Shown: positions 1 to 64,000 of the stretch, one piece after another
Layout of the letters: each line of letters opens with the position of its first letter
Numbering within the stretch: the first letter of the stretch is position 1
From: Sulfuricurvum sp.
GTDB taxonomy: Bacteria > Campylobacterota > Campylobacteria > Campylobacterales > Sulfurimonadaceae
NCBI GenBank assembly: GCA_028710885.1
Contig: JAQTTG010000005.1
Location: 130,443 to 194,442, forward strand
Reading direction: 5' to 3'
Length of the DNA: 64,000 nt
The notes under the pieces: model-generated
What the model was told of the DNA's origin: nothing
Database searches by the model: none
Seen by the model: the letters and a program-made list of their open reading frames with translations, nothing else
Program-made: the position numbers and the translations under genes

Positions 1-1826
1 TCAAATATATGCCTTTTCCTGTTGTCAGCGGATATTTGAGTGGAGTAGGGCTTTACATTGTCGCATCACAAACCCCAATATTTTTGGGGCTTCCACAAGG
101 TATCCATTTTTGGGATACGTTTCATCTTATCAGTGCATGGCAATGGCAGAGTATTATCGTAGGTGCAGTAACCATCCTGACAATGCTTTTTGCCAATAGA
201 TTTTTACGAATTATTCCTGCTGTTATTATTGCTTTATGTATCGGTATTGTGGTCTATTTTAGTTTAGCCCTTATTGATCCTGCTTTATTACAACCTAATA
301 ATCGATTTTTGATTGGTGAACTGGGGGGACGTGAGGGGGTTGATTTTATTCAGATATTTTTAGGACATTTTGAAATGGTTACCCATCTTTCGTGGGAAGA
401 TATTTCAATTCTGATATTTCCGGCATTGACATTAGCGGCTTTGCTATCGATTGATACTCTTAAAACTTGTATCGTTGTCGATTCAATAACCCACTCTTTT
501 CACAACCCTAATAAAGAGCTGATTGCTCAAGGTACTGGAAATATTATATCTTCATTGATTGGTGGTATGCCCGGTTCTGGGACTATGGGCCCGACTATGG
601 TCAATATTACCAGTGGGGGAACAACTCGTATATCCGGTTTAGTCGAAGGGATAATGGCCATTTTTGCTTTTGTGTTGCTTGGTACGTATATCGCATGGAT
701 TCCGGTAGCCGCTTTAGCCGGAATCATGATTGTGATCGGCTTGAGGATGATTGATAAGCGGAGTCTTGAACTACTACAGACACGTAAAACGACACTTGAT
801 TTTTTGATTATTGTGGCTGTTGCACTGACTGCGATCACGGTGAGTTTGATTGCAGCATCGGGAATAGGATTATTTTTAGCAATAGCGCTCTATGTCGCTC
901 AGCAGATTGGTATTTCAGTCGTTTATCGTCATATGGACGGAACAGAGATAAAAAGTAAAATTGTCCGCAGTCGCGAAGAGACTGCTCTTTTACGGGATAA
1001 TGGGGATAAATTTTCGGTATATGAGTTACATGGAAGTTTGTTTTTTGGAACAGCTAATCAACTGTACTCAATTCTTCAGGATGATTTGCAAGATAAACAA
1101 TACATTATTTTAGATATGAAACGTGTCCAGACGGTAGATTTGACTGCGGCACATATATTGTTGCAGATTAAAGATATTTTGCATGATAAAAATGGGTATT
1201 TACTGGTCTGTCGATTGCCACATAAGCTTCCAACAGGTGATGATCTAGAAAGCTATTTTAATCATGTCGGATTGCTTAAACACTTGAGTCCAATTATGGT
1301 TTTTGATGATTTGGATGATGCGCTTGAGTGGGTTGAGGATAAAATTATTAAGACCGATATGATTGAAGAAAAAAAAGAAAAACTTCTGGAATTGGGTGAT
1401 TTTGATCTTTTCAAAGATCGCAATCTCGACACTCTGGAAGAGATACAAAGTTTGGTTGTGAGTCAAACGGTCAAAAAAGGTGAGGTGATTTATTCAGAAG
1501 GGAACTCAAGCGGGGAGATATTTTTGATTCGTCGGGGGCTTGTTCGGATCATGCTTCCCATTTCGGGACGCAAAGATATTCATCTCAGTACTCTAGGGCA
1601 GAATAATTTTTTCGGTGAGTTCTCTTTTTTAGAGGGAAGTCCTCATTATACCGATGCCATTGCAGGAAGTGATACGGATCTTTATGCAATAACACGTGAA
1701 TCTTTTGATCTGTTTTCGATACATCATAAAAAAGCATCGTTTCATTTTATGGAAAGTCTTGCCATGGTTTTAGCGGAACGGCTTCGTGTAACCCGATCAG
1801 AACTCGGAGAAGAATACGATGTTTAA
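1..1826 (+). CDS. SulP-family anion transporter with STAS and cNMP-binding domains (5' truncated by window)
   Basis: The reading frame is open to the first base of the window, so the gene starts upstream and the Met at base 9 is internal. The visible part holds the last hydrophobic segments of a SulP (SLC26-type) sulfate/bicarbonate transporter core (to about residue 305), a STAS domain (about 335-445, with the typical YELHGSLFFG and ILDMKRVQTVDLTA strands), and a C-terminal cyclic-nucleotide-binding fold (about 470-600, with EGNSSGEIFLIRRG and FFGEFSFLEGSPH). SulP proteins are inner-membrane anion permeases and STAS is their usual cytoplasmic tail. The extra cNMP-like domain suggests ligand gating, but neither the ligand nor the transported ion can be read from the sequence. 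Confidence 0.85.
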   Translation, partial: KYMPFPVVSGYLSGVGLYIVASQTPIFLGLPQGIHFWDTFHLISAWQWQSIIVGAVTILTMLFANRFLRIIPAVIIALCIGIVVYFSLALIDPALLQPNNRFLIGELGGREGVDFIQIFLGHFEMVTHLSWEDISILIFPALTLAALLSIDTLKTCIVVDSITHSFHNPNKELIAQGTGNIISSLIGGMPGSGTMGPTMVNITSGGTTRISGLVEGIMAIFAFVLLGTYIAWIPVAALAGIMIVIGLRMIDKRSLELLQTRKTTLDFLIIVAVALTAITVSLIAASGIGLFLAIALYVAQQIGISVVYRHMDGTEIKSKIVRSREETALLRDNGDKFSVYELHGSLFFGTANQLYSILQDDLQDKQYIILDMKRVQTVDLTAAHILLQIKDILHDKNGYLLVCRLPHKLPTGDDLESYFNHVGLLKHLSPIMVFDDLDDALEWVEDKIIKTDMIEEKKEKLLELGDFDLFKDRNLDTLEEIQSLVVSQTVKKGEVIYSEGNSSGEIFLIRRGLVRIMLPISGRKDIHLSTLGQNNFFGEFSFLEGSPHYTDAIAGSDTDLYAITRESFDLFSIHHKKASFHFMESLAMVLAERLRVTRSELGEEYDV

Positions 1827-2004
1827 ATAAAAGTTTCATCTCTCAATAACAATCGCATAAATATCCTCTTTGTGTCTTGTGTGCCAATCGTAGTATTCCG
1901 ATATAAATAGTTTCTTCTTATTTATATTTAGAATAAAATTATGCTAAAATTAACAAATTAAACATCAACATAGATAACATAACTCAATTCAAAAGGGGTT
2001 TGAT

Positions 2005-2721
2005 ATGAAATCGTTTATTCATCGTGCTAATGAACGGGGAATTGCTGAACATGGTTGGTTGCACAGTCGGTTTAGTTTTAGTTTTGCCCAATATCATGAT
2101 CGTACTCGAATGGGATTTGGGGCATTACGTGTCATTAATGACGATATCATCGAACCTTCTGGCGGATTTGGAATGCATCCACACCGTGACATGGAAATTA
2201 TTACGATTGTGTTGAAAGGTTCACTTGAACATAAAGATTCTGAGGGTAATCACGACATTATACACGCAGGTGAAATTCAATATATGTGTGCAGGAAGCGG
2301 AATAGAGCACTCAGAATTCAATCCTTCATCCCAAGAAAAGGTAGAATTGTTTCAAATTTGGATTATTCCCAAAGAAAAAGACCTTAAACCTTTTTATGCA
2401 AAACGCAATTGCCATGATTTGGATACGATGAATAGATGGTCATTGATTGTAAGTGGTGATGGACGAAAAAAATCGATGAAAATTTTTCAAGATGTAACGA
2501 TCAAAACAGCCCGTTTATATCCAGGTCATACTTTGGTATCAGATCCTATAAAAGAGGGTCATGGCAGATTATTATTGGTAATTGACGGTGAAGTACATGT
2601 ATGTGGTCATACATTAAAACATCGAGATGAACTGCAAGTGATCGGAAACGAATCATTTGAGATTACCGTCGAGAGAGATGCTCATTTAATTTTATTTGAT
2701 GTGCCGATGGATATACTCTAG
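2005..2721 (+). CDS. Pirin family protein (bicupin, YhhW/quercetinase-like)
   Basis: A 238-residue bicupin with the pirin signature. The putative metal ligands are His58 and His60 in MHPHRDME and His102 and Glu104 in SGIEHSE, all present in the N-terminal cupin. The C-terminal cupin (about 150-235) is diverged, as is usual. Related enzymes such as E. coli YhhW open the ring of quercetin in vitro; the physiological role is often redox or stress linked and cannot be fixed here. The ATG follows an AAAAGGGG ribosome site with 7 bases between. The gene is monocistronic, and its stop codon overlaps the tail of the convergent GNAT gene by a few bases. Confidence 0.88.
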   Translation: MKSFIHRANERGIAEHGWLHSRFSFSFAQYHDRTRMGFGALRVINDDIIEPSGGFGMHPHRDMEIITIVLKGSLEHKDSEGNHDIIHAGEIQYMCAGSGIEHSEFNPSSQEKVELFQIWIIPKEKDLKPFYAKRNCHDLDTMNRWSLIVSGDGRKKSMKIFQDVTIKTARLYPGHTLVSDPIKEGHGRLLLVIDGEVHVCGHTLKHRDELQVIGNESFEITVERDAHLILFDVPMDIL

Positions 2722-3229
2722 TCTAATCTTTTGCACAGAACTGCCAATTCCAGAAAATCGGTTTGTTTATCCCATAAATCTGACTCTGGAAAAGCGATCA
2801 CTTCACCTGTCTGAACATAACCTCTACGCTCATAATACTTTATCAGCTCACTGCGCTGTGTGATGACTTCCATAACGGCTGTGTTGACTCCCCACCACTA
2901 TGTGCTTCGGATTCCGCGTAGGAGAGCAGCGCTTTTCCGATCCCGCTTCCTTGTAGTGTCGGCTCGACGGCGAACAGCCCGAAATGGACGGAGCTGTTTT
3001 CACGATGGGCATGGAGTGTAGCGAGGATCGTTTCATCGGATCGGGCGATGAGTATCAGTGAATCAGGATCATTCAGCAGTTGAAGCAACCCCGCATCATC
3101 AATCCGCGCACCGCTGAGGAGATCGGCTTCGGTCGTCCATCCTGCACGGGAAGAGTCGCCGCGATAGGATCGGTTGATGAGAGAGGTGATGGCGGGTATG
3201 TTGTCGGTGGTAGCGTGATGGAAGGTCAT
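2718..3229 (-). pseudogene. GNAT N-acetyltransferase, frameshifted near its 3' end
   Basis: From the ATG at 3229 the frame encodes a GNAT protein: FHHATTDNIPAITSLINRSY, then the acetyl-CoA loop LQGSGIGKALLSYAE. After SEAHSGG the frame changes and the reading ends in unrelated residues at 2843. In the next frame, from about 2890 down to 2718, the expected C-terminal GNAT half reads on: VNTAVMEVITQRSELIKYYE, then RRGYVQTGE, with a stop at 2718-2720. A change of one base in the GGGGA stretch near 2886-2892 would restore a protein of about 170 residues. This is either a recent inactivating indel or a sequencing error; intact codon use on both sides favours a very recent event. The start at 3229 is preferred over 3310 because an extended -10 (TGCTACAAT) lies just upstream of it. 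Confidence 0.8.
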
Positions 3230-3235
3230 AATGAG

Positions 3236-3241
3236 ATTGTA
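3236..3241 (-). promoter_or_regulatory. -10 element of the GNAT gene (TGCTACAAT)
   Basis: On the minus strand the extended -10 TGC-TACAAT ends six bases before the ATG at 3229. Initiation about seven bases downstream would put the first transcribed base at the start codon, so the mRNA would be leaderless. No Shine-Dalgarno sequence precedes this ATG. Confidence 0.5.
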
Positions 3242-3323
3242 GCATATAGGGGGTCTTAAGAGGGGAAATATAATAACCCTCTCATATCTAACGTATTGGA
3301 TAACAGGCACGGTGACCTATTTG

Positions 3324-4094
3324 TTAGTTGATTACCAAGCCTGCACCGCAATGTGAAGAAAAACAATTTTTCATTATATTCCCCTCACCAAATTTTGTTT
3401 CCTTGGCATTGAACTCAAGGCCGGAATTGGCAACAATATTGGTGACCTCTACAGCAGTAATAGGGAATTCGATAGCCCATTCGCTTATACTCGCATCTGG
3501 GTAACGTTTGACAGCATCATCTATTGTATTTAGTTCAAAAAACTCGACAGATACCATGTCGCCATTGGGATAACTTATTTTCACCTTCTTGGCTGAGGGT
3601 GGGCATTCTATATCTTCCTCGCCACCTACATTGTACCATTCATTGTTCTGTATATAAGCTCTCGACTCATTGTCTTTAGTAAGCATGTGGATATTTAGTA
3701 AGAGATAGTTATTTTCATCTCGCTCAAACCAAATAATCGGTTGCCCTCTGAATTGGAAAATAACTGGTGTTTCGTAATAAAAATTGCCACCCACAACAGC
3801 TAGAAGACGGTTCCTCATCCAGTTGAATTTTCCGCTAATCTGTCTCCAATTATCTTTTCCACTCCGCTTTAAATCGTGAAGTTGTTTTTTTGTGAAAGCA
3901 CCATTATCTGCTTGAATATGATGTTCCCTGCAAAGAGCGATCATACCTTCAGAATTATGGTGATTCTCTTCGTGCCAAGGCGGATCAAAATGGTGCCATT
4001 CGAGGTACGGACGACCACAATCTTGAACAGGACAGCCAAATCCTACTTCGTCCCGAAGTATTTTTTTGACGTCTAATGGAGGATTTCTATTCAT
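3324..4094 (-). CDS. HNH endonuclease domain protein with unassigned C-terminal domain
   Basis: A 256-residue protein. The N-terminal 70 residues form a zinc-stabilised HNH module: Cys21 and Cys26 (CPVQDC), the catalytic His pair at 34-35 (EWHHFDP), Asn47, and a second metal half C55REHH. This fold cleaves DNA and occurs in restriction, phage and homing nucleases. Residues 90-256 are rich in beta strands and match no family I recognise; they may bind a target or a partner. The gene sits alone between a core-type GNAT gene and a HigBA-type toxin-antitoxin pair. Its upstream region resembles that of the large helicase-nuclease gene at 13564-17016, which hints at common control or acquisition. 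Confidence 0.75.
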   Translation of the reverse strand: MNRNPPLDVKKILRDEVGFGCPVQDCGRPYLEWHHFDPPWHEENHHNSEGMIALCREHHIQADNGAFTKKQLHDLKRSGKDNWRQISGKFNWMRNRLLAVVGGNFYYETPVIFQFRGQPIIWFERDENNYLLLNIHMLTKDNESRAYIQNNEWYNVGGEEDIECPPSAKKVKISYPNGDMVSVEFFELNTIDDAVKRYPDASISEWAIEFPITAVEVTNIVANSGLEFNAKETKFGEGNIMKNCFSSHCGAGLVIN

Positions 4095-4116
4095 GGCAAC
4101 CCTTTGTTCAGCTAAT

Positions 4117-4257
4117 TATTTATTCATACCTAAATATACCATTTTGCTATAAATTCACTAGATAATGGAATAATCAAAATGTCTTATTATCCGAAAAATC
4201 TAAGCATAATCATACAAATTGATAGATTTATACATATTATATGTTGTTTTTCTTAAA
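4117..4257 (-). promoter_or_regulatory. Upstream element of the HNH gene, similar to 17047-17174
   Basis: Bases 4117-4146 match 17047-17077 with one substitution and one indel, and 4245-4257 (TGTTTTTCTTAAA) is identical to 17162-17174. The middle is AT-rich and only loosely similar. Read toward the HNH gene, the first block holds two GGTAT direct repeats and a possible extended -10 (GGTATGAAT). The same layout precedes the helicase-nuclease gene. Confidence 0.6.
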
Positions 4258-4324
4258 GTCATTTTTGTGAATGTGACGTGTTGATTTTGGACGTAATTGC
4301 AATCGACTGTCGCAAAGTTATCTA

Positions 4325-4353
4325 TTGACACGATGTATCTAAATGGATACAAT
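4325..4353 (+). promoter_or_regulatory. Sigma70-type promoter of the HigBA-like pair
   Basis: TTGACA at 4325-4330 and TACAAT at 4348-4353 are separated by exactly 17 bases. The -10 ends six bases before the ATG at 4360, so the transcript probably begins at or next to the start codon. Confidence 0.75.
4334..4351. promoter_or_regulatory. Palindromic operator TGTATC-N6-GATACA
   Basis: A perfect inverted repeat with 6-base arms lies between the -35 and -10 boxes and covers half of the -10. This is where the helix-turn-helix antitoxin, alone or with the toxin, would block transcription. Autoregulation is usual for HigBA systems; binding to this site is inferred. Confidence 0.7.
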
Positions 4354-4359
4354 TTGCCC

Positions 4360-4653
4360 ATGTATACCATTCAACAAACCCATAAATTTTCGCAATGGCT
4401 CACTAAACTCAAAGATATGCGTGCCCGTATCGCTATAGCGCGACGTTTGGAACGTGCTCAATGCGGGAATTTGGGAGATGTGAAGAGTGTCGGTGAACGT
4501 GTTTACGAAATGCGTATCGATATGGGGGCAGGTTATCGGCTTTACTACACGATGCGGGGGAATGAACTCATTATTTTGCTCGTTGGTGGTGATAAATCAA
4601 CGCAACAGAGAGACATTTATAAAGCCATAGAGATGGCAAAGGAGATCGAATAA
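4360..4653 (+). CDS. RelE/HigB-type toxin of a type II toxin-antitoxin pair
   Basis: Starting at the internal ATG at 4360 gives 97 residues, the normal size of the COG3657 (addiction module killer, RelE/HigB superfamily) group. It carries the family pattern FSQWLTKLKDMRARIAIARR, the loop GNLGDVKSVGERVYEMRID, and the C-terminal core GYRLYYTMRGNELIILLVGG. Related toxins cleave mRNA on the ribosome. A longer reading from 4297 would cross the promoter and operator, so it is rejected. The toxin comes first and overlaps the antitoxin start by one base (TAATG), the reversed order typical of higBA. Confidence 0.88.
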   Translation: MYTIQQTHKFSQWLTKLKDMRARIAIARRLERAQCGNLGDVKSVGERVYEMRIDMGAGYRLYYTMRGNELIILLVGGDKSTQQRDIYKAIEMAKEIE

Positions 4654-4946
4654 TGGAAACAACATTAAGCCCATTTGATATGACGCAGTATTTGGACAGC
4701 GAAGAAGCGATTGCCGAATACCTCACGCAAGTTCTCGAAGATGGTGATACGGATGAACTGATCCGTGCTATCGGTCATATCGCCAAAGCTCGCGGCATGA
4801 GCCAAATCGCACAAGAAAGCGGATTAGGACGAGAGAGCCTCTATAAAACATTCGCTCCGGGGTCGAAACCCCGCTTCGATACTATCGCCAAAGTGGTAAA
4901 ATCGTTGGGATTGCATTTTCATATTACGCCGCTTAAAGCGTCGTAG
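4653..4946 (+). CDS. HigA-like helix-turn-helix antitoxin
   Basis: A 97-residue partner of the preceding toxin, from the COG3636 (addiction module antidote) family. The N-terminal region (DMTQYLDSEEAIAEYLTQVL) is probably the toxin-neutralising part. The C-terminal half has a Cro/C1-type helix-turn-helix: MSQIAQESGLGRESLYKTF, then PRFDTIAKVVKSLGL. It should bind the palindrome at 4334-4351 and repress its own operon. The 1-base overlap with the toxin gene suggests translational coupling. The pair lies next to the HNH nuclease, so this is a small accessory island. Confidence 0.88.
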   Translation: METTLSPFDMTQYLDSEEAIAEYLTQVLEDGDTDELIRAIGHIAKARGMSQIAQESGLGRESLYKTFAPGSKPRFDTIAKVVKSLGLHFHITPLKAS

Positions 4947-4958
4947 TCGAGAAGCTGA

Positions 4959-5489
4959 TTAATTATTCTCGATTTTTAACGTATTAAAAATGATGTCGGT
5001 CGCGAGCATCCGCGTCGCATGGTTCACCGCTTCTAAGATATCGCTATCACTCCATCCCATTTCTCTAAGTGAATCCAAATCATCCGCATTAACCGAGTGG
5101 GCGAGACGGATAGCTTTTATAACTAGTTTGAGCATTGCAATTTCACGTGCAGGTAAGTTGGCATCGTCGATATTGCGGCGCATTGCCGCAACTTGCTCGA
5201 ATGTCCATCCCGCCATGTTAATCAACATCCCCGTATTGTAATCGATACAAAACTGACACTCTTCGCTACTTGAAACCATGATTCGGATCGCGGCGAGCAA
5301 CGGCATCGAGAGGGTCGGATGGTTCATATAAAACTTGATGAAATCCATTTGTTGACGCAACAACTCAGGGCTTGCGCTGAAGAGTTTGGCATTGTTGCCG
5401 ACGTTTCCGCGCATTTTTTCGATGAGCGTGTAGAGTTTGGCTAACTCGCCGGTCGCTTCGGAGGGTTCAATCGTCTGAATGAGTGGCAT
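4959..5489 (-). CDS. Carboxymuconolactone decarboxylase/AhpD-like protein
   Basis: A 176-residue all-helical protein of the AhpD-like superfamily. The CxxC redox pair is in EECQFCIDYN, as in alkylhydroperoxidases, where the two thiols reduce peroxide with electrons from a dithiol donor. It is transcribed away from the TetR gene at 5582, and the shared 90-base intergenic region contains two palindromes. The arrangement suggests the TetR protein represses this gene. The substrate is unknown; the true gamma-carboxymuconolactone decarboxylase activity is unlikely outside a protocatechuate pathway. A related gene occurs at 20983. Confidence 0.82.
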   Translation of the reverse strand: MPLIQTIEPSEATGELAKLYTLIEKMRGNVGNNAKLFSASPELLRQQMDFIKFYMNHPTLSMPLLAAIRIMVSSSEECQFCIDYNTGMLINMAGWTFEQVAAMRRNIDDANLPAREIAMLKLVIKAIRLAHSVNADDLDSLREMGWSDSDILEAVNHATRMLATDIIFNTLKIENN

Positions 5490-5510
5490 GAGAGATCCTT
5501 TTGGATGATG

Positions 5511-5560
5511 TTGACTGTTTGGTCAAGTGGCATTATAAAACGATTTGACCAAATAGTCAA
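5511..5560. promoter_or_regulatory. Two TTGAC-N6-GTCAA operators between AhpD-like and TetR genes
   Basis: TTGACTGTTTGGTCAA (5511-5526) and TTGACCAAATAGTCAA (5545-5560) are each inverted repeats with 5-base arms. They are also near-perfect reverse complements of one another. The right copy covers the presumed -35 of the TetR gene, whose TATAAT is at 5570-5575. This layout suits binding of two TetR dimers that repress both divergent genes. Confidence 0.8.
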
Positions 5561-5581
5561 GTGATGTGTTATAATTTCAAA

Positions 5582-6154
5582 ATGAAAGAGAATACGAGAC
5601 AACGATTAATCGACGCGACCTATGAAGAGGTCTATTCGCACGGCTATCAGGGTGCCGCACTCGCTGATATCCTCGCCAATGCTGGAGTACACAAGGGGTC
5701 GATGTACCACTTTTTCCCGAATAAAAAAGAGATGGCATTATCGGCGATAAAAGAGAAGATGGGGGAACGGTTTGCAACCCGTTACCAAGCGATCAAAGAA
5801 TCCGATGGGCGTTATCTAGAGCAGTTTTTTGCGATGCTGCGCGATGGTAATATTCGTGATTTTAAACGGGGGTGTCCACTTGCCAATCTCGTCCAAGAGA
5901 TGTCAAACATCGATGAGGATTTTGATCGCACTCTCAAAGTGATCTACGCGCAGTTTCGTAAAATTCTCAAATCGATTTACGATGCGGCAATTCGTGCGGG
6001 CGAGATGCGAGAGTGCGATACTGGCAAATTGGCCCTTTTTTCGGTTTCACTACTGGAAGGGGCGCTCCTCTCGGCGAAAGCATCGGGAAAACCGCAAGAT
6101 TATTTTGATTCGGTCGAGATGCTAATCGGGTATATCGAGTCGCTTCGTTACTGA
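5582..6154 (+). CDS. TetR/AcrR family transcriptional regulator
   Basis: From the ATG at 5582 the protein has 190 residues. The N-terminal TetR helix-turn-helix is clear: RQRLIDATYEEVYSHGYQGA, then ILANAGVHKGSMYHFFPNKK. The rest is the helical ligand-binding and dimerisation domain; the GCPLANLVQEMS segment resembles the TetR C-terminal group around YxaF/LmrA. TATAAT ends six bases before this ATG and there is no ribosome site, so the mRNA is probably leaderless; a GTG at 5561 is possible but would begin before the likely first transcribed base. It probably represses itself and the divergent AhpD-like gene. Its 3' end overlaps the convergent dioxygenase gene by 7 bases. Confidence 0.87.
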   Translation: MKENTRQRLIDATYEEVYSHGYQGAALADILANAGVHKGSMYHFFPNKKEMALSAIKEKMGERFATRYQAIKESDGRYLEQFFAMLRDGNIRDFKRGCPLANLVQEMSNIDEDFDRTLKVIYAQFRKILKSIYDAAIRAGEMRECDTGKLALFSVSLLEGALLSAKASGKPQDYFDSVEMLIGYIESLRY

Positions 6155-6993
6155 TACAGCAACCAGTTTCGCATACTGAGCGTACCGTGTGAAAATCCTT
6201 CATAGGGGAAGGTACTTTTATCCTCTTCTCCCATACATCCTGCTACATAGAGCAGGGGGATATAGTGCTCCAGTGTCGGATGGGCAATTTCGGCATAGGG
6301 TGCTGCTTCACGAAAGCCGATTAGCGCATCGATATCACGGGACTCGATAGCCTCTTTGACATAGGTATCAAATGCGGCCGCCCATTCACGCACCGGAGCA
6401 TCCGGATCGGGGTCAACACGTGAGAGGTTGTGGGTGATGTTGCCGCTGCCGATGATCATGATGCCGTAATCACGTAAGCTTTGCAGTTTTTTTCCTACTT
6501 CGTAGTGTTCCCGCAGACTCAGATCACGATTTATTCCTAACTGCATAACGGGGACGTTTGCATTCGGATAGAGATGTTTGAGGACCGTCCATGCACCGTG
6601 ATCGAGTGCGCGCTCTTTTACTAATAGATTGGGGAAAAGTTCTTCCATCTGCGGGCATAGGAATTCAGCGTTGGGTGCAGGATACTGCACTTGATATAGC
6701 GGCTCTGGAAAACCAAAAAAATCATACATCAAAGCAGGGCTATGGTGCACCGATACGCCGTAAAACGGCGGCGTCCAGTGGGCAGATACGACGAGGATCG
6801 CTTTGGGTTCGGGAATCATTTTTCCCAGCGCTTTTAGCGAGTGGGTAAAGTCGTTCTCTTCGATCCCGATCATCGGGCTGCCATGCCCTACGAAAAAGGC
6901 GGGAGCACGACGTCGTTCATCAGTGGCATTAAGTGGCATGAGGGCACCTCCGAGTGCTAATGCGATCAGTTTTAAAAAATGGTTGCGGGTCAT
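6148..6993 (-). CDS. DODA-type (LigB family) extradiol ring-opening dioxygenase
   Basis: A 281-residue class III extradiol dioxygenase-like protein (YgiD/4,5-DOPA dioxygenase group). The Fe/Zn-binding histidines expected for the family are present in FFVGHGSPM, VVSAHWTPP, RALDHGAWTVL and the C-terminal THNLSR and EHYIPLLY segments. Unusually for this family there is a hydrophobic N-terminus (FLKLIALALGGALMPLNA) that looks like a secretion signal, so the enzyme may act in the periplasm. It lies 15 bases downstream of the yceI-like gene and probably shares its transcript under the MarR-type regulator. The natural substrate, presumably a catechol, is unknown. Confidence 0.85.
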   Translation of the reverse strand: MTRNHFLKLIALALGGALMPLNATDERRRAPAFFVGHGSPMIGIEENDFTHSLKALGKMIPEPKAILVVSAHWTPPFYGVSVHHSPALMYDFFGFPEPLYQVQYPAPNAEFLCPQMEELFPNLLVKERALDHGAWTVLKHLYPNANVPVMQLGINRDLSLREHYEVGKKLQSLRDYGIMIIGSGNITHNLSRVDPDPDAPVREWAAAFDTYVKEAIESRDIDALIGFREAAPYAEIAHPTLEHYIPLLYVAGCMGEEDKSTFPYEGFSHGTLSMRNWLLYQ

Positions 6994-7008
6994 GTTTGCC
7001 CCTTTGAC

Positions 7009-7581
7009 TTATTTGTTCAGTAACCCTTCGAGCATGATATCAAGTTTTACGATTTCTCCGACGACAATACCGCCCGTTTCGAGTGTTTTGTTCCAGTTAA
7101 TGCCATAATCTTTACGATTAAGATTTCCGCTGAGTTCTAATCCTAGACGTTGATTTCCCCACGGATCTTTGACAATGCCGTTGTTTTCCAGATTGAGGAC
7201 GATATTTTTGGTCACACCGTGCATCGTGAGTTTGCCGTAAGCTTTGTCTCCTTTTACCTGATCGAGGACAAACGTCATTTCGGGGAACGCTTTTGTATCG
7301 AACAGATCAGGTGACTTGAGATGGGCATCGCGTTTTTCATTGGAAGTATTGATCGAATTGACATCGATTTTTCCGATCAAGGCATTTAATGATTTGGTTT
7401 TTTCATCATAATCGGCACTGCCGCTGAATTTGTCGAATTTCCCGCTGACGTCGGAAATCATCATATGTTTGACTTTGAAGCCTACGCTGGAGTGTTCGGT
7501 ATCGATTGTGTAGGTTCCGGCGAACAAAGAGGCTGAACTCAAAAGGATGAAAGAGGCAAGTGTAGAGAATGTTTTTTTCAT
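7009..7581 (-). CDS. YceI family periplasmic lipid/isoprenoid-binding protein
   Basis: A 190-residue protein with a clean signal peptide (ending ...LFAG, cleavage near residue 22) and the lipocalin-like YceI fold: YTIDTEHSSVGFKVKHM, then VSGKFDKFSGS, the MTFVLDQVKG strand and a C-terminal GEIVKLDIMLEG. YceI proteins bind isoprenoid chains such as those of quinone precursors and are induced by base or stress in E. coli. The ATG follows AGAAGGA. A 234-base leader separates it from the MarR-type gene, and a MarR-type palindrome lies far upstream at 7787-7798, suggesting that MarR controls this yceI-dioxygenase unit. Confidence 0.9.
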   Translation of the reverse strand: MKKTFSTLASFILLSSASLFAGTYTIDTEHSSVGFKVKHMMISDVSGKFDKFSGSADYDEKTKSLNALIGKIDVNSINTSNEKRDAHLKSPDLFDTKAFPEMTFVLDQVKGDKAYGKLTMHGVTKNIVLNLENNGIVKDPWGNQRLGLELSGNLNRKDYGINWNKTLETGGIVVGEIVKLDIMLEGLLNK

Positions 7582-7815
7582 GGTGTATTCCTTCTAATAA
7601 AATATTATGTCTGTCAGAAACAGATGCGAATGGACAGCGAAACGGCTCCCTCTGGTGGCAGGGAGTGTTTGCAACGATTATCGGTGTATCGGCACGTTGA
7701 ACATTAAAACCCGTGTGGCACTTAAAGCACTAAAGGTGTATTTCCTCCTTGGATGTGATTAGCATTACGTTCTGACGCTTATTTATTACTAATTAGTACT
7801 ATATGGCTAAAAAAA
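7582..7815 (-). other. Long untranslated leader of the yceI unit
   Basis: No gene fits here. Read toward yceI, it holds the TACTAATTAGTA palindrome (7798-7787), a strong but orphan ribosome site AAGGAGG followed by AAATACACC with no start codon (around 7738-7753), and a hairpin with arms CTCCCT/AGGGAG (7646-7665). The orphan site resembles the real yceI start region (AAGGAATACACC then ATG), as if the start had once been duplicated. Confidence 0.5.
7787..7798. promoter_or_regulatory. MarR-type operator TACTAATTAGTA (distal copy)
   Basis: A perfect 12-base palindrome, identical to the one at 8280-8291 in front of the MarR-type gene. Its position at the head of the yceI leader suggests that the same regulator controls yceI and the dioxygenase. 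Confidence 0.75.
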
Positions 7816-8265
7816 CTAACGCAGCGATTTATTGAGTTTTCGTAACAGGGTTCTGGCTTCTTTTTGTTCTTCGGAAGTCAGACCGGACAAAAAACTTTTG
7901 ATCCGTTGCGAATGCTCTGGGAATAGCGAATCCATGATCGATTTTCCTTCCTCGGTGATTTGCAGATTTGAGCTGCGTTTGTCAGAGGGATTTTTGTGAG
8001 TCGTGATGAGACCACGCTTTACAAGGTTTTTAATCACAACAGTCATATTTCCTGGCGTACTCATCGAGAGCTTTGTCGCTGCGCCGATGCTCTGCTCACC
8101 ACGATGGTAGAGCAGCTCTAGCAGACCAAACTGACCGATAGTGAGACTGTTTGCCTCGATAAGGGAGAGTTCAAGAGAGCGTATTCGGGTGAACGCTTTC
8201 ATGATCTCAACCCAGGTTGAGAGGGCAAGGGCGGTTTCGTTTTCAAATTCGGGTAACTTCTTCAT
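7816..8265 (-). CDS. MarR family transcriptional regulator
   Basis: Starting at the ATG at 8265 gives 149 residues, the usual MarR length. The winged helix is well kept: LTIGQFGLLELLYHRGEQSI, then GAATKLSMSTPGNMTVVIKN, and the wing NPSDKRSSNLQITEEG. MarR proteins are dimeric repressors relieved by phenolic or oxidising ligands. The longer frame from 8355 would cover the palindrome at 8280-8291 and is rejected. TATATT ends seven bases before the chosen ATG. Identical palindromes lie upstream of this gene and of the yceI unit; the divergent EamA transporter gene is the third likely target. Confidence 0.87.
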   Translation of the reverse strand: MKKLPEFENETALALSTWVEIMKAFTRIRSLELSLIEANSLTIGQFGLLELLYHRGEQSIGAATKLSMSTPGNMTVVIKNLVKRGLITTHKNPSDKRSSNLQITEEGKSIMDSLFPEHSQRIKSFLSGLTSEEQKEARTLLRKLNKSLR

Positions 8266-8279
8266 GAAAAGAAATATAC

Positions 8280-8291
8280 TACTAATTAGTA
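8280..8291. promoter_or_regulatory. MarR-type operator TACTAATTAGTA (proximal copy)
   Basis: A perfect 12-base palindrome that abuts the -10 (TATATT, 8278-8273 on the minus strand) of the MarR-type gene and lies between it and the divergent EamA gene. The duplicate at 7787-7798 is the main support for it being a genuine binding site. Confidence 0.78.
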
Positions 8292-8362
8292 ATAATGTCA
8301 AGGAGTATTTTTGTATTTTCTGTTTCATCCCCTTCAAAGCCAAAGCGGGGCACAATCACACC

Positions 8363-9244
8363 ATGAAAAAAGACTCATCCACCCTCTATTTTATTGGCAT
8401 GATTGTCGCGATGCTCTTATGGGGTGTAGCGTGGACGGCGGGCAAGGTAGCGGCGCACCATTCCAATGCTGAAGTATCGGCGTTTTGGCGCTATGCATTC
8501 TCTCTCATTTCGATCCTCCCGCTCATCTGGGTGATGAAATCGCCGCTCCGCTCTGATCGGCGCGGGATGATCTACATGATTAGCGCGGGATTGCTCACTT
8601 CCGTATTTAACTATTTTTTCTTTGCGGGGTTGTTGCACGGTCAGGCGGGATTTGGAGGGACATTGGTCACCTCAGTTTCTCCGATCATCACCTACGTCCT
8701 TTCTATCGCGTTACTGGGGCTTCGCGTATCGACCAAAGAGATTATCGCCCTCACGGTTGGGATCATCGGTGCGTTGGTTCTGATGAGGGTTCCGAGCGAG
8801 GGGTGGGGATTTTTAGACCTCGAAAATAGCTATTTCGTCGCGGCGGCATTGGTGTGGGCATTGGTGACGATTGTGTCGCAAAAAGCCTCCAAACATACCA
8901 CACCGATGCTCTATACGACGGTGGTATTTGCCGTGGCGATGAGTACCAATCTCCTCTTTGCCTTGCCGTATCATCCTTTTGATTTTGCCCGTTATGACGC
9001 GACGTTTTGGTGGACGATCCTCTTTATCGGAGTTTTTCCCGGCACGCTCAGCACCGCGCTCTTTTTTGCTTCGGCGGGCAAGGTGGGGGCGCATCGGACG
9101 GGGGTGTTTATGTTTATCGTCCCTATCGGTGCGATTATCTCCAGTATATTCGTGTACGGCGAGCGTGTCGAACTCTCGACACTGATCGGGTGCGCGTTGG
9201 CATTCGCGGCGGTGATACTGTTTAATATGCGGAAAAATAGATAG
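8363..9244 (+). CDS. EamA/DMT-superfamily permease
   Basis: The ATG at 8363 gives a 293-residue protein with about ten hydrophobic helices in two EamA repeats (first beginning YFIGMIVAMLLWGVAWTAGK, second near SYFVAAALVWALVTIVSQKA). Drug/metabolite transporters of this family export amino acids, drugs or other small metabolites across the inner membrane; the substrate cannot be predicted. The longer frame from 8141 lies inside the divergent MarR-type gene and is rejected. CACAAT ends six bases before the ATG, so it may be leaderless as well. Sharing the intergenic palindrome with marR suggests substrate-inducible efflux. Confidence 0.87.
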   Translation: MKKDSSTLYFIGMIVAMLLWGVAWTAGKVAAHHSNAEVSAFWRYAFSLISILPLIWVMKSPLRSDRRGMIYMISAGLLTSVFNYFFFAGLLHGQAGFGGTLVTSVSPIITYVLSIALLGLRVSTKEIIALTVGIIGALVLMRVPSEGWGFLDLENSYFVAAALVWALVTIVSQKASKHTTPMLYTTVVFAVAMSTNLLFALPYHPFDFARYDATFWWTILFIGVFPGTLSTALFFASAGKVGAHRTGVFMFIVPIGAIISSIFVYGERVELSTLIGCALAFAAVILFNMRKNR

Positions 9245-9333
9245 TCGTTGCAAAGCTGCTCAGGATAAAAATAGACCATTTTGGAAGAAAAATGATAGAA
9301 TAAGAGATAAAGGGATCAAAAAAGGGAGAATGG

Positions 9334-11289
9334 GTGTCAGAAATTGGTTATAACCATAAATTTAGTGCTCTTGTAGACATCACCGCATTTGAACGATTGA
9401 TGGAAAGTTTATATAAAGCTACGGGGATCCCTTATGGTCTTGTTGCCAAAGATGGTGAGCTCCTCTCTCAAGTCGGATGGACGAATGCCTGTGCACTGTT
9501 TCATCGGGTAAATCCGCAAACCAATCTGCAATGCCAAGAGAGTAATATCGAGCTAATGCAGAGTGTGCATGAGGGTGAAGTTGCCTGTGCCAAATGTAAA
9601 AACGGCTTGATCGATTACGCCACGCCGATAGTCATCGAAGGGCAGGCTTTGGCGACGCTGTTTTTAGGTCAGGTTCTAAACGAAGCGCCGGATATGGAGT
9701 TCTTTGCCAAAAGAGCGATGGAATTTGATTATGACGAAGCACAATACTTAGAAGCGATTCGTGCTGTTCCCATCGTTGAAAATGAGCGTATGGAAGCGCT
9801 TATGGAGTGTATGGTTGGAATGGCACAAATGTTGGCTTCCAGTGGGTTGGCACGGCTACGAGAGACCCAGATGGCATCTGAATTGAGTAAAAGTACTGAG
9901 CAACGTATTGAGCTAAAAGATTTATTGGATTTATCACCGATAGGCATTGGGTGGTCAACTCTCGATGGAAAGATAGAGTATATTAACCGTCAATTTATCG
10001 AATTATTCGGTTATACACTTGAAGATATTCCAGATATTTCTACATGGTATTTGAAGGCTTATCCTGATGCAAACTATAGAAAGAATGTTGTAATTCCCTG
10101 GTATAAAACTGTGATAGTGGCGTATGAAAACGGTATTACTCCTCCTGAATTAGAAGGAAATGTTACCTGCAAGGATGGGACAGAACGTCATATTGTTCTT
10201 CATGTTTCATGGATTGGCGATAAACGTCTCGTTACGTTTAGCGATATGACTGCACACTGGAAGAGTGAACGGCGTAACCAAGCACATGATGGGATGCTTC
10301 AGATGGTAGCAAAAGGGTTGCCTTTGCCCGATATTCTCCATGCAATTGTTGTGGCAATCGAATCGGAAGAGCCTACCTCTAAGTGCAGTATATTATTGCT
10401 GGATGATGAGAAAAAACATCTATTCAGCGGAGCATCTAACAATCTTCCTCAATTTTATAATGATGCAATTGACGGTGTTGAGATCGGCATGGGTGTAGGG
10501 TCATGCGGGACTGCCGCGTATCTGGCTAAACGTGTTGTTGTCGAAGATATTATGACCCATGAATATTGGGCACCTTATAAAGAGTTGGCTAAACAGGCTG
10601 ATTTGGCATCATGTTGGTCAGAACCAATCGTCTCATCGGATGGAAATGTATTGGGTACATTTGCAATATACCATGCAAAAGCGAGTAAACCGACGAACGC
10701 CGATATTGAACGGATCCGTTTCGCGGCGAATCTCGCAGCCATAGCGATAGAAAATAGAAGCGCTCATAAAGAGCTCGAACGTCGTGCCTATACCGATTAT
10801 TTGACGGGTCTGTTTAATCGGCGCTATTTCATTGAACACTCGGAGGCAGAACTTGCTCGCCGACATCGTTACGGAGGAGATGTTTCTTTGATCATGCTCG
10901 ATATTGATTATTTTAAAAAGGTCAATGATCAGTACGGTCATGGGGTGGGTGATATGGTTTTGCAAAAAATTGCTGATATCTGTCGTGAAACCCTACGTGA
11001 TATTGATGTCATAGGGCGTATCGGCGGTGAAGAGTTTGCTGTCTTGTTACCGGAAACAGATGGATTGCGGGCAATGGAAGCCGCTGAAAGGCTGCGTATA
11101 ACAATATCAAAAGCAGAGATCAAGATAGTGAAGGGAATATTGCCAAATTTTACCGCTTCATTTGGAGTTGTGAGTGCTGATACAGCGGATATCACTATTG
11201 ATATGTTGCTCAATCAAGCCGATTGCGCATTGTATGATGCCAAAGAGAGCGGACGAAATCGGGTTTGTATGGCAAGGAAAACCCCATAG
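9334..11289 (+). CDS. PocR-PAS-GAF diguanylate cyclase
   Basis: A 651-residue signalling protein beginning at GTG 9334, chosen because AAAGGGAG precedes it at good spacing; an ATG at 9330 is out of frame. Domains in order: PocR sensory domain (about 1-165, with the Cys-rich NACALFHRVNP, LQCQES and VACAKCKNGLIDYA segments), PAS (about 194-310), GAF (about 318-480) and GGDEF (485-650). The active site is GGEEF (564-568), preceded by the product-inhibition I-site RDID. It should make c-di-GMP in response to a ligand or redox cue at the PocR/GAF domains. No transmembrane segment is seen, so it is cytoplasmic. It appears to be monocistronic. Confidence 0.88.
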   Translation: MSEIGYNHKFSALVDITAFERLMESLYKATGIPYGLVAKDGELLSQVGWTNACALFHRVNPQTNLQCQESNIELMQSVHEGEVACAKCKNGLIDYATPIVIEGQALATLFLGQVLNEAPDMEFFAKRAMEFDYDEAQYLEAIRAVPIVENERMEALMECMVGMAQMLASSGLARLRETQMASELSKSTEQRIELKDLLDLSPIGIGWSTLDGKIEYINRQFIELFGYTLEDIPDISTWYLKAYPDANYRKNVVIPWYKTVIVAYENGITPPELEGNVTCKDGTERHIVLHVSWIGDKRLVTFSDMTAHWKSERRNQAHDGMLQMVAKGLPLPDILHAIVVAIESEEPTSKCSILLLDDEKKHLFSGASNNLPQFYNDAIDGVEIGMGVGSCGTAAYLAKRVVVEDIMTHEYWAPYKELAKQADLASCWSEPIVSSDGNVLGTFAIYHAKASKPTNADIERIRFAANLAAIAIENRSAHKELERRAYTDYLTGLFNRRYFIEHSEAELARRHRYGGDVSLIMLDIDYFKKVNDQYGHGVGDMVLQKIADICRETLRDIDVIGRIGGEEFAVLLPETDGLRAMEAAERLRITISKAEIKIVKGILPNFTASFGVVSADTADITIDMLLNQADCALYDAKESGRNRVCMARKTP

Positions 11290-11393
11290 CCGACTGCTAA
11301 ATTTTTATACCAACATATAAATAAAATATGAAGTTCTTTACTCAATATTTATAATCATGGTATAAGATTTGGTAGATTGTAAAAGGAGCTATC

Positions 11394-11903
11394 ATGTTCG
11401 CACGTATTTTCGTCCTTTCCTTTGCTTCATTTTTTTCATTGTCTCTCTCTGCGGCCTCTCTTCCCGATATCAAAATGCCCGATACAGGGTTGTCTTTTCA
11501 GATGATCGAGGGGTATCAGGATTACAAGATCGTAGCAACTCATTGGCGTACCGATAAAAATGAGCTACGCTATGTATTGGCCAATCCGATTGCCTATGAT
11601 GCACTCAAAGCCAATAAACTCCCGATGCCTGAGGGGAGCAAGCTGGTCAAAATCGGCTGGAGTGTAAAACCGATGGCGGCTTATCCTGACGCTCTCGAAG
11701 CCGATAAGCTCCAGCGGATCGAATATATGGTGAAAGACTCCAAACGTTTTGATCAAAACGGCGATCATTGGGGGTATGCGCGATTTGTCAAACAAGGGGA
11801 CACGTACGTGGCATACAAAAACGGATCGCAGGAGTGTATCGCCTGCCATGCTTCCGTCGCACCGCATGATTATCTTTTTTCAACCTTCCAATCGACTTTT
11901 TGA
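11394..11903 (+). CDS. Cytochrome P460 family protein
   Basis: A 169-residue periplasmic c-type cytochrome. It has an N-terminal signal peptide (to about residue 21) and a single haem-binding motif CIACH at 148-152 near the C-terminus, the arrangement of the cytochrome P460 family. The fold is suggested by YKIVATHWRTDKNELRYVLA and the WGYARFVKQGDTYVAY strands. Family members oxidise hydroxylamine or detoxify NO using a lysine-crosslinked haem; whether the crosslinking lysine is kept cannot be judged by eye. The ATG follows AAAAGGAG. The next gene, tag, starts 12 bases after its stop and may be co-transcribed. Confidence 0.82.
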   Translation: MFARIFVLSFASFFSLSLSAASLPDIKMPDTGLSFQMIEGYQDYKIVATHWRTDKNELRYVLANPIAYDALKANKLPMPEGSKLVKIGWSVKPMAAYPDALEADKLQRIEYMVKDSKRFDQNGDHWGYARFVKQGDTYVAYKNGSQECIACHASVAPHDYLFSTFQSTF

Positions 11904-11915
11904 TCGGGCAAACGG

Positions 11916-12488
11916 ATGAATAAAACACGATGCGGATGGGTCAAACTGAGCGATCTGATCTATGTTGCATATCACGACGAGGAGTGGGGAAAACCGCTGC
12001 ACGATGATCGCGCACTCTTTGAACTCTTTTCTCTCGAGACCCAATCGGCGGGGCTGAGCTGGCTGACGGTGCTCAAAAAGTGTGAGGGATACCGCGAAGC
12101 GTTCGAGGGGTTTGATCTGCAACGGGTCGCAGGTTATACCGACGCCGATGTTGAGCGAATCATAGCCAGTGGTTTGGTGATCAAAAGCCGTCCGAAGATC
12201 GAAGCGATCATCGCTAATGCACGGGGTTTTGTCCAAATCAAAAAAGAGTTCGGCTCATTGGATAGCTATTTTTGGGGTAAAGTTGGAAGCATGCCGATTA
12301 TCAATGATATAGGGGATTACCGCAGTGCGGTGACCACTTCCGATATCTCCGATGCGCTGACCAAAGAGCTGAAAAAGCGGGGATTCAAGTTTATCGGCAC
12401 GACCACAATCTATGCTTTTATGCAGGCGTGCGGGATGGTGAATGATCATGAGAACGGGTGTTGGTGTAAACATATTTTTGATAGGTAA
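11916..12488 (+). CDS. tag: DNA-3-methyladenine glycosylase I
   Basis: A 190-residue base-excision repair enzyme that removes 3-methyladenine from alkylated DNA. The Tag signature is complete: an N-terminal RCGWV (zinc Cys6), the DEEWGKPLHDDRALFELFSLE segment with the catalytic Glu, AGLSWLTVLKKCEGYREAF, and the C-terminal zinc-binding tail NDHENGCWCKH. Length and motif order match E. coli Tag. It follows the cytochrome P460 gene by 12 bases and converges with the DUF1294 gene, only two bases apart. Confidence 0.93.
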   Translation: MNKTRCGWVKLSDLIYVAYHDEEWGKPLHDDRALFELFSLETQSAGLSWLTVLKKCEGYREAFEGFDLQRVAGYTDADVERIIASGLVIKSRPKIEAIIANARGFVQIKKEFGSLDSYFWGKVGSMPIINDIGDYRSAVTTSDISDALTKELKKRGFKFIGTTTIYAFMQACGMVNDHENGCWCKHIFDR

Positions 12489-12490
12489 AT

Positions 12491-12787
12491 TTAGAGTGAA
12501 AAATTTTGCAGCGTATGAGAGCCGTCGGAAGCAAAAAACCAGATCGTTTCAAAGAGGATGAATTGAATCGTTAAAATAATCCAGAAGGTATAACGGTATT
12601 TTTTTGATTTGTGACGGAAGATTTTTTGGGCGAAAACAGCTCCCACACTCCCCCCGAAAAAGGCAAGATTCAAAAGCGTTTTTTCACTAACGCGTCGACG
12701 GTTGGACCGCGCTAAATATTTATCGTATCCGAATACCAAGAATGTCACGAGATTAAAAAATAAAAAAAGAAGAACGAAAGCTTTCAT
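12491..12787 (-). CDS. DUF1294 membrane protein
   Basis: A 98-residue protein with two or three hydrophobic helices and the DUF1294 hallmarks VFGYDKYLARSNRRRVSEKT, then FFGGSVGAVFAQKIFRHKSKK. Members are small inner-membrane proteins of unknown function, sometimes fused to cold-shock domains. The ATG at 12787 lies eight bases after a strong minus-strand extended -10 (TATGCTATAAT), so the mRNA is essentially leaderless. It is divergent from the toxin-antitoxin pair at 12892. Confidence 0.85.
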   Translation of the reverse strand: MKAFVLLFLFFNLVTFLVFGYDKYLARSNRRRVSEKTLLNLAFFGGSVGAVFAQKIFRHKSKKYRYTFWIILTIQFILFETIWFFASDGSHTLQNFSL

Positions 12788-12795
12788 TGTAGGGG

Positions 12796-12871
12796 ATTAT
12801 AGCATATAAGCGTTGTTGATCTCATCCGTGTTTTATTCGCTACACAACTAAAAAAGCAACTATGCTATAAT
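12796..12871. promoter_or_regulatory. Divergent extended -10 promoters TATGCTATAAT
   Basis: The same 11-mer TATGCTATAAT occurs on the minus strand at 12806-12796 (for DUF1294) and on the plus strand at 12861-12871 (for the antitoxin gene). The two copies therefore form an inverted repeat 76 bases across. Both have the TGN extension and poor -35 boxes. Confidence 0.65.
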
Positions 12872-12891
12872 TTTACAAAAAGGGAGTATTC

Positions 12892-13080
12892 ATGGTAGCT
12901 ATTAAACAAGAAGCACAACAAATGATCCAAAATCTTCCCGAAAATTGCACGTATGAGGATATTCAATACCACCTTTACGTTGTTGAAAAAATCAAAAACG
13001 GCATTGACCGCGCGCACAAAGGGGAAACGTCATCCCACGAAGAAGCAAAAGCAAGAATGGCTAAATGGCTATCCAATTAG
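12892..13080 (+). CDS. Putative antitoxin of a ParE/RelE-type pair
   Basis: A 62-residue, mostly helical, charged protein (VAIKQEAQQMIQNLPENCTY, then a C-terminal HEEAKARMAKWL). Short proteins of this form commonly precede ParE-like toxins, and the C-terminal helix would bind the toxin. It ends 16 bases inside the next gene, so the two are translationally coupled. The ATG follows AAAGGGAG. No DNA-binding domain is obvious. The assignment rests mainly on size, the neighbour and the overlap. Confidence 0.72.
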   Translation: MVAIKQEAQQMIQNLPENCTYEDIQYHLYVVEKIKNGIDRAHKGETSSHEEAKARMAKWLSN

Positions 13081-13376
13081 AGTGGTCGAATGAGGCACTC
13101 GAAGATATAGAATCCATCGCTACGTACATCGAAAAAGACTCTCCCGTATACGCAAAATCCGTTGTTTTTAAAATTTTTGAAAAAGCCGAAATTATAAGAG
13201 ATTTCACGGAGTTGGGTCGTATCGTCCCCGAACTGAACGATAGCACTATTCGAGAGATATTTGTTTATAGCTACAGATTGATTTATAAAATCGATTCAAA
13301 TAGGATTTTATTTGTCGCTGTCATACATGGTAAACGACTGCTGGAAAATCATGAAAAAAGCATCACTGAAGAATAG
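13065..13376 (+). CDS. ParE/RelE superfamily toxin
   Basis: A 103-residue protein with the ParE pattern: LEWSNEALEDIESIATYIEK, the ELGRIVPEL loop, REIFVYSYRLIYKID and a final VAVIHGKRLLE. ParE toxins inhibit gyrase, while RelE relatives cleave mRNA; the sequence resembles the ParE side. It overlaps the upstream antitoxin gene. The pair stands directly before the 3' end of the large helicase-nuclease gene on the other strand, much as the HigBA-like pair stands beside the HNH gene. Confidence 0.86.
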   Translation: MAIQLEWSNEALEDIESIATYIEKDSPVYAKSVVFKIFEKAEIIRDFTELGRIVPELNDSTIREIFVYSYRLIYKIDSNRILFVAVIHGKRLLENHEKSITEE

Positions 13377-13517
13377 AATAGATAGAAAAGTAGCCTGTCC
13401 CCTTTTTTTTAATAAATTTTTTCATACGAGCCTACAAAAAATTAAACTAACTATATTTTTAATATAGCTGTGCTCAATTTTTGGATAATTTGGAAAAATG
13501 AGCATAACGTTTGACTT

Positions 13518-13545
13518 CACCAACAATTTATTTGTTTGTTTGGTG
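13518..13545. terminator. Possible stem-loop between the toxin and helicase-nuclease genes
   Basis: CACCAACAA (13518-13526) pairs with TTGTTTGGTG (13536-13545) with one bulged base. There is no clean run of Ts, so terminator function for the leftward helicase gene or the rightward toxin gene is only possible. The rest of 13377-13563 is AT-rich and holds nothing else I can support. Confidence 0.35.
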
Positions 13546-13563
13546 CTAGGTTTTGTTGGATAT

Positions 13564-16500
13564 TTAATCTTTGTTACCTAGCCAATCGCCTAAACTGATA
13601 TAGCCTTTATCTTTGTAAACATTCCATGGCGTAGCAGGTATGTTGCTTGGCTTTGTTGGTAAATGTTCAAATCTTCCCTTGCAATAATCTTTCCATTCAT
13701 TTGTATTTTGTAGGCAAAGAGAATGGACAAATTTTATAGCTTCGTCATAAGAAAGAATATTGGTTGACTTTCCTTTCGTGGATTCCGTACCTATCCAATC
13801 ATTCATTCCTTTCCATCCATCATTTTTATAGTAACTATTTGGACTTTTTGGAATATTCTCTGGAATTGGTTCAAATCCTTCTAATTTTCCTTTTTTATAG
13901 TCTTCCCATTCATAAGTATTTTTTAGTTTTAAACTTCTTGCGAATGCTCTTGCTTCTTCAAAAGGCAGGGCATTTTGTACTTTAGTTTTTATTTTATTAT
14001 TAGAAGTTTCTCCAAGCCAATCATTCCAATTTTTCCAGCCATTATCTTTATAAACATACCAAGGTTGTTTGGGAATATCATCTGGTTTAGTTGGTAAATC
14101 ATCAAGTTCATCTTTAATATACTGTTGCCATTGGGTTGAACTTTTTAACTGCAACTTATGCACAAATTTTTTTGCATCTTCATATGCTAACCAAATATCA
14201 TTTTCTTCATCTGGGTTAGCGCCTCGACGTTTTCTGCCAGTTCCAAGCCAATCACCATAGTCTATCCAGCCATCATTTTTATATCGATCATCAGGTGATG
14301 TAGGTATATCATTTGGTTTAGGCTCATATCCTTCAAGTTCACCTTTACAATATTGTTTCCATTCTATTGTTCCATTTAAGTTTAAACTTCTTACAAATTC
14401 TCTCGCTTCTTCAAATGGTCTCCATTCACCATATATCTTTGTAGAATGTCCAGTCAGCCAATCCTCCCAGTTAATCCACTCTTTTCTATACCTTAAATCA
14501 GGATCTCTTGGTAAATCTTTCGGTTTCGTAGGTAGATTAGGTATCTCTCCTTTACAGTACTTATTCCATTCTTTACGATCTATGAGATTGAGCTTTTTAA
14601 CAAATGCTTTTGCCTCATCAAAAGACCTAATTGTAGTACCTAGAAAATCTTTCCATAGAAATTTTTTTTTATAGCTTCTTTTATATCTTTGATGTGGCTG
14701 TATAGGAATAAAATCAGGAATATCATGTTCTTTCCAGTAATTATCCCAATCTTTTTGGTTTTTTCCGATATGTAGCTTTCTTACAAATTCTCTAGCTTCC
14801 TCAAAAGGTAAATATTTTAAATCAAAAGAAGTACCTAACCAATCTTGGATACCATTCCAACCTTGCAGCTTATATACTGTGTTTGGACTTGATGGAATAT
14901 CACTTAGTCTTAAACCTTTTTCAGGTAATTCATTTTTGCTATATAGTTTCCACTCTTCGCTATTTTTTAATCCCAAGTTTCTTACAAATTCTCTAGCTTC
15001 CTCAAAAGGGCGCCACTTGAGGTTTTTAATTTTAGGAATAATTGAAAGTCTGATAGCATCATTGAACTCATTAATATCGATACTTAGTCCAAGTGGAATA
15101 TCAAACTCAACCAATCTACCGCTACTTGATCTATCTTTACTCTCAATTGTTTCAAAGTAATCGATTATCCTGTCATCGCTGGAAGCCAGAGCTTTTAATA
15201 TGGTTAAAATAGACTGAAAGTTTTTGTTTTTTATGTCTTCAATATTGATATTTTCATCATCTATCAAAACTGGAACCACAACATACCCAAACTGTTTATT
15301 TTTTGACTGCCTCAAAGCTCTTCCAACGGCCTGAACGATATCAATCGTACTGTTTTTTGGATCAGCGAACAAAACACAATCTATATTTGGTACATCTACT
15401 CCTTCGGTAAGACATCTTGCATTGGTTATCAGAGAACTGTCGGAATTTGCAAACTCGTTAATGACTTTTTTTCTTTTTGCCGTAGGTGTATCGCCACTTA
15501 CATGAAAAGTATCCAAATGAGTGTATTCATTAAAACTTTTTCTAAAAATGGCTTCTTGTGATTGAAAAAACTTTGCCCTTTCGATGCTGCTATGGAAGGA
15601 GATAGTATGCTTGATCTTGTATTTTTTGATAGCTTTGTGAAGAGCAACGGTAGAAGCCAACATTTCCGCTTCAACCTCTTTCGTGTAATTTTCATTTTGA
15701 GGCTTCACATAGTTGTTATTTTCAATGAGTTTTTCAATCTCTCGTTTGGTAACCATTATTGAAATGATCTTGTAATCACATAAAATTGGAGGATCGCTTT
15801 CGAGGGCTTCTCTAAATGAAAGTACTTCAAAATCCTCACCATAAATATCAATATCATCCATACTGGCTATTTCATCGCTGCTACCTTTGTAATATCTCTC
15901 CGTAGCAGTCATAAAGAGTCTTTTTTTGATGGGAATATTTTCGTCAAATAGCAAATGGCTAAAAAGCGAATCTTTCAAGCCGACTGTTTTATGAGCTTCA
16001 TCCATGATTCCAAAATCGTAGACAAAACCTGCTATTTTTGATGCTTTGGCAATAACTTCGCCACTTTGATATGTTGTGAAAATTATTGTCGTATTATTGT
16101 GATGCATTTTATTATTTAGCCATTTTGATATGTAATCAATGTCTGTTGAAACATCGATACCCAGATCTTTTGTAGTTGCCATAAATGTATCATCTTCCAG
16201 CTCTGATACAGTGTCATCACTACAAACTGCCAACCAGTTGATATCAATATTATTAGCAAGACTCTCTCTTGTCCAAACTTCCAGTGTTTGTTTTATAAGT
16301 GCTAAACTAGGTACAGCTATGAGTATGTTTTGTGCATTGAATTTACGGGTTATCCAATAAGCAGTCAAACTCTTACCGCTGCCACATGCCATGATGAGTT
16401 TACCACGATCGTTATTTTCCTCTATGAAATGACTGTAGGCATTTTCTATGGCTCTTTGCTGGTGAGCTCTCGGTAAAAAAGGTTTTAGAATTATTTTTTT

Positions 16501-17016
16501 GTTGTCTAAGTACGCATTGAGTTTCTCAAAAAAATTTTCATTTAGTGTGTTCCATGTATCTGCCAATAGAAAGGAAATGGTGTCATCATAAAGTTTGTCA
16601 AATTTATAGCTTTGTTTATTGGCAGTTGTGCAAACTAGTTTATGAGAAATATTTTGACAAATTGTATTTGCAATATCTATGAATGTGGTAATATCTTCTC
16701 TCGTAATAGAACTTTCTTCATCAGTTCTATATTTGCACTGTATAGCCCAATATTCATCTTCTTTGGTTTGTGCAACTAAATCAATTCCCTCATCACTATC
16801 TGGTAAATTTAAATACGTTTTTACATTATTTGGAACTTCATTTAACAGCCAAACATTTTTAAGTTTGGTCTGATACACAGGATCGATCAATAAGAAGTAC
16901 TTGGTGATTAACTCAAAAATATCACCTTTTTCTTTTTTTTCAAGAGTAGCTATTAACTTGAATTTTAGTTCTTGCCAATTTTTGTATTTTTTTAATTCAT
17001 TGATTATTTTTTTCAC
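13564..17016 (-). CDS. Large nuclease-helicase with seven PHINT-like C-terminal repeats (putative defence protein)
   Basis: An 1150-residue fusion starting at GTG 17016. Residues about 25-135 look like a restriction-type PD-(D/E)XK nuclease (E76GID79 and QCK at 93-95, as in Mrr-like domains). Residues 180-600 are a superfamily 2 helicase/translocase: Walker A ACGSGKS (210-216), DEAH (339-342), MTATER (369-374), TNARCLTEGVDVP (531-543) and motif VI QAVGRALRQ (562-570). Residues 668-1150 are seven tandem repeats of 61-77 residues, each like PFEEAREFVR...EW..Y..GW..W.DWLG, as in phage-integrase repeat units. No methyltransferase or specificity gene is adjacent. I infer a stand-alone DNA-targeting defence enzyme. 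The acquired character is supported by the neighbouring toxin-antitoxin pair and a flank resembling that of the HNH gene. Confidence 0.78.
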   Translation of the reverse strand: MKKIINELKKYKNWQELKFKLIATLEKKEKGDIFELITKYFLLIDPVYQTKLKNVWLLNEVPNNVKTYLNLPDSDEGIDLVAQTKEDEYWAIQCKYRTDEESSITREDITTFIDIANTICQNISHKLVCTTANKQSYKFDKLYDDTISFLLADTWNTLNENFFEKLNAYLDNKKIILKPFLPRAHQQRAIENAYSHFIEENNDRGKLIMACGSGKSLTAYWITRKFNAQNILIAVPSLALIKQTLEVWTRESLANNIDINWLAVCSDDTVSELEDDTFMATTKDLGIDVSTDIDYISKWLNNKMHHNNTTIIFTTYQSGEVIAKASKIAGFVYDFGIMDEAHKTVGLKDSLFSHLLFDENIPIKKRLFMTATERYYKGSSDEIASMDDIDIYGEDFEVLSFREALESDPPILCDYKIISIMVTKREIEKLIENNNYVKPQNENYTKEVEAEMLASTVALHKAIKKYKIKHTISFHSSIERAKFFQSQEAIFRKSFNEYTHLDTFHVSGDTPTAKRKKVINEFANSDSSLITNARCLTEGVDVPNIDCVLFADPKNSTIDIVQAVGRALRQSKNKQFGYVVVPVLIDDENINIEDIKNKNFQSILTILKALASSDDRIIDYFETIESKDRSSSGRLVEFDIPLGLSIDINEFNDAIRLSIIPKIKNLKWRPFEEAREFVRNLGLKNSEEWKLYSKNELPEKGLRLSDIPSSPNTVYKLQGWNGIQDWLGTSFDLKYLPFEEAREFVRKLHIGKNQKDWDNYWKEHDIPDFIPIQPHQRYKRSYKKKFLWKDFLGTTIRSFDEAKAFVKKLNLIDRKEWNKYCKGEIPNLPTKPKDLPRDPDLRYRKEWINWEDWLTGHSTKIYGEWRPFEEAREFVRSLNLNGTIEWKQYCKGELEGYEPKPNDIPTSPDDRYKNDGWIDYGDWLGTGRKRRGANPDEENDIWLAYEDAKKFVHKLQLKSSTQWQQYIKDELDDLPTKPDDIPKQPWYVYKDNGWKNWNDWLGETSNNKIKTKVQNALPFEEARAFARSLKLKNTYEWEDYKKGKLEGFEPIPENIPKSPNSYYKNDGWKGMNDWIGTESTKGKSTNILSYDEAIKFVHSLCLQNTNEWKDYCKGRFEHLPTKPSNIPATPWNVYKDKGYISLGDWLGNKD
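13567..15015 (-). repeat. Seven tandem PHINT-like protein repeats (coding)
   Basis: Counting from the N-terminal side, the repeat units are 67, 61, 69, 77, 75, 71 and 63 residues and begin at residues 668, 735, 796, 865, 942, 1017 and 1088. Each unit starts W/L-x-[PSA]-[FY]-[ED]-[ED]-A and ends near DWLG or DFLG. Repeat 2 is the most diverged. The DNA copies are not identical, so this is an old amplification. Confidence 0.8.
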
Positions 17017-17046
17017 GGCCTGCCTAAATTTGTTTATGTATCCAAC

Positions 17047-17174
17047 TATTTATTCATACCAAAAATATACCATTTTGTCAGAATCATCGGTTCATAATGC
17101 CTGCTATCAGAAAGATTCAACCCAAATTTTACATATTGACATATTTTTAAACATTTTACGCTGTTTTTCTTAAA
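17047..17174 (-). promoter_or_regulatory. Upstream element of the helicase-nuclease gene, similar to 4117-4257
   Basis: See the copy at 4117. Here the minus strand reads CTGACA, 17 bases, then GGTATGAATAA with an extended -10 (TGGTATGAAT), a plausible sigma70 promoter about 30 bases before the GTG start. The remainder of 17017-17256 is AT-rich with no gene. Confidence 0.6.
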
Positions 17175-17256
17175 ATTATCTCCGCAAACGCTTTAACACA
17201 GGCAAAGCAAAAAAAGAGGACAATTTCCCCAATATTAGATAGGAATCCCAAAAAAA

Positions 17257-18021
17257 ATGAAAATGACAGCCTCGAATTTTAATCTCACCGACTACCTCTC
17301 CCGCATCGGATTTGAAGGCGATGTTCATAATGATGTCGCAACCCTCACACAACTGATGCAGCGGCAACTACGAAGCATCCCTTTTGAAAACACCGAGGTG
17401 CAAGCAGGTCGCATCCCCTCATTGGTACCCGAAGATATAGTCAATAAAGTCTTGGGACGCGGGCGCGGAGGGTATTGCTACGAGATCAACGGCGTGTTTG
17501 CGATGGCACTCACGGCTATCGGATTTAAGTGGTATTTTGCGGGGGCTCGTCCAATGTTTTATCCGATGCGTCGTCCTAAAACGCACATGGTGGTGATCGT
17601 GAAATGTGAAGGGCGAGAATATCTATGTGATACGGGATTCGGCGGATACGCTTTGCGTGTACCGATGGTGATTGAGGAGGGGGAAGTGACCCAAGACGGT
17701 GATCGTTTTCGCATGGAGCTAATCGAGGGGGAATATGTCGTGAGTTCTCTCGTTCAGGGGGAGTGGCAGCGTCAATACGGCTTTGCACTGCAACCGCAGG
17801 AGTGGATCGAGTTTAGCCTTGCGAACTATTTCAACGCAACCCATCCCGACACGATCTTCACCCAAAAGAAGCTTGCGATCATGCAAACGCCGAACGGGCG
17901 TAAAATCCTCGTGGACAACGAGCTCAAACTCATCGAAGAGGGGAAACTGGACGTTTTAGAGGTCGATTATGAGACGGCGTTAAAAGAGTATTTCAGATTA
18001 GAACTTTTCAAAACGTCATAA
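17257..18021 (+). CDS. Arylamine N-acetyltransferase
   Basis: A 254-residue NAT-family enzyme. The cysteine-protease-like triad is complete: Cys74 in RGGYCYE, His110 in KTHMV and Asp125 in CDTGFGG. The enzyme moves an acetyl group from acetyl-CoA to arylamines or hydrazines via an acetyl-Cys intermediate; bacterial roles include detoxification and secondary metabolism. The N-terminal FNLTDYLSRIGFEG and IPFENTEVQAG are family typical. The ATG follows TAGGA at a somewhat long distance. It is transcribed away from the helicase-nuclease gene and precedes the VOC gene by 59 bases. Confidence 0.92.
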   Translation: MKMTASNFNLTDYLSRIGFEGDVHNDVATLTQLMQRQLRSIPFENTEVQAGRIPSLVPEDIVNKVLGRGRGGYCYEINGVFAMALTAIGFKWYFAGARPMFYPMRRPKTHMVVIVKCEGREYLCDTGFGGYALRVPMVIEEGEVTQDGDRFRMELIEGEYVVSSLVQGEWQRQYGFALQPQEWIEFSLANYFNATHPDTIFTQKKLAIMQTPNGRKILVDNELKLIEEGKLDVLEVDYETALKEYFRLELFKTS

Positions 18022-18080
18022 TATTAGTTTCATTGATACAAAACGGATATGATAATAAAAAATAAAAAAGAGGTGTAATC

Positions 18081-18470
18081 ATGAATCCATTCGCAACACA
18101 CGGCGCATTTAGCTGGTTTGAACTGATGACCGGCGATGTGGAAGGGGCAAAATCTTTTTATGGTGATGTTTTTGGCTGGGAATTTAAAAAAGCCGATAAT
18201 GTTGATTTCGACTACCAAATAGTTTCTATTGCCGATCAAGAGATGGCAGGTATTATGGATATCAAACATTGCGGCAATGAGAAGATACCGCCGCATTGGG
18301 GCAATTACATCACCGTCTCGGATATCAATGCTACATTACAAAAGGCGAAAGAGTTAGGGGCGAATGTTATTGTCGAGATCACCCCGATCCCGAAAGTCGG
18401 TGATTTCGCTGTTATCCAAGACCCGCAAGGGGCGGTAATATCGATGATTGAATACAAAATGGCGTGTTAA
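18081..18470 (+). CDS. VOC family protein (glyoxalase/dioxygenase-like)
   Basis: A 129-residue vicinal-oxygen-chelate protein with one and a half beta-alpha-beta3 units: GAFSWFELMTGDVEGAKSFY, FGWEF, HWGNYITVSD, and the terminal FAVIQDPQGAVISMIEY. These small proteins chelate a metal and often catalyse lyase, dioxygenase or resistance reactions; the substrate is unknown. An AAAAGAGGTGTAATC ribosome site precedes the ATG. It is probably transcribed with the next gene, 18 bases downstream. Confidence 0.86.
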   Translation: MNPFATHGAFSWFELMTGDVEGAKSFYGDVFGWEFKKADNVDFDYQIVSIADQEMAGIMDIKHCGNEKIPPHWGNYITVSDINATLQKAKELGANVIVEITPIPKVGDFAVIQDPQGAVISMIEYKMAC

Positions 18471-18488
18471 GTTCATAAAGGATTTACG

Positions 18489-19106
18489 ATGAATCTCAAA
18501 AAACTCAGAGAAGCCGAAGCCAATTTTTTTGCCTTTTATCCCAAAGGGTTTGAGGATGAGGGATTGTTGCCGATCATCAAACGGCACAACACCGAGAAGA
18601 TAGGGAAGAGTGTGGAGGAACTGTTTGCGCCCGAGCGGTTCCAAAACGGTGATGAAATAGGTGAGAGTTTTGCGAAAATTATTTCTAAATCGACTCTCAT
18701 TTCGTTGTTCGAAAAACCAAAAGTCCGCGATATGATCAAAAGCATGAGTATGGATCAGCGCGATATGCTCTCTATCGCATTGTATGAATTGATTCACGGT
18801 AAAAAAGAGAAAGGGTTCGAGATGATCGTCGAGGTGCTCTCGATGTATGGACTAGCGAAATGGTCGATTGTGACGCTGATACCGTACTACTATGACCGTG
18901 AAAAAAACTTTTTTATCAAACCCACGACGACCAAAGATATTATCAAATTTTTCGAGATTGAGGGGATCGTCTACAAACCTCGACCGACGTATGAGTTTTA
19001 TGAGCGTTACACCCGTGTTCTCACCGAGATGAGGTTACAGGTCAGCCCTCTGATCGGAAATGATAATGCAGGATTCACCGGATTTTTGATGATGGCGATG
19101 AAGTAA
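18489..19106 (+). CDS. Conserved hypothetical protein (205 aa)
   Basis: I do not recognise a family. The protein is soluble, rich in charged helices (LKKLREAEANFFAFYPKGFE, then HNTEKIGKSVEELFAPERF) and has no signal peptide or membrane segment. AAAGGATTTACG precedes the ATG, and the VOC gene ends 18 bases upstream, so the two are likely one transcript. The gene is followed by an AT-rich gap of 163 bases that leads to the PAS-GGDEF gene; I see nothing else in that gap. Confidence 0.75.
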   Translation: MNLKKLREAEANFFAFYPKGFEDEGLLPIIKRHNTEKIGKSVEELFAPERFQNGDEIGESFAKIISKSTLISLFEKPKVRDMIKSMSMDQRDMLSIALYELIHGKKEKGFEMIVEVLSMYGLAKWSIVTLIPYYYDREKNFFIKPTTTKDIIKFFEIEGIVYKPRPTYEFYERYTRVLTEMRLQVSPLIGNDNAGFTGFLMMAMK

Positions 19107-19269
19107 AAGGGTTTATTATTAAATAATGTAACGCATAGTTACAATTTATACTGCTATTAAAATATTTTTTTTAGTTTGATAAAACAAAACTAAGTAAAAA
19201 ATAATATATAAGTTATATTTTTGTATTAGAGTGATATCTATTGCTGATATTCAGTAAAGGGGTTTAGAC

Positions 19270-20940
19270 ATGCAAAAATATAAACGTATTTCTAAAATTG
19301 ATTTAGATGAAATTTACTCTATTAATAATAAAACCAATACCGATTTACTTCGAGCTATTTTAGATAGTTCTCCCAATATTATCGTTTTTGCTCTCGATAG
19401 CGAGTATAAATATTTGGCGTTTAATCATGAACATAAAAAAATAATGTATGCAATTTGGGGTAAAGAGATTAATCTCGGAATGAATATGCTTGAGATCATT
19501 GTTAGAGAGGATGATCGACAAAAAGCGAAAGATCTTTTTGATAGAGCACTTAACGGAGAATCTTTTATAGACGAGACGGAATATGGTGATGAAGCACTCT
19601 CAAGAAAATTCTGGGAAACCTATTATTCCCCAATCTATGACGATGCAAAACAAAGCGTAATCGGCCTAACCTGCTTTAATCTTGATACCACTGAACGAAG
19701 AACAATCGAGAGTCAGCTTCAATTAGCCGATTTGGCATTAAATATGATTACAGATGCCGTTTATCTATTTAATGAGAAGCGTGAAATTATTTATGTAAAT
19801 CAAGCTGCATGTGAAGCACTTGATTATTCAAAAGATGAACTGCTTGGTAAAACGCCTTTCGATATAGATCCGGTAATTACAGTGGATGAATTGCAAAATA
19901 TAACAGATACGATACGTCTTAAAAAAGTAATCCATTTTGAAACAAAGCATAAGAGAAAGGATGGTTCAGTTTTTGATGTAGAAATCACGACCTATCCTTA
20001 TGAAGACGGTAGATATGGTTTACATATAGTTAAAAATATCACTGAGCGTAAGAAAACAGATGAAAAATTAAAACTTCTAGCAAGTGTCTTTACGAGTGCA
20101 AAAGAGGGGATCGTCATAACCGATACAAGTGGAACAATTGTCGATATAAATGAAGCTTATACTTTGATTACTGGTTACTCCAAAAATGAAATTGTTGGAC
20201 AAAATGCCGGATTTTTAAAATCAGATAAACATGACAAACCATTTTACAAAAATATGTGGGATGAATTGATCCAAAACAAATATTGGATCGGTGAAATCTG
20301 GAACAGAAGAAAAAATGGGGAAATTTTTGTAGAGAGACTGACAATTTCCGCTATCAGTGATTCGAAAGGGAAAACTTCAAGCTATGTTGGATTGTTAACG
20401 GATATAACGACGGGTAAAGATTATGAGTCTACATTGGAGAGAATGGCATTTTATGATTCTTTGACGGGATTACCAAATCGATTGTTGTTTGCTGAGAGAA
20501 TCAATCAAGCGATGATGATTTCAAAACGTTTAAAAACCAATATGGCGGTTTGTTTTCTAGATTTGGATGAATTCAAACCTGTTAATGACGGATTTGGTCA
20601 TAATATAGGAGATAAGTTACTGATCGAAATTGCGACTAGAATGCAAAGTCAAGTTAGAGAGAGTGATACTGTAGCCAGAATGGGTGGAGACGAATTTGCC
20701 ATTTTACTTTTAAATATTAAAAGTACTAAAGAATGTGAAACAATCATTAGCAAAATTTTGAAAAGTATTCATAAAACGTATACCCTCCCTGATCATACAG
20801 GAGTAAAGGTAACTGCAAGTATAGGTATTACCCTCTATCCTCATGATAATGTAACTTCCGATATCTTGCTTCGTCATGCAGATCAGGCTATGTATTTAGC
20901 AAAAGAAAGTGGAAAAAATAAGTATATATTTCACAGTTAA
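19270..20940 (+). CDS. Triple-PAS diguanylate cyclase
   Basis: A 556-residue cytoplasmic signalling protein. PAS1 begins near residue 25 (LLRAILDSSPNIIVFALD), PAS2 near 152 (LNMITDAVYLFNEKREIIYV) and PAS3 near 268 (TSAKEGIVITDTSGTIVDIN, followed by the TITGYSKNEIVGQN-type loop). The GGDEF domain spans 394-554 with an intact GGDEF motif around 471 and an RESD inhibition site before it, so it should synthesise c-di-GMP. PAS3 plus GGDEF is the common arrangement in this phylum. The ATG follows AAAGGGG. No partner gene is adjacent. Confidence 0.88.
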   Translation: MQKYKRISKIDLDEIYSINNKTNTDLLRAILDSSPNIIVFALDSEYKYLAFNHEHKKIMYAIWGKEINLGMNMLEIIVREDDRQKAKDLFDRALNGESFIDETEYGDEALSRKFWETYYSPIYDDAKQSVIGLTCFNLDTTERRTIESQLQLADLALNMITDAVYLFNEKREIIYVNQAACEALDYSKDELLGKTPFDIDPVITVDELQNITDTIRLKKVIHFETKHKRKDGSVFDVEITTYPYEDGRYGLHIVKNITERKKTDEKLKLLASVFTSAKEGIVITDTSGTIVDINEAYTLITGYSKNEIVGQNAGFLKSDKHDKPFYKNMWDELIQNKYWIGEIWNRRKNGEIFVERLTISAISDSKGKTSSYVGLLTDITTGKDYESTLERMAFYDSLTGLPNRLLFAERINQAMMISKRLKTNMAVCFLDLDEFKPVNDGFGHNIGDKLLIEIATRMQSQVRESDTVARMGGDEFAILLLNIKSTKECETIISKILKSIHKTYTLPDHTGVKVTASIGITLYPHDNVTSDILLRHADQAMYLAKESGKNKYIFHS

Positions 20941-20982
20941 TTTTTGCAACAATACTGTGTCAGAAAATTATAAAGGATCATA

Positions 20983-21513
20983 ATGGCTCATATCGCATTA
21001 CCCGAATTTGAAGAGATGACTCCCGCTGTGCAGGAAAAAGCACGTCCGATTTTGGAAAAAACAGGCAAATTGGGAGAAATTTTCAAGCTTTTGGCATTGG
21101 ATGAAAATATCTATTTTGCAACAGATGGGATGGTTCAGCGCTATTTGCTCGATCAAACACACCTCTCTTATGAGATTAAAGAATCGATTGCCCTTTTGAT
21201 CTCCCAAGAGAACGGCTGCAAAATGTGTGTCGATGTCCACAAAGGGATTGCCAAAATGCTCGGACTCTCCGAACAGCGGATCGAAGAGGTACTGAGTGGC
21301 GTAGAGACTATCAGCACAAGCGATGCGGAAAAAGCACTTTTGAACTTTTGTATCAGAGCCTCCAAAAAAGATAACTATAAAATCCTAAAAGAGGAGATTG
21401 ATGCGCTAAAAGAGCTGGGATATACCGAAGCTCAGATCGTCGAAGCGGTCGCGATTACCGGATATTTCAACTACATCAATACCCTCTCCAATGTTTTCGC
21501 TCTGGGGCAGTAA
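20983..21513 (+). CDS. AhpD-like/carboxymuconolactone decarboxylase family protein
   Basis: A 176-residue AhpD-superfamily protein with the redox CxxC in NGCKMCVDVHKGIAKMLG, including the downstream His of the AhpD motif. It is a paralogue of the protein at 4959-5489, equal in length but clearly diverged. A role in peroxide or organic hydroperoxide reduction is likely. AAAGGATCATA precedes the ATG. It converges with the PEBP gene, with only three bases between stops. Confidence 0.83.
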   Translation: MAHIALPEFEEMTPAVQEKARPILEKTGKLGEIFKLLALDENIYFATDGMVQRYLLDQTHLSYEIKESIALLISQENGCKMCVDVHKGIAKMLGLSEQRIEEVLSGVETISTSDAEKALLNFCIRASKKDNYKILKEEIDALKELGYTEAQIVEAVAITGYFNYINTLSNVFALGQ

Positions 21514-21516
21514 GCG

Positions 21517-22056
21517 TTATCTCCCGTAGTACGATACCATCGTCGCTTTGCCGATAGAGTGGGCATTGATCATATATCCCACCAGTGCAGGCGATGATTT
21601 TTCATCCAAATCGAGATGATCGACATTCAGCGCATGGACGGTAAACATATAGCGATGAGGCTTGTCACCCATCGGCGGGCAGGCACCGCCAAATCCCGTT
21701 TTGCCGAAATCGGTGATGCTTTGCATTGCGCTGATCGGCTGTTTTTTCGCCGTGTTGCCAAAATCAGATGGAAGAGCGTTTACGTTTGCGGGGATATTAA
21801 AGACTACCCAGTGCCACCATCCGCTCCCCGTCGGGGCATCGGGATCATAGACGGTAAGGGCAAAGCTTTTTGTCCCCTTCGGCGCATCGCTCCAATGCAG
21901 CTCAGGGGAGATGTTTTCACCCGTGCACCCAAATCCAGAAAAGACTTGTTTCATGGTGAGTTGACCTGCGAGGTCGTTACTATGGAGGGTAAATTCGCCT
22001 CCAAAAGAAAGCGTGGCAAACAGTGCCGAAGAAGCGAGTAATGAGATGATGCGCAT
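21517..22056 (-). CDS. YbhB/YbcL-type PEBP (Raf-kinase-inhibitor-like) protein
   Basis: A 179-residue secreted phosphatidylethanolamine-binding-protein homologue. A signal peptide ends about residue 19 (LFATLSFGG). The PEBP core has FGCTGENISPELHWSDAPKG, the DPDAPTGSGWWHWVVFNIP signature and GGACPPMGDKPHRYMFTVHAL. Bacterial PEBPs probably bind anionic ligands; the biological role is unclear. The gene is divergent from the ABC ATPase. Confidence 0.92.
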   Translation of the reverse strand: MRIISLLASSALFATLSFGGEFTLHSNDLAGQLTMKQVFSGFGCTGENISPELHWSDAPKGTKSFALTVYDPDAPTGSGWWHWVVFNIPANVNALPSDFGNTAKKQPISAMQSITDFGKTGFGGACPPMGDKPHRYMFTVHALNVDHLDLDEKSSPALVGYMINAHSIGKATMVSYYGR

Positions 22057-22157
22057 AATGACTCCTTGGGAAAATTGAGTTATTGTAGCGAAGAGTTTTC
22101 TAAATAGAGCAAAAAATTTTACTTAAGCACGTTATACTTTTTTAAAAAGAAGTTTTG

Positions 22158-22952
22158 ATGTCTATTCCTATCCTTTCGTTTGAAAATCTTGATCTGAGCT
22201 ATGAGCTTACTCACGTTTTAAAAAATATTTCACTTCGCATCGATAGCGCTGAGCATTGCGTTATCCTCGGTGCCAACGGTTCGGGCAAATCGAGTCTCAT
22301 AAAACTCATCACCAGTGAACTCTACCCCTCCTACAAACAAGAGCCATTTCATCGTGAGATATTGGGGCGTGAACGCTGGGCAATCACCGAGTTACGCCAA
22401 CATATCGGGGTGGTGACAAACGATTTACATAGCCGTTTTGCATACGAGCGTGAGAATCTGAGCGGTTTTGAGACGGTGCTGAGCGGTTTTTTCGGAACGT
22501 TGGGGCTGTTTGATCATTTGGAAGTAAAGGTTGAATATTTAGAAGGTGCCGTGAACGCAATGAAACGCTTAGGGATCGAGCATCTGCGCGATAAACCGCT
22601 GAGCCAAATGTCAACGGGAGAACTGCGAAAATGTATCGTTGCCCGTGCGCTGGTGCATCCTGTACGTGCGATACTCCTCGATGAGCCGACGGTGGGGTTG
22701 GACATCAAAGCGCAAATCGATTTTATCGAGATGATGCGCTTTCTCGGAGCGGGTGGGACGACGGTGATCCTCGTCACCCATCACATCGAAGAGATTTACG
22801 AAGAGATCAGCAAAGTGGTACTCCTCAAAGAGGGGCGTATCATCGCTCAGGGGAGTAAAGAGGCGGTGCTCAACAGTGCCAATCTCTCAGAGACGTTTGG
22901 GATAGATTTGGAACTCATACGAATCGGCAATCGTTACAGACTTATTTCATAG
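22158..22952 (+). CDS. ABC transporter ATP-binding protein (ModF-like, stand-alone)
   Basis: A 264-residue ATPase with Walker A GANGSGKSS, an altered signature loop SQMSTGELRK, Walker B RAILLDEPTVGLD and the H-loop VTHHIEE. The ATG at 22158 is preferred to the TTG just before it. The closest style is the ModF/COG1119 group linked to molybdenum metabolism, but no permease or binding protein lies nearby, so the partner is unknown. Its 3' end overlaps the convergent SDR-like gene by 6 bases. Confidence 0.85.
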   Translation: MSIPILSFENLDLSYELTHVLKNISLRIDSAEHCVILGANGSGKSSLIKLITSELYPSYKQEPFHREILGRERWAITELRQHIGVVTNDLHSRFAYERENLSGFETVLSGFFGTLGLFDHLEVKVEYLEGAVNAMKRLGIEHLRDKPLSQMSTGELRKCIVARALVHPVRAILLDEPTVGLDIKAQIDFIEMMRFLGAGGTTVILVTHHIEEIYEEISKVVLLKEGRIIAQGSKEAVLNSANLSETFGIDLELIRIGNRYRLIS

Positions 22953-23579
22953 ATTCGATAATGCCGGATATTGAAACAAGTAGGTGGGTTTTTCAGCTTG
23001 TTTAATCATGAAATCTGCGACATCAGCCCGTGATATTCCTCCGATTTTGATATTCTTGAAGAGTTGATTTTCTACTCTGTAGTGTTCGCTTAATGGTTTA
23101 TTGAGAAGCAATCCCGGCCGTACACATTCCCATTGAAGTGTTGATGTGGATAGGATTTGTTCCATTTTCGTTTTATTGTCGTAGATATTTTTTAGGAATA
23201 AGCGAAAAAATAGTTTCATGCCAAAACTATTATAGTTCCAGCTCTCTCCTGCGCCGAATCCGGTTAAAACAATAAATGGTATTTTAGTATCGATTTCATT
23301 TTGTATCTCGACAAGCAAATGGGCAAAATCACTGTACATAGTCGTCGCTTTCATACTTTTACCGGTTCCGAGAGCTACAATTACAGCATCTGCATTTTTT
23401 ATGACGTAAGTTAGACTTTCTTTATCAAGAGCACTCCCTTGGATCATGTTCAAATTAGGATTGGATGGCAATGTGATATCCGAACGGGATAACGTAGTGA
23501 CACTATGCCCTCTCATTAATGCTCTTTTTACACATTCTAATCCTACTCCGGCAGAAGCTCCTATAATGGTGATATTCAT
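22947..23579 (-). CDS. NAD(P)-binding (NmrA/atypical SDR) protein
   Basis: A 210-residue Rossmann protein with the N-terminal nucleotide loop ITIIGASAGVGLECVKRALM, NADAVIVALGTG after strand 4 and the VRPGLLLNKPLSE segment of atypical short-chain dehydrogenases. The catalytic YxxxK is not evident, as in NmrA-like redox sensors or reductases. It lies 24 bases downstream of the heparinase-like gene and may share its transcript. Confidence 0.84.
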   Translation of the reverse strand: MNITIIGASAGVGLECVKRALMRGHSVTTLSRSDITLPSNPNLNMIQGSALDKESLTYVIKNADAVIVALGTGKSMKATTMYSDFAHLLVEIQNEIDTKIPFIVLTGFGAGESWNYNSFGMKLFFRLFLKNIYDNKTKMEQILSTSTLQWECVRPGLLLNKPLSEHYRVENQLFKNIKIGGISRADVADFMIKQAEKPTYLFQYPALSNL

Positions 23580-23603
23580 GTTTTACTCCGATTGAAAAAT
23601 TAT

Positions 23604-25982
23604 TTAAGCCGTATAATTGGCTGTAAGTACGCCCGCACCGTCGGTTGACCAGTGAAATCCGGAAGGAACCAAAAGCGGTTGTTTTGTACCATGGACAAAC
23701 TCCATATAGCTTGCAGATGCTGTAGCTAAATCCCCTATAACGACGTTTTGCGTTCCGTTGGAGTTTGTATAGGCAAGGGTGAATGCACATTGTTCAGCCG
23801 TGGTAGCAGGAATAGCACTTACATTGATTGTGTTTCCATTGATAATGGCATTTAATCCTGCATTGCTACCTGAAGAGGTATTTGAACTCGCTGTAACACC
23901 GTCCGAGCCTTGAAATGGAACGAGAAGACTGATGATGGCTTGTGCTGTATTTCCAGACCACGTTGTATGTACGTCACATGAAAAGCTAGATGCACCCGAA
24001 ATAGTAGGATTAGGGGTATTGTCAAATCCATAAAGCGTATTTGGGTCTGTAGAGCCAAAATAGCTGGCGTGAGTGATGGTTTGAGGAGCACTTTGATAGA
24101 TTGAAAGATTGACGGCTCCGCTGGCTGTATCGTTCGTATAGAGTCGTTTGAGCGAACCAGATGTTGGTACTACGACCTGTGAAAGGTCAAATCCTCCGTT
24201 GGTAGGAGAAGGAAATCTCCAAATTTGTGTGTAATTATGGTTTCCACCGGATGTTGGAATGAGATAATCAGCAATAACCCAAACTTTTAGCTCACGGATA
24301 AAGACAATCATCCGTTTATGGACAACACCCGTCGAAGCATTCGTTTTACTGGTATAAGGATCATAGGTGTAATCCGCATCATGGGTACTCTCCATAAAAT
24401 CAAATACATTTGATGTTCCCCAACGTGAGCGTATAGGGTCAACAGTTTGAAAATTTCCGTTGCTATCAAATTGTATATTGGCTGCTGATCCACCACGAGA
24501 TTGTGAATGTCCATCGACAATGATCGTGGTTGACTTCCATGTAGAGGATTCTGCCAAATAGGCATTGCAATTGCTATAACCGGAATACGAATGGTACGCT
24601 GCAACATTTAAGAGTGTACGTCCATATGCAGCAACTTGAATAGAGTTCGATGCCGGCATATAGTGTCCTGCTGCGGCTCTGCGGGAGAAGAGAAACATAT
24701 ATGCCCCATTACTGCTCCAATCGGAGCGTTGGATATAAAATCCGCTGTAAGGAAAGGCTATAGAAGTTTGGCTGAATGTTGCGGTAGGAATGTTGGTTGA
24801 TGGAGCAGTACTCCAGCTAGCAATATCCATCGTCGGACGGGCTCCAAAGGGGTTGCAAATAGCAGCGGCTTGTCGCCAATAAGATTCTATTGCAGAGGAT
24901 GCAGTTGCGGACCATGAACGACTTGTTAAACGTTGCAATCGAGTTAACCAATTGATCACATCGTCCGAATAATTAAATGATTGTTCGATGACACCGCCAT
25001 CACGATACGTGTCTTGTGCTAAAAATGCACTCATAAGAGAATCGACTTGCCCTGAGATGTTTTTCACTTCTATCACATCCGGAAAAAAATGGGTTAACAT
25101 CGCCATCCATGCGATATAGGTCAACTTTTGGTTCGGCGGTCTGTTTGTTACACCATAGGTAATAAATGGAGCAGAATAGTTGTTGATCAAGGCTTTTACA
25201 ATATCGAGAATTTTATCAGATGGAAAGAGGGCTTTTTGTGTATCCGTCAGTGCAGTTGATTGAGGTTTTGCAGCTATATCGTTTGTTCCCCATCCACTGC
25301 CTGTTCCTGTTGTAGGTCTTCCGGTCGATTTGGCAAAAAGGGCTAAAGTATAGACTAACGTCGCGAGAAAAAAACTCATGCTTAATAAGTTTCCTCCATT
25401 ACCGGTACTGGTATCGAGATAATGTTGTCCGACGAGATTTCGTTCACGGAGCATCATGTCATGCATAATATTTATCCATGTCGTCAGATAGAGCGGATCG
25501 CTATTGTTGTAATAAAACCGATGGCTCAAAACATTATAATCGCTACGATTATCCAAGTACCCTCGGGCATTTGATGTATAGACCAAAGTATAATCAACCG
25601 GAGTGTCAGGCAATTGATTAAATTGATAAGTCTCAAGCGTAGGATAGTAACTTGCATACGGTGAGCTAGAACGTGCCGTGACGTATTGAGTTTCGGTAAT
25701 TTGTTTTGTCAGATAGCGTATCCAATCGTTATAGGCCCCATTAGACCAGTTTCCCGATTCATAGAGCATGGGGCTTAGATCGGTTTGGCGCATAATATCG
25801 AGTGCATTATTGCGAATTTGATCGTTTGTCAATGCAGCCGACGTTCCTGCCGAGCTACTTCCACCGCCGCCACATCCGCTACTCAGCAGTGATACTCCAC
25901 CTAAAGCGAATATGCCCAATCCACTGATACTGAGTTTGCAAAACTCTCGTCTAAAAATATCTATATCATTTGCATGTGTCAT
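23604..25982 (-). CDS. Heparinase II/III-like polysaccharide lyase, Tat-exported putative lipoprotein
   Basis: A 792-residue protein. The N-terminus has a twin-arginine motif (FRREFCKLSISG, Arg11-Arg12), a hydrophobic stretch and LLSSGC with Cys37, an imperfect lipobox followed by a Gly/Ser-rich linker. The middle (about 60-400) is an alpha-toroid. The C-terminal half has the heparinase II/III beta-sheet pattern: RRAAAGHYMPASNSIQVAAY, then GRTLLNVAAYHSYSG and TTIIVDGHSQSRGG. Such enzymes beta-eliminate uronic-acid polysaccharides. I infer a surface or periplasmic lyase for an environmental or self-made polysaccharide. An AraC-type regulator is divergent at 26172. This is an unusual cargo for a bacterium of this type. 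Confidence 0.72.
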   Translation of the reverse strand: MTHANDIDIFRREFCKLSISGLGIFALGGVSLLSSGCGGGGSSSAGTSAALTNDQIRNNALDIMRQTDLSPMLYESGNWSNGAYNDWIRYLTKQITETQYVTARSSSPYASYYPTLETYQFNQLPDTPVDYTLVYTSNARGYLDNRSDYNVLSHRFYYNNSDPLYLTTWINIMHDMMLRERNLVGQHYLDTSTGNGGNLLSMSFFLATLVYTLALFAKSTGRPTTGTGSGWGTNDIAAKPQSTALTDTQKALFPSDKILDIVKALINNYSAPFITYGVTNRPPNQKLTYIAWMAMLTHFFPDVIEVKNISGQVDSLMSAFLAQDTYRDGGVIEQSFNYSDDVINWLTRLQRLTSRSWSATASSAIESYWRQAAAICNPFGARPTMDIASWSTAPSTNIPTATFSQTSIAFPYSGFYIQRSDWSSNGAYMFLFSRRAAAGHYMPASNSIQVAAYGRTLLNVAAYHSYSGYSNCNAYLAESSTWKSTTIIVDGHSQSRGGSAANIQFDSNGNFQTVDPIRSRWGTSNVFDFMESTHDADYTYDPYTSKTNASTGVVHKRMIVFIRELKVWVIADYLIPTSGGNHNYTQIWRFPSPTNGGFDLSQVVVPTSGSLKRLYTNDTASGAVNLSIYQSAPQTITHASYFGSTDPNTLYGFDNTPNPTISGASSFSCDVHTTWSGNTAQAIISLLVPFQGSDGVTASSNTSSGSNAGLNAIINGNTINVSAIPATTAEQCAFTLAYTNSNGTQNVVIGDLATASASYMEFVHGTKQPLLVPSGFHWSTDGAGVLTANYTA

Positions 25983-26171
25983 TCAATTGAACCTTAAAAT
26001 ACATATATGTTTATTCTAATTATTGTCATAATCTATAAAATTATCTACCATAAATACGAAAAATGAATGCAAAAAATAAGAAAATGGTCTTGTCAGTTTG
26101 TACGATATAGGATAGGAATTTATATGAATATGTTATATAATAAATATAGACAATAAAAAGTTAGAGTAGTG

Positions 26172-27176
26172 ATGATGAGACAAAGCAGTGTGTTACCACC
26201 ACTTATATTTGGCAATAGTGATGCAATTTATCATAAAAGTGCCAAACAATACTCTGATAATATTGCCAAAGTTATTCCGTCATTGCAACAATTTAACCCA
26301 CTTGGAAATTCAAAAGATTTTGAGAGTAAAACCTATTTTTTAAAACTTAAAAAGCTAAGATTAATTGCGAGTGCCACGACACCGGTATTAATTGATACTT
26401 CTGATTTCAAAGAAATAAATTTAATGATCCCGTTTTTCGGTGAAAACCATACATTGCTTGATGGTAATTTATATCATTGGAAACAAAACCAATATGCGAT
26501 TTTGATGCCTAATATAGATCGTTCAGGAACTTCTTCAACCCGTTCAATGTTGACGATTGATATTAATCCGGAAACGATTTATCAGACAGCTGTGACTATG
26601 CTCGGTATTCAAAACGTCAGTATGGCAGATTTACGATTATCTGAACCTCGATTAATACCGCTCAAATACGGTGAAGTTTCATTTGATATGATGCTTCGTA
26701 AACTATGTGGCTACATCGATTTTGTTCGAAAAACTCCTGAAATGATTGAAAATATAGGAATGGACGAACAGTTTTTTCGGTTAATTGTTATGATGCTCAT
26801 ACCGCACAAGTTTTTTTCGTATTCTATTTCTCAAGTTATGTCGAAAAATGATGCACGAGCTATCGTACAAACTTTAATCGATTATGTACATGATACAGGA
26901 TGCTCGTTTAGAACAATTGGAGATTTAGAACGTTTTACCAGTCTTTCAACACGTTCATTACAAATTGCATTTCAAAAACATATAGGATTGACTCCGACGC
27001 AGTGGTTGAGACAACAGATCTTTTTAAATGCTAAAAATATGTTTGAATCAGGGCAGGGGGTGTCGGTGACTCAGGTTGCAATTGAGTGTGGGTATACAAA
27101 CTTTTCACTTTTTGCCAAATATTACAAAGAACTTTTTGGTGAGCTTCCATCTCAAACTTTGAAAAATTTTCAGTGA
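26172..27176 (+). CDS. AraC family transcriptional regulator
   Basis: A 334-residue regulator. The N-terminal 200 residues resemble the AraC-binding-like domain of the OruR/FeaR-type group (LIPFFGENHTLLDGNLYHWK is close to the pattern). The C-terminal tandem helix-turn-helix is clear: IGDLERFTSLSTRSLQIAFQ, KHIGLTPTQWLRQQIF, then VTQVAIECGYTNFSLFAKYY. I start at the ATG at 26172; a GTG at 26169 and an ATG at 26175 are equally possible. It lies opposite the heparinase-like gene across 186 AT-rich bases and is the likely activator of it. Confidence 0.85.
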   Translation: MMRQSSVLPPLIFGNSDAIYHKSAKQYSDNIAKVIPSLQQFNPLGNSKDFESKTYFLKLKKLRLIASATTPVLIDTSDFKEINLMIPFFGENHTLLDGNLYHWKQNQYAILMPNIDRSGTSSTRSMLTIDINPETIYQTAVTMLGIQNVSMADLRLSEPRLIPLKYGEVSFDMMLRKLCGYIDFVRKTPEMIENIGMDEQFFRLIVMMLIPHKFFSYSISQVMSKNDARAIVQTLIDYVHDTGCSFRTIGDLERFTSLSTRSLQIAFQKHIGLTPTQWLRQQIFLNAKNMFESGQGVSVTQVAIECGYTNFSLFAKYYKELFGELPSQTLKNFQ

Positions 27177-27232
27177 AATTTAGTAAAGACGATTTTTGAA
27201 GTAGGGCGATACTGGGTTCGCCCTGCAATATT

Positions 27233-27838
27233 TTAGAGATAGCTGACTAGTTCAGAGAGTTCGGAACGATGCAACGGCGGTTGTTCGTTGACACGGTAGC
27301 CGAACGGTATCAACAAAGCAACGCCGTAAACCGACGTATCGATCCCCATGATTTTCTCTACCGCTTCACGATCAAATCCCTCCATCGGGCATGAATCGAT
27401 CCCGATCGATGCTGCGGCACTCATCATATTTGCACCTGCAATATAGACCTGACGTGCCGACCAGCACTCCAACACTTCATCACTGCGCGGATCGATCCAT
27501 TGGCTGTACATTCCTAGTAGTGCATCGGGATAATGAAATTTTTCAAATTCACTTTGGATGTAGCCATCAGTACTACGGACGTTTTTCTTGTAAGCGATGG
27601 CAATCAACTCCGATGAGGTCGTGATTTGAGGCTGATTCCATGCTACGGTTTGGATTGCTTCGCGCATAGCAGTGTCTCGGATCACAAAAAACTGCCATTG
27701 CTCCATCCCGAACGAGCTTGGGCTGAGGCGTCCCGCTTCGAGGATAAAGGTTACATCCTCGTTACTCATAGTTTTAGTCGTATCGAAGAGTTTGCACGCA
27801 TGACGGAAGTGCATCGCTTTTTCAAAATCGTTTCGCAT
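27233..27838 (-). CDS. Nitroreductase family NAD(P)H-dependent flavin oxidoreductase
   Basis: A 201-residue FMN enzyme. It has the N-terminal FMN-binding pattern FRHACKLFDTTKTMSNEDVT, the LSPSSFGMEQWQFFVI segment, AASIGIDSCPMEGFDREAVE and VALLIPFGYRVNE. Such enzymes reduce quinones, nitroaromatics or flavins. It lies 11 bases after the mdaB-like gene on the same strand, and both are divergent from an HxlR regulator, so the two reductases probably form one electrophile- or quinone-stress operon. Confidence 0.9.
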   Translation of the reverse strand: MRNDFEKAMHFRHACKLFDTTKTMSNEDVTFILEAGRLSPSSFGMEQWQFFVIRDTAMREAIQTVAWNQPQITTSSELIAIAYKKNVRSTDGYIQSEFEKFHYPDALLGMYSQWIDPRSDEVLECWSARQVYIAGANMMSAAASIGIDSCPMEGFDREAVEKIMGIDTSVYGVALLIPFGYRVNEQPPLHRSELSELVSYL

Positions 27839-27849
27839 TGGGAGGCTCC

Positions 27850-28437
27850 TTATTGTATGGTTTTTTTGAGATGATTTTGTAAATCGGTTAAGACACCGTT
27901 TAAATCAAATTCAGATTTATAGACATCATGTACAGAGAAACTCGGATACGCTTTTACACCGCAAAACTGAAAGGTTTTATGGAGAGCGACATTGGCTTCA
28001 TCAACACTCATCCCATCAAAAAAGCCTTTTGGATTGTTAAATTCACTTGTCGGACAGTTATAAGTAAAGCTTAGCATGTATCGTTTTTCATTCATCAAAC
28101 CACCGCTTCCGTAAGTTTTCGATGGATCGGTTCGGCTTCGCCCATCACTTGCATAGGTAACCGTAGATGTACCTGCTGTGAAAATTTCATCGATGTATTT
28201 TTTGCCTAGCCACGGCAAACCCATCCAATAAACAGGAGACTGGACAAAAAATAGATCAGCCCATTGAAATTTTTCCAACTCTTCAGCAACATCATATCCC
28301 TCATCAATAGTGGTCTCTTTGACCTCATATCCGTGACTGAGAAAAAAAGATTTTGCTTCTTTAAGGATATCTCTTGTCAAGTTACCTTGCGCTCCTTCGT
28401 ATTTTTGATGGAGGTTTAATAATAAGACATGTTTCAC
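27850..28437 (-). CDS. mdaB: NAD(P)H:quinone oxidoreductase, MdaB-like
   Basis: A 195-residue flavodoxin-fold enzyme. MKHVLLLNLHQKYEGAQGNL (the FMN/FAD phosphate loop) and the SPVYWMGLPWLGKKYIDEIF segment match MdaB, a soluble quinone reductase giving two-electron reduction that protects against oxidative stress in Helicobacter. GGLMNEKRYMLSFTYNCP and the C-terminal FCGVKAYPSFSVHDVY are family typical. AAAGGAG precedes the ATG. First gene of a two-gene operon with the nitroreductase, with an HxlR-type operator upstream. Confidence 0.88.
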   Translation of the reverse strand: MKHVLLLNLHQKYEGAQGNLTRDILKEAKSFFLSHGYEVKETTIDEGYDVAEELEKFQWADLFFVQSPVYWMGLPWLGKKYIDEIFTAGTSTVTYASDGRSRTDPSKTYGSGGLMNEKRYMLSFTYNCPTSEFNNPKGFFDGMSVDEANVALHKTFQFCGVKAYPSFSVHDVYKSEFDLNGVLTDLQNHLKKTIQ

Positions 28438-28500
28438 ATTTACTCCTTTAAGGTTTTTTCAGGTGAGATTTTATAATATACGGTAGATAGTGTCAAGAAC

Positions 28501-28521
28501 GTACTAAAAAGTACTGTACTT
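28501..28521. promoter_or_regulatory. HxlR-type operator (GTAC repeats)
   Basis: GTAC-TAAAAA-GTAC (28501-28514) overlaps AAGTAC-T-GTACTT (28509-28521), a perfect inverted repeat. HxlR/YodB-family regulators bind GTAC-rich dyads. It lies between the divergent mdaB-like and HxlR genes and would regulate both. Confidence 0.72.
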
Positions 28522-28537
28522 ACTAAAAGGTAACTAT

Positions 28538-28888
28538 ATGAACTGTGAAACTCGATTTAGCTGCCCCTTTGAACTTACCATCGAATTGATCGGGGGAAAA
28601 TGGAAAGGGCTGATTTTGTGGCATCTGCTCGATAAAAAGGTGCTTCGAAACGGTGAAATGCTCCGACTTATTCCTAAAATAACCCAAAAAATGCTCACTC
28701 AACAGCTTCGTGAGATGGAAGAGAACGGACTCGTTAATCGGGTTATTTACGAACAGGTTCCACCGAAAGTCGAATACACTTTAACCTCGCACGGTGAGGC
28801 ACTTAGTCCGATACTGAATCAGATGATTGAGTGGGGGATAGACTATGCTCAGGATAAAAATATCGTGATTGCGTGCGGTAGTCACTAA
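28538..28888 (+). CDS. HxlR family transcriptional regulator
   Basis: A 116-residue winged-helix regulator. The HxlR core is complete: CPFELTIELIGGKWKGLILW, RLIPKITQKMLTQQLREMEE and the wing VPPKVEYTLTSHG. Cys9 in the FSCPFELT context is the redox-sensing Cys known from HxlR/YodB/QorR proteins that respond to quinones, diamide or aldehydes. That fits control of the divergent quinone reductase and nitroreductase. AAAAGG precedes the ATG. The small DUF2798 gene follows 10 bases later. Confidence 0.92.
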   Translation: MNCETRFSCPFELTIELIGGKWKGLILWHLLDKKVLRNGEMLRLIPKITQKMLTQQLREMEENGLVNRVIYEQVPPKVEYTLTSHGEALSPILNQMIEWGIDYAQDKNIVIACGSH

Positions 28889-28898
28889 AAGGATAAAT

Positions 28899-29123
28899 AT
28901 GGTTTCAGTTAAATATTTGCATCAGGTTCAAGCGGCGTTGCTCTCAGGATTTATGAGTTTTATTATGTCAGGGGCGATTACGTTTATTAATCTGGGATTT
29001 GTGAGCGGATTTATCGGTATATGGCTTCATGCGTGGTTGGTTGCGTATGCGATTGCGTTTCCGACGATTTTGATCGTATTTCCGTTTGCCCGTAAATTGG
29101 CGATGAAGATCGCATCAAAATAG
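28899..29123 (+). CDS. DUF2798 membrane protein
   Basis: From the ATG at 28899, which has a good AAAAGGA site, the protein is 74 residues with two transmembrane helices separated by LGFVSGFIGIW, the usual DUF2798 pattern (LSGFMSFIMSGAITFINLGF, then FPTILIVFPFARKL). The function is unknown. The frame open from 28869 overlaps the HxlR stop and is not preferred. It is probably in the HxlR transcript. Confidence 0.8.
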   Translation: MVSVKYLHQVQAALLSGFMSFIMSGAITFINLGFVSGFIGIWLHAWLVAYAIAFPTILIVFPFARKLAMKIASK

Positions 29124-29216
29124 TGTTTAAATATCGAACAAAAAATAGGAATTTTAGAATAGTTTTGTCTTCCTAAATCTTCTATAATAATGGTGATATT
29201 TTGCATAGGAGAAACT

Positions 29217-30110
29217 ATGAGAGGCAAACGATTTGGATTAGGTGTTATTATTGCGGCGATGATGATAGGATCGCTCAATTTGGATGCCGGAATAATACGG
29301 GACATGTTACAAAAGCGTGCCGACGCACGTAATTCGACGGCCACACAAACATCGAATTCTATGATGGACGTGACCTATGGCAGTGATAAAAAACAGCGCC
29401 TTGATGTCTATCTCCCCACAAATCCACAAAACGCTTCAGTAATCGTTATGGTGCATGGCGGTGCATGGAAAATAGGGGATAAACGCTCTGATAACGTTGT
29501 AGATAACAAAAAAGCGCGTTGGAATCCCAAAGGGATTATTTTCGTATCAGTCAATTACCGTCTATTGCCCGATGCGGATCCTCTCAAACAAGCTGACGAT
29601 GTTGCTGCGGCATTGGCGTACGTCCAAAGTCATGCCGCACAGTGGGGCGGTGATTCTCAAAAAATCGTACTTATGGGACATTCTTCCGGCGCTCATCTTG
29701 TCGATTTAATCTCTTCTGATCCAAAACGTTACCCCCATTTAAAACCGTGGCTTGGAACGGTTTCGCTGGACAGTGCAGCGATGGATATTCCAAAAGTCAT
29801 GAGCACAAAACATTACGATTTTTATGATGAAGCATTTGGAACTGATCCTGAATATTGGGCGGATGCATCGCCGTATCAGCGTCTTGGTTCCAATGCCGTA
29901 CCGATGTTGTTGGTATGTTCGACTGAACGGCCGGATAGACCGTGTATGCAGACTGAAGCATTTATTCAAAAAGCAAAATCTCTGAATCTACGAGCCGAGA
30001 TGACACCGCAGGCATTGAAACACAAAGAAATTAACGAAGAATTGGGATTGGAGAGTAACTATACCAAAGTAGTTGAAGACTTTATGAGATCGTTAGGCAT
30101 AGCAATCTGA
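29217..30110 (+). CDS. Secreted alpha/beta hydrolase (esterase/lipase family)
   Basis: From the ATG at 29217 (preceded by AGGAGAAACT) the protein is 297 residues with a signal peptide to about residue 24. It has an HSL-type oxyanion motif MVHGGAWKIGDK, the nucleophile elbow GHSSGAHL and a late His (ALKHKEINEEL), consistent with a Ser-Asp-His triad. Family members hydrolyse carboxylic esters; export suggests an extracytoplasmic substrate. It appears to be monocistronic. The 157-base gap to the next gene holds no recognised element. Confidence 0.85.
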   Translation: MRGKRFGLGVIIAAMMIGSLNLDAGIIRDMLQKRADARNSTATQTSNSMMDVTYGSDKKQRLDVYLPTNPQNASVIVMVHGGAWKIGDKRSDNVVDNKKARWNPKGIIFVSVNYRLLPDADPLKQADDVAAALAYVQSHAAQWGGDSQKIVLMGHSSGAHLVDLISSDPKRYPHLKPWLGTVSLDSAAMDIPKVMSTKHYDFYDEAFGTDPEYWADASPYQRLGSNAVPMLLVCSTERPDRPCMQTEAFIQKAKSLNLRAEMTPQALKHKEINEELGLESNYTKVVEDFMRSLGIAI

Positions 30111-30267
30111 AAAGAAGAGAGGAAATTTCCGTACTGAAATTTATATTCCGATATCATAATTCTTTTTTACGGTGATTATTTCATATACACATTACTAAAT
30201 TTTATTCATAAATCTATAAATCAGATTGTGGGACAATGGGTCTATTATCTGATTTGAGGAGCATAGT

Positions 30268-31335
30268 ATGAATCTCTTCTCTCCTATCAAAATCGGCGAT
30301 TATTCTCTGCCGAACAGAATATTTATGGCGCCGATGACACGATGCCGAAGTTCAGAGGGCAATGTCCCCAATAACATGATGGCTCATTACTATGCCCAAA
30401 GAGCCTCCGCCGGACTTATCATCACCGAGGCAACCCAGATTTCCACACGGGGGATCGGGTATCCCCATACCCCCGGAATTCATACCGCTGCACAGATAGA
30501 GGGATGGAAACACGTGACAAAAGCGGTTCATGAAAAAGGGGGACGAATCTTTTTACAGCTTTGGCATGTAGGGAGAATATCTCATCCGGCGTTTCATAAC
30601 GGTGAGTTACCTGTTGCCCCGTCTGCTATCAAGCCTGCTGGAAGCATCTACACTCCTCTAGGGATGCAAGAGTTTGTAACGCCGCACGCTCTTAGCATCG
30701 ATGAGATTAAAACGGTAGTTGAACAGTATATTCAAGGCGCTAAAAATGCGATAGAAGCAGGGTTTGACGGGGTTGAAATCCACGGAGCCAACGGCTATCT
30801 GATCGATCAGTTTTTGCGTGACGGAACCAATCACAGAGAAGACGCCTACGGAGGTTCTATTGAAAATCGGGCACGATTTCTTTTGGAGATTGTGAGGGGG
30901 ATTATATCTGCCATCGGTTCGGATAAGACAGGTATCCGCCTCGCTCCTAGTGGGACATTTAACGATATGAAAGACTCCGATCCTACGAACCATTTTTCCT
31001 ATATCTGTGAAATACTCAATGAATTTGATCTCGCGTATCTCCATATCATCGATGCGTTGGAGGGGGATATACGTCACGGTGCTAATGTCGTGGAACTGAG
31101 TGTTCTGCGAAAGGCGTATAAAGGTGTTTTGATAGCCAATGGAGGTTATACGCAAGAAAGGGGCACGAGTGCCATCCAAAGCGGTTTGGCGGATGCGGTG
31201 GCGTTTGGAGCCCTCTATCTAGCTAATCCTGACCTTCCGGAACGCTTTAAAGCAAATGCAGAGTTGAATGTTCCCGATACTACTACCTTTTACACCGCAG
31301 GTGAAGTAGGGTATGTGGATTATCCTACGTTGTAG
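30268..31335 (+). CDS. nemA: Old yellow enzyme family NADH:flavin oxidoreductase
   Basis: A 355-residue FMN-dependent ene-reductase of the NemA/XenA type. FMN-binding MAPMTRCRSSEGNVPN, the LQLWHVGRISHP strand, the substrate-binding EIHGANGYLIDQF and the NHREDAYGGSIENRARFLLE segments are all intact, with the phosphate-binding loop near ANGGYTQERG. These enzymes reduce alpha,beta-unsaturated carbonyls, maleimides and nitro compounds. The ATG follows GAGGAGCATAGT. It fits with the preceding quinone/nitro reductases. Its 3' end overlaps the convergent methyltransferase gene by 11 bases. Confidence 0.92.
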   Translation: MNLFSPIKIGDYSLPNRIFMAPMTRCRSSEGNVPNNMMAHYYAQRASAGLIITEATQISTRGIGYPHTPGIHTAAQIEGWKHVTKAVHEKGGRIFLQLWHVGRISHPAFHNGELPVAPSAIKPAGSIYTPLGMQEFVTPHALSIDEIKTVVEQYIQGAKNAIEAGFDGVEIHGANGYLIDQFLRDGTNHREDAYGGSIENRARFLLEIVRGIISAIGSDKTGIRLAPSGTFNDMKDSDPTNHFSYICEILNEFDLAYLHIIDALEGDIRHGANVVELSVLRKAYKGVLIANGGYTQERGTSAIQSGLADAVAFGALYLANPDLPERFKANAELNVPDTTTFYTAGEVGYVDYPTL

Positions 31336-32245
31336 GAATTTTTTTGAAAATGAGATTCTTGAGACTTCTCTCTTCCTCTATTTCGGGGAAGCTCTCCACA
31401 TTCTTCAACCGCTCGACAAACTGGAATTCAGGTGCGTTATTACGGAAAAGGGTTTTAATAAACTCACTGTTTAATTCGGGAGCATTGAGTGCCGAGAGTA
31501 CGATGCACTCCTGCGCGGCGAATTCATGGAGCCGTCGTATAATCTTCTCATAATCGGACGTTGCGGCGAATGAGCCTTTTTGAAAGCTCGGCGGATCGAT
31601 GATGATGAGGTCATAGGGACCGCTTTTGCGGATACGGCTCCACGATTTGAGGATGTTGTAGGGCATGAACTCTACATTTTTGGTATCAAGAGCGTTTAGG
31701 CGATGATTCTCCCGTCCGATGGAGAGGACGTTTTTGTTCATATCGACGTTGACGACCGATTTTGCTCCCGCTTCTATCGCGACGACCGAAAAAGAACAGG
31801 TGTACGAGAAGAGGTTTAATACTTTTTTGTCTTGGGAATGTTCACGGATAAATTCTCGTCCGATCTTCATATCGGGGAAGAAGCCGATATTTTGGGCACT
31901 CTGAAAATTGATACGGTATTTGAGGCCGTTCTCGACGGCATAGGAATCTTGCGGCAACTTACCCGCGATCACGGTCGATGGGGAGGAGGGAAGATAGCGC
32001 TGTTGAACGACCAATGCCTCCCATTTTCCCTCAGTGCACAAGAAATCATGTAACATTGAGACGATTGCATTTTCTTCTTCGTTAGAATCGAACAAAACGG
32101 CAAAGAGCACTTTGTCAACGCTGTCTACGGTGAGAAACCGATACCCTCCATAGGTATTGCCCCGCCCGTGAAAGAGTCGGACGTATTCATCACTTATGTT
32201 GCGTGAATTGGTCAGTAAGAGCTGTTGTAAATCGTCTAGGGTCAT
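31325..32245 (-). CDS. Class I SAM-dependent methyltransferase (RlmI/RlmK-like)
   Basis: A 306-residue Rossmann methyltransferase. It has the pre-motif QNIGFFPDMKIGREFIREHS, SAM motif I VLNLFSYTCSFSVVAIEAGA, the acidic VNVDMN and motif IV YDLIIIDPPSFQKGSF, which groups with rRNA m5C or m2G methyltransferases of the RlmI type (PF10672). The target base is not deducible. The start overlaps the end of the RND gene by 4 bases (ATGA), so it is the last gene of the efflux operon. Confidence 0.85.
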   Translation of the reverse strand: MTLDDLQQLLLTNSRNISDEYVRLFHGRGNTYGGYRFLTVDSVDKVLFAVLFDSNEEENAIVSMLHDFLCTEGKWEALVVQQRYLPSSPSTVIAGKLPQDSYAVENGLKYRINFQSAQNIGFFPDMKIGREFIREHSQDKKVLNLFSYTCSFSVVAIEAGAKSVVNVDMNKNVLSIGRENHRLNALDTKNVEFMPYNILKSWSRIRKSGPYDLIIIDPPSFQKGSFAATSDYEKIIRRLHEFAAQECIVLSALNAPELNSEFIKTLFRNNAPEFQFVERLKNVESFPEIEEERSLKNLIFKKIPTT

Positions 32246-35200
32246 TCTGTCAGCTCTTTTTTAATCGTATAGAGCTTACGAATTTTCGCATCCAACGGTG
32301 CGAGGACTTTATAGAGTGCCGGAACGACGAGGAGACTGGTCAATGTCGAGAGGAGTAATCCGCAGATAACCGCAACCCCCATCGGTCCTTTGACCCCTGA
32401 ACCCTCACCCACCGAGAGGGCAAGCGGGAGCATCCCGAAGCACATCGCTGTTGTGGTCATCAAAATCGGGCGCAGACGCGAAAGACCCGCTTCGATGATC
32501 GCTTCGTCCAGCTCTTTTCCCGATTCTCGAAGGCGGTTTGCCGCATCGACGACGAGGGTGGAGTTTTTCCCAACCAGTCCGAGTAGGAGCATTAGTCCCA
32601 TCATACTAAAGAGCGACATATTCATCCCAGCTGCCCACAGACCAATAAACGCCCCCGTAAAGCTCAGTGGCAAGGCGCTCATGATGATGAGCGGCTGTAG
32701 CGGCGATTCGTACAATGCGGCGAGGATCAGATAGATCATTACCAATGCCGCACCGATGGCGGTACCGAACGCTTCATTACTCTCTTGCATGTGTTTGGCA
32801 TCGCCGTCGAGTTCATAGGCAACTCCTTGACCTAGCCACTCATTTTGGCGCTCATCGACGATTTTGACCAGTTTATCGAGAGGCAGTGCCTTAGTGATGT
32901 CACTTCCGACGATGACCTTTTTGAGCCGATCAAACCGTTTGATCGTGGTGGGTGCTTGATCCTCGCTGATCGAAACGACCGCTGAGAGAGGAACCGTTCC
33001 CCCTGATGAAGTGCGGACATTGAGGGTATTAAGAGTATCGATACTTTGACGTTTGGTATCATCCAGACGCATCACGACATCGTACTCTTTTCCGCGCTCG
33101 CGGATAAAGGTGATGGTTCCATCCCCCGAATAGCCGCTGGCAATGACACGGGCGATCTCATCGACATTGACTCCCAGACGTGTGGCATTTTGGGTGAGGA
33201 CGGTGATATTCAGCTGTGGAGCTTTGGGTTGGATGTTGCTTTGAACGTCGGTTGTCCCTTCGATCCCTTTGAGCAATTTCATGAGTTTTTGGGCAGAGGC
33301 TTCGGCATCGTCCATATTTTGAGCTTTAAGGATTACTTGAAACGGAGTGTTGATCTCATAGCCTCCGATGTCGTTGACCTCGGTGACACTGGTCATGGTG
33401 AACCCTTTGAGACTTCCCAACATTGTACGGGTCTCTTTCATAATCTCACTTTGGCTTCGGGAACGTTCTTTGATCGGTTTGAGACGGACATAGAGTGCCG
33501 ATTCGTGTGCTTTTTGATCATTTCCCCGCCCGACATAGAGGGTGCAATATTGCACCTCGGCAATTTTCCCGATACGGTGCTGAACGTCGAGGGAGAGTTG
33601 TTTCATCCCCTCTACACTGGTACCTGCGGGAGCTTTTAGGGTGATGTCGAACTGGCTTTTGTCCTCTTTGGGCATAAACACCATCCCCAGTGTCCCTGAG
33701 AGGATGATCGAGACGATGAAAATAGCGAGTGCACTCAAGAGGGTTGTTTTTTTGTAGTGGAGCACTGCGGTGATAATTCGGCGGTAGCGCTCTTCTAAAC
33801 TGACAAAGAAGTGCTCCGTTTTGTGATAAAAACGGCTGTGCTCCCCTTTGGCGATTTGTGACGCGATCATCGGGATTAATGTCACGGCAATAACGAAAGA
33901 GACTACGATGGCGGCGATGATGGTGACCCCAAAACTGGTGAAAAATCGCCCGACGATTCCGCTCATTTTTGCGACGGGGACGAAAACGGCCAAGAGCATC
34001 GCTGAGATGGCAACGATGGAGAAGATGATTTCGTTTACCCCTTCGATTGCGGCATTGAGCCGATCACGTCCCGCTTCGAGGCGCTTGAAAATGTTTTCAA
34101 TGACGACAATCGCATCATCGATGATAATCCCGATAGCGAGAGTGAGTGCGGTGAGGGTGAGGAGATTGAATGTTTGTCCGCTCCATCCCATGATGGCGAA
34201 TACTCCGAAGATGGATACCGGAAGCGAGATCGCGGCGATAAGGGTGAGGGTGAGATTTCGTAAAAACAAAAAGATGACGAGCGAGGCGAGGACGGAGCCT
34301 AATATGAGGTCGAATTGAACGCCTCTCAGAGTATCACGGATGTACCCCGTCGCATCTTGGAGCGGTGTTAGGGTCATAGTTGGTTCCAATGCCGCCAAAG
34401 AGGGGAGCTGTTTGCGTACACTATCGGCGATGGCGATCTCATTGGCTCCCGTCATCTTTTTGACCATTAGCAACACACCCGATTGTCCATCCAATGATGC
34501 AAAACTGCGCTCTTCTGCCAACGAATCACTCACGGTGGCGACATCTCCAAGACTAAGCCCGTCTCGTATCCGAAGGGCGCTGAGTGCTTCTACTGTTTTG
34601 CTGTCGTTGTCGATGAGAATTTGGTACTCGTGTGCCGATGTGATCGTTTTTCCCCCATCCATCCGTATATTTTGGGCGCGAATGATATTGGTGAGGTCAC
34701 TCATCGTGAGGGCGTATTTGGAGAGGAGTACCGGATCTGGGGTGATTCGGATCTGTTTTTTGCGTAAACCGGCAATCGTAACACCGCCGACTCCTTCGAT
34801 TCTCTGTAAGCGCGGTTTGAGTATCTCATCGGCGTGTTTCATCATCTTTTGAGTGTCGTTACCGGCTAAAAAGAGGGTGATGACGGGAGAGGAATTGAGT
34901 GAGTATTTGTCTACCGAGGGTTTATCTACCTCATTAGGGAGCTGAATACTGGAGACTTTGTCGCGGACATCATTGACCGCTTCATCGAGATTTTTGGAGA
35001 GTTTGAACTGGGCGACGACGACGCTGATCCCTTTAGAACTGTCCGAGCTGAGAGTATCGAGTCCTGAGATGCCACTCACTGCCTCTTCGATCTTGTCGCT
35101 TACCTTACTCTCGACGATGTCGGCATTGGCTCCCTTATAGGTAGTGGTGACGATAACGATCGGAAAATCGACGTTGGGATAAAGCCCCGAGGGCATCCCG

Positions 35201-35283
35201 GAGCGTTCGACCAGCCCGAAAAAGATCAAAGCTAGGGCGAACATAATGGTCGTGATAGGGCGGGTAATGGCTATTTTGTGCAT
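32242..35283 (-). CDS. RND efflux transporter, AcrB/HAE-1-like permease
   Basis: A 1013-residue inner-membrane proton-driven pump. Expected features are present: N-terminal helix HKIAITRPITTIMFALALIF, porter domain with PNVDFPIVIVTTTYKGA, the TM4 proton-relay Asp pair in GIIIDDAIVVIENI and the final TM bundle with LLLGLVGKNSTLVVD. It should export drugs, metals or metabolites through the periplasmic adaptor and TolC encoded upstream. Operon order is TolC, adaptor, RND, methyltransferase. Repression by the divergent TetR protein at 37352 is likely. Confidence 0.93.
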   Translation of the reverse strand: MHKIAITRPITTIMFALALIFFGLVERSGMPSGLYPNVDFPIVIVTTTYKGANADIVESKVSDKIEEAVSGISGLDTLSSDSSKGISVVVAQFKLSKNLDEAVNDVRDKVSSIQLPNEVDKPSVDKYSLNSSPVITLFLAGNDTQKMMKHADEILKPRLQRIEGVGGVTIAGLRKKQIRITPDPVLLSKYALTMSDLTNIIRAQNIRMDGGKTITSAHEYQILIDNDSKTVEALSALRIRDGLSLGDVATVSDSLAEERSFASLDGQSGVLLMVKKMTGANEIAIADSVRKQLPSLAALEPTMTLTPLQDATGYIRDTLRGVQFDLILGSVLASLVIFLFLRNLTLTLIAAISLPVSIFGVFAIMGWSGQTFNLLTLTALTLAIGIIIDDAIVVIENIFKRLEAGRDRLNAAIEGVNEIIFSIVAISAMLLAVFVPVAKMSGIVGRFFTSFGVTIIAAIVVSFVIAVTLIPMIASQIAKGEHSRFYHKTEHFFVSLEERYRRIITAVLHYKKTTLLSALAIFIVSIILSGTLGMVFMPKEDKSQFDITLKAPAGTSVEGMKQLSLDVQHRIGKIAEVQYCTLYVGRGNDQKAHESALYVRLKPIKERSRSQSEIMKETRTMLGSLKGFTMTSVTEVNDIGGYEINTPFQVILKAQNMDDAEASAQKLMKLLKGIEGTTDVQSNIQPKAPQLNITVLTQNATRLGVNVDEIARVIASGYSGDGTITFIRERGKEYDVVMRLDDTKRQSIDTLNTLNVRTSSGGTVPLSAVVSISEDQAPTTIKRFDRLKKVIVGSDITKALPLDKLVKIVDERQNEWLGQGVAYELDGDAKHMQESNEAFGTAIGAALVMIYLILAALYESPLQPLIIMSALPLSFTGAFIGLWAAGMNMSLFSMMGLMLLLGLVGKNSTLVVDAANRLRESGKELDEAIIEAGLSRLRPILMTTTAMCFGMLPLALSVGEGSGVKGPMGVAVICGLLLSTLTSLLVVPALYKVLAPLDAKIRKLYTIKKELTE

Positions 35284-35291
35284 GATGTGTC

Positions 35292-36026
35292 CTATTTCGC
35301 CATGATCATGCCATCACCGAACGTGCCGGGACGCAATCCTGAGCCGTCGGCTTCGGCGGTCATTTGACGGTTTTTTGTGTTGATCGCAGGGTAAATTTTG
35401 ATGATTTTTGTACATTTTCCCGTCGATTTCCCATCGATGGAGGTGCAAAAACGATCCCCCACTTTGACCTGAGAAGCGAATTTGGAATCGTACTGGATGA
35501 GAAGCTTGGTTTGGTCACTGATGAGTTTAAATAGCGGTGACCCCCCCATCGAGGAAACCATATCCCCCAGTTCGATGTTTTTTTCGGAGATACTACCTGC
35601 AAATGGCGCGGTGAGGCGCATTTTAGAGAGCTTTTGCTCAGAATATGCGACCGATAATCGAGCCCGTTCTTGTTGTGCATGTTTTGCGTCAAGTTCGGCT
35701 TTGAGCTTTTGGAGCGTATTTTTATCGAACACTTGTGCACTTTTTTCATAGCGGGCGTATTGCTCACTCAAAAAGGCGGTCTCTTTCGAAATAGCATCCA
35801 AATCAGCTTTTGCCATTTGGAGTGAGAGTTGTTCTTCGGTGCTGTCGAGCGCGAGGAGAAGAGCACCTTTTTTGACGTGATCGCCGTTTTGTACGGAGAC
35901 ATTTTTAACAATTCCCGAAGCGTTCATTCCGAGTACGGCCTCACGGTACGCTTGAGATTCAAAAGTCGCGTATACGTCTCCCCACAGTGATAGGGCACAT
36001 AGTGCGGATAGTAATAAAGGTTTCAT
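35292..36026 (-). CDS. RND periplasmic adaptor (membrane fusion protein)
   Basis: A 244-residue HlyD/AcrA-family adaptor, short for the group. A signal peptide ends near residue 17 (ALSLWGDVYA). The split lipoyl domain shows GIVKNVSVQNGDHVKKGALL and LTAPFAGSISEKNIELGDMV, flanking a short alpha-hairpin (about 72-130) rather than the long hairpin of AcrA. The C-terminal membrane-proximal domain is reduced. It links the RND pump and the TolC-like channel. Eight bases separate it from the pump gene, and its start overlaps the TolC-like stop by 4 bases. Confidence 0.88.
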   Translation of the reverse strand: MKPLLLSALCALSLWGDVYATFESQAYREAVLGMNASGIVKNVSVQNGDHVKKGALLLALDSTEEQLSLQMAKADLDAISKETAFLSEQYARYEKSAQVFDKNTLQKLKAELDAKHAQQERARLSVAYSEQKLSKMRLTAPFAGSISEKNIELGDMVSSMGGSPLFKLISDQTKLLIQYDSKFASQVKVGDRFCTSIDGKSTGKCTKIIKIYPAINTKNRQMTAEADGSGLRPGTFGDGMIMAK

Positions 36027-37258
36027 TTTGTCTCCTGAAGTAAAGTCATAAGATCGATTCCGTGGGCATACGCCCCATTGGCCTTGGCAACTTGCAGGGC
36101 GTTGCGGGCATGACGAAGTTTGGCACGAGAGGCGCTGAGATTGGTGAGTTCGCTCAGATAAGTGGTGGTATTGACGAGTCCCGCTTCAAAGCGTTGGCGG
36201 ATAAATCCGAATGCTTCATTTCGTGCTGCTTCTTCAGCTTGTGCTGCCTGATAAGCATTTTTTGCAGTTTGAATCGATAAGATAGAAATATCGGCTTCGT
36301 TTTGAAGCTGTCTGGTTTTATAATCAAGCATTTTTTGAGCTTTTAAGGTATCTATGCGAGCTTGTTCACGCTCTTTAGCAATTCGTCCCATATCAAATAA
36401 CGTTAAGGAGACAGAAGCTGAAAGTATGTTTTGATTTGCAGGCTGAATATTAACTCCTCCCATAGTGTCATAGTCATTGTAGCTCATCGTTTTATGTTTT
36501 GCACCGAGTGAGATAGTGGGGAGATAGGTATAACGATCTTCAGTATTGCGTAGGATTTCGAGGGAAGCTTTATCGCTCAAGAGGTCATGCCGATCAAACG
36601 TTTCCAGTATAGGGATGGAAAGTTCACTATACTCGATCGGTTCGCTTATTGGTTCTGCAGTGAGTAATTCAAGTCCTTTACGGTGTTTTTCGAGAAGAGT
36701 ACGGAGATTTTGTTCATCATAATCGGCTTCGAGACGTGAGGCTATTAATGATTTTAGAATATCAGTTGTAGCGAGGCCATTTTGCACCAGAATTTCATAC
36801 CGAGAAACTTCGGCAGAAAGTTCGCTTTTTTTCTCTGCATTGACGCTGAGACGGTCTTTGGTATCGAGATAATCGTAATACGCTGCGATTGTCTCCATAA
36901 GGACGTTTTGTTCTTCTTGTGCTAGGGTTTGAATAGCACCTTCTTTGTTCGCGTGCAATGCACTCAGAAGTGCCTCGCGGCGAAAACCGTCAAATAAGGT
37001 TATTTCGGCACCCAGTTCCGCACCATAGATTGCTTTTGGTTCAAAGGCCGTTGCTCTATCTTTTTTCTGATACATTCCAGTGGCAGTTACTGTTGGAAAA
37101 TAAGCAGTTTTTGCTTCATCGAGCTGTGCTTGAGATTTTTCTATTCCCAAACGCACCGATTCAATACGGAGATTTTGTTTCGCATGGGGCAGTAAAGATG
37201 CGAGATCGGATGCTAATAACGGAGAAAGGGCGAGCGAGATGAGAATTAAGGGTCTCAT
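36023..37258 (-). CDS. TolC-family outer membrane efflux protein
   Basis: From the ATG at 37258 the protein is 411 residues with a signal peptide (RPLILISLALSPLLAS). Two internally related helical repeats with periodic Ala/Glu/Asp pattern typical of TolC/OEP channels follow (first near RLGIEKSQAQLDEAKTAYFP, second near DTLKAQKMLDYKTRQLQNEA). The upstream frame to 37300 runs into the palindromic operator and is rejected; AAGG lies six bases before the chosen ATG. First gene of the efflux operon. Confidence 0.87.
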   Translation of the reverse strand: MRPLILISLALSPLLASDLASLLPHAKQNLRIESVRLGIEKSQAQLDEAKTAYFPTVTATGMYQKKDRATAFEPKAIYGAELGAEITLFDGFRREALLSALHANKEGAIQTLAQEEQNVLMETIAAYYDYLDTKDRLSVNAEKKSELSAEVSRYEILVQNGLATTDILKSLIASRLEADYDEQNLRTLLEKHRKGLELLTAEPISEPIEYSELSIPILETFDRHDLLSDKASLEILRNTEDRYTYLPTISLGAKHKTMSYNDYDTMGGVNIQPANQNILSASVSLTLFDMGRIAKEREQARIDTLKAQKMLDYKTRQLQNEADISILSIQTAKNAYQAAQAEEAARNEAFGFIRQRFEAGLVNTTTYLSELTNLSASRAKLRHARNALQVAKANGAYAHGIDLMTLLQETK

Positions 37259-37281
37259 GGTCATCCTTGTAAATAGAATTA

Positions 37282-37322
37282 ATGTTGACAATGTTAACAT
37301 TAAATGTAGACAATGTCAACAT
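37282..37322. promoter_or_regulatory. Operator array between the efflux operon and its TetR gene
   Basis: Outer arms ATGTTGACA (37282-37290) and TGTCAACAT (37314-37322) are exact reverse complements. Inside the array ATGTTAACAT (37291-37300) is a perfect palindrome and AATGTAGACA repeats the half-site. This suggests two stacked TetR dimers at the divergent promoters. Confidence 0.78.
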
Positions 37323-37351
37323 ATAGCATCATAATTTGATACAATACATTC

Positions 37352-37960
37352 ATGAAAGAAAAAAAAGTAACACCCTACCATCATGGAAATCTCAAAGAAT
37401 CGTTATTAGAAACAGCTTTAGAAATGGTTGATACCGAAGGACTCGAAGCGATTACTTTAAGAGAACTAACACAACGCTTGGGGACTTCGCGCAGTGCTGT
37501 TTATCGCCATTTTGACAGTAAAGAAACATTGATAATCGGAGTAATTCAAAAAGGCTATGCCGATCTTGATTTACTTTTTACTCCTATTTTTCAAGATCGA
37601 ACTCACAGTGTAGCAGAACGTTTTGAGATGATGGGACGGGCTTATTTGGAGTTTGCAATCGAACATCCAAACCTTTATCGCTTGTTATTCGGTGAAAACT
37701 ATCGTCATGAACGTGAAGAAGCGTGTGATTATAAAGATGAAAATCAAGCCACAGGATTATATGCTCTTATAGGTCTTTTGCTTGAAGCACAAGAAGAAGG
37801 TATTATCGCTAAAATAGATCCGATAGTGCAAGCAGCAACGGTATGGGCATCTATTCACGGTCTTGCATCATTGATGATCGATGGACATTTAATGATGAGT
37901 GATAATTTTGAAGAGATTTATAAGTACTCTCAATCTGTACTTTTAAAAGGGCTATTGTAA
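37352..37960 (+). CDS. TetR family regulator of the RND operon
   Basis: A 202-residue TetR protein. The helix-turn-helix is GLEAITLRELTQRLGTSRSA followed by VYRHFDSKETL, and the C-terminal domain is of the WHG type (HPNLYRLLFGENY, then VWASIHGLASLMIDG). It is divergent from the efflux operon and shares the palindrome array, so ligand-relieved repression of the pump is likely. TACAAT (37340-37345) ends six bases before the ATG and no ribosome site is seen, indicating a leaderless mRNA. The HemW-like gene follows after 13 bases. Confidence 0.9.
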   Translation: MKEKKVTPYHHGNLKESLLETALEMVDTEGLEAITLRELTQRLGTSRSAVYRHFDSKETLIIGVIQKGYADLDLLFTPIFQDRTHSVAERFEMMGRAYLEFAIEHPNLYRLLFGENYRHEREEACDYKDENQATGLYALIGLLLEAQEEGIIAKIDPIVQAATVWASIHGLASLMIDGHLMMSDNFEEIYKYSQSVLLKGLL

Positions 37961-37973
37961 AAAAAGGATTCTG

Positions 37974-39236
37974 ATGTCAAATATCGATTATGGAGATCTA
38001 TTAAATCTCCGGTGGGAACTCGTCGATACGATTGCTTCGAAAACAATGCGTATTGCGGCACAGAGATATTTAAATCTGAGTCCCAATGAGAAATCTTTAC
38101 CTTCTAATCCTAATCATAAACCGCTTCTTCTTTATATCCATATCCCTTTTTGTTTGACGTTGTGCCCATATTGTTCATTCCACAAATTTCGATTTGATGA
38201 GCCGAGTGCCAAGCGATACTTTGAATTTCTCCACCAAGAGATGAGGATGGTTCACGCGCTAGGATATCGGTTTGATTCGATCTATTTCGGAGGGGGGACG
38301 ACAACGATACTGCCGCGAGAGTTGGCGACAACGATTGATTTGGCAAAATCGCTGTTTGATATACGTGAAGTTTCCTGCGAGAGCGACCCTGCCCATTTGG
38401 GCGATTTGGAAGATGATTATTTGCAAGGCAAAATTGACCGTCTTTCTGTCGGAATTCAGAGTTTTGATGATGATACCCTCAAACAGATCGGACGGTACAA
38501 AAAGTTTGGCTCAGGCATTGAACAGTATGAAAAAATTAAAAGATATTTGCCTCTTTTCCCGATTGTCAATGTGGATATGATCTACAACTATCCGCATCAA
38601 AGCGAAGAAGCGCTACACCGTGAAATTGATACGATACTCACCCTCCGACCTCCTCAAGTGACCTTTTATCCTCTTATGTATGCTCCGGGGATACGAGAGT
38701 CTCTGAGCAAACGCTGGGGGAGACTTTCAGACGTCAAAGAAGCCACATTCTATAAAATCATTATGGAGCGGATGCAGGGCATATATACCCAACGTTCAGC
38801 ATGGGCATGGTCACTTTCTCATGAGGGGATTATTGATGAATATGTGATCGAGCGGAGCGAATACGTTGGGATCGGGAGCGGTGCGTTTAGTTTTATTGGA
38901 AATACACTTTATGCCAATACTTTTTCTCTACCAGAGTATGCGAAACGGTTGAGTGTTGGAAAATTGCCGATTACACATACGGCGACATTTCCCTCACGGG
39001 CGATCAAGCAGTACCGTATGATGGTAGAATTGTTTGGACTTCAACCCTCACAGGAACATTTGTGGGTTGAAAATACCTTGTTGAAAATGGTCGGTGCTTA
39101 TAAGGAAGGCAAGGTAACGGCAAGCGGAGCTTATCTCTTTTCAGTTATGATGCGGGAATTTTATAATGGTATGGATTATGTTCGTGAGACAATGCGCTCA
39201 GAACTTACCAAAGAGGATGGGCTTATTGGGTCTTGA
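37974..39236 (+). CDS. HemW/coproporphyrinogen oxidase-like radical SAM protein
   Basis: A 420-residue radical SAM protein. The 4Fe-4S motif is C-x3-C-x2-C in PFCLTLCPYCSFHKF, followed by the family motifs YFGGGTTTILPRE and LSVGIQSFDDDTLKQIGRYK, as in HemN/HemW/HutW. Most such paralogues are not coproporphyrinogen oxidases; HemW is a haem chaperone and HutW/ChuW act on haem. An N-terminal extension of about 45 residues precedes the core. It follows the TetR gene by 13 bases and has a good AAAAGGA site, so it is expressed with the regulator. A role in tetrapyrrole metabolism is likely, but the substrate is unknown. Confidence 0.8.
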   Translation: MSNIDYGDLLNLRWELVDTIASKTMRIAAQRYLNLSPNEKSLPSNPNHKPLLLYIHIPFCLTLCPYCSFHKFRFDEPSAKRYFEFLHQEMRMVHALGYRFDSIYFGGGTTTILPRELATTIDLAKSLFDIREVSCESDPAHLGDLEDDYLQGKIDRLSVGIQSFDDDTLKQIGRYKKFGSGIEQYEKIKRYLPLFPIVNVDMIYNYPHQSEEALHREIDTILTLRPPQVTFYPLMYAPGIRESLSKRWGRLSDVKEATFYKIIMERMQGIYTQRSAWAWSLSHEGIIDEYVIERSEYVGIGSGAFSFIGNTLYANTFSLPEYAKRLSVGKLPITHTATFPSRAIKQYRMMVELFGLQPSQEHLWVENTLLKMVGAYKEGKVTASGAYLFSVMMREFYNGMDYVRETMRSELTKEDGLIGS

Positions 39237-41184
39237 GCAATGCTTCGATCTTTTTTGAATCCATCGGCTTATGGTAATAGAACCCTTGTATTGAATCGAT
39301 TGCATTTTGCTGTAAAAAAGTAAGTTCTTCAACCATTTCAACCCCTTCCGCCAAAACACTCAGCCCTAACCCTTTTGCAAGGGCGATAATGGCTTTGACT
39401 ATCGTTTGATTTTTAGGTTCATAAGTGATATTACGGATAAAAGAGATATCAATTTTGAGTTTATCAATAGGTAGATTTTTGAGATAAGAGAGAGAAGAAT
39501 ATCCCGTTCCAAAATCATCGATTGAGATATGGAAGCCTTTGTTTTTTATTTTGGTTAACAAAGCGATCATTTTTTCAGGATTTTCCAGAATAGAGCTTTC
39601 GGTGATTTCTAATTCTATCCATTCAGGATTACAGTGTGTTTTGTTGAGTAAATGATTTAGCAGAGTCATAAAATGTGGATGAATTAGCTGTCTTGCTGAG
39701 ACATTAATGGCAATACGATTTGGTAAGATCCCTTCTTTATACCATCGGCTTGCTGTTAAAAATCCCTCTTCCAACACAAATGTTCCGATATCGATAATCA
39801 ATCCGCGTTCTTCGGCAATTGGTATAAAAAGAGATGGTGGAATACTCTCATTGCCGCTAAACCATCGTATCAGTGCTTCAACACCGATAACCTTTTCAGT
39901 TTCAGGTTCAATTTGAGGTTGAAAATACAATTGAAGCTCATGCGTTGATAATGCTTTTTTGAGGTTGGTATATATGATGGTTTTTTCCAAAATTTCATGA
40001 GTAAATTGATTGTCATAAAAGCTGTAGGTATTTTTTCCCATTTTTTTTGCATTGTACATAGCTGTATCTGCATTTTTTAGTATCTCTTCCATGGAAATTC
40101 CATTTTCTGGATAGAAAGCGATACCAATACTGGCCGTAATGTAGACTTCCGTTTGATTAATTATAAACGGGACAGACATTTTTTTCATCAAAGAACGTAT
40201 CTTTTTTTGTATGAACTGTTGATCGATAGTTGGCATCAAAATAAGAAATTCGTCTCCTCCGGTACGGACAATAACCATTTCATGTGTAAAAACTTTTTGA
40301 AGCAAATGGGTAAATTTAATGAGTAAACGATCTCCAAATGGGTGCCCATAAGAGTCATTAATCTCTTTGAATCCATCCAAATCTAGAAACAAAAGGGCAA
40401 ACGGATCAGAATTTTCATGAGAAATTTTTTTCTGCAGCATCTCGATCAGACTAAATCGATTTGGAAGATTTGTTAGTAAATCATGATGCGCTATGTAGTC
40501 ATAACGCTCTTTTTCTTCATTCATTAGAATTTGACTTTGCTTACGTTCAGTGATATCGGCTGCAATAACGATAAATTCACCTTTTTTGAGACTGTATAAC
40601 GAAAAAGAGAACCATTTATTGAGTGCTTTGAGATAATGTTCCCATTTCCGTGGAGCACCACCTAATGCAATTTCATTAAAAATGGCTAGAGAATCAGGAT
40701 TTTCCTGTGCATATTGAGGGATAAAATCACTGACGTTTCGCCCTATAGGATCGTGAAGCCCTGTCATTGACTCAAAAATGGCATTAACATTGAGATATTC
40801 AAAATCGACAGGAACCCCGTTATCATAAATCATCCGACAGTGAGCGACTGAATCGAGCATATTTTCAAAAAGGGCACGGTACATTTCGTTCGATAATTGA
40901 ATAGACTCTTCAAGTGTAGATTGTTGTTCTAATGTTTGCAGATGTTTTACATATTCTTTGTGTTGCAAAGATAAAAAATTAAACATCAAAAAAAAGAGGA
41001 GAATACTCGTTATTAGGACGAAAAAAAAGCCTTTGTAGGTTTGAATTAGGTGCATTTCATGACGACTTGAGGAGATGATCTCTACTAAATTGTCTGAAAA
41101 ATAGATCCAAAGAATAGCAAAAATGAAATAAATCAAACTCGTGAGAAAAGCATTTTTAAAACTGTAAAGATCTTTTGACAGCAT
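39223..41184 (-). CDS. Membrane-bound PAS-GGDEF-EAL c-di-GMP enzyme
   Basis: A 653-residue protein. Two transmembrane helices (about 12-32 and 48-70) flank a short periplasmic loop, followed by PAS (about 100-215), GGDEF (about 227-390; motif RTGGDEF intact, no RxxD inhibition site) and EAL (about 410-645; EALIRW and DDFGTGYSS catalytic loops intact). Both synthesis and hydrolysis of c-di-GMP are thus possible; many such hybrids act mainly as phosphodiesterases. It overlaps the convergent HemW-like gene by 14 bases. Confidence 0.9.
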   Translation of the reverse strand: MLSKDLYSFKNAFLTSLIYFIFAILWIYFSDNLVEIISSSRHEMHLIQTYKGFFFVLITSILLFFLMFNFLSLQHKEYVKHLQTLEQQSTLEESIQLSNEMYRALFENMLDSVAHCRMIYDNGVPVDFEYLNVNAIFESMTGLHDPIGRNVSDFIPQYAQENPDSLAIFNEIALGGAPRKWEHYLKALNKWFSFSLYSLKKGEFIVIAADITERKQSQILMNEEKERYDYIAHHDLLTNLPNRFSLIEMLQKKISHENSDPFALLFLDLDGFKEINDSYGHPFGDRLLIKFTHLLQKVFTHEMVIVRTGGDEFLILMPTIDQQFIQKKIRSLMKKMSVPFIINQTEVYITASIGIAFYPENGISMEEILKNADTAMYNAKKMGKNTYSFYDNQFTHEILEKTIIYTNLKKALSTHELQLYFQPQIEPETEKVIGVEALIRWFSGNESIPPSLFIPIAEERGLIIDIGTFVLEEGFLTASRWYKEGILPNRIAINVSARQLIHPHFMTLLNHLLNKTHCNPEWIELEITESSILENPEKMIALLTKIKNKGFHISIDDFGTGYSSLSYLKNLPIDKLKIDISFIRNITYEPKNQTIVKAIIALAKGLGLSVLAEGVEMVEELTFLQQNAIDSIQGFYYHKPMDSKKIEALLKTQ

Positions 41185-41252
41185 TTGCTTCCCTCGGCTG
41201 TTATTACGTGTAATATACAGATTATAGCATTAGATAGAAGAAATTGATTATA

Positions 41253-41444
41253 TTAAAATGTTCCAAAAGGATCATTCGCAGGGATTGATGCAGAGTCGAT
41301 AGAAATAGAGTTTATAAGAAAAGAATTGCGTTGATGAGGAGGGAGACGCAGTTTCAATCTTTCTATGGCTTGTGCTTCATTATCTGCGTCAATCGGATAA
41401 AGGCGGGTTTTGTCATCAAGCCGAATGTCGATCAGAAAACGCAT
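41253..41444 (-). CDS. Small hypothetical protein downstream of the NifS-like gene
   Basis: The ATG at 41444 gives 63 residues (RFLIDIRLDDKTRLYPIDAD, then ERLKLRLPPHQRNSF). It overlaps the preceding gene by 29 bases in another frame, which suggests translational coupling. The same frame is open up to 41639, but the extra part is an out-of-frame shadow of the 115-residue gene. No family is recognised. Confidence 0.5.
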   Translation of the reverse strand: MRFLIDIRLDDKTRLYPIDADNEAQAIERLKLRLPPHQRNSFLINSISIDSASIPANDPFGTF

Positions 41445-41763
41445 CCATATCCTTCGGTAAATAGAGCTGTCCGTAACAGTCGCAAAAACGCTTGCACCCG
41501 CACGCTTGGTAGATATTTTTACCCGTACTGAGTGCATAGCTTCCGAAATCAGTTTTGAGAACATCTCCCTGTATCCGAGTGACGGTGAGTCTTTTGACGA
41601 GCCGTGGATCGAGAGGATCGAGTCGGTGAAATTTTTCACGTGTGGTATGAACCCACAAAACCTCGAACGGGAGTGATGCGGATAATACCCTCTGTACTTC
41701 CCATTCGCTCAAAGCCCCTAGTGCTTCGAGCTCTTGGTCGTTGATGTTGCGATACGGTCTCAT
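41416..41763 (-). CDS. Hypothetical Cys-motif protein behind the NifS-like gene
   Basis: A 115-residue protein that starts three bases after the desulfurase stop codon, so it is almost certainly co-translated with it. The C-terminal region has a tight cysteine cluster ACGCKRFCDCYG, which could bind metal or an Fe-S cluster or accept sulfur. The first half (LGALSEWEVQRVLSASLPFE, then TRIQGDVLKTDFGSYALSTG) has no family I recognise. Adjacency suggests a helper in sulfur transfer, but this is inference. Confidence 0.68.
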   Translation of the reverse strand: MRPYRNINDQELEALGALSEWEVQRVLSASLPFEVLWVHTTREKFHRLDPLDPRLVKRLTVTRIQGDVLKTDFGSYALSTGKNIYQACGCKRFCDCYGQLYLPKDMDAFSDRHSA

Positions 41764-41766
41764 CGA

Positions 41767-42960
<1,194 letters not shown>

Positions 42961-43165
42961 TCATTATTGTTCGGATAGTATGAGGAGAGAATGCAAGATT
43001 TGTTCGAGAAGAAGGATTTAGTATATTTATCTGTGTTGAGATACATTGCCGACTTTTTAACCACTGTTTTACGCGAATTGACTGCGTAGTATCGTTATAA
43101 TTGGACTTATTTGATAAAATACGGATTTTAAAGTACAGCACGACTATTGAGAAGGTTTTAGAGCA

Positions 43166-45427
43166 ATGAACGAGAGCAAAGATTTTTTACGTACCATCGT
43201 CGAAGAAGATATAAAAGCACACAAATATAACGAAGTCGTGACACGCTTCCCCCCTGAGCCAAACGGCTTCCCCCACATCGGACACGCCAAATCGATCGCG
43301 ATCAACTTCGGTATCGCGCGCGACTACAACGGTCACTGTAACCTGCGTATGGATGATACCAACCCCACAACCGAAGATACCCGCTACGTCGAAGCACTCA
43401 AAGACGCCGTTGAATGGCTGGGATTCAAATGGGAGGGGAATGTTCGCTACACCTCAGATTATTTCCCTGAACTCTATGAATACGCAAAACAGCTCATCAA
43501 AATGGGCAAAGCCTACGTCGACAGCCTCACGGAAGAAGAGATCCGCGAATATCGCGGAACTGTGACCGAACCGGGTCGCCGAAGCGTCTATGCCGAGCGC
43601 AGTGTCGAAGAAAACCTCGATCTGCTGGAGCGGATGAAAAACGGCGAGTTCAAAGACGGTGAGCACGTTCTCCGTGCGAAAATCGACATGAGCGCGGCGA
43701 ATATGAAGATGCGCGATCCATTGCTGTACCGCATCCGTCATGCCCACCACTACCGCACGGGCGATGCGTGGAATATCTACCCGATGTACGATTTTGGTCA
43801 CTGTCTCTCCGACTACATCGAGGGGGTTTCCCACTCGATCTGTACGCTCGAATTTGAAAACAACCGCGACATCTACGACTGGGTGCTCGATACACTGGGG
43901 CTGACATCACCGCGCCCGTATCAGCACGAGTTCGCACGCTTGGGGATCAACTATACCGTCATGAGCAAACGAAAGCTCCTCGAACTGGTCAATGAAAACT
44001 ACGTCAGCGGCTGGGATGATCCTAGGATGCCGACCATCGCAGGGTTGCGCAGAAGAGGGTACACCCCTGAGTCGATCTTGAACTTCTGTCATCAAATCGG
44101 TATCGCCAAAGCCAACTCGATGGTCGATGTCGCACAGCTCGAATTTTGTATCCGTGACGATCTGAACACCAAAGTGCCGCGCGTCATGTGTGTCCTCGAT
44201 CCGCTCAAAGTGACGATCGAAAATTACGAAGGCTCTGAAGAACTCGACGCTTCGTATTACCCTGAGGATGTACCCAAAGAGGGTTCACGTAAACTGCCGT
44301 TTTCCCGTGAAATCTACATCGAGCGCGACGATTTCAGCGAGAATCCTCCTGCGGGCTTTTACCGTCTCACACCGGAACAACCTGTTCGGCTCAAACACGC
44401 CTATATCATCACCTGCAAAGAGGTGATCAAGGATGCACAGGGCAACATCACCGAGATCATCGCAACGTACTATCCTGAGTCAAAAAGCGGTTCGGATACG
44501 AGCGGTATCAAGGTCAAAAGTGCGATCCAATGGGTTGATGCCCATAGTGCCAAAACCGCCGAAGTACGACTCTATGATCGTCTCTACACCTGTGAAGCAC
44601 CGGAGGGGATCGAAGATCTCAATCCCGACTCGCTCCACGTGATCAAAAACGCCCTCGTAGAACCGGCTCTCATCACTGAAAAACCCGATGTGCGCTTCCA
44701 GTTCGAGCGACAGGGGTATTTTTATGCCGATCCGATCGACTACACCGACGAAGCACCGGTATTTAACAAAATCGTAGGACTCAAAGACTCGTGGAACAAA
44801 AAAGCCAAAGAGGGAGATGCGCCGGCTAAAAATGAGCGCAAAGCGGCAGAGAAAAAAGTACAGATCATCGGTGAAGTCTCACCGATGAGTGAAGCGGAAC
44901 AAGCACGATATGAGCAATATACCGGTGAACTTAAACTGGGGAACGAAGTGGCGAACACCCTCTCGCGGGATGAGAAACTCTCCGCGTTCTTTGAAACGGC
45001 GCTCTCTGTTCATAACAGTCCCGTAACATTAGCGAATATCGTCTCCAACGAAGTAGCCCGTGAGTTGAAAGAAAAAGATGCAGGAGAGTTGAAATTCAGC
45101 CCTGCACAGATCGCCGAACTGGTCAAAATGATCGATGAGGAGATCATCTCCAACAAAATCGCCAAACAGGTATTTGAAGAGATGGTTACAAGCGGTGAAA
45201 ATCCTGCTGTAATCGTCGAAGCGCAGGGGTTGGTACAGATCAGCGATCCGTCGCTCATCCTACCGATTATCGATGACGTGATGGCGAAAAATCCCGATAA
45301 TGTCGAAAAATACAGAGCGGGTAATACGAAACTGTTCGGCTTTTTTGTCGGGCAGGTGCTTAAAGCGACCGGAGGAAAAGCAAATCCTCAGGTCGTCAAT
45401 GATCTCGTAACGCAGAAGTTACAATAA
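43166..45427 (+). CDS. glnS: Glutamine--tRNA ligase with C-terminal YqeY/GatB-like domain
   Basis: A 753-residue class I synthetase that charges tRNA-Gln. HIGH is at 37-40 (PHIGHAKS) and the KMSKS-type loop reads VMSKRKL. The first 550 residues are GlnRS: NLRMDDTNPTTEDTRYVEAL, the anticodon-binding beta barrels and PADPIDYT-type tail. Residues about 600-753 add a GatB/YqeY tRNA-binding domain (LSRDEKLSAFFETALSVHNS, then EIISNKIAKQVFEEM), as in Deinococcus GlnRS. Helicobacter and Campylobacter lack GlnRS and use GatCAB, so this gene may be transferred; its codons look richer in G+C than its neighbours. Confidence 0.93.
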   Translation: MNESKDFLRTIVEEDIKAHKYNEVVTRFPPEPNGFPHIGHAKSIAINFGIARDYNGHCNLRMDDTNPTTEDTRYVEALKDAVEWLGFKWEGNVRYTSDYFPELYEYAKQLIKMGKAYVDSLTEEEIREYRGTVTEPGRRSVYAERSVEENLDLLERMKNGEFKDGEHVLRAKIDMSAANMKMRDPLLYRIRHAHHYRTGDAWNIYPMYDFGHCLSDYIEGVSHSICTLEFENNRDIYDWVLDTLGLTSPRPYQHEFARLGINYTVMSKRKLLELVNENYVSGWDDPRMPTIAGLRRRGYTPESILNFCHQIGIAKANSMVDVAQLEFCIRDDLNTKVPRVMCVLDPLKVTIENYEGSEELDASYYPEDVPKEGSRKLPFSREIYIERDDFSENPPAGFYRLTPEQPVRLKHAYIITCKEVIKDAQGNITEIIATYYPESKSGSDTSGIKVKSAIQWVDAHSAKTAEVRLYDRLYTCEAPEGIEDLNPDSLHVIKNALVEPALITEKPDVRFQFERQGYFYADPIDYTDEAPVFNKIVGLKDSWNKKAKEGDAPAKNERKAAEKKVQIIGEVSPMSEAEQARYEQYTGELKLGNEVANTLSRDEKLSAFFETALSVHNSPVTLANIVSNEVARELKEKDAGELKFSPAQIAELVKMIDEEIISNKIAKQVFEEMVTSGENPAVIVEAQGLVQISDPSLILPIIDDVMAKNPDNVEKYRAGNTKLFGFFVGQVLKATGGKANPQVVNDLVTQKLQ

Positions 45428-45475
45428 ATAGAACAAAGTAGTATAATTTCTAAATCATGGATCGAGGAGGGCATT

Positions 45476-45769
45476 ATGATCACCAAACTGAAAATTCTCG
45501 CTTTTCTGTCGGATCATAAAGAGACGATGAACGAGCGTTTTGGCGTAACGCAGATTGGATTATTCGGCAGTTACGCACGAGATGAAGCAAATGAAGAGAG
45601 CGATGTGGATATTGCCGTCGAGATCGATGCTCCCAACAAATTTAGAAGTTTTTTTGGACTAAAACACTATTTGGAAACCAACCTCTATCCTAAAATTGAC
45701 CTCGGAATCGAAAGCACCCTCAAACCTATCGCTAAAGAGTTCGTGAGCAAAGAGATCATTTATGTCTAA
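45476..45769 (+). CDS. MntA-type minimal nucleotidyltransferase (antitoxin)
   Basis: A 97-residue MNT-domain protein with the active-site pattern GLFGSYARDEANEESDVDIAVE (Gly31-Ser32, Asp43 and Asp45). In HepT/MntA (type VII) systems such an enzyme adds AMP to the HepT toxin and thereby neutralises it. The ATG follows GAGGAGG. The next start codon overlaps its stop (ATGTCTAA), the usual mntA-hepT arrangement, but that partner is broken by a repeat element, so this antitoxin now seems orphaned. Confidence 0.85.
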   Translation: MITKLKILAFLSDHKETMNERFGVTQIGLFGSYARDEANEESDVDIAVEIDAPNKFRSFFGLKHYLETNLYPKIDLGIESTLKPIAKEFVSKEIIYV

Positions 45770-45818
45770 ACGCGATTATTATCTCTATGTCAGCGATCCG
45801 CTCGTTCCCACTTTCTAA
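45762..45818 (+). pseudogene. Truncated HepT-like toxin gene
   Basis: The frame opens MSKRDYYLYVSD, a normal HepT/DUF86 beginning, overlaps the MntA-like stop by 8 bases and ends after 18 residues inside a palindromic repeat. HepT proteins usually have about 115-140 residues, and no continuation is seen in any frame downstream. I therefore read it as a gene remnant destroyed by deletion or by insertion of the repeat. Confidence 0.65.
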
Positions 45819-45880
45819 GTGGGAATGCATATAATTGAATGATAGCTATACACTCCCACTCAGGAGAGTGGGAGCGAGGG
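45799..45880. repeat. REPIN-like pair of inverted REP hairpins
   Basis: Hairpin 1 has arms TTCCCACTT/AAGTGGGAA with a 3-base loop (45805-45825). Hairpin 2 has arms CTCCCACTC/GAGTGGGAG with a 4-base loop (45853-45874). Each is flanked outside by CTCG-type sequence and inside by TG-pyrimidine-ATA; reversing the second aligns it with the first over about 30 bases with few differences. Two REP units in inverted orientation are the mark of a REPIN, mobilised in trans by a RAYT transposase. No RAYT gene is in the window. Confidence 0.7.
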
Positions 45881-45881
45881 A

Positions 45882-45936
45882 AAAGAGTTTGTGAGTAAAG
45901 AAATTATTTATGTCTAAAAAATTATTGAAGGTTTAA
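45882..45936 (+). pseudogene. Remnant of a second MntA-HepT junction
   Basis: Bases 45882-45918 repeat 45734-45770 with 4 differences in 37. Both encode KEFVSKEIIYV, a stop and an overlapping MSK start, and all four changes are synonymous. The second MSK frame ends after eight residues. This is the 3' tip of a former second nucleotidyltransferase gene that evolved under selection before loss. Confidence 0.68.
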
Positions 45937-45937
45937 A

Positions 45938-46606
45938 ATGAAAATACTTTTTAGCGCGATTGTAATGATTGTATTAAGTTGTAATATTATAGCTGATAAT
46001 AACATATCTACTAAAAATATTGAATCCGCTAAATACAGTATTCAAGAACACGGAAGCAAGACAAACTCATTTACTGTTCAGTCTCTTCCTGTAATGAAAA
46101 TTGAGGTTACTCAGCCCGTAAACTGGTATTTGATTTTATTACCAATAACTACAATAGTCATTGTTATTGCAGGATTTTTGATTACACTTACGCAAATAAT
46201 AAGAAAGTCTGAAGAATCGATACGAACATCGAAGATGGAAGTACTATCAAAAAACCGTCAAGCTTGGATTAATACCCTTAGAGATGATATTTCAAATTTT
46301 ATCGGTCAGGTAGATTTTGTACAAAAAAATGTATCGCTACATTATAAAGAGGACTCAACTGAAGCTGAGAAGGTTACTGCCAAGGAAGTGATTTTAGGGG
46401 CTAATAAAATGAGAGAACAAAAGTCAAAAATAGAATTACTTATTAACCCAAATGAAGAAAAACATATTAAGTTGGTTACATTATTAGAACTGACGATAGA
46501 TAATTTACAAAAAAGAATAAATAACGATATCAATATTAAAAATATTACTATTTTGGCACAAGAAATATTGAAAGAAGAATGGACAAGAGTGAAAAGGGGA
46601 GATTAA
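45938..46606 (+). CDS. Hypothetical single-pass membrane protein
   Basis: A 222-residue protein with a hydrophobic N-terminus (FSAIVMIVLSCNIIA, likely a signal peptide), a short external part, a strong transmembrane helix (about 63-88, LILLPITTIVIVIAGFLITL) and a cytoplasmic helical tail containing SKNRQAWINTLRDDISNFIG. I do not recognise the family. It is AT-rich beside GC-richer neighbours and follows the toxin-antitoxin scar, so it is probably acquired. It converges with clpX, 20 bases apart. Confidence 0.72.
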   Translation: MKILFSAIVMIVLSCNIIADNNISTKNIESAKYSIQEHGSKTNSFTVQSLPVMKIEVTQPVNWYLILLPITTIVIVIAGFLITLTQIIRKSEESIRTSKMEVLSKNRQAWINTLRDDISNFIGQVDFVQKNVSLHYKEDSTEAEKVTAKEVILGANKMREQKSKIELLINPNEEKHIKLVTLLELTIDNLQKRINNDINIKNITILAQEILKEEWTRVKRGD

Positions 46607-46626
46607 TTAAAGATATCCTTGAAGCC

Positions 46627-47841
46627 TCACGCTTCCGCGTGTTCTTCTTTGTAGGTATAGATAGGCTCTTTTTCAGGGTCTTCGATGACCGCTTCCGTGA
46701 TTGTGACACTCGCGATGGATTTGTTCGACGGACAGCTAAATTGCAGCGGCAACATCGCTTCCTCGATAATTCCGCGTAATCCGCGCGCACCGACACCGCG
46801 ATCGATCGCTTTTTGCGCGACCGCCTCGAGCGCTTTTTGCTCAAAATTCAACTCAATCCCGTCCATATCAAACATTGCCTGAAACTGTTTGATCAGAGCA
46901 TTGTCCGGCTCGCTAAGGATTTGGATCATTTGATCTTTGGTGAGTTCGCCCAGCTGTGCCACGACGGGGATACGACCGATAAACTCAGGGATCATTCCGT
47001 AATGCACGAGTGCTTTGGCATCGATCTTTTTCGGTTTGGCAGATTTGTCGGTAGTACTTTTGCTGAAGCCCACTTTGTTAGTTTTTTTGGTGTGGGTGTC
47101 GGGTACGAGACCGACAAATGCTCCCCCGCAGACGAAGAGGACGTGAGAGGTGTTAAAGAGCACCGTTTCGGTGGTAGAGTTTTTACGGCTCCCTTTGACC
47201 GGAACATACACTTCGGCACCCTCTAGGATTTTGAGTAACCCTTGCTGTACTCCCTCACCGGAAACGTCACGTCCCATGGTTGAACTCTCACCTTTGCGGG
47301 CGATTTTATCCACTTCGTCGATGTAGATGATACCGCGCTGTGCGAGGTCGATGTCGTAGTTGGCGGCGGCGAGGAGGCGGCTGAGGATGCTCTCGACGTC
47401 TTCACCCACATAACCCGCTTCGGTGAGGGCGGTGGCATCGGCAACGGCAAACGGTACCTGCATGATCTTGGAGAGCGATTTGGCAAGCAATGTTTTTCCG
47501 CTCCCTGTCGGCCCTACGAGCATAATGTTGCTTTTTTCGAGTTCGACATTGTTATAGACCGGATTTTCGATCCGTTTGTAATGGTTATAGAGGGCGACGG
47601 CGAGCACTTTTTTCGCATCTTCTTGCCCGATAATGTATTTGTTCAAAAACTCGACGATTTTCACAGGTGTCGGGAGCTGCTGCTGCATGGCGGAGCGCTG
47701 TTCGTAGCGAACCTCTTTTTGGAGAATACTAGAGCAGGTAGTGATACACTCATTACAGATATGGGTCGTCTCCGAAGAGAACATTTTTTTAACTTCGCTT
47801 TGCTTTCGACCGCAAAATGAGCAGGTTTTTTCTGTACTCAT
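46627..47841 (-). CDS. clpX: ATP-dependent Clp protease ATP-binding subunit ClpX
   Basis: A 404-residue AAA+ unfoldase. The N-terminal zinc domain has Cys7, Cys10, Cys29 and Cys32. Walker A is GPTGSGKT (110-117), pore loop GYVGED (143-148), Walker [10 protein letters not shown] (171-179) and the sensor/arginine-finger region includes [13 protein letters not shown]. It feeds unfolded substrates to ClpP, whose gene lies immediately upstream with a one-base overlap (TAATG). Its position at the end of a run containing nif-associated genes recalls the nif-linked ClpX2 of Azotobacter vinelandii, which limits NifB and NifEN levels. Whether another clpX exists elsewhere in this genome is unknown. Confidence 0.95.
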
Positions 47842-48437
47842 TAGACATCCTTCGGGCTGAATTTGGTGAGGATTGTATCGGCGAGACCGAATGCGATCGC
47901 CTCAGAGGCTTCCATGTAGTTGTCGCGATCCGACTCTTTTTCGATCACTTTGACACTCTTTCCCGTTGCCTCGGCGAGGATCACATACAAACGGCGTTTG
48001 AGGTTGAGGATGTGTTTGGTGTGGATCTCAATGTCGCTCGCCTGACCCGAATATCCCCCCAGAGGCTGATGGATCATCACTTCGGCATTCGGGAGCATAT
48101 AACGGTTCCCTTTTTCTCCGCAGGTAAACAGCACTGCCGCCATCGATGCGACCAGCCCCATCGCATAGGTATGGACCGGTGCATTGATGAGTTTCATCGT
48201 ATCTAAAATAGCAAGACCTGCCATGACTGAACCGCCGGGTGAACTAATGTACATGTGGATCGGCTCTTCAGAATCCATCGCTTCGAGATACAGCAGCTGA
48301 GAGACGATAACCCCCATCATATGATCATCAATCGCTTCAGTGATAACGATGACACGGTCTCCGAGGAGTTTGGAAAAGAGATCGAAATAACGCTCTCCGC
48401 GCGGTGAAACATCTTTTACGGTTGGAATATAAGGCAT
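47841..48437 (-). CDS. clpP: ATP-dependent Clp protease proteolytic subunit ClpP
   Basis: A 198-residue serine peptidase. The catalytic triad is Ser98 (GLVASMAAVL), His123 (MIHQPLGGYSG) and Asp172 (SDRDNYM), with the ISSPGGSVMAG oxyanion segment. It assembles as a double heptamer with ClpX. The start is 12 bases after the SIR2-like stop codon, with AAAGGAGAAT before the ATG, so it is very likely in the same transcript as the SIR2-like, Tpx-like and NifX-like genes. Confidence 0.95.
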   Translation of the reverse strand: MPYIPTVKDVSPRGERYFDLFSKLLGDRVIVITEAIDDHMMGVIVSQLLYLEAMDSEEPIHMYISSPGGSVMAGLAILDTMKLINAPVHTYAMGLVASMAAVLFTCGEKGNRYMLPNAEVMIHQPLGGYSGQASDIEIHTKHILNLKRRLYVILAEATGKSVKVIEKESDRDNYMEASEAIAFGLADTILTKFSPKDV

Positions 48438-48449
48438 GATATTCTCCTT

Positions 48450-49280
48450 TTATACAAATGCTTTGATGAATTCTGGAAGTGACATAGGAATCACTTCGAG
48501 GTTGTGTTTCTCGATGAACTTTTTCTCTTTTTTACCCAGCTCTTTATCCGTGATGACGTAGCCACCTTCGAGATCGAGGCTGAGTTCGTTGGCAACCATG
48601 CGATCAGTATCACGGTCAAATGATGTCCCTAAAAAGAGATATTTTTTCGCTTTACGATACGTTTTTAGGATTTTTGGTACGGCAAATCCGCTCATCGCCT
48701 CGGTGAGCCAGTCGACGTAGTCAGCATCAGATATGACAAATGTAGGGTTTGGCAATGGTGATCCCATTGGTTTAAATAGAATTTTTTCGGCAGTTTCAAG
48801 CACTTCGTCTTCTACCAAAAAGTATTTTTGGTTTTCGACGTCGTATTCGTATACTTCATAACGGTTGAGATCGCCCATAATACGAGATTTTCCAATAATA
48901 AGACAGTGTGGCGTGTAGGCGAGAAGCTCTTGGAATTTCGTATCACGGTTAGTATCAATGATATAACGCGGTGACATGTCTACGAGTGCTTTATGCATCG
49001 GTGTAGGATCGAATGGTTTGGTGTAGATATGGTTGATAAGCTGTGTCATATACTCCACACCGCGGCGTTGTTCTAAATGCATAGCTGCACGGGAATATTC
49101 AAACATCAGTCTGGGAGTCATGGCTCGACCGTTGTTCATTGCTAAAATAAAAGAATCGCTGTCAAATGGTACGATTTCGCCCTCTTTGGTAGTAATTCCC
49201 TCAAATACACCCAAACCGAAGTAGGGAATCGTGGTCTGGTTACGTAACTCTTTTTTAACTGTCTCTATTATTGTGTCCAT
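48450..49280 (-). CDS. SIR2-like domain protein in the nif region
   Basis: The ATG at 49280 has a good AAGGGA site and gives 276 residues; an upstream ATG at 49319 has none. The sequence has the SIR2-like pattern: PYFGLGVFEGI near the start, DTNRDTKFQELL, the FKPMGSPLPNPTFVISDADY segment and a late FLGTSFDRDTDRMVANEL. SIR2 folds bind NAD and act as deacylases or NADases. Members of this subgroup occur near nif genes in several diazotrophs, as far as I recall, but their role is not established. Clp genes follow directly. Confidence 0.72.
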   Translation of the reverse strand: MDTIIETVKKELRNQTTIPYFGLGVFEGITTKEGEIVPFDSDSFILAMNNGRAMTPRLMFEYSRAAMHLEQRRGVEYMTQLINHIYTKPFDPTPMHKALVDMSPRYIIDTNRDTKFQELLAYTPHCLIIGKSRIMGDLNRYEVYEYDVENQKYFLVEDEVLETAEKILFKPMGSPLPNPTFVISDADYVDWLTEAMSGFAVPKILKTYRKAKKYLFLGTSFDRDTDRMVANELSLDLEGGYVITDKELGKKEKKFIEKHNLEVIPMSLPEFIKAFV

Positions 49281-49400
49281 CGTAATCCCTTGTGGAGCTC
49301 TTTGGATAGAATCTTGCATTTTGTGTTCTTGTAATAAATAGGAGAAAAAATATCCTATTTGTCTGATTTTTTACCTGTTGAGTAAAAGGGGACAAAAATG

Positions 49401-49907
49401 TCATCCGTGGCACCCTTTACCCGTATAACAGTTGTTTGCAGCGGCTATTTTTACGATCATTTTATCGATATTGAATGGTTCATCGAGGTTGCTCAAAATT
49501 TCGTTGTAAAACACTGCGCCATCTTTTGAAATAACGAAAAAAGATTTTGCAAGCTCTTTATTGGATAGGCGAACCCCGTAATAATCACCAAAGGCTTCAT
49601 CATAATCATAACCGCTTAACCACTCTTCGAGAACGGGTAAAGTATGTTGGTTGTTGGCAACAATAAGTGCTTTGGTAATTCCTCCCAATGCATTTAATGA
49701 GAGGAGGGTATTAATTTCTTGTATTTGAGCGATGAGGGCTTCATTGATAAACGCTACACAAATGAGGAGCTGTGTAGCACCATTTTGACCTCCGATACAA
49801 AATGTCTCTTCGGCACTATTTTTTAGATTGATACGTTCTGACGCATAACCAATGTCGAGCGGCATATCATCGAGGACTAAAGTCGTAGTATTGTGTATGA
49901 TTTGCAT
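49401..49907 (-). CDS. Tpx-like thioredoxin-fold protein lacking the peroxidatic Cys
   Basis: A 168-residue protein with the thiol peroxidase (Tpx) framework: GGQNGATQLLICVAFINEAL in place of the SxDTPVCxxQ loop, then FGDYYGVRLSNKELAKSFFV and VISKDGAVFYNEIL. The catalytic and resolving cysteines are replaced (the VCDAQ position reads LIAQ). A new Cys pair occurs in the last residues (NNCYTGKGCHG). It is thus probably not a peroxidase; a scaffold, metal or redox-partner role is possible. It sits between NifX-like and SIR2-like genes on one strand. Confidence 0.65.
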   Translation of the reverse strand: MQIIHNTTTLVLDDMPLDIGYASERINLKNSAEETFCIGGQNGATQLLICVAFINEALIAQIQEINTLLSLNALGGITKALIVANNQHTLPVLEEWLSGYDYDEAFGDYYGVRLSNKELAKSFFVISKDGAVFYNEILSNLDEPFNIDKMIVKIAAANNCYTGKGCHG

Positions 49908-49971
49908 GAGAGATTCCTTGTCGCGCTGTTACTCAATAGAATGCATTTAGCGTTCTTAACAGACAAAAATG

Positions 49972-50415
49972 TTACGCGACAGGGTGGACGTATTGGAGAT
50001 GTTCGGCTATTTCCGTTCCAATAACAAAATGGTTTATAACCTCTTCAGCAGTTTTAAGAAAGGGCGGTATTTTATGGATCTTGATGCCGACATTACGCAT
50101 CGCATAAAGTGTATTGAGGCAGTACAAATCGACAATTATGTAGTCACATTTGCCGATCACTTCTAAAAGGGCATAATGTTCGCTGATATGATGCGGATCT
50201 TTTGATAAATCAAGTTCGCATTCACATGCTTTCATTCTTGGATCGCGCACCATTTCACCTTCGTGCTTTTCCCATGGATTTAAGCGTGTATCAACATAAC
50301 GGTAACGGATATCTCTGCGCTCACCTACGACCTCATATATCGCAAACATTGTCGCACTGCATGGATTATTATGATAAACACGCATCATCGCATCCATCGG
50401 TATGGCTACCAACAT
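49972..50415 (-). CDS. NifX/NafY-like FeMo-cofactor carrier-family protein
   Basis: A 147-residue protein whose start (MLVAIPMDAMMRVYHNNPCS, then FAIYEVVG) and the later YALLEVIGKCDYIIVDLYCL resemble the Nitro_FeMo-Co fold of NifX, NafY and the NifB C-terminus. These bind NifB-co or FeMo-co and ferry it between maturation proteins. Cysteines in KACECELDL and GKCDYI may be metal ligands. AATAGGAGCTCTTT precedes the ATG. It is the first gene of the leftward run to clpX, and a sigma54-like promoter lies just upstream on the minus strand. Confidence 0.72.
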   Translation of the reverse strand: MLVAIPMDAMMRVYHNNPCSATMFAIYEVVGERRDIRYRYVDTRLNPWEKHEGEMVRDPRMKACECELDLSKDPHHISEHYALLEVIGKCDYIIVDLYCLNTLYAMRNVGIKIHKIPPFLKTAEEVINHFVIGTEIAEHLQYVHPVA

Positions 50416-50430
50416 AAAGAGCTCCTATTA

Positions 50431-50460
50431 TTTGGAACAAACAATGCATTTTTTATTCTG
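50431..50460. promoter_or_regulatory. Overlapping divergent sigma54-like promoters
   Basis: Plus strand: TTGGAAC-AAACA-ATGCAT (50432-50449), with GG and GC 12 bases apart as in -24/-12 promoters, pointing to the FIST gene. Minus strand: CAGAAT-AAAAA-ATGCAT (50460-50444), with the same spacing but AG for GG, pointing to the NifX-like gene. Both share the ATGCAT palindrome. The motif matches those before nifB and nifH. Confidence 0.55.
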
Positions 50461-50563
50461 TAATAAATTCGTTATGTATGCATGATAATATAAATGGTAC
50501 AATATTAGTGTATAACGGATTAAGTATGAAAAAAACCATTTTGTCTAAAATACTGGAAGTAAA

Positions 50564-53344
50564 ATGAAACTACTCAACCATAAATATAGGACTCCTGCTG
50601 AGTTAGAAATATTTATAGATACCATTATCGATAGTCGTTTTATTTTAGTTCAACTTTTTAGTGGAGTGATGGATAAGAACTCGATACAATCTGTTTTAGA
50701 TATCGTGACATCTCGTTTGCCTGATGCAGCTCTTATCGGTGCAACGACAGCCGGTGAAATTATGGATGGCTCGATGAGCTCATCTGAAATTATTCTCTCT
50801 TTTTCTCTTTTTGATTCTACCGATATTCGTACCTACTATTTTCCTAAATCTGACTATGATCACGGTGTTATAGCCGCAAAAGAGATTATTAATGATCGTA
50901 CCAAGGTATGTATCGCTTTTAGTGAAGGGTTAAAAAGTGATTCGGAATCATTTTTAGACGGTTTTACTTCGCAGCGCAGTGATGTCGTAATTGCAGGAGG
51001 TAATGCTGGTGATGATCTCACTTTTACCCGTACTTATATCTTTCATGGCAATACGATTTATGATGATGGAATTGTAATCGCGGTTTTAGACAGCGATGAG
51101 TTAATGGTACACAATAGCTATTCCCTACATTGGACCTCCATCGGTAAAGAGATGACGGTTACAAAAGCGGATAAAAATGTAATCTATGAGATAGATGGGC
51201 ATCCTGTTCATGATCTTTATATCCGCTATCTAGGTGAAGAATCGATTGAACAAATTCCAGCAAGTGCTATTTCATTTCCATTTATTAAGATTGAGGACGG
51301 GGTACGTATTGCACGGTCATTGATTGCTCAGCTTGATGATGGCGGATTTGTTTATGCCGGTCATTTTCATGTGGGAGATAAAATTCGTTTCGCGATAGGA
51401 AATGTAGAAGAGATACTTAACCGTGCTATTGAAACTCGTGAAAATATTGCTGCTTTTCCTGCTGAAGCGACGTATGTTTATTCATGCTCCGTGCGAAAGC
51501 TCTTTTTACAAGATCAGCTCAATTATGAATTAGGTCTGATCAATGAGATCGCCCCTACGGCAGGATTTTTTACGTATGGCGAATTTTTTCATTCTCCATC
51601 TGAAAATCTTCTCCTGAATGTCACGACAACAACACTTTCATTGAGCGAATCAAAAAAAATCATTGTTAGTGACAATCAAAAAAGTCCTCATATTTATCGT
51701 CATACGATGTTAAAGTCATTGACACAATTAGTCAATGTCACTCAAAATGAGCTTGATGACAATATCAAAATCCTTGATCAATATAAAATGGTACTGGATG
51801 AGAGCTCTATTGTTTCAAAGACTGATGTAAGCGGCAGAATTACCTATGTAAATGATGCTTTTTGTGATATTTCCGGGTATTCACGTGAAGAACTGATTGG
51901 TAAAAATCACAACATAATCCGTCATCCGGATAATGAAGATGAGATTTTTAAAAATTTATGGTCGACAATCAACAGTGGCGGAATTTGGAAAAAAACGTTT
52001 AAAAACCTTTCTAAAAATGGGAAAGAGTATTATGTCAAAACGGTGATCGTTCCTATCTTTAATGACAAAGGAATGATTGTTGAATTTATCGCTGCACGTG
52101 TTGATGTGAGCGAATTGATATTAAAAGAGCAGATCATTCAAAGACAATTGACTGATGAATTGACAGGTTTAAAAAACAGAACAGCCCTCGTGAGTGATTT
52201 GGAGAAATGTACCGATCAGGTGACGTTGGTTGTATTAAATATTGACCGATTTTCGACAATAAATGATTATTTCGGATATGAAATCGGAGATGATTTTCTA
52301 AAAGAATTTGCAACGTATTTGGATAATGAAATTGGAGAACATGAACTTTATCGGATAAGTGGCGATGAGTTTGTTTTTATTTGCAGTAAGCAAGAATTAG
52401 ACGAGCATTTTAGGGAACGTTTGATGGAATATATTATTGATCTGGAAAATCGTAAATTTCAGATTGCAGATTATGATATTACAGTGAACATATCCAGCGG
52501 TGTAGCTTATTCAAATAAATTAAATGTCTATAATCTGGCTCATATGGCACTTAAAGAGGCGAAAGAATTACGAGAAAAATTGGTTATTTTCAATGATCAT
52601 AAAATGCTTGCGGAAAAAACACATAACAATATCGTTTTTGTCGACAAGATAAAATTGGCGATTGAAGAAGATCGAATTGTCCCATTTTTTCAGGGTATTG
52701 TTGATAATAAAACACGCAAAATTGAAAAGTACGAAGCTCTCATTCGACTCATTGATACTGACGGTACGGTATTGACTCCGTATTCGTTTTTAGAACACGC
52801 AAAAAAAGCAAAGCTATATGAAAAACTGACATTGATTATGATCAAAAAAGTTTTTGAAGTTTTTGAAAATTTGGAATATGAAGTGTCAATAAACTTGACG
52901 CTACAAGATATTCTTTCAGAAAAAACACGTACATTTTTGTTTGAGAAGATTGCGGAGTCATCTATACGTCATCGTTTAGTTTTTGAAATTGTTGAATCCG
53001 AAGGGATTGAAAATTTTGAAGAGGTTACTGCATTCATCCAAACACTAAAAGAGTTTGGATGCAAAGTTGCGATTGATGATTTTGGGACTGGATATTCTAA
53101 TTTTAATTATCTGAGTAAACTCGATATTGACTACATTAAAATTGATGGATCATTGATCAAGAATATAAACGATGATCCAAATCTTCTTCTGAGTGTTGAG
53201 AGTATCCTGTTTTTTGCCCAAAAAAAAGGGATAAAAACAATTGCAGAGTTTGTTGAAGATGAAGCAATTTATGAAAAACTAGTGGAACTTGGAATCGATT
53301 ATTCTCAGGGTTACCTCTTCTCCATCCCTTCTCCTACTCTTTAA
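50564..53344 (+). CDS. FIST-PAS-GGDEF-EAL signalling protein
   Basis: A 926-residue protein. FIST_N and FIST_C small-molecule sensory domains cover about 1-370 (SRLPDAALIGATTAGEIMDG, AGGNAGDDL). PAS (about 408-525) has the FCDISGYSREELIGKNHNII loop common in energy-taxis sensors. GGDEF (about 530-690) is altered to SGDEF. EAL (about 715-920) has EALIRLI and DDFGTGYS intact, so c-di-GMP hydrolysis is the likelier output. No membrane segment. It is divergent from the NifX-like run and shares its sigma54-like promoter region, which suggests expression with nitrogen fixation. Confidence 0.88.
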   Translation: MKLLNHKYRTPAELEIFIDTIIDSRFILVQLFSGVMDKNSIQSVLDIVTSRLPDAALIGATTAGEIMDGSMSSSEIILSFSLFDSTDIRTYYFPKSDYDHGVIAAKEIINDRTKVCIAFSEGLKSDSESFLDGFTSQRSDVVIAGGNAGDDLTFTRTYIFHGNTIYDDGIVIAVLDSDELMVHNSYSLHWTSIGKEMTVTKADKNVIYEIDGHPVHDLYIRYLGEESIEQIPASAISFPFIKIEDGVRIARSLIAQLDDGGFVYAGHFHVGDKIRFAIGNVEEILNRAIETRENIAAFPAEATYVYSCSVRKLFLQDQLNYELGLINEIAPTAGFFTYGEFFHSPSENLLLNVTTTTLSLSESKKIIVSDNQKSPHIYRHTMLKSLTQLVNVTQNELDDNIKILDQYKMVLDESSIVSKTDVSGRITYVNDAFCDISGYSREELIGKNHNIIRHPDNEDEIFKNLWSTINSGGIWKKTFKNLSKNGKEYYVKTVIVPIFNDKGMIVEFIAARVDVSELILKEQIIQRQLTDELTGLKNRTALVSDLEKCTDQVTLVVLNIDRFSTINDYFGYEIGDDFLKEFATYLDNEIGEHELYRISGDEFVFICSKQELDEHFRERLMEYIIDLENRKFQIADYDITVNISSGVAYSNKLNVYNLAHMALKEAKELREKLVIFNDHKMLAEKTHNNIVFVDKIKLAIEEDRIVPFFQGIVDNKTRKIEKYEALIRLIDTDGTVLTPYSFLEHAKKAKLYEKLTLIMIKKVFEVFENLEYEVSINLTLQDILSEKTRTFLFEKIAESSIRHRLVFEIVESEGIENFEEVTAFIQTLKEFGCKVAIDDFGTGYSNFNYLSKLDIDYIKIDGSLIKNINDDPNLLLSVESILFFAQKKGIKTIAEFVEDEAIYEKLVELGIDYSQGYLFSIPSPTL

Positions 53345-53367
53345 TTACACTATAAACGATCAAGTAC

Positions 53368-53389
53368 GACAAAAACGTCTCTTTTTGTC
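53368..53389. promoter_or_regulatory. Inverted repeat GACAAAAA-N6-TTTTTGTC upstream of nifB
   Basis: Perfect 8-base arms lie 32-53 bases before the sigma54-like -24 element. A related half (CGTCTTTTTGTAG) lies at the same distance before the nifH promoter. It may be an activator site; it could also terminate the upstream gene, which ends 24 bases before it. Confidence 0.5.
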
Positions 53390-53420
53390 TGCTTGTACAC
53401 TTCCATAAATGATTAAAGCC

Positions 53421-53438
53421 ATAGAACATCATTTGCAT
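53421..53438 (+). promoter_or_regulatory. Sigma54-like promoter of nifB
   Basis: ATAGAAC-ATCAT-TTGCAT, preceded by CC, is nearly the same as the nifH promoter at 58661-58678. Position of AG and GC matches -24/-12 spacing. The expected transcription start is near 53447, about 63 bases before the nifB ATG. AG instead of GG at -24 is a deviation from the consensus. Confidence 0.62.
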
Positions 53439-53509
53439 AACTCCTTTTAGAAAATGGTTGCCGCCGGATGAGGTAGAGAATCATTGAATGACACATTAAA
53501 GGAGTTATT

Positions 53510-54925
53510 ATGAGTTGTTCCTCAAGCGGAAACGAATCTTTTATGCCCGAAGATATTCAAGCGAAGATACACAATCATCCATGCTATTCAGAGGGTGCCC
53601 ATCACCATTATGCACGTATACATGTTGCAGTAGCCCCTGCATGTAATATCCAATGTAACTATTGTAACCGTAAATATGACTGTTCTAATGAATCACGTCC
53701 CGGGGTTACGTCTGAGCGTCTTTCACCGGAAGAAGCGGCAAAAAAAGTATTGCTCGTCGGTGGCGAAGTTCAACGCATGAGTGTCCTCGGTATTGCTGGT
53801 CCTGGTGACGCGTTGGCTAATCCTGCGAAGACATTTGAGACATTTGGTATGGTTCGTAAATTTGCACCTGATTTGAAACTTTGTCTTTCAACTAACGGGT
53901 TGGAATTACCAACATTTATCGATGAGATGGTAGAACACAATATCGATCATATCACCGTAACGATCAACAGTGTTGATGAAACGGGCGAGATCGGAAGTCA
54001 GATTTATCCATGGATTTTTTATAATAATAAGCGTATCTATGGAAAAGAAGCAGCACAAATTCTCCTCGAGCGTCAACTCGAAGGGATGAAAAAATGTGTC
54101 GAAAAAGGGATTTTGATCAAAGCAAACTCGGTTCTTATTCCGGGTATCAACGACAAACATCTTCCGGAAGTTTCCAAAAAACTCAAAGAGATCGGTGTTT
54201 TCTTGCATAATATCATGCCTATTCTTTCTGAGCCTGAATTTGGAACCAAGTTTGCCCTTGATGGTGTACCGAGTGCAACAGACCAAGAACAAATGGCAGT
54301 TCAAGAAGCATGTGGTATGGATATGAAACTCATGCAGCACTGCCGTCAATGCCGCGCCGATGCAGTCGGACTTATCGGTGAAGACCGCGGAGCTGAATTT
54401 ACGAAAGATACATTTGCAGGACTCAGTTTCGATGAGCTTCAAATTAAATACGATCTTGAAGCACGTCAGTCAGCTCAAGCAAAAATCGAAGAGTTTCGAT
54501 TCTTCCTCGATCAGGCAAATGAGCGTGTTCGCAAAGAAAAAGAAGAACTCAGCTCTACCGGTGTGACCATCCTAGTAGCGGTAACAACTGCCGGTGAGGG
54601 GATGATCAACCAACATTTCGGAAGTGTTAAAGAATTCTTGATTTACGAAGCCGGTGATAAAGGTATCCGATTTATCCATCATCGTAAAGTAGATTACGAA
54701 TACTGTGCAGGTCCAGATGGCACCAATCCATTGGCTCCTATTTTGGAAAAACTTAAAGATGTACAGTTGATTCTTACGGCTAAAATCGGCGGATGTCCTC
54801 AAGACGATCTTAAAGCTGCCGGAATTATTGCGGATCAAAGTTATGCGTATGAGCCGATCGAAATTTCGGTACTAAAAGCATCACGTAAATACTTCGGTAT
54901 GGATGAAAACGCAGAAGTGAATTAA
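53510..54925 (+). CDS. nifB: Nitrogenase cofactor biosynthesis protein NifB
   Basis: A 471-residue radical SAM enzyme that makes NifB-co, the 8Fe-9S-C precursor of FeMo-co. The radical SAM cluster ligands are Cys45, Cys49 and Cys52 (PACNIQCNYCNRKYDC). Additional conserved cysteines for the K-clusters occur in the first 60 residues and in the CRQCRADAVG region. Residues from about 351 (VTILVAVTTAGEGMINQHFG) form the NifX-like carrier domain. AAAGGAG precedes the ATG. First gene of a nifB-nifV unit. Confidence 0.97.
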   Translation: MSCSSSGNESFMPEDIQAKIHNHPCYSEGAHHHYARIHVAVAPACNIQCNYCNRKYDCSNESRPGVTSERLSPEEAAKKVLLVGGEVQRMSVLGIAGPGDALANPAKTFETFGMVRKFAPDLKLCLSTNGLELPTFIDEMVEHNIDHITVTINSVDETGEIGSQIYPWIFYNNKRIYGKEAAQILLERQLEGMKKCVEKGILIKANSVLIPGINDKHLPEVSKKLKEIGVFLHNIMPILSEPEFGTKFALDGVPSATDQEQMAVQEACGMDMKLMQHCRQCRADAVGLIGEDRGAEFTKDTFAGLSFDELQIKYDLEARQSAQAKIEEFRFFLDQANERVRKEKEELSSTGVTILVAVTTAGEGMINQHFGSVKEFLIYEAGDKGIRFIHHRKVDYEYCAGPDGTNPLAPILEKLKDVQLILTAKIGGCPQDDLKAAGIIADQSYAYEPIEISVLKASRKYFGMDENAEVN

Positions 54926-54947
54926 GGCGATAATTGATTAGACGCTA

Positions 54948-55008
54948 CTTGAGCAAGCCCAAGCAGCTTTCGCTAGCCGCTAAGGCACTAAAGCTTGCCT
55001 TGTTCAAG
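54948..55008 (+). other. Long stem-loop between nifB and nifV
   Basis: CTTGAGCAAGC...AAGC at the left pairs with GCTTGCCTTGTTCAAG at the right with small mismatches, and an inner AGCTTT/AAAGCT stem (54965-54970 and 54990-54995) continues it. No T-run follows, so an mRNA stabiliser or attenuator is likelier than a full terminator. The 100-base gap contains nothing else of note. Confidence 0.5.
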
Positions 55009-55025
55009 GCAGAAAGGAAAATGTC

Positions 55026-56141
55026 ATGGCACTCATCAACGATACTACATTACGCGACGGGGAACAAGCTCCCTATGTCGCATTCAATACGGAAGAAAAA
55101 CTTCGTATCGCCACGCTTCTCGATGCGTGCGGTGCAGATGAACTTGAAATCGGTATTGCAGCAATGGGTGTCAAAGAGCGTGACGACATAAAAGAGCTTT
55201 TGTCACTAGGGTTGAAGGCTCGCATGATGACGTGGAATCGTATGAAAATGGAAGATTTGGATGCTTCCCTTTCATGCGGTATCCAAGCAGTCGATCTCTC
55301 TATTCCGATTTCCGATCTTTTAATTGGTGTCAAATTCGGAGGAAGTAAAATAAAAGTTTTGAATGAACTCGAACGGGTAGTTAGCGCTGCATCACGTGAA
55401 GGGTTATTCGTTTGTATCGGTGGTGAAGACAGTTCACGTGGAGATTTTTCATTTATGCGAGATGTCATGGAGCTGGGAAAATCATGTGGTGCAATGCGTT
55501 TTCGCTATTGTGATACGATTGGTGTTATGACACCGACACAAACTTACCATGCTGTAAAATCATTAACTGATTTAAATCTTCTTCCGATTGAAATGCACAC
55601 ACACAATGATTTTGGTCTCGCCAATGCTAATGCCCTCAGCGGTATTGATGCAGGTGCGATCAGTATGAATACAACCGTTATAGGTCTAGGCGAACGTGCC
55701 GGTAATGCTTCATTCGAGCAGATTCTTATGTCACTAAAACATCTTTATGGCGAAGTACGTTCCATTGATCCTCTCTTATTACGTGATTTGGTTCATACGG
55801 TTGCTTATGCTGCAAATATTGATTTGGCAACAAATGCCCCTATTGTAGGGGAACGAATATTTGCCCATGAGAGTGGTATTCATGCTGATGGAATGATGAA
55901 AGATTCCCATGCGTATGAGCCGTATGAAGCACAAGAGGTTGGATTGGAGAGTTCGTTTCCGATCGGTAAACACTCTGGCAGTGCGACTATTCGTTATCAT
56001 TTGGCACGAATAGGTATTAATGCTGAGAATACGATCTTACGTGATATGCTTCCAAAAATTCGAGAGATTGTGACATCACGCAAACGTGTATTGGATATAG
56101 GCGAATTAAAATCACTCTACCAGGATATAGCATGTATATAG
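55026..56141 (+). CDS. nifV: Homocitrate synthase NifV
   Basis: A 371-residue Claisen-condensing enzyme that joins acetyl-CoA and 2-oxoglutarate to homocitrate, the organic ligand of FeMo-co. HMGL-like TIM barrel motifs: INDTTLRDGEQAP (Arg10-Asp11), MRFRYCDTIG, the metal-binding HTHNDFGLANANAL near 190 and GERAGNASFEQ. The C-terminal FAHESGIHADGMMK belongs to the LeuA-like linker. AAAGGAAAATGTC precedes the ATG. The next gene overlaps its 3' end by 10 bases, so the two are co-translated. Confidence 0.94.
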   Translation: MALINDTTLRDGEQAPYVAFNTEEKLRIATLLDACGADELEIGIAAMGVKERDDIKELLSLGLKARMMTWNRMKMEDLDASLSCGIQAVDLSIPISDLLIGVKFGGSKIKVLNELERVVSAASREGLFVCIGGEDSSRGDFSFMRDVMELGKSCGAMRFRYCDTIGVMTPTQTYHAVKSLTDLNLLPIEMHTHNDFGLANANALSGIDAGAISMNTTVIGLGERAGNASFEQILMSLKHLYGEVRSIDPLLLRDLVHTVAYAANIDLATNAPIVGERIFAHESGIHADGMMKDSHAYEPYEAQEVGLESSFPIGKHSGSATIRYHLARIGINAENTILRDMLPKIREIVTSRKRVLDIGELKSLYQDIACI

Positions 56142-56959
56142 GGTGGCTGAAATTTGGTGATGTTGCCGAGTTGGTTAAAATAGCCGAAGATGTAGGCTGG
56201 CTTTTAGATGGATATCATGTCAAACTCATGATGATGCATTCCCCTCATTTGTGTTATGGCGCATACGAAGAGGGTGTACTTGTTGGTGCAGTGATGGCTA
56301 TAGAGTTTGAAACATCTGCAATGATTAAGTATTTTATGGTCAAACCTAGCTATCAAAAACAAGGAATCGGAAGACGGCTATTCAATACACTTTTTGGTGT
56401 ATTGAAAGATGAACATCCCTCTTTGTACCTCCATGCAAATCCGCATTTAAAAAGCTTTTTTGAAGAAAGCGGTTTTAGAAGTGTCATGGAAGTAGGGCGT
56501 TTCCTCAATGTAGGTAAAGTTCCACCTTTTAGTTTTACCAATGCCCAGGCAAAAGAGTTAGATGGTGGAAATTTTGATGCAATGATTCGGAAAATTGATT
56601 TTGAAACTTTTGGTGAAGATCGAATGGCTTTCATGTTAGATGAAATGGAGCGTAATAGTTCACTTAAATTCGCTCTTCCAAATTCTTTTCAGCATTCCAG
56701 TGTTATTAATGCACGTGGTGTCTATTTAGGTCCATGGCAATGTCGTGTAGGATATGAAGAAGAAGCAGAAAAAATGATGCAAGGTGTGCTTTATTTTCGG
56801 GGATTAAAAAAAGTTTTGGCAGATGTCCCTTTGGGAAATGAGAGGGCGCTCAAGTTATTTGAAAAATACCATTTTCAGCAAAAAGGAAATTTTTTTCATA
56901 TGTGCTATGGTGATTCTCGAAATGTAAAGTTTGAAAATATTTATTCATTTTCATTATGA
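56132..56959 (+). CDS. GNAT-domain protein with unassigned C-terminal domain, nif cluster
   Basis: A 275-residue protein whose first 125 residues are a GNAT acetyltransferase domain (MVKPSYQKQGIGRRLFNTLF is the acetyl-CoA loop; LHANPHLKSFFEESGFRSVM is strand 6-7). The remainder (AKELDGGNFDAMIRKIDFET onward) looks like a second, degenerate GNAT repeat ending GNERALKLFEKYHFQQKGNF. The start overlaps the nifV stop by 10 bases, tying it to cofactor or homocitrate biology. The target is unknown. Confidence 0.78.
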   Translation: MYIGWLKFGDVAELVKIAEDVGWLLDGYHVKLMMMHSPHLCYGAYEEGVLVGAVMAIEFETSAMIKYFMVKPSYQKQGIGRRLFNTLFGVLKDEHPSLYLHANPHLKSFFEESGFRSVMEVGRFLNVGKVPPFSFTNAQAKELDGGNFDAMIRKIDFETFGEDRMAFMLDEMERNSSLKFALPNSFQHSSVINARGVYLGPWQCRVGYEEEAEKMMQGVLYFRGLKKVLADVPLGNERALKLFEKYHFQQKGNFFHMCYGDSRNVKFENIYSFSL

Positions 56960-56997
56960 ATGTATTATGCATAAATTTAAATAAATAAGGAGCTAGA

Positions 56998-57186
56998 ATG
57001 AGTGAAGTTGATAACAAAAAAGAGTTGGCAAAACTTAAACGTTTAGCGGTTGAGATAGCATCGGAGATTCACGATATCGTAGAAGATACTGTTTGGACAA
57101 ATCATGTTAAAATGCCCCAATTGGCTCAAAAGCTCTATGATGCTGTTGAAAAAGCGAATGCTTATAAGGCAGAACATTCCCTCTAA
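56998..57186 (+). CDS. DUF683/Rop-like nif-associated protein
   Basis: A 62-residue, two-helix protein (KKELAKLKRLAVEIASEIHD, then NHVKMPQLAQKLYDAVEKAN). It matches the small Rop-like family (DUF683, NifX-associated) that accompanies nifX or nifE/N in many diazotrophs; biochemical function is not known. AAGGAGCTAGA precedes the ATG. A weak sigma54-like sequence (ATGAAT-GTATT-ATGCAT, 56956-56972) lies just upstream. Confidence 0.82.
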   Translation: MSEVDNKKELAKLKRLAVEIASEIHDIVEDTVWTNHVKMPQLAQKLYDAVEKANAYKAEHSL

Positions 57187-57196
57187 GGGGTGACAT

Positions 57197-57475
57197 ATGT
57201 CTACTAAAGAAGAAGTATTAGCTCTTGAAATTTGTGAATGCGGTTGCAAGAATGTAGCGGATGCAATCAAAATTTTTCAAGAGACAGATCTTCCTTATAA
57301 AAAAGCAAAAAAACTGGTCACCGAATGTGAAAAGAGCTGCTGCCGCGCTGCTCTTCTGCGACTTTTTGACATGACATATTTTGGTAAATTCGATTACGAT
57401 GAGATAGAACGGCTGATTCAGCTTCGTCATGATCGACTTGGCGAAATTCTCGAAAGGATGAAATCTGGACGCTGA
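57197..57475 (+). CDS. Small Cys-rich protein of the nif cluster (BFD/NifU-like Fe-S candidate)
   Basis: A 92-residue protein. Cys13, Cys15 and Cys17 (CECGC) and Cys44, Cys48 and Cys49 (CEKSCC) flank a helix, which recalls the 2Fe-2S site of bacterioferritin-associated ferredoxin and the NifU central domain, though the spacing differs. It starts 10 bases after the DUF683 gene, and the GNAT gene overlaps its end. I infer a cluster-binding helper for nitrogenase maturation or electron supply. Confidence 0.7.
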   Translation: MSTKEEVLALEICECGCKNVADAIKIFQETDLPYKKAKKLVTECEKSCCRAALLRLFDMTYFGKFDYDEIERLIQLRHDRLGEILERMKSGR

Positions 57476-57914
57476 AATTTTAATCCGCTATGCGGAACAT
57501 GACGAAATTGGTTTAATGTCTGATTTGCTTTGTGAATTATTTTCTATTGAAGATGATTTTGTAATTGATAAAGAGAAACAGACATTAGGTCTAAAGTTAT
57601 TGTTAAATGAAATTCATTCGACAATTTTAGTCGCTTCTGTTAATAATGAAATTGTCGGGATGATTACGATGCAAACATTGATATCGACAGCATCGGGTGG
57701 ATACGTTGGTTTGATCGAAGATTTAATTGTGACAAAGAATTATCGCGGGATTGGGATTGGTTCTAAACTTTTAAAATCACTTATTGATGAATCGCAACAT
57801 CAAGGACTTCTTCGATTGGCACTTGGTGCGGATATCCGAAATACCGCTGCTATTCTTTTTTATCGTAAACATGGATTCGCAGCCAGCCATATGGGACTGA
57901 TGTATCGGTTTTAG
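57465..57914 (+). CDS. GNAT N-acetyltransferase, probable CTG start
   Basis: The frame downstream of the ATG at 57516 encodes a GNAT protein with the acetyl-CoA loop NYRGIGIGSKLLKSLIDESQ and the final LFYRKHGFAASHMGLMYRF. The normal N-terminal strand of the fold (ILIRYAEHDEIG) is encoded upstream of that ATG in the same frame, after a stop at 57459. The best start is CTG 57465, seven bases behind AGGA, overlapping the previous gene by 11 bases. That gives 149 residues. It is the last gene of the DUF683 unit. Confidence 0.72.
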   Translation: MDAEILIRYAEHDEIGLMSDLLCELFSIEDDFVIDKEKQTLGLKLLLNEIHSTILVASVNNEIVGMITMQTLISTASGGYVGLIEDLIVTKNYRGIGIGSKLLKSLIDESQHQGLLRLALGADIRNTAAILFYRKHGFAASHMGLMYRF

Positions 57915-58471
57915 CCTCTACTGCGTGCTCCATGATAATACGATGTCTCATTAGCTTCTGGTTCAGGAATTTTGAGATGAATTGCTTTGATAGGTTCATT
58001 TTCCGTAAAATGACTGTATTCATCAAATCTATCTTCTGTTATGCTCATCATCTGTGCCTCAAGAATACGCAGTTTATGTTTGAGTTTATCTGAGAGGACA
58101 ACAATCTCTTCATAATAACGTTCTGAAAACTCTTTTTCATAATCACTTATATTAGATTTACGACCAAGAATATTCCCTAAAAGATTTTTCTTTTGTTTTC
58201 CAAAATAGATGGGGTAGATTTTTGTGTATTTGTCATGCATGCTAATAAAAATCATCTCAATATCTTCAAGAACCATTCGGCTGCTTCCTAATGAAAATAG
58301 CATTGCTTCATTATAAAACCATTTTCCGAATTCCGATTCAAGTGCATTGACACAAATATCACTTTCGTCAACATTTATTCCGGACATTAATAGTTTAATG
58401 GAATTAACCCAACGGATATGGGCTGTACGTGATTGATGCATATTATGGATAAATCTCTCTTTATTGGTCAT
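57911..58471 (-). CDS. CZB-like (chemoreceptor zinc-binding) domain protein
   Basis: From the ATG at 58471, which follows AAGGGCAACA, the protein has 186 residues. The start resembles a CZB domain: HQSRTAHIRWVNSIKLLMSG, then LESEFGKWFYNEAM. In typical CZB domains the FGKW motif is Cx[LF]GxW and a later HxxxH completes the zinc site; here Cys is Ser-like and only one His (MHDKY) remains. The long helix at 125-165 may form a coiled coil. It lies alone between GNAT and nifH, on the opposite strand. Confidence 0.65.
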   Translation of the reverse strand: MTNKERFIHNMHQSRTAHIRWVNSIKLLMSGINVDESDICVNALESEFGKWFYNEAMLFSLGSSRMVLEDIEMIFISMHDKYTKIYPIYFGKQKKNLLGNILGRKSNISDYEKEFSERYYEEIVVLSDKLKHKLRILEAQMMSITEDRFDEYSHFTENEPIKAIHLKIPEPEANETSYYHGARSRG

Positions 58472-58599
58472 TGTTGCCCTTGAAGTAAAAAATTGCAAAA
58501 AGTCTATCCCAATTGAATGATTTTAGTTCAAATAAATAGCTTAATTTTTAATCATACAGTTATAAATAGGGTGTGACATACCCCTGCAAAACCTATTCC

Positions 58600-58631
58600 T
58601 ACAAATTTGTATCATTGTCGTCTTTTTGTAG
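58600..58631. promoter_or_regulatory. Candidate activator region upstream of nifH
   Basis: TACAAATTTGTA (58600-58611) is a perfect 12-base palindrome. GTCGTCTTTTTGTAG (58617-58631) resembles the right half of the inverted repeat before nifB at a similar distance from the promoter. No consensus NifA site (TGT-N10-ACA) was found. The rest of 58499-58712 holds nothing else besides the promoter. Confidence 0.45.
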
Positions 58632-58660
58632 TAGGAGTTTGGATTAATGTCGAAAAAACC

Positions 58661-58678
58661 ATAGAACGCTCAATGCAT
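58661..58678 (+). promoter_or_regulatory. Sigma54-like promoter of nifH
   Basis: CC-ATAGAAC-GCTCA-ATGCAT has the same CCATAGAAC and TGCAT blocks, six bases apart, as the nifB promoter. AG at -24 and GC at -12 are 12 bases apart. The expected start is near 58688, 25 bases before the nifH ATG. Confidence 0.65.
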
Positions 58679-58703
58679 CAACCTAAGTGAAGTTCAAAAA
58701 TAA

Positions 58704-59630
<927 letters not shown>

Positions 59631-59644
59631 GTTTAACCCCGAGG

Positions 59645-59692
59645 TTCCTCTTTGGAGGAATCTTCAATGGCTGTCATAGAATTTTTTATGAC
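59645..59692 (+). other. Two hairpins after nifH
   Basis: TTCCTC-TTTG-GAGGAA (59645-59660) and GTCATA-GAATTTTT-TATGAC (59673-59692). Neither is followed by a strong T-run. They could stabilise nifH mRNA ends or cause partial termination, which would give the excess of NifH over NifDK usual in diazotrophs. Confidence 0.5.
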
Positions 59693-59743
59693 CTTTAACA
59701 TCTTGTTAATAATGAAAAGAAAACAACAGAAAAAGGAGATTAG

Positions 59744-60103
59744 ATGTTTGTATTAGGTTTTCACTTCCCAGCTTCAATGGGGAATAATGTTCCAGATGAA
59801 TTAGTTGCAGAAAAAATTGCTGACGTTGATATCAGTGACGTTAACGAAATCAAACTTTTGATGGGTACAAAAGATAAAGATAAAGTTTGGTTGAGTTACA
59901 CCAACAAAGATACTTTCTTGTTCCGTGCAATGGTTCACTACTTCAAAGAAGAGAATCCAGATCGTGCACAAAAATACATGATCTACATGAACCGTTATCA
60001 AATGTCAGAGCTTTCTAAACGTTTAGATGCAGCAGATGATGAAACAATGAAATTGTGTCATAACCTTGATTCGATGGAACAATTCCGTATCGAAGTCGCG
60101 TAA
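59744..60103 (+). CDS. Unrecognised protein encoded between nifH and nifD
   Basis: A 119-residue soluble protein. It begins [20 protein letters not shown], has an acidic middle ([20 protein letters not shown]) and a helical C-terminal half ([20 protein letters not shown], then [20 protein letters not shown]). It is not NifI/PII, NifT, NifX or a ferredoxin. AAAAAGGAG precedes the ATG and nifD starts 14 bases after its stop, so it must be expressed with nitrogenase. Possible roles are regulation or protection of NifH/NifDK, but this is inference from position only. Confidence 0.85.
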
Positions 60104-60117
60104 GGAAGGGGTGTATT

Positions 60118-61587
60118 ATGGGTCCAGAAACACTAGAAGCTAAACAAAAAGCGGCCATTGAAGAGATCTTAAAAGCGTATCCTGAGAAAGCGGCGAAAAA
60201 CCGTGAAAAACATCTCGGTGTCGGATCTCCAAATGATGAAAATCAAAAAACCTGCGGAGATGTCCGTTCAAACAAAAAAACCGTTCCGGGTGTTATGAGC
60301 CAACGTGGTTGTGCTTATGCAGGGTCTAAAGGGGTTGTTTGGGGTCCAGTCAAAGACATGATCCATATCAGCCACGGTCCTATCGGATGCGGTCAATACA
60401 GCCGTGCAGGTCGTCGTAACTACTACATCGGAGTAACCGGTGTTGATACATTTGTTACTATGAATTTTTGTACCGATTTCCAAGAAAACAACATCGTTTT
60501 TGGTGGAGATAAAAAATTGGGTATCGCTATTGACGAGATTGATAGCCTTTTCCCATTAAATAACGGTATCACTGTTCAATCAGAATGTCCAATCGGTTTG
60601 ATCGGTGACGATATCGGTGCTGTTGCGAAAGTAAAAGCAAAAGAACTTCATAAAACAATCGTTCCGGTTAACTGTGAAGGTTTCCGTGGGGTATCTCAAT
60701 CATTGGGTCACCACATTGCAAATGATACTGTACGTGACTATATTTTTGAAGGTGATCTTAGCCATATCGATACGACTGATGTTACTGCGACAGAATATGA
60801 CGTTGCGATCATCGGTGACTATAACATCGGTGGAGATACATGGTCAAGCCGTATTCTTCTTGAAGAGATGGGTCTTCGCGTTGTAGCACAATGGTCTGGA
60901 GATGCGACTCTTAAAGAGATGGCATTGACACCAAAAGTAAAATTGAACTTGCTTCACTGCTACCGTTCAATGAACTACATCAGCCGTCACATGGAAAAAG
61001 AATTCGGGATACCTTGGATCGAGTATAACTTCTTCGGACCGAGTCAAACGATCAAATCACTTCGCAAAATTGCTGCTTTCTTCGATGAAAGTATCCAAGC
61101 AAAATGTGAAGAAGTTATCGCTAAATATCAACCGATGATCGATGCGGTTATCGCGAAATATAAACCACGTCTCGAAGGGAAACAAGTAATGTTGTTCGTT
61201 GGCGGTCTCCGTCCTCGTCACGTTATCGGTGCTTACGAAGATTTGGGTATGGAAGTAATCGGAACCGGTTATGAGTTCGCTCATGATGACGACTACAAAC
61301 GTACAAAAGAAGAGATTTTCCGCTCAACTGTTATCTACGATGACGTCAACGAGTATGAGCTTGAAGCATTCGTTAAAAAACTTCAACCTGACCTAGTAGC
61401 TTCTGGGATCAAAGAGAAGTATGTATTCCAAAAAATGGGTCTCCCATACCGCCAAATGCACTCATGGGATTACAGCGGTCCATACCATGGATACGACGGA
61501 TTTGCGATTTTCGCACAAGATATGGATTTAGCTATTAATTCACCTGTATGGGCTCACAGTAAAGCACCATGGGAAAAGGAAGGTTGA
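60118..61587 (+). CDS. nifD: Nitrogenase molybdenum-iron protein alpha chain NifD
   Basis: A 489-residue subunit that carries the active-site cofactor. P-cluster cysteines lie in [25 protein letters not shown] and [11 protein letters not shown]. The FeMo-co ligands are the Cys of [11 protein letters not shown] and the His of [16 protein letters not shown]. The presence of these residues supports the Mo-type enzyme rather than VnfD/AnfD. AAGGAAGGGG precedes the ATG; nifK starts 4 bases after its stop. Confidence 0.98.
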
Positions 61588-61591
61588 GACG

Positions 61592-63136
61592 ATGCAAGAA
61601 GTAGAAAAAATCGTAAACGGGAAAGACCTGTTTAAACGCCCTGAGTATGCAGAAGTACTCGCAAACAAAAAACAATTCGAATCTTCTATGCTCGCAATCA
61701 ATCCTGCGAAAGTTGAAGAGATCGCTGAGTGGACTAAATCATGGGATTACCGTGAGAAAAATCTTGCTCGTGAAGCGATCACCGTCAATCCGGCAAAAGC
61801 ATGTCAACCTCTCGGGGCTGTCATGGTTGCTCTCGGGTTTGAGGGTACTATGCCTTACGTTCACGGTTCTCATGGATGTGTAGCGTATTTCCGTTCTTAC
61901 TTTACTAAACACTTCAAAGAGCCAACCCCTTGTGTCTCTGACTCTATGACTGAAGATGCTGCGGTATTCGGTGGTTTGGTAAATATGAAAGAGGGTCTTA
62001 AAAACTGTGCTGCAGTCTATAAACCTAAAATGATCGCCGTTTCTACTACCTGTATGGCAGAAGTTATCGGGGATGACTTGATGGCATTTATCACTTCTGC
62101 AAAAGAAGAAGATGGCGGAGAGTTCCTACCGGCTGAATATCCTATTCCATATGCGCACACTCCTTCATTCGTAGGAAGCCATATTACTGGGTATGATAAC
62201 ATGATGCATGGTATCATGAGCCAACTCACTGAAGGAAACAAAGGTGAAACCAAACAACGTATCAATATCATTCCTGGTTTTGAAACGTATATCGGAAGCC
62301 TTCGTTCAGTAAAAAGTATCGTAGAAGCGTTCGGCACAGACTATATCATGTTGGGTGACCACTCTGATCAATGGGATATGCCAGCAGGTAACTACGAAAT
62401 GTTCCAAGGCGGAACAAAAATCGAAGACGCAAAAGATTGTATCAACTCAAGTGCAACAATTTCTCTTCAAAAATATGCAACGTCTAAAACCATGAAAATG
62501 GTCGAAAAACGTTGGAAACATGCTGGTGGATTTTCTAATCCGATCGGTCTCAAAGGGACTGATGAGTTCGTTATGAAACTCGCAGAGTTGACTGGAACTG
62601 AAGTTCCACAAAAACTTAAAACTGAGCGTGGTCGTTTAGTTGATGCTATGCAAGACAGCTATCCGTATATGCACGGTAAAAAATTCGCTATCTGGGGTGA
62701 TCCTGACTTCCTTCTCGGTGTCGTTTCATTCTTGTTAGAGATGGGTGCTGAGCCAACTCACGTCCTTTGCCACAATGCACCAAACGGTTGGGAAGCGGAA
62801 ATGAGAGCATTGCTTGATACATCTCCTGCAAAAGACAGTTTGAATGTATGGGCTGGTAAAGACTTGTGGGCAATGCGTTCACTCCTCTTCACTGAACCTG
62901 TCGATTTCATGATTGGTAACAGCTATGGTAAAGAGTTGATGCGTGATACTGGTACTCCGTTGATCTACATCGGATTCCCAATCTTCGACCGTCATCACCT
63001 TCACCGTTACTCTATCAGCGGATACGATGGAGCGTTGAACCTTCTTACTTGGATCACGAACAAAGTTCTTGATCAGTTGGATGAAGATACCAAAGGTATC
63101 GCAACAACCGACTATTTCTTCGACCTCGTCCGCTAA
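61592..63136 (+). CDS. nifK: Nitrogenase molybdenum-iron protein beta chain NifK
   Basis: A 514-residue partner of NifD in the alpha2-beta2 MoFe protein. P-cluster cysteines occur in ACQPLGAVMVALGF, HGSHGCVAYFRSYF and STTCMAEVIGDD, and the bridging Ser region is also kept. The N-terminal 65 residues (LFKRPEYAEVLANKKQFESS) form the usual extension wrapped around NifD. AAGGAAGGTTGAGACG precedes the ATG. Followed by two stem-loops, the second a typical terminator. Confidence 0.98.
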   Translation: MQEVEKIVNGKDLFKRPEYAEVLANKKQFESSMLAINPAKVEEIAEWTKSWDYREKNLAREAITVNPAKACQPLGAVMVALGFEGTMPYVHGSHGCVAYFRSYFTKHFKEPTPCVSDSMTEDAAVFGGLVNMKEGLKNCAAVYKPKMIAVSTTCMAEVIGDDLMAFITSAKEEDGGEFLPAEYPIPYAHTPSFVGSHITGYDNMMHGIMSQLTEGNKGETKQRINIIPGFETYIGSLRSVKSIVEAFGTDYIMLGDHSDQWDMPAGNYEMFQGGTKIEDAKDCINSSATISLQKYATSKTMKMVEKRWKHAGGFSNPIGLKGTDEFVMKLAELTGTEVPQKLKTERGRLVDAMQDSYPYMHGKKFAIWGDPDFLLGVVSFLLEMGAEPTHVLCHNAPNGWEAEMRALLDTSPAKDSLNVWAGKDLWAMRSLLFTEPVDFMIGNSYGKELMRDTGTPLIYIGFPIFDRHHLHRYSISGYDGALNLLTWITNKVLDQLDEDTKGIATTDYFFDLVR

Positions 63137-63148
63137 GTGGACATTCGT

Positions 63149-63211
63149 CCCCGTTTACGGGGGCAAACTTCATTGTTTCTCGTCATTTTTCCCCTCACGG
63201 GGATTTTTTTT
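63149..63211 (+). terminator. Stem-loop and intrinsic terminator after nifK
   Basis: CCCCGT-TT-ACGGGG (63149-63162) is followed by CCCC-TCAC-GGGGA and eight Ts (63191-63211). The second structure is a textbook rho-independent terminator and should end the nifH-D-K transcript. Confidence 0.85.
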
Positions 63212-63257
63212 GGTTGAATATTCTGAGGAATGTTGAGTCAAAAATAGAGGTAATAGT

Positions 63258-63446
63258 ATGGCAACTGTGCAAGATAAACTCAAAGCAGAGTTAATGGTAG
63301 AGATTTATGCGAGTATCGATCGCATTTATGATTCCATAGAACAACATTTCGATCTTGACGAATTGCGTCGTAATAATGTGATAAAATCTCTTAATACCCT
63401 CAAAGATGAACTCTATTTTGTTGTTCAAACAACACCGCTTTCCTAA
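63258..63446 (+). CDS. Small helical protein after nifK
   Basis: A 62-residue acidic helical protein (TVQDKLKAELMVEIYASIDR, then IEQHFDLDELRRNNVIKSLN). No family is recognised. AGAGGTAATAGT precedes the ATG. It lies beyond the nifK terminator, so it needs read-through or its own promoter, and converges with the HD-GYP gene. It resembles the DUF683 protein only in size. Confidence 0.65.
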   Translation: MATVQDKLKAELMVEIYASIDRIYDSIEQHFDLDELRRNNVIKSLNTLKDELYFVVQTTPLS

Positions 63447-63464
63447 GTGATATTTGATAGTTAC

Positions 63465-64000
63465 TTATAACATAGATACGGTACTAAACTCAAATCTTTT
63501 TTCTCTAAGCAGTTTCAAGCATGCATCAACAACTGACTCATCATACCAGCTTCCTCGCCCTCGTTCTATTTCATCAAGTGCTGGATCTATTCCTAATGAA
63601 GCACGATATGGACGATGTGACGACATAGCCTCAATGACGTCTGCAACGCATATTATTTTAGCTTCCAGTAAAATTTCATTATTTTTTAGCCCTTGCGGAT
63701 AGCCTGAACCGTCTACTTTTTCATGATGTTGTAAAATGATATCGGCGATCGGCCATGGAAATTTGACATCTTTGAGTATGTTGTAGCCTTCTTGAGGATG
63801 GGTTTGAATTAGCATGACTTCAATATTATTCAGCTTGCCTGGTTTTGATAGAATTTCTGATGGAATATGTATTTTTCCCAAATCATGTATGATTGCAGCT
63901 AATTGTATCCCTTGTATCTTTTCTTCACTTAGATTCATTTCTTGTGCAATGGCTGTTGCTAATTCAGAGACACGTCGCTGGTGACCGGCAGTATAGGGAT
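63465..64000 (-). CDS. HD-GYP domain protein (5' truncated by window)
   Basis: The visible 178 C-terminal residues are an HD-GYP phosphodiesterase domain: YTAGHQRRVSELATAIAQEM at the window edge, then IIHDLGKIHIPSEILSKPGK (the HD pair), THPQEGYNIL, QHHEKVDGSGYP (GYP motif) and the closing VADVIEAMSSHRPYRASLG. HD-GYP enzymes hydrolyse c-di-GMP to GMP at a bi- or trinuclear metal centre. The frame is open to base 64000, so the gene begins outside; the Met at 63938 is internal. Any sensory N-terminus lies beyond the window. Confidence 0.9.
   Translation of the reverse strand, partial: PYTAGHQRRVSELATAIAQEMNLSEEKIQGIQLAAIIHDLGKIHIPSEILSKPGKLNNIEVMLIQTHPQEGYNILKDVKFPWPIADIILQHHEKVDGSGYPQGLKNNEILLEAKIICVADVIEAMSSHRPYRASLGIDPALDEIERGRGSWYDESVVDACLKLLREKRFEFSTVSML

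Follow-up and report, generated by a model that had tools for sequence, protein, structure and literature searches.

On balance, the gene at positions 13564..17016 (minus strand) of the window, i.e., the whole 64,000-nucleotide stretch of Sulfuricurvum DNA analysed here, probably encodes an accessory, single-gene, ATP-dependent restriction-type enzyme that is directed against mobile DNA and in which a C-terminal repeat array acts as an exchangeable reader of the target, probably of DNA. The gene is an intact open reading frame of 1150 codons with a GTG start, the position of which is matched by the homologue G116, and its G+C content is approximately 33%, as compared to approximately 42% in the flanks. 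The original prediction that this protein is a nuclease plus SF2 motor fusion of the restriction type is supported by Pfam matches as well as by homology to Type ISP enzymes. By contrast, the suggestion that the enzyme is undescribed appears to hold for the architecture as a whole but not for its N-terminal half, which is a known Type ISP nuclease-motor and is recognized by PADLOC; our genome and literature searches were not exhaustive, and no earlier description of the whole architecture was found in titles and abstracts on INT_rpt (PHINT), Type ISP, SAR11 defence, and HA domains, which cover part of the literature.

Nuclease, motor, and repeat array

The N-terminal domain (residues 1-160; 16537..17016, minus strand) was classified as an Mrr-type PD-(D/E)XK nuclease by Pfam, by alignment with LlaBIII, and by residue invariance. 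Mrr_cat_2 matched residues 44-141 with 69.6 bits against a cut-off of 22, which bears out the nuclease assignment in the HMM check originally proposed. The D...QxK active site of Mrr-family nucleases is present, with DEGID and QCK aligned opposite DTGVD and QAK of LlaBIII, and the catalytic residues, loss of conservation of which would have spoken against a nuclease, proved invariant (E35, D79, Q93, and K95 in 23 of 23 aligned proteins). The SF2 helicase-like translocase motor that follows (residues 175-620; 15157..16494, minus strand) contains all core motifs; its first lobe matched ResIII at residues 182-372 (57.8 bits; cut-off 22.5) and its second lobe matched Helicase_C at residues 459-569 (54.7 bits; cut-off 23.5). 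In the motor, K215, DEAH 339-342, TAT 370-372, R534, Q562, R566, and R569 are likewise invariant in all 23 aligned proteins; R534 appears, from the alignment, to be the counterpart of R564, the arginine of motif V with which LlaBIII holds on to DNA (PMC7049714).

Both parts are homologous to the Type ISP enzymes LlaBIII and LlaGI. In a comparison with solved structures, LlaBIII (4xqk) aligned with residues 26-620 (E 3e-68), over which nuclease and translocase are collinear with catalytic motifs kept, and LlaGI aligned with residues 175-674; the PADLOC profile for restriction-methyltransferase fusions covered residues 25-629 (E 9e-102), and Foldseek identified 4xqk as the best structural match of the AlphaFold model (E 1.4e-34). 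By sequence homology, the N-terminal half is thus a nuclease-motor of the Type ISP kind. While Type ISP enzymes continue beyond the motor with coupler, methyltransferase, and recognition domains (PMC4666363), these are missing from the window protein, in which the repeats come directly after the motor; homology to Type ISP enzymes ends at residue 620-674, and neither Pfam, PADLOC, nor solved structures yielded a methyltransferase match. A tree built from the nuclease-motor part separates the proteins with repeats from the methyltransferase-bearing Type ISP enzymes, the clade of which closed at 100/100 without the window protein; a single origin of the repeat-bearing group is weakly supported (68/73). 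L079 was placed among or next to this group, with the INT clade, yet bears HA-like repeats.

A helical connector in the AlphaFold2 model (residues 621-670; 15007..15156, minus strand) joins the motor to the array. A repeat HMM, which was first built from the window protein plus two relatives and then refined with all homologues, identified exactly seven repeats of approximately 58 residues, the number originally noted, each with an E value between 5e-18 and 3e-27. On the minus strand, these are repeat 1 (residues 671-729; 14830..15006), repeat 2 (738-794; 14635..14805), repeat 3 (799-854; 14455..14622), repeat 4 (868-926; 14239..14415), repeat 5 (945-1002; 14011..14184), repeat 6 (1019-1077; 13786..13962), and repeat 7 (1090-1148; 13573..13749), and their consensus is FEEARKFVRKLNLKSQKEWKKYCKGGKKPKDIPANPEKVYKNKGWKGWGDWLGT. 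In the AlphaFold2 model (mean pLDDT 84), each of the seven forms a compact bead, mostly of four helices, and is joined to the next by a flexible linker; a pTM of 0.29 indicates that no fixed mutual arrangement of the beads is predicted. A fold search with the repeat model found no PDB match at E ≤ 0.001 and no VIA match.

With regard to the original classification of the repeats as PHINT-type, the window protein itself remained below the PF14882 (INT_rpt) cut-off (11.3 versus 26.5 bits). The label nevertheless appears justified, indirectly but soundly, through relatives, since the array of the homologue L058 exceeds the same cut-off (64.2 bits) and since tblastn aligned 99% of the array with a VPA1269-family integrase protein (E 3e-16). 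The VPA1269-family recombinase proteins of the gamma-mobile-trio share an INT_rpt array, with six copies by PF14882 in the integrase protein examined, which adjoins a GmtY recombinase; they carry the array N-terminal to an Integrase_2 domain, however, and have no helicase. Arrays are basic in all nuclease-motor relatives (pI 8.3-10.5), even where the N-terminal part is acidic, as in Campylobacterota; that of the window protein is only weakly basic (pI 8.3). A search for a two-residue code of the TALE type in regular 71-amino-acid arrays revealed no obvious code pair, the variation being spread over approximately 20 positions.

Distribution, neighbourhood, and exchange of the array

The nuclease-motor-repeat architecture was found in Campylobacterota, Verrucomicrobia, Acidobacteriota, Marinimicrobia, Bacteroidetes, SAR11, and integrase-bearing mobile elements, with 4-9 repeats per complete copy. 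One GTDB genome scan returned full-length relatives from Verrucomicrobia, Acidobacteria, Marinimicrobia, Bacteroidetes, Rhodospirillaceae, and approximately ten SAR11 genomes; five Sulfurimonadaceae genomes share this architecture, and the full gene is present in two of the 41 Sulfuricurvum genomes searched. In a relative whose genes to the right are the same, homology is lost approximately 120 bases upstream of the start of the window gene. Judged by this patchy distribution and by the syntenic relative without the insertion, the gene is accessory, and the finding that two Sulfuricurvum copies are not sisters suggests horizontal transfer. A scan of viral contigs with a single protein found no relative, and a scan with a 23-row alignment found seven full-length relatives; on two contigs of the viral collection the gene lies near an integrase, in one case also with a primase, which suggests that the contigs with the gene are satellites or integrative elements.

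An all-against-all comparison of neighbours identified no operon partner conserved across lineages, and DNA methyltransferase families were not among the most frequent neighbour families of the homologues. In the window, the gene stands alone, among genes for a ParE toxin, a GGDEF protein, an N-acetyltransferase, a glycosylase, and others, with no DruE-like gene among its neighbours; the lack of an adjacent methyltransferase that had originally been noted was confirmed, and the N6-methyltransferase genes of the same genome are on other contigs only. Most immediate neighbours of the homologues are housekeeping or unrelated genes, and several copies are single insertions; the neighbours also include a CBASS cyclase and effector (L069), an SduA-like protein (L073), a Cas4-like nuclease 10 bases upstream (L062), a protein matching RT-protease and Avs models (L065), and PDC-M51A (L068). 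Occurrence in housekeeping contexts only, which had been named as the outcome that would undermine a role in defence, was thus not what we found: the homologues are accessory, and some lie by defence genes or in integrase elements, while several are single genes among housekeeping genes.

Five SAR11 loci share a site on the chromosome, located upstream of the presumptive tuf-nusG-rplK-rplA genes, and allow for a comparison of alleles. Their nuclease-motor proteins are 92-95% identical, above most of the flanking proteins (68-88% for the SpoU-type, L1, and L11 proteins), while their arrays are 34-44% identical, values that hinge on how the repeats are aligned. The alleles have 4, 6, 6, 6, and 7 repeats, and no pair of repeats exceeds 54% identity (best matches, 33-54%). 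At the DNA level, the alleles are 88-90% identical over a stretch that begins approximately 180 bases upstream of the gene and ends at nucleotide 2000-2180; this identity disappears across the array and returns at the 3' end of the gene, continuing into flanks of 78-83% identity; some of these loci come from single-cell assemblies, in which amplification chimeras are possible. Sliding protein identity drops at the border between motor and array from 85-99% to approximately 30-40%. In a second SAR11 clade, mobile elements included, the N-terminal part is 93% identical and the array 43%, and a milder split (87 versus 64%) is seen between the Campylobacterota copies G000 and G116, which have seven and eight repeats. 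Two Verrucomicrobia arrays are nearly identical in repeats 1, 2, and 5-7 but have diverged in repeats 3 and 4. Divergence of arrays is not universal, as those of L059 and L134 are 87% identical.

These loci thus combine, at one site, a conserved chassis with a sharply bounded, replaced C-terminal region, as in HsdS-type exchange, and the array bears the sequence signature of a hypervariable, exchangeable specificity module. Exchange of arrays on a fixed chassis provides independent evidence for the array as a recognition module, and the proposal that the repeats replace a specificity subunit gains comparative support from both the place that they occupy and the way that they vary. Slippage of one ancestral array is an unlikely source of this diversity, as sister arrays lack close repeat copies.

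Ligand of the array and competing explanations

In four genomes belonging to the phylum, the DruH position is taken by a protein with four repeats of the same family; the gene immediately downstream codes for a large helicase, which resembled DruE3 in the single operon that was scanned. The best pairs between its repeats and window repeats 1, 4, and 5 are 49-67% identical; window repeat 4 is nearest to its repeat 3 (61-67%) and window repeat 5 to its repeat 4 (55-58%). The repeat part of this protein is near-neutral rather than basic, and the protein did not match the DruH profile, its equivalence to DruH being one of position alone. Druantia III also differs from the stand-alone window gene in that it comprises two genes and a different helicase (DruE, MrfA-like). 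We consider DNA the most likely ligand of the array, because the nuclease-motor arrays are basic, resemble beads on a string, and belong to a repeat family that is also found on integrase, i.e., tyrosine-recombinase-like, proteins; in view of the related module next to DruE, however, the ligand may conceivably be a protein or a structure instead.

Such a ligand would fit a sensor-type defence, in which the array detects a phage-encoded protein or a structure formed in replication and activates the nuclease-motor; a methyltransferase would then be unneeded because there would be no sequence specificity. In Druantia III, DruH has been described as the component likely to sense the phage (PMC13192584), a mycobacterial system is activated by a minor tail protein (PMC13316683), and hypervariable arrays would fit an arms race with a phage protein. 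We nonetheless regard a sensor as unlikely, as the arrays on nuclease-motors are uniformly basic, unlike the related module in the Druantia-III-like operons, and as the integrase proteins of the repeat family point to DNA, while the protein in the DruH position lacks the profile match that would tie it to DruH. Modification-dependent restriction of the Type IV kind, with an array that reads modified phage bases, would likewise dispense with self-protection. SauUSI, a Type IV, ATP-dependent enzyme, is analogous in composition, as a single polypeptide combines a nuclease, an SF2 motor, and a reader without a methyltransferase; its reader is a different one and recognizes a methylated target (PMC7913695). 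SauUSI is also among the best structural matches of the motor part (7clg, E 3e-14). However, one would not expect a domain that reads a common modified base to differ in repeat number (4-9) and in identity (34-44%) between near-identical chassis, as these arrays do, and Pfam identified no known modified-base reader domain (e.g., SRA, YTH), which makes this explanation quite improbable.

Equally improbable, in our view, is a helicase for maintenance or transfer of plasmids and other elements, comparable to the telomere-linked TtrA of Streptomyces. Many linear plasmids of Streptomyces encode, at their ends, distant relatives annotated as 'Helicase associated domain protein', TtrA has been reported to be necessary for SLP2 conjugation (PMC8743542), and some copies of the repeat-bearing family are in mobile elements. 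HA (PF03457) repeat proteins, including those resembling TtrA, likewise combine an ISP-like motor with small repeats arrayed C-terminally to it, but these repeats are of another family. Most Streptomyces matches begin at approximately residue 185, without a nuclease match, whereas the repeat-bearing family keeps its nuclease residues invariant; moreover, the SAR11 copies are at one chromosomal site, and hypervariable arrays would be unexpected in a transfer helicase. Among HA proteins, Rhodococcus L136 has an Mrr nuclease and 8 HA repeats. That several copies are found alone among housekeeping genes and that repeats can be unstable could, finally, be taken to indicate a DNA-repair or housekeeping helicase-nuclease with a drifting array; we give this little credence, since the gene is patchily distributed, a syntenic relative lacks it, and slippage does not explain sister-array repeats without close counterparts.

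Proposed working and significance

For the reading that we favour, a restriction-type enzyme with an exchangeable target reader, the chassis would be provided by a nuclease and a double-stranded DNA translocase of the Type ISP kind, as judged by homology. Binding of the array to its target on foreign DNA would license ATP-driven translocation, and the nuclease would cut when two motors meet or stall; in Type ISP enzymes, cleavage occurs upon convergence of two motors (PMC4666363, PMC7049714). As no cognate methyltransferase was found, the enzyme would spare its host through choice of target, with a site so long or so rare that the host lacks it; alternatively, the target may be a phage-specific DNA state or a bound factor. 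More tentatively, and with considerable doubt, the array could be a modular DNA reader made up of independent beads, in which a footprint of 4-9 beads is long enough for the host to have no site. Reading of such a long target would require no methyltransferase, and retargeting would be achieved through a swap of arrays or of single beads.

The occurrence of related repeats in a Druantia-like sensor position suggests a recognition module that is common to several defence systems. SAR11 are among the most abundant bacteria of the sea, and the proteins described here would represent a widespread family of restriction-type enzymes, SAR11 included, in which an exchangeable repeat reader takes the place of the missing methyltransferase. 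Should DNA be what the array reads, these enzymes would be naturally modular, retargetable nuclease-motors and would represent a form of restriction that avoids self-attack without modification.

Array variation, a probable decayed copy and mobile elements

Most of the differences between two closely related verrucomicrobial arrays (loci L059 and L134) fall in repeats 3 and 4, which suggests that single beads of the array are replaced. A 38-residue stretch with 74% identity to the array's end, found in a genome without the gene (L038; G447:C5:18038-18151), is probably a decayed copy. SAR11-related mobile elements carrying both the gene and an integrase were identified at L141:1511-6632 and 8996-11335, where a DUF5906/AEP-TOTE primase is additionally present, and at L143:7995-12480; in appearance they resemble integrative elements or satellites of phages. 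In the window, the gene is adjoined by a toxin-antitoxin-like pair (12892-13376) with a ParE toxin gene (PF05016, 62 bits) and a small, overlapping ORF upstream of it.

ISP-like nuclease-motors with other C-termini

In two nuclease-motor proteins (L079:9926-12898 and L136:2986-6591), an array of helicase-associated (HA)-type repeats, matching PF03457 in L136, replaces INT_rpt; Streptomyces linear-plasmid-end helicases are related to these proteins, but more distantly. Five viral contigs (L147, L148, L150, L151, and L153) encode an ISP-like nuclease-motor with a C-terminus of about 330 aa that is not a methyltransferase, representing a third kind among the non-methyltransferase types; these proteins form a separate clade of their own.

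INT_rpt-like repeats in Druantia-III-like operons

Four Druantia-III-like operons (L048:8503-16924, L049:2280-10698, L050:5670-14103, and L051:10541-18992) encode, in the position of the likely phage sensor DruH, a protein of ~1190 aa with four N-terminal INT_rpt-like repeats, adjoined by a DruE3-like helicase. Neither PADLOC nor Pfam yielded a match for the L050 protein; that operon has genes for a WYL regulator and for Type I HsdM/HsdS in its vicinity. The repeat protein and its helicase possibly represent a new Druantia sensor variant.

What the first reader, a model, noticed from the sequence alone, without database searches (positions are those of the whole stretch)
45799..45880. REPIN-like double hairpin in a toxin-antitoxin scar
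Two 9-bp GTGGGA-type hairpins in inverted orientation with matching flanks form a REPIN. REPs need a RAYT transposase. They are well known in gamma- and beta-proteobacteria and less so in this phylum, and here one ends the hepT frame.
Basis: partly seen in the sequence, partly recalled or inferred. Interest (0 to 1): 0.55.

Follow-up and report, generated by a model that had tools for sequence, protein, structure and literature searches.

The report
REPIN with cognate transposase, beside broken toxin gene
The double hairpin is a real miniature mobile element of a known general kind (a REPIN): the same genome carries further copies and the matching transposase gene, but this family has its own conserved end sequences, and here it sits at the break point of a lost toxin gene.

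Summary
Two perfect 9-bp hairpins (45805-45825, 45853-45874) lie inverted with matching feet CTCG/CGAG. Neither refuter applies: the genome holds nine intact hairpins of the family, including a second doublet, and one intact RAYT gene (98.6 bits, cut-off 80) between two inverted copies. Of 80 named RAYT loci, 56 have a strict repeat within 600 nt in the expected orientation, 72 under looser rules. Stems covary, match at both ends of one gene (25 of 27) and follow the RAYT tree. The feet are CTCG and TGCATA, not the classic GT[AG]G; by published motifs the RAYT resembles subclass 2.6 (group 5). The hepT frame does end in the left hairpin; two relatives keep mntA-hepT intact, one with half of this REPIN downstream. 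A 37-nt copy of the mntA tail right of the element points to a rearrangement, not a usual target duplication (0 of 20 lone REP loci). Mobility was not shown. New variant of a known kind.

The parts
45801..45804 (+). left outer foot CTCG (unpaired in the single hairpin, pairs with the right foot in the doublet fold)
   Evidence: conserved around RAYT-flanking hairpins
45805..45825 (+). left REP hairpin, 9-bp stem, loop TCT
45826..45831 (+). left inner flank TGCATA
45832..45846 (.). spacer between the two REPs; shared, with the right hairpin, by G065 at the same locus (92% over 51 nt)
45847..45852 (-). right inner flank TATACA (one mismatch to TATGCA)
45853..45874 (-). right REP hairpin, 9-bp stem, loop AGGA, inverted to the left one
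45875..45878 (-). right outer foot CGAG
45476..45769 (+). mntA-like antitoxin gene (NTP_transf_2), 97 aa, reading frame intact
   Evidence: NCBIfam MntA model 43.2 bits, below its cut-off of 60
45762..45818 (+). hepT remnant: first 12 codons as in relatives, then read-through into the REPIN and stop in the left hairpin
45734..45770 (+). left copy of the 37-nt direct repeat (mntA tail plus hepT start)
45882..45918 (+). right copy of the 37-nt repeat, 33 of 37 identical, the four differences all at third codon positions and synonymous
45938..46606 (+). ORF of 222 aa without family assignment, right of the scar; no full-length DNA match in 227 other family genomes

Best explanation
45801-45878 is a REPIN: a non-autonomous doublet of two inverted REP hairpins, a cut-down version of the unit REP-RAYT-inverted REP that stands elsewhere in this genome (G000:C13). 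The RAYT, a single-strand HUH transposase, most likely recognises the hairpin together with its conserved flanks (CTCG outside, TGCATA inside) in single-stranded DNA and cuts and joins it, so that the doublet could be copied or moved in trans. The element came to lie behind an mntA-hepT toxin-antitoxin pair in an ancestor shared with, or by exchange with, relative G065; in this lineage a rearrangement that ends at the REPIN's left foot removed all but the first 12 codons of the toxin gene and left the antitoxin gene whole. Shown: anatomy, copies, RAYT, linkage, covariation, intact relatives. Inferred: recognition, cutting and movement by this RAYT, and the order of events at the scar.
For: Nine intact hairpins and one RAYT flanked by two inverted copies in the own genome. 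In 228 family genomes, 41 of 43 with a RAYT hit have the flank-defined motif against 70 of 185 without (Fisher p 5e-13; reversed-pattern control 0 in all 228). Of 80 named RAYT loci 56 have a strict repeat (50 upstream, 43 downstream), 1.22 per kb near the gene against 0.065 per kb beyond 1200 nt, shuffles 0. Inner stem pairs 211 of 234 complementary against a null mean of 114 and maximum of 147 in 1000; the two ends of one gene share the stem in 25 of 27 loci, permutation maximum 9. Stem type needs 19 changes on the RAYT tree against 30 or more in 300 shuffles. RAYT profile matches E. coli TnpA-REP 4er8 (E 1.5e-5). Intact hepT in G045 and G065, half of this REPIN in G065 at the same place.
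Against: No excision, insertion or cutting was seen. Copy number is low, and 5 of the 9 intact hairpins are not in short doublets. No empty/filled pair at base resolution was found for this element: G065 has only its right half, so whether the left half was lost there or never present is open. The 37-nt repeat at the scar is not explained by REP movement as such. Shared ancestry inflates the genome-level p-value.
Confidence: 0.82

Rival explanations
1. On the history of the scar: insertion by homology. A DNA piece or circle carrying [mntA tail - hepT start - REPIN] from a G045-like donor joined the resident mntA by recombination in the 37-nt tail, so that the left tail is donor DNA and the right copy is the resident's old tail.
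For: 45730-45797 is 67/68 identical to G045 while 45476-45729 is 217/254 (Fisher p 0.0012; the same split between G045 and G065 is not significant, p 0.38); the right copy is 33/37. Gene-tail repeats also flank REP units in this genome at another gene tail (25 nt, 100%) and at a ferredoxin gene (289 nt, 90%).
Against: A single locus and a short region; the end of mntA overlaps hepT and may simply be more constrained. Lone REP loci: 0 of 20 have such repeats.
Confidence: 0.3
2. On the history of the scar: deletion between two tandem mntA-hepT copies with the REPIN at the join; the right 37 nt are the tail of a second mntA.
For: All four differences of the right copy are synonymous third-position changes, as expected of a copy that was once a working gene.
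Against: No relative with a tandem arrangement was seen; all four changes are also C/G to T/A, as in neutral decay.
Confidence: 0.35
3. The hairpins are ordinary transcription terminators or RNA stabilisers kept for the host, and the RAYT link is incidental.
For: Strong stems in an intergenic stretch.
Against: No T-run: the terminator scan marks neither hairpin. Unpaired flanks are conserved, and copies cluster at RAYT genes.
Confidence: 0.04
4. The repeats belong to the CGTC superfamily (dRS3-like), for which no dedicated transposase is known.
For: Similar build: short unpaired tag, TTCCC..GGGAA stem, NCA tail; the CGTC type also occurs in 52 of 228 family genomes.
Against: Different tag and tail; CGTC copies are concentrated in two genera (g1, g15) and abundant without a RAYT hit (98 in G077), while the present repeats sit at RAYT genes.
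Confidence: 0.05

Closest known systems
REPIN / BIME of Pseudomonas and E. coli (PMC3116915, passages read)
   Same: two inverted REPs with a short spacer, RAYT in the genome, outer ends can pair
   Different: low copy number (two doublets here), other flanks, most hairpins not in short doublets
TnpA-REP / RAYT subclass 2.6 = group 5 (PMC6006769, passages and table read)
   Same: NHLH, WQ, YIHNNP, SS in the tail, 177 aa against a median of 179, HUH-Y distance 79 against 82; flanking structures without GT[AG]G
   Different: published members mostly Bacteroidetes with atypical, weaker structures; here Campylobacterota with strong, well-defined hairpins
Classic GT[AG]G REPs and their RAYTs, groups 2 and 3 (PMC2817692, PMC8266576, passages read)
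   Same: RAYT flanked by two inverted REPs, compensatory stem changes, REP type following the RAYT
   Different: feet CTCG/TGCATA instead of GT[AG]G
CGTC repeats / Neisseria dRS3 (PMC3733652, abstract, passages, sections 5, 6, 16 read)
   Same: TTCCC-type stems with unpaired tag and tail
   Different: no transposase association reported for them; other tag and tail

Membership tests
REPIN | two REPs in inverted orientation, close together | tested here: met
REPIN | further copies in the genome | tested here: met
   second doublet at G000:C13:47450 and five other intact hairpins
REPIN | doublets outnumber singlets | tested here: not met
   two doublets (4 hairpins) against the RAYT pair and three singlets; small numbers
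REPIN | mobility | not testable with these tools
   needs sequencing of cultures or an assay
RAYT (TnpA-REP) | family profile | tested here: met
   NF047646 98.6 bits over cut-off 80; PF01797 28.2 over 23
RAYT (TnpA-REP) | HUH motif and catalytic tyrosine | tested here: met
   NHLH and YIHNNP; H61, H63, Y139 invariant in 19 aligned rows
[quoted passage not shown]
RAYT (TnpA-REP) | GT[AG]G foot on the REP | tested here: not met
   foot profile CTCG / TGCATA; also not expected for subclass 2.6 (PMC6006769)
RAYT subclass 2.6 (group 5) | published motifs, length and HUH-Y spacing | tested here: met
   against the table in PMC6006769
RAYT subclass 2.6 (group 5) | placement in the TnpA-Y1 tree or by the authors' profiles; 21-aa insertion | not tested
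   their sequences and profiles were not at hand
CGTC repeats | CGTC tag and CCA tail | tested here: not met
   separate distribution
MntA-HepT toxin-antitoxin | complete antitoxin and toxin genes | tested here: not met
   mntA intact but below the NCBIfam cut-off; hepT reduced to 12 native codons; HepT intact in G045 and G065

The most novel reading that the evidence does not exclude
A RAYT lineage that reads a different end signal (CTCG outside, TGCATA inside) drives REP units that carry short tails of neighbouring host genes and re-enter at the same gene tail by homology, so that REP units come to be flanked by gene-tail duplications and can break or replace gene ends, here a toxin gene. 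Non-REP direct repeats of 25-86 nt flank 6 of 76 RAYT loci (none of 25 nt or more expected), besides three sites in this genome.
Probability: 0.13. Interest if true: 0.62.

Novelty: new variant of a known kind. Interest (0 to 1): 0.42.

Why it matters
It gives a RAYT group whose partner repeats had been described only as atypical a clear partner: hairpins with conserved feet, covarying stems, and stem types that follow the transposase tree. That makes the recognition rule of a RAYT without GT[AG]G directly testable. The site itself is a worked case of a REPIN at the break point of a lost toxin gene. The many natural pairs of transposase and repeat also allow swap experiments.

Tried and rejected
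Target-site duplication as the general source of the 37-nt repeat: rejected, 0 of 20 lone REP loci have a non-REP direct repeat of 14 nt or more within 500 nt. Terminator: neither hairpin is marked by the scan. A RAYT role for CGTC repeats: their distribution does not follow RAYT hits. Paper searches for this repeat or for RAYTs in this phylum gave no description of this pairing; one search listed 20 of 472 papers, by their titles unrelated, one search listed 15 of 262, one search listed 25 of 6,074 (most of them 'raytracing' and the like). Subscription papers, among them the 2017 definition of groups 1-5, are not held. A family for the 222-aa ORF was sought and not found. The first family-wide REP pattern (CCCAC/GTGGG stems only) missed other stem types and was replaced by the flank-defined one; with the first pattern the RAYT association was weaker (19 of 43 against 22 of 185, p 6e-6).

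Full report
Observation. The window holds, at 45801-45878, two perfect 9-bp hairpins in inverted order: CTCG-TTCCCACTT-TCT-AAGTGGGAA-TGCATA, a 15-nt spacer, then TATACA-CTCCCACTC-AGGA-GAGTGGGAG-CGAG. The core pattern occurs twice in the window and in none of 100 shuffles, and the stretch folds as single-stranded DNA with z = -5.7, the two outer feet pairing with each other. The hepT frame that opens at 45762 ends with the TAA at 45816-45818, inside the left hairpin.

Copies and transposase in the same genome. The assembly G000 has 2.64 Mb in 29 contigs. DNA and pattern searches give nine intact hairpins of the family: the two in the window, a second doublet at C13:47450-47531 (its right hairpin with one changed base), two that flank a transposase gene (C13:48322 and 48938), and three single ones in one direction at C13:321719, 322271 and 323435; at least two decayed copies follow at C13:324006 and 325714. 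One Y1 transposase gene was found. It encodes 177 aa (L030:3858-4391 minus), scores 98.6 bits against NCBI's REP-associated tyrosine transposase model (cut-off 80), and an alignment of 19 RAYTs matches solved E. coli TnpA-REP, 4er8 (E 1.5e-5). Its gene stands between two inverted copies of the repeat, CTCG outward and TGCATA inward.

Family survey. In 228 genomes of the same family, 43 have a RAYT hit at E 1e-10 or better, 12 of them only fragments. The flank-defined motif CTCGTTCC-N12..17-GGAATGCA is in 111 of 228, with 0 hits of the reversed control in any. It is in 41 of 43 genomes with a RAYT hit and in 70 of 185 without (p 5e-13, mean copies 5.9 against 0.9). Shared ancestry makes that p-value too small, and the 70 show that repeats persist without a detected RAYT. 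The genus of the window is most likely Sulfuricurvum: contigs of same-genus genomes G056, G061 and G074 have the lengths of named Sulfuricurvum records; this is inference.

Named RAYT loci. A scan of GTDB genomes found 512 relatives, of which the best 80 were kept: mostly Campylobacterota, some Gammaproteobacteria, one record titled Hydrogenedentota. A strict repeat (at most one mismatch in each foot, stem of 8 or more) lies within 600 nt in the expected orientation in 56 of 80, 50 upstream and 43 downstream; density is 1.22 per kb near the gene, 0.065 per kb beyond 1200 nt, and 0 in shuffles. With looser rules it is 72 of 80; in the printed flanks of the other 8 I see decayed or foot-changed forms by eye. 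In the 30 RAYT loci of the family survey that were fetched, 28 have such a hairpin within 400 nt, by eye.

Covariation and co-evolution. Sites picked by their flanks and outer stem bases (81 loci examined, 91 sites in 58 loci, 47 distinct hairpins, 20 stem types) have 211 of 234 inner pairs complementary, against a mean of 114 and a maximum of 147 in 1000 re-pairings. Where both ends of a RAYT gene have a site, the 9-nt stem is the same in 25 of 27 loci (permutation mean 3.1, maximum 9). On a tree of 74 RAYT proteins, stem type in 52 labelled rows needs 19 changes, against a mean of 34.6 and a minimum of 30 in 300 shuffles. So the hairpin is kept as a structure, and each RAYT lineage keeps its own stem while the unpaired feet stay: CTCG at 77-89% per base and TGCATA at 68-84% per base among 176 hairpins picked without regard to the feet.

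Which RAYT. The published table for subclass 2.6 (group 5) gives NH[LIV]H, WQ, YIH[QN]NP, a tail with SS, median length 179, HUH-Y distance 82, and flanking structures without GT[AG]G that were found only by hand, mostly in Bacteroidetes (PMC6006769, passages and table). This RAYT has NHLH, WQ, YIHNNP, SS, 177 aa and 79. I treat this as resemblance: placement with the authors' profiles was not possible. Classic REPs carry GT[AG]G, which takes part in recognition and choice of the cutting site in groups 2 and 3 (PMC8266576, PMC2817692, passages). Here that feature was tested and is absent, so the feet CTCG and TGCATA are the candidates for that role (inference).

The scar. In G045 mntA and hepT are intact and followed directly by the clpX end, with no repeat; in G065 they are intact and followed by the right hairpin and spacer of this same element (92% over 51 nt), then clpX (clpX named from recall of its sequence). 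Both HepT proteins match PF01934. In the window the hepT frame follows theirs for 12 codons, then joins the REPIN. mntA is intact; it scores 43.2 bits against the NCBIfam MntA model, under the cut-off of 60, and well over the Pfam NTP_transf_2 cut-off.

The 37-nt repeat. Right of the REPIN stands a second copy of the mntA tail plus hepT start, 33 of 37 identical, with four synonymous third-position differences. The left tail and hepT start are 67 of 68 identical to G045, the rest of mntA 217 of 254 (p 0.0012). Either the left tail came in with the REPIN from a G045-like donor, or two tandem pairs were fused by deletion; the data do not decide. It is not a usual target duplication: 0 of 20 lone REP loci have one. 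But 6 of 76 RAYT loci have non-REP direct repeats of 25-86 nt around the unit, with none expected, several of them at gene tails, and this genome has two more such cases.

Verdict. A true REPIN with its RAYT, of a variant with its own feet, in a toxin-antitoxin scar. The kind is known; the precise pairing of this RAYT group with this repeat across Campylobacterota was not found in the papers searched, a library that lacks most subscription journals. Mobility and mechanism remain inferred.

Noticed in passing
L031 (G000:C13:318500-328500), 3209-7245: Single REPs in one direction separate small unrelated ORFs (a Gp49-like/HTH pair, a DUF2846-like protein, others), cassette-like, beside a truncated ferredoxin gene copy (90% over 289 nt).
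   Followed up: partly
L030, 2908-2932 and 4472-4496: A perfect 25-nt direct repeat of the tail of a small gene (diacylglycerol-kinase-like, from recall) encloses REPIN, a 274-aa ORF and the RAYT unit.
   Followed up: partly
L180, L201, L139, L206, L145, L202: Non-REP direct repeats of 25-86 nt flank the RAYT unit, several of them at or next to gene tails.
   Followed up: partly
family genomes, e.g. G077 (98 copies), G056 (69), G066 (52): CGTC/dRS3-like repeats (GTCATTCC..GGAATCCA) are abundant in some genomes of two genera and do not follow RAYT hits.
   Followed up: partly
G162: 26 copies of the CTCG/TGCA motif with no RAYT hit at E 1e-10: lost transposase, divergent one, or assembly gap.
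   Followed up: no
L179, L186, L187, L188, L199, L210: A stem class TTCCCA-T-CCG..CGG-TGGGAA with an unpaired T, reminiscent of the bulge of E. coli REPs.
   Followed up: no
window 45938-46606: Orphan 222-aa ORF between the scar and clpX, without a full-length DNA relative in 227 other family genomes.
   Followed up: partly
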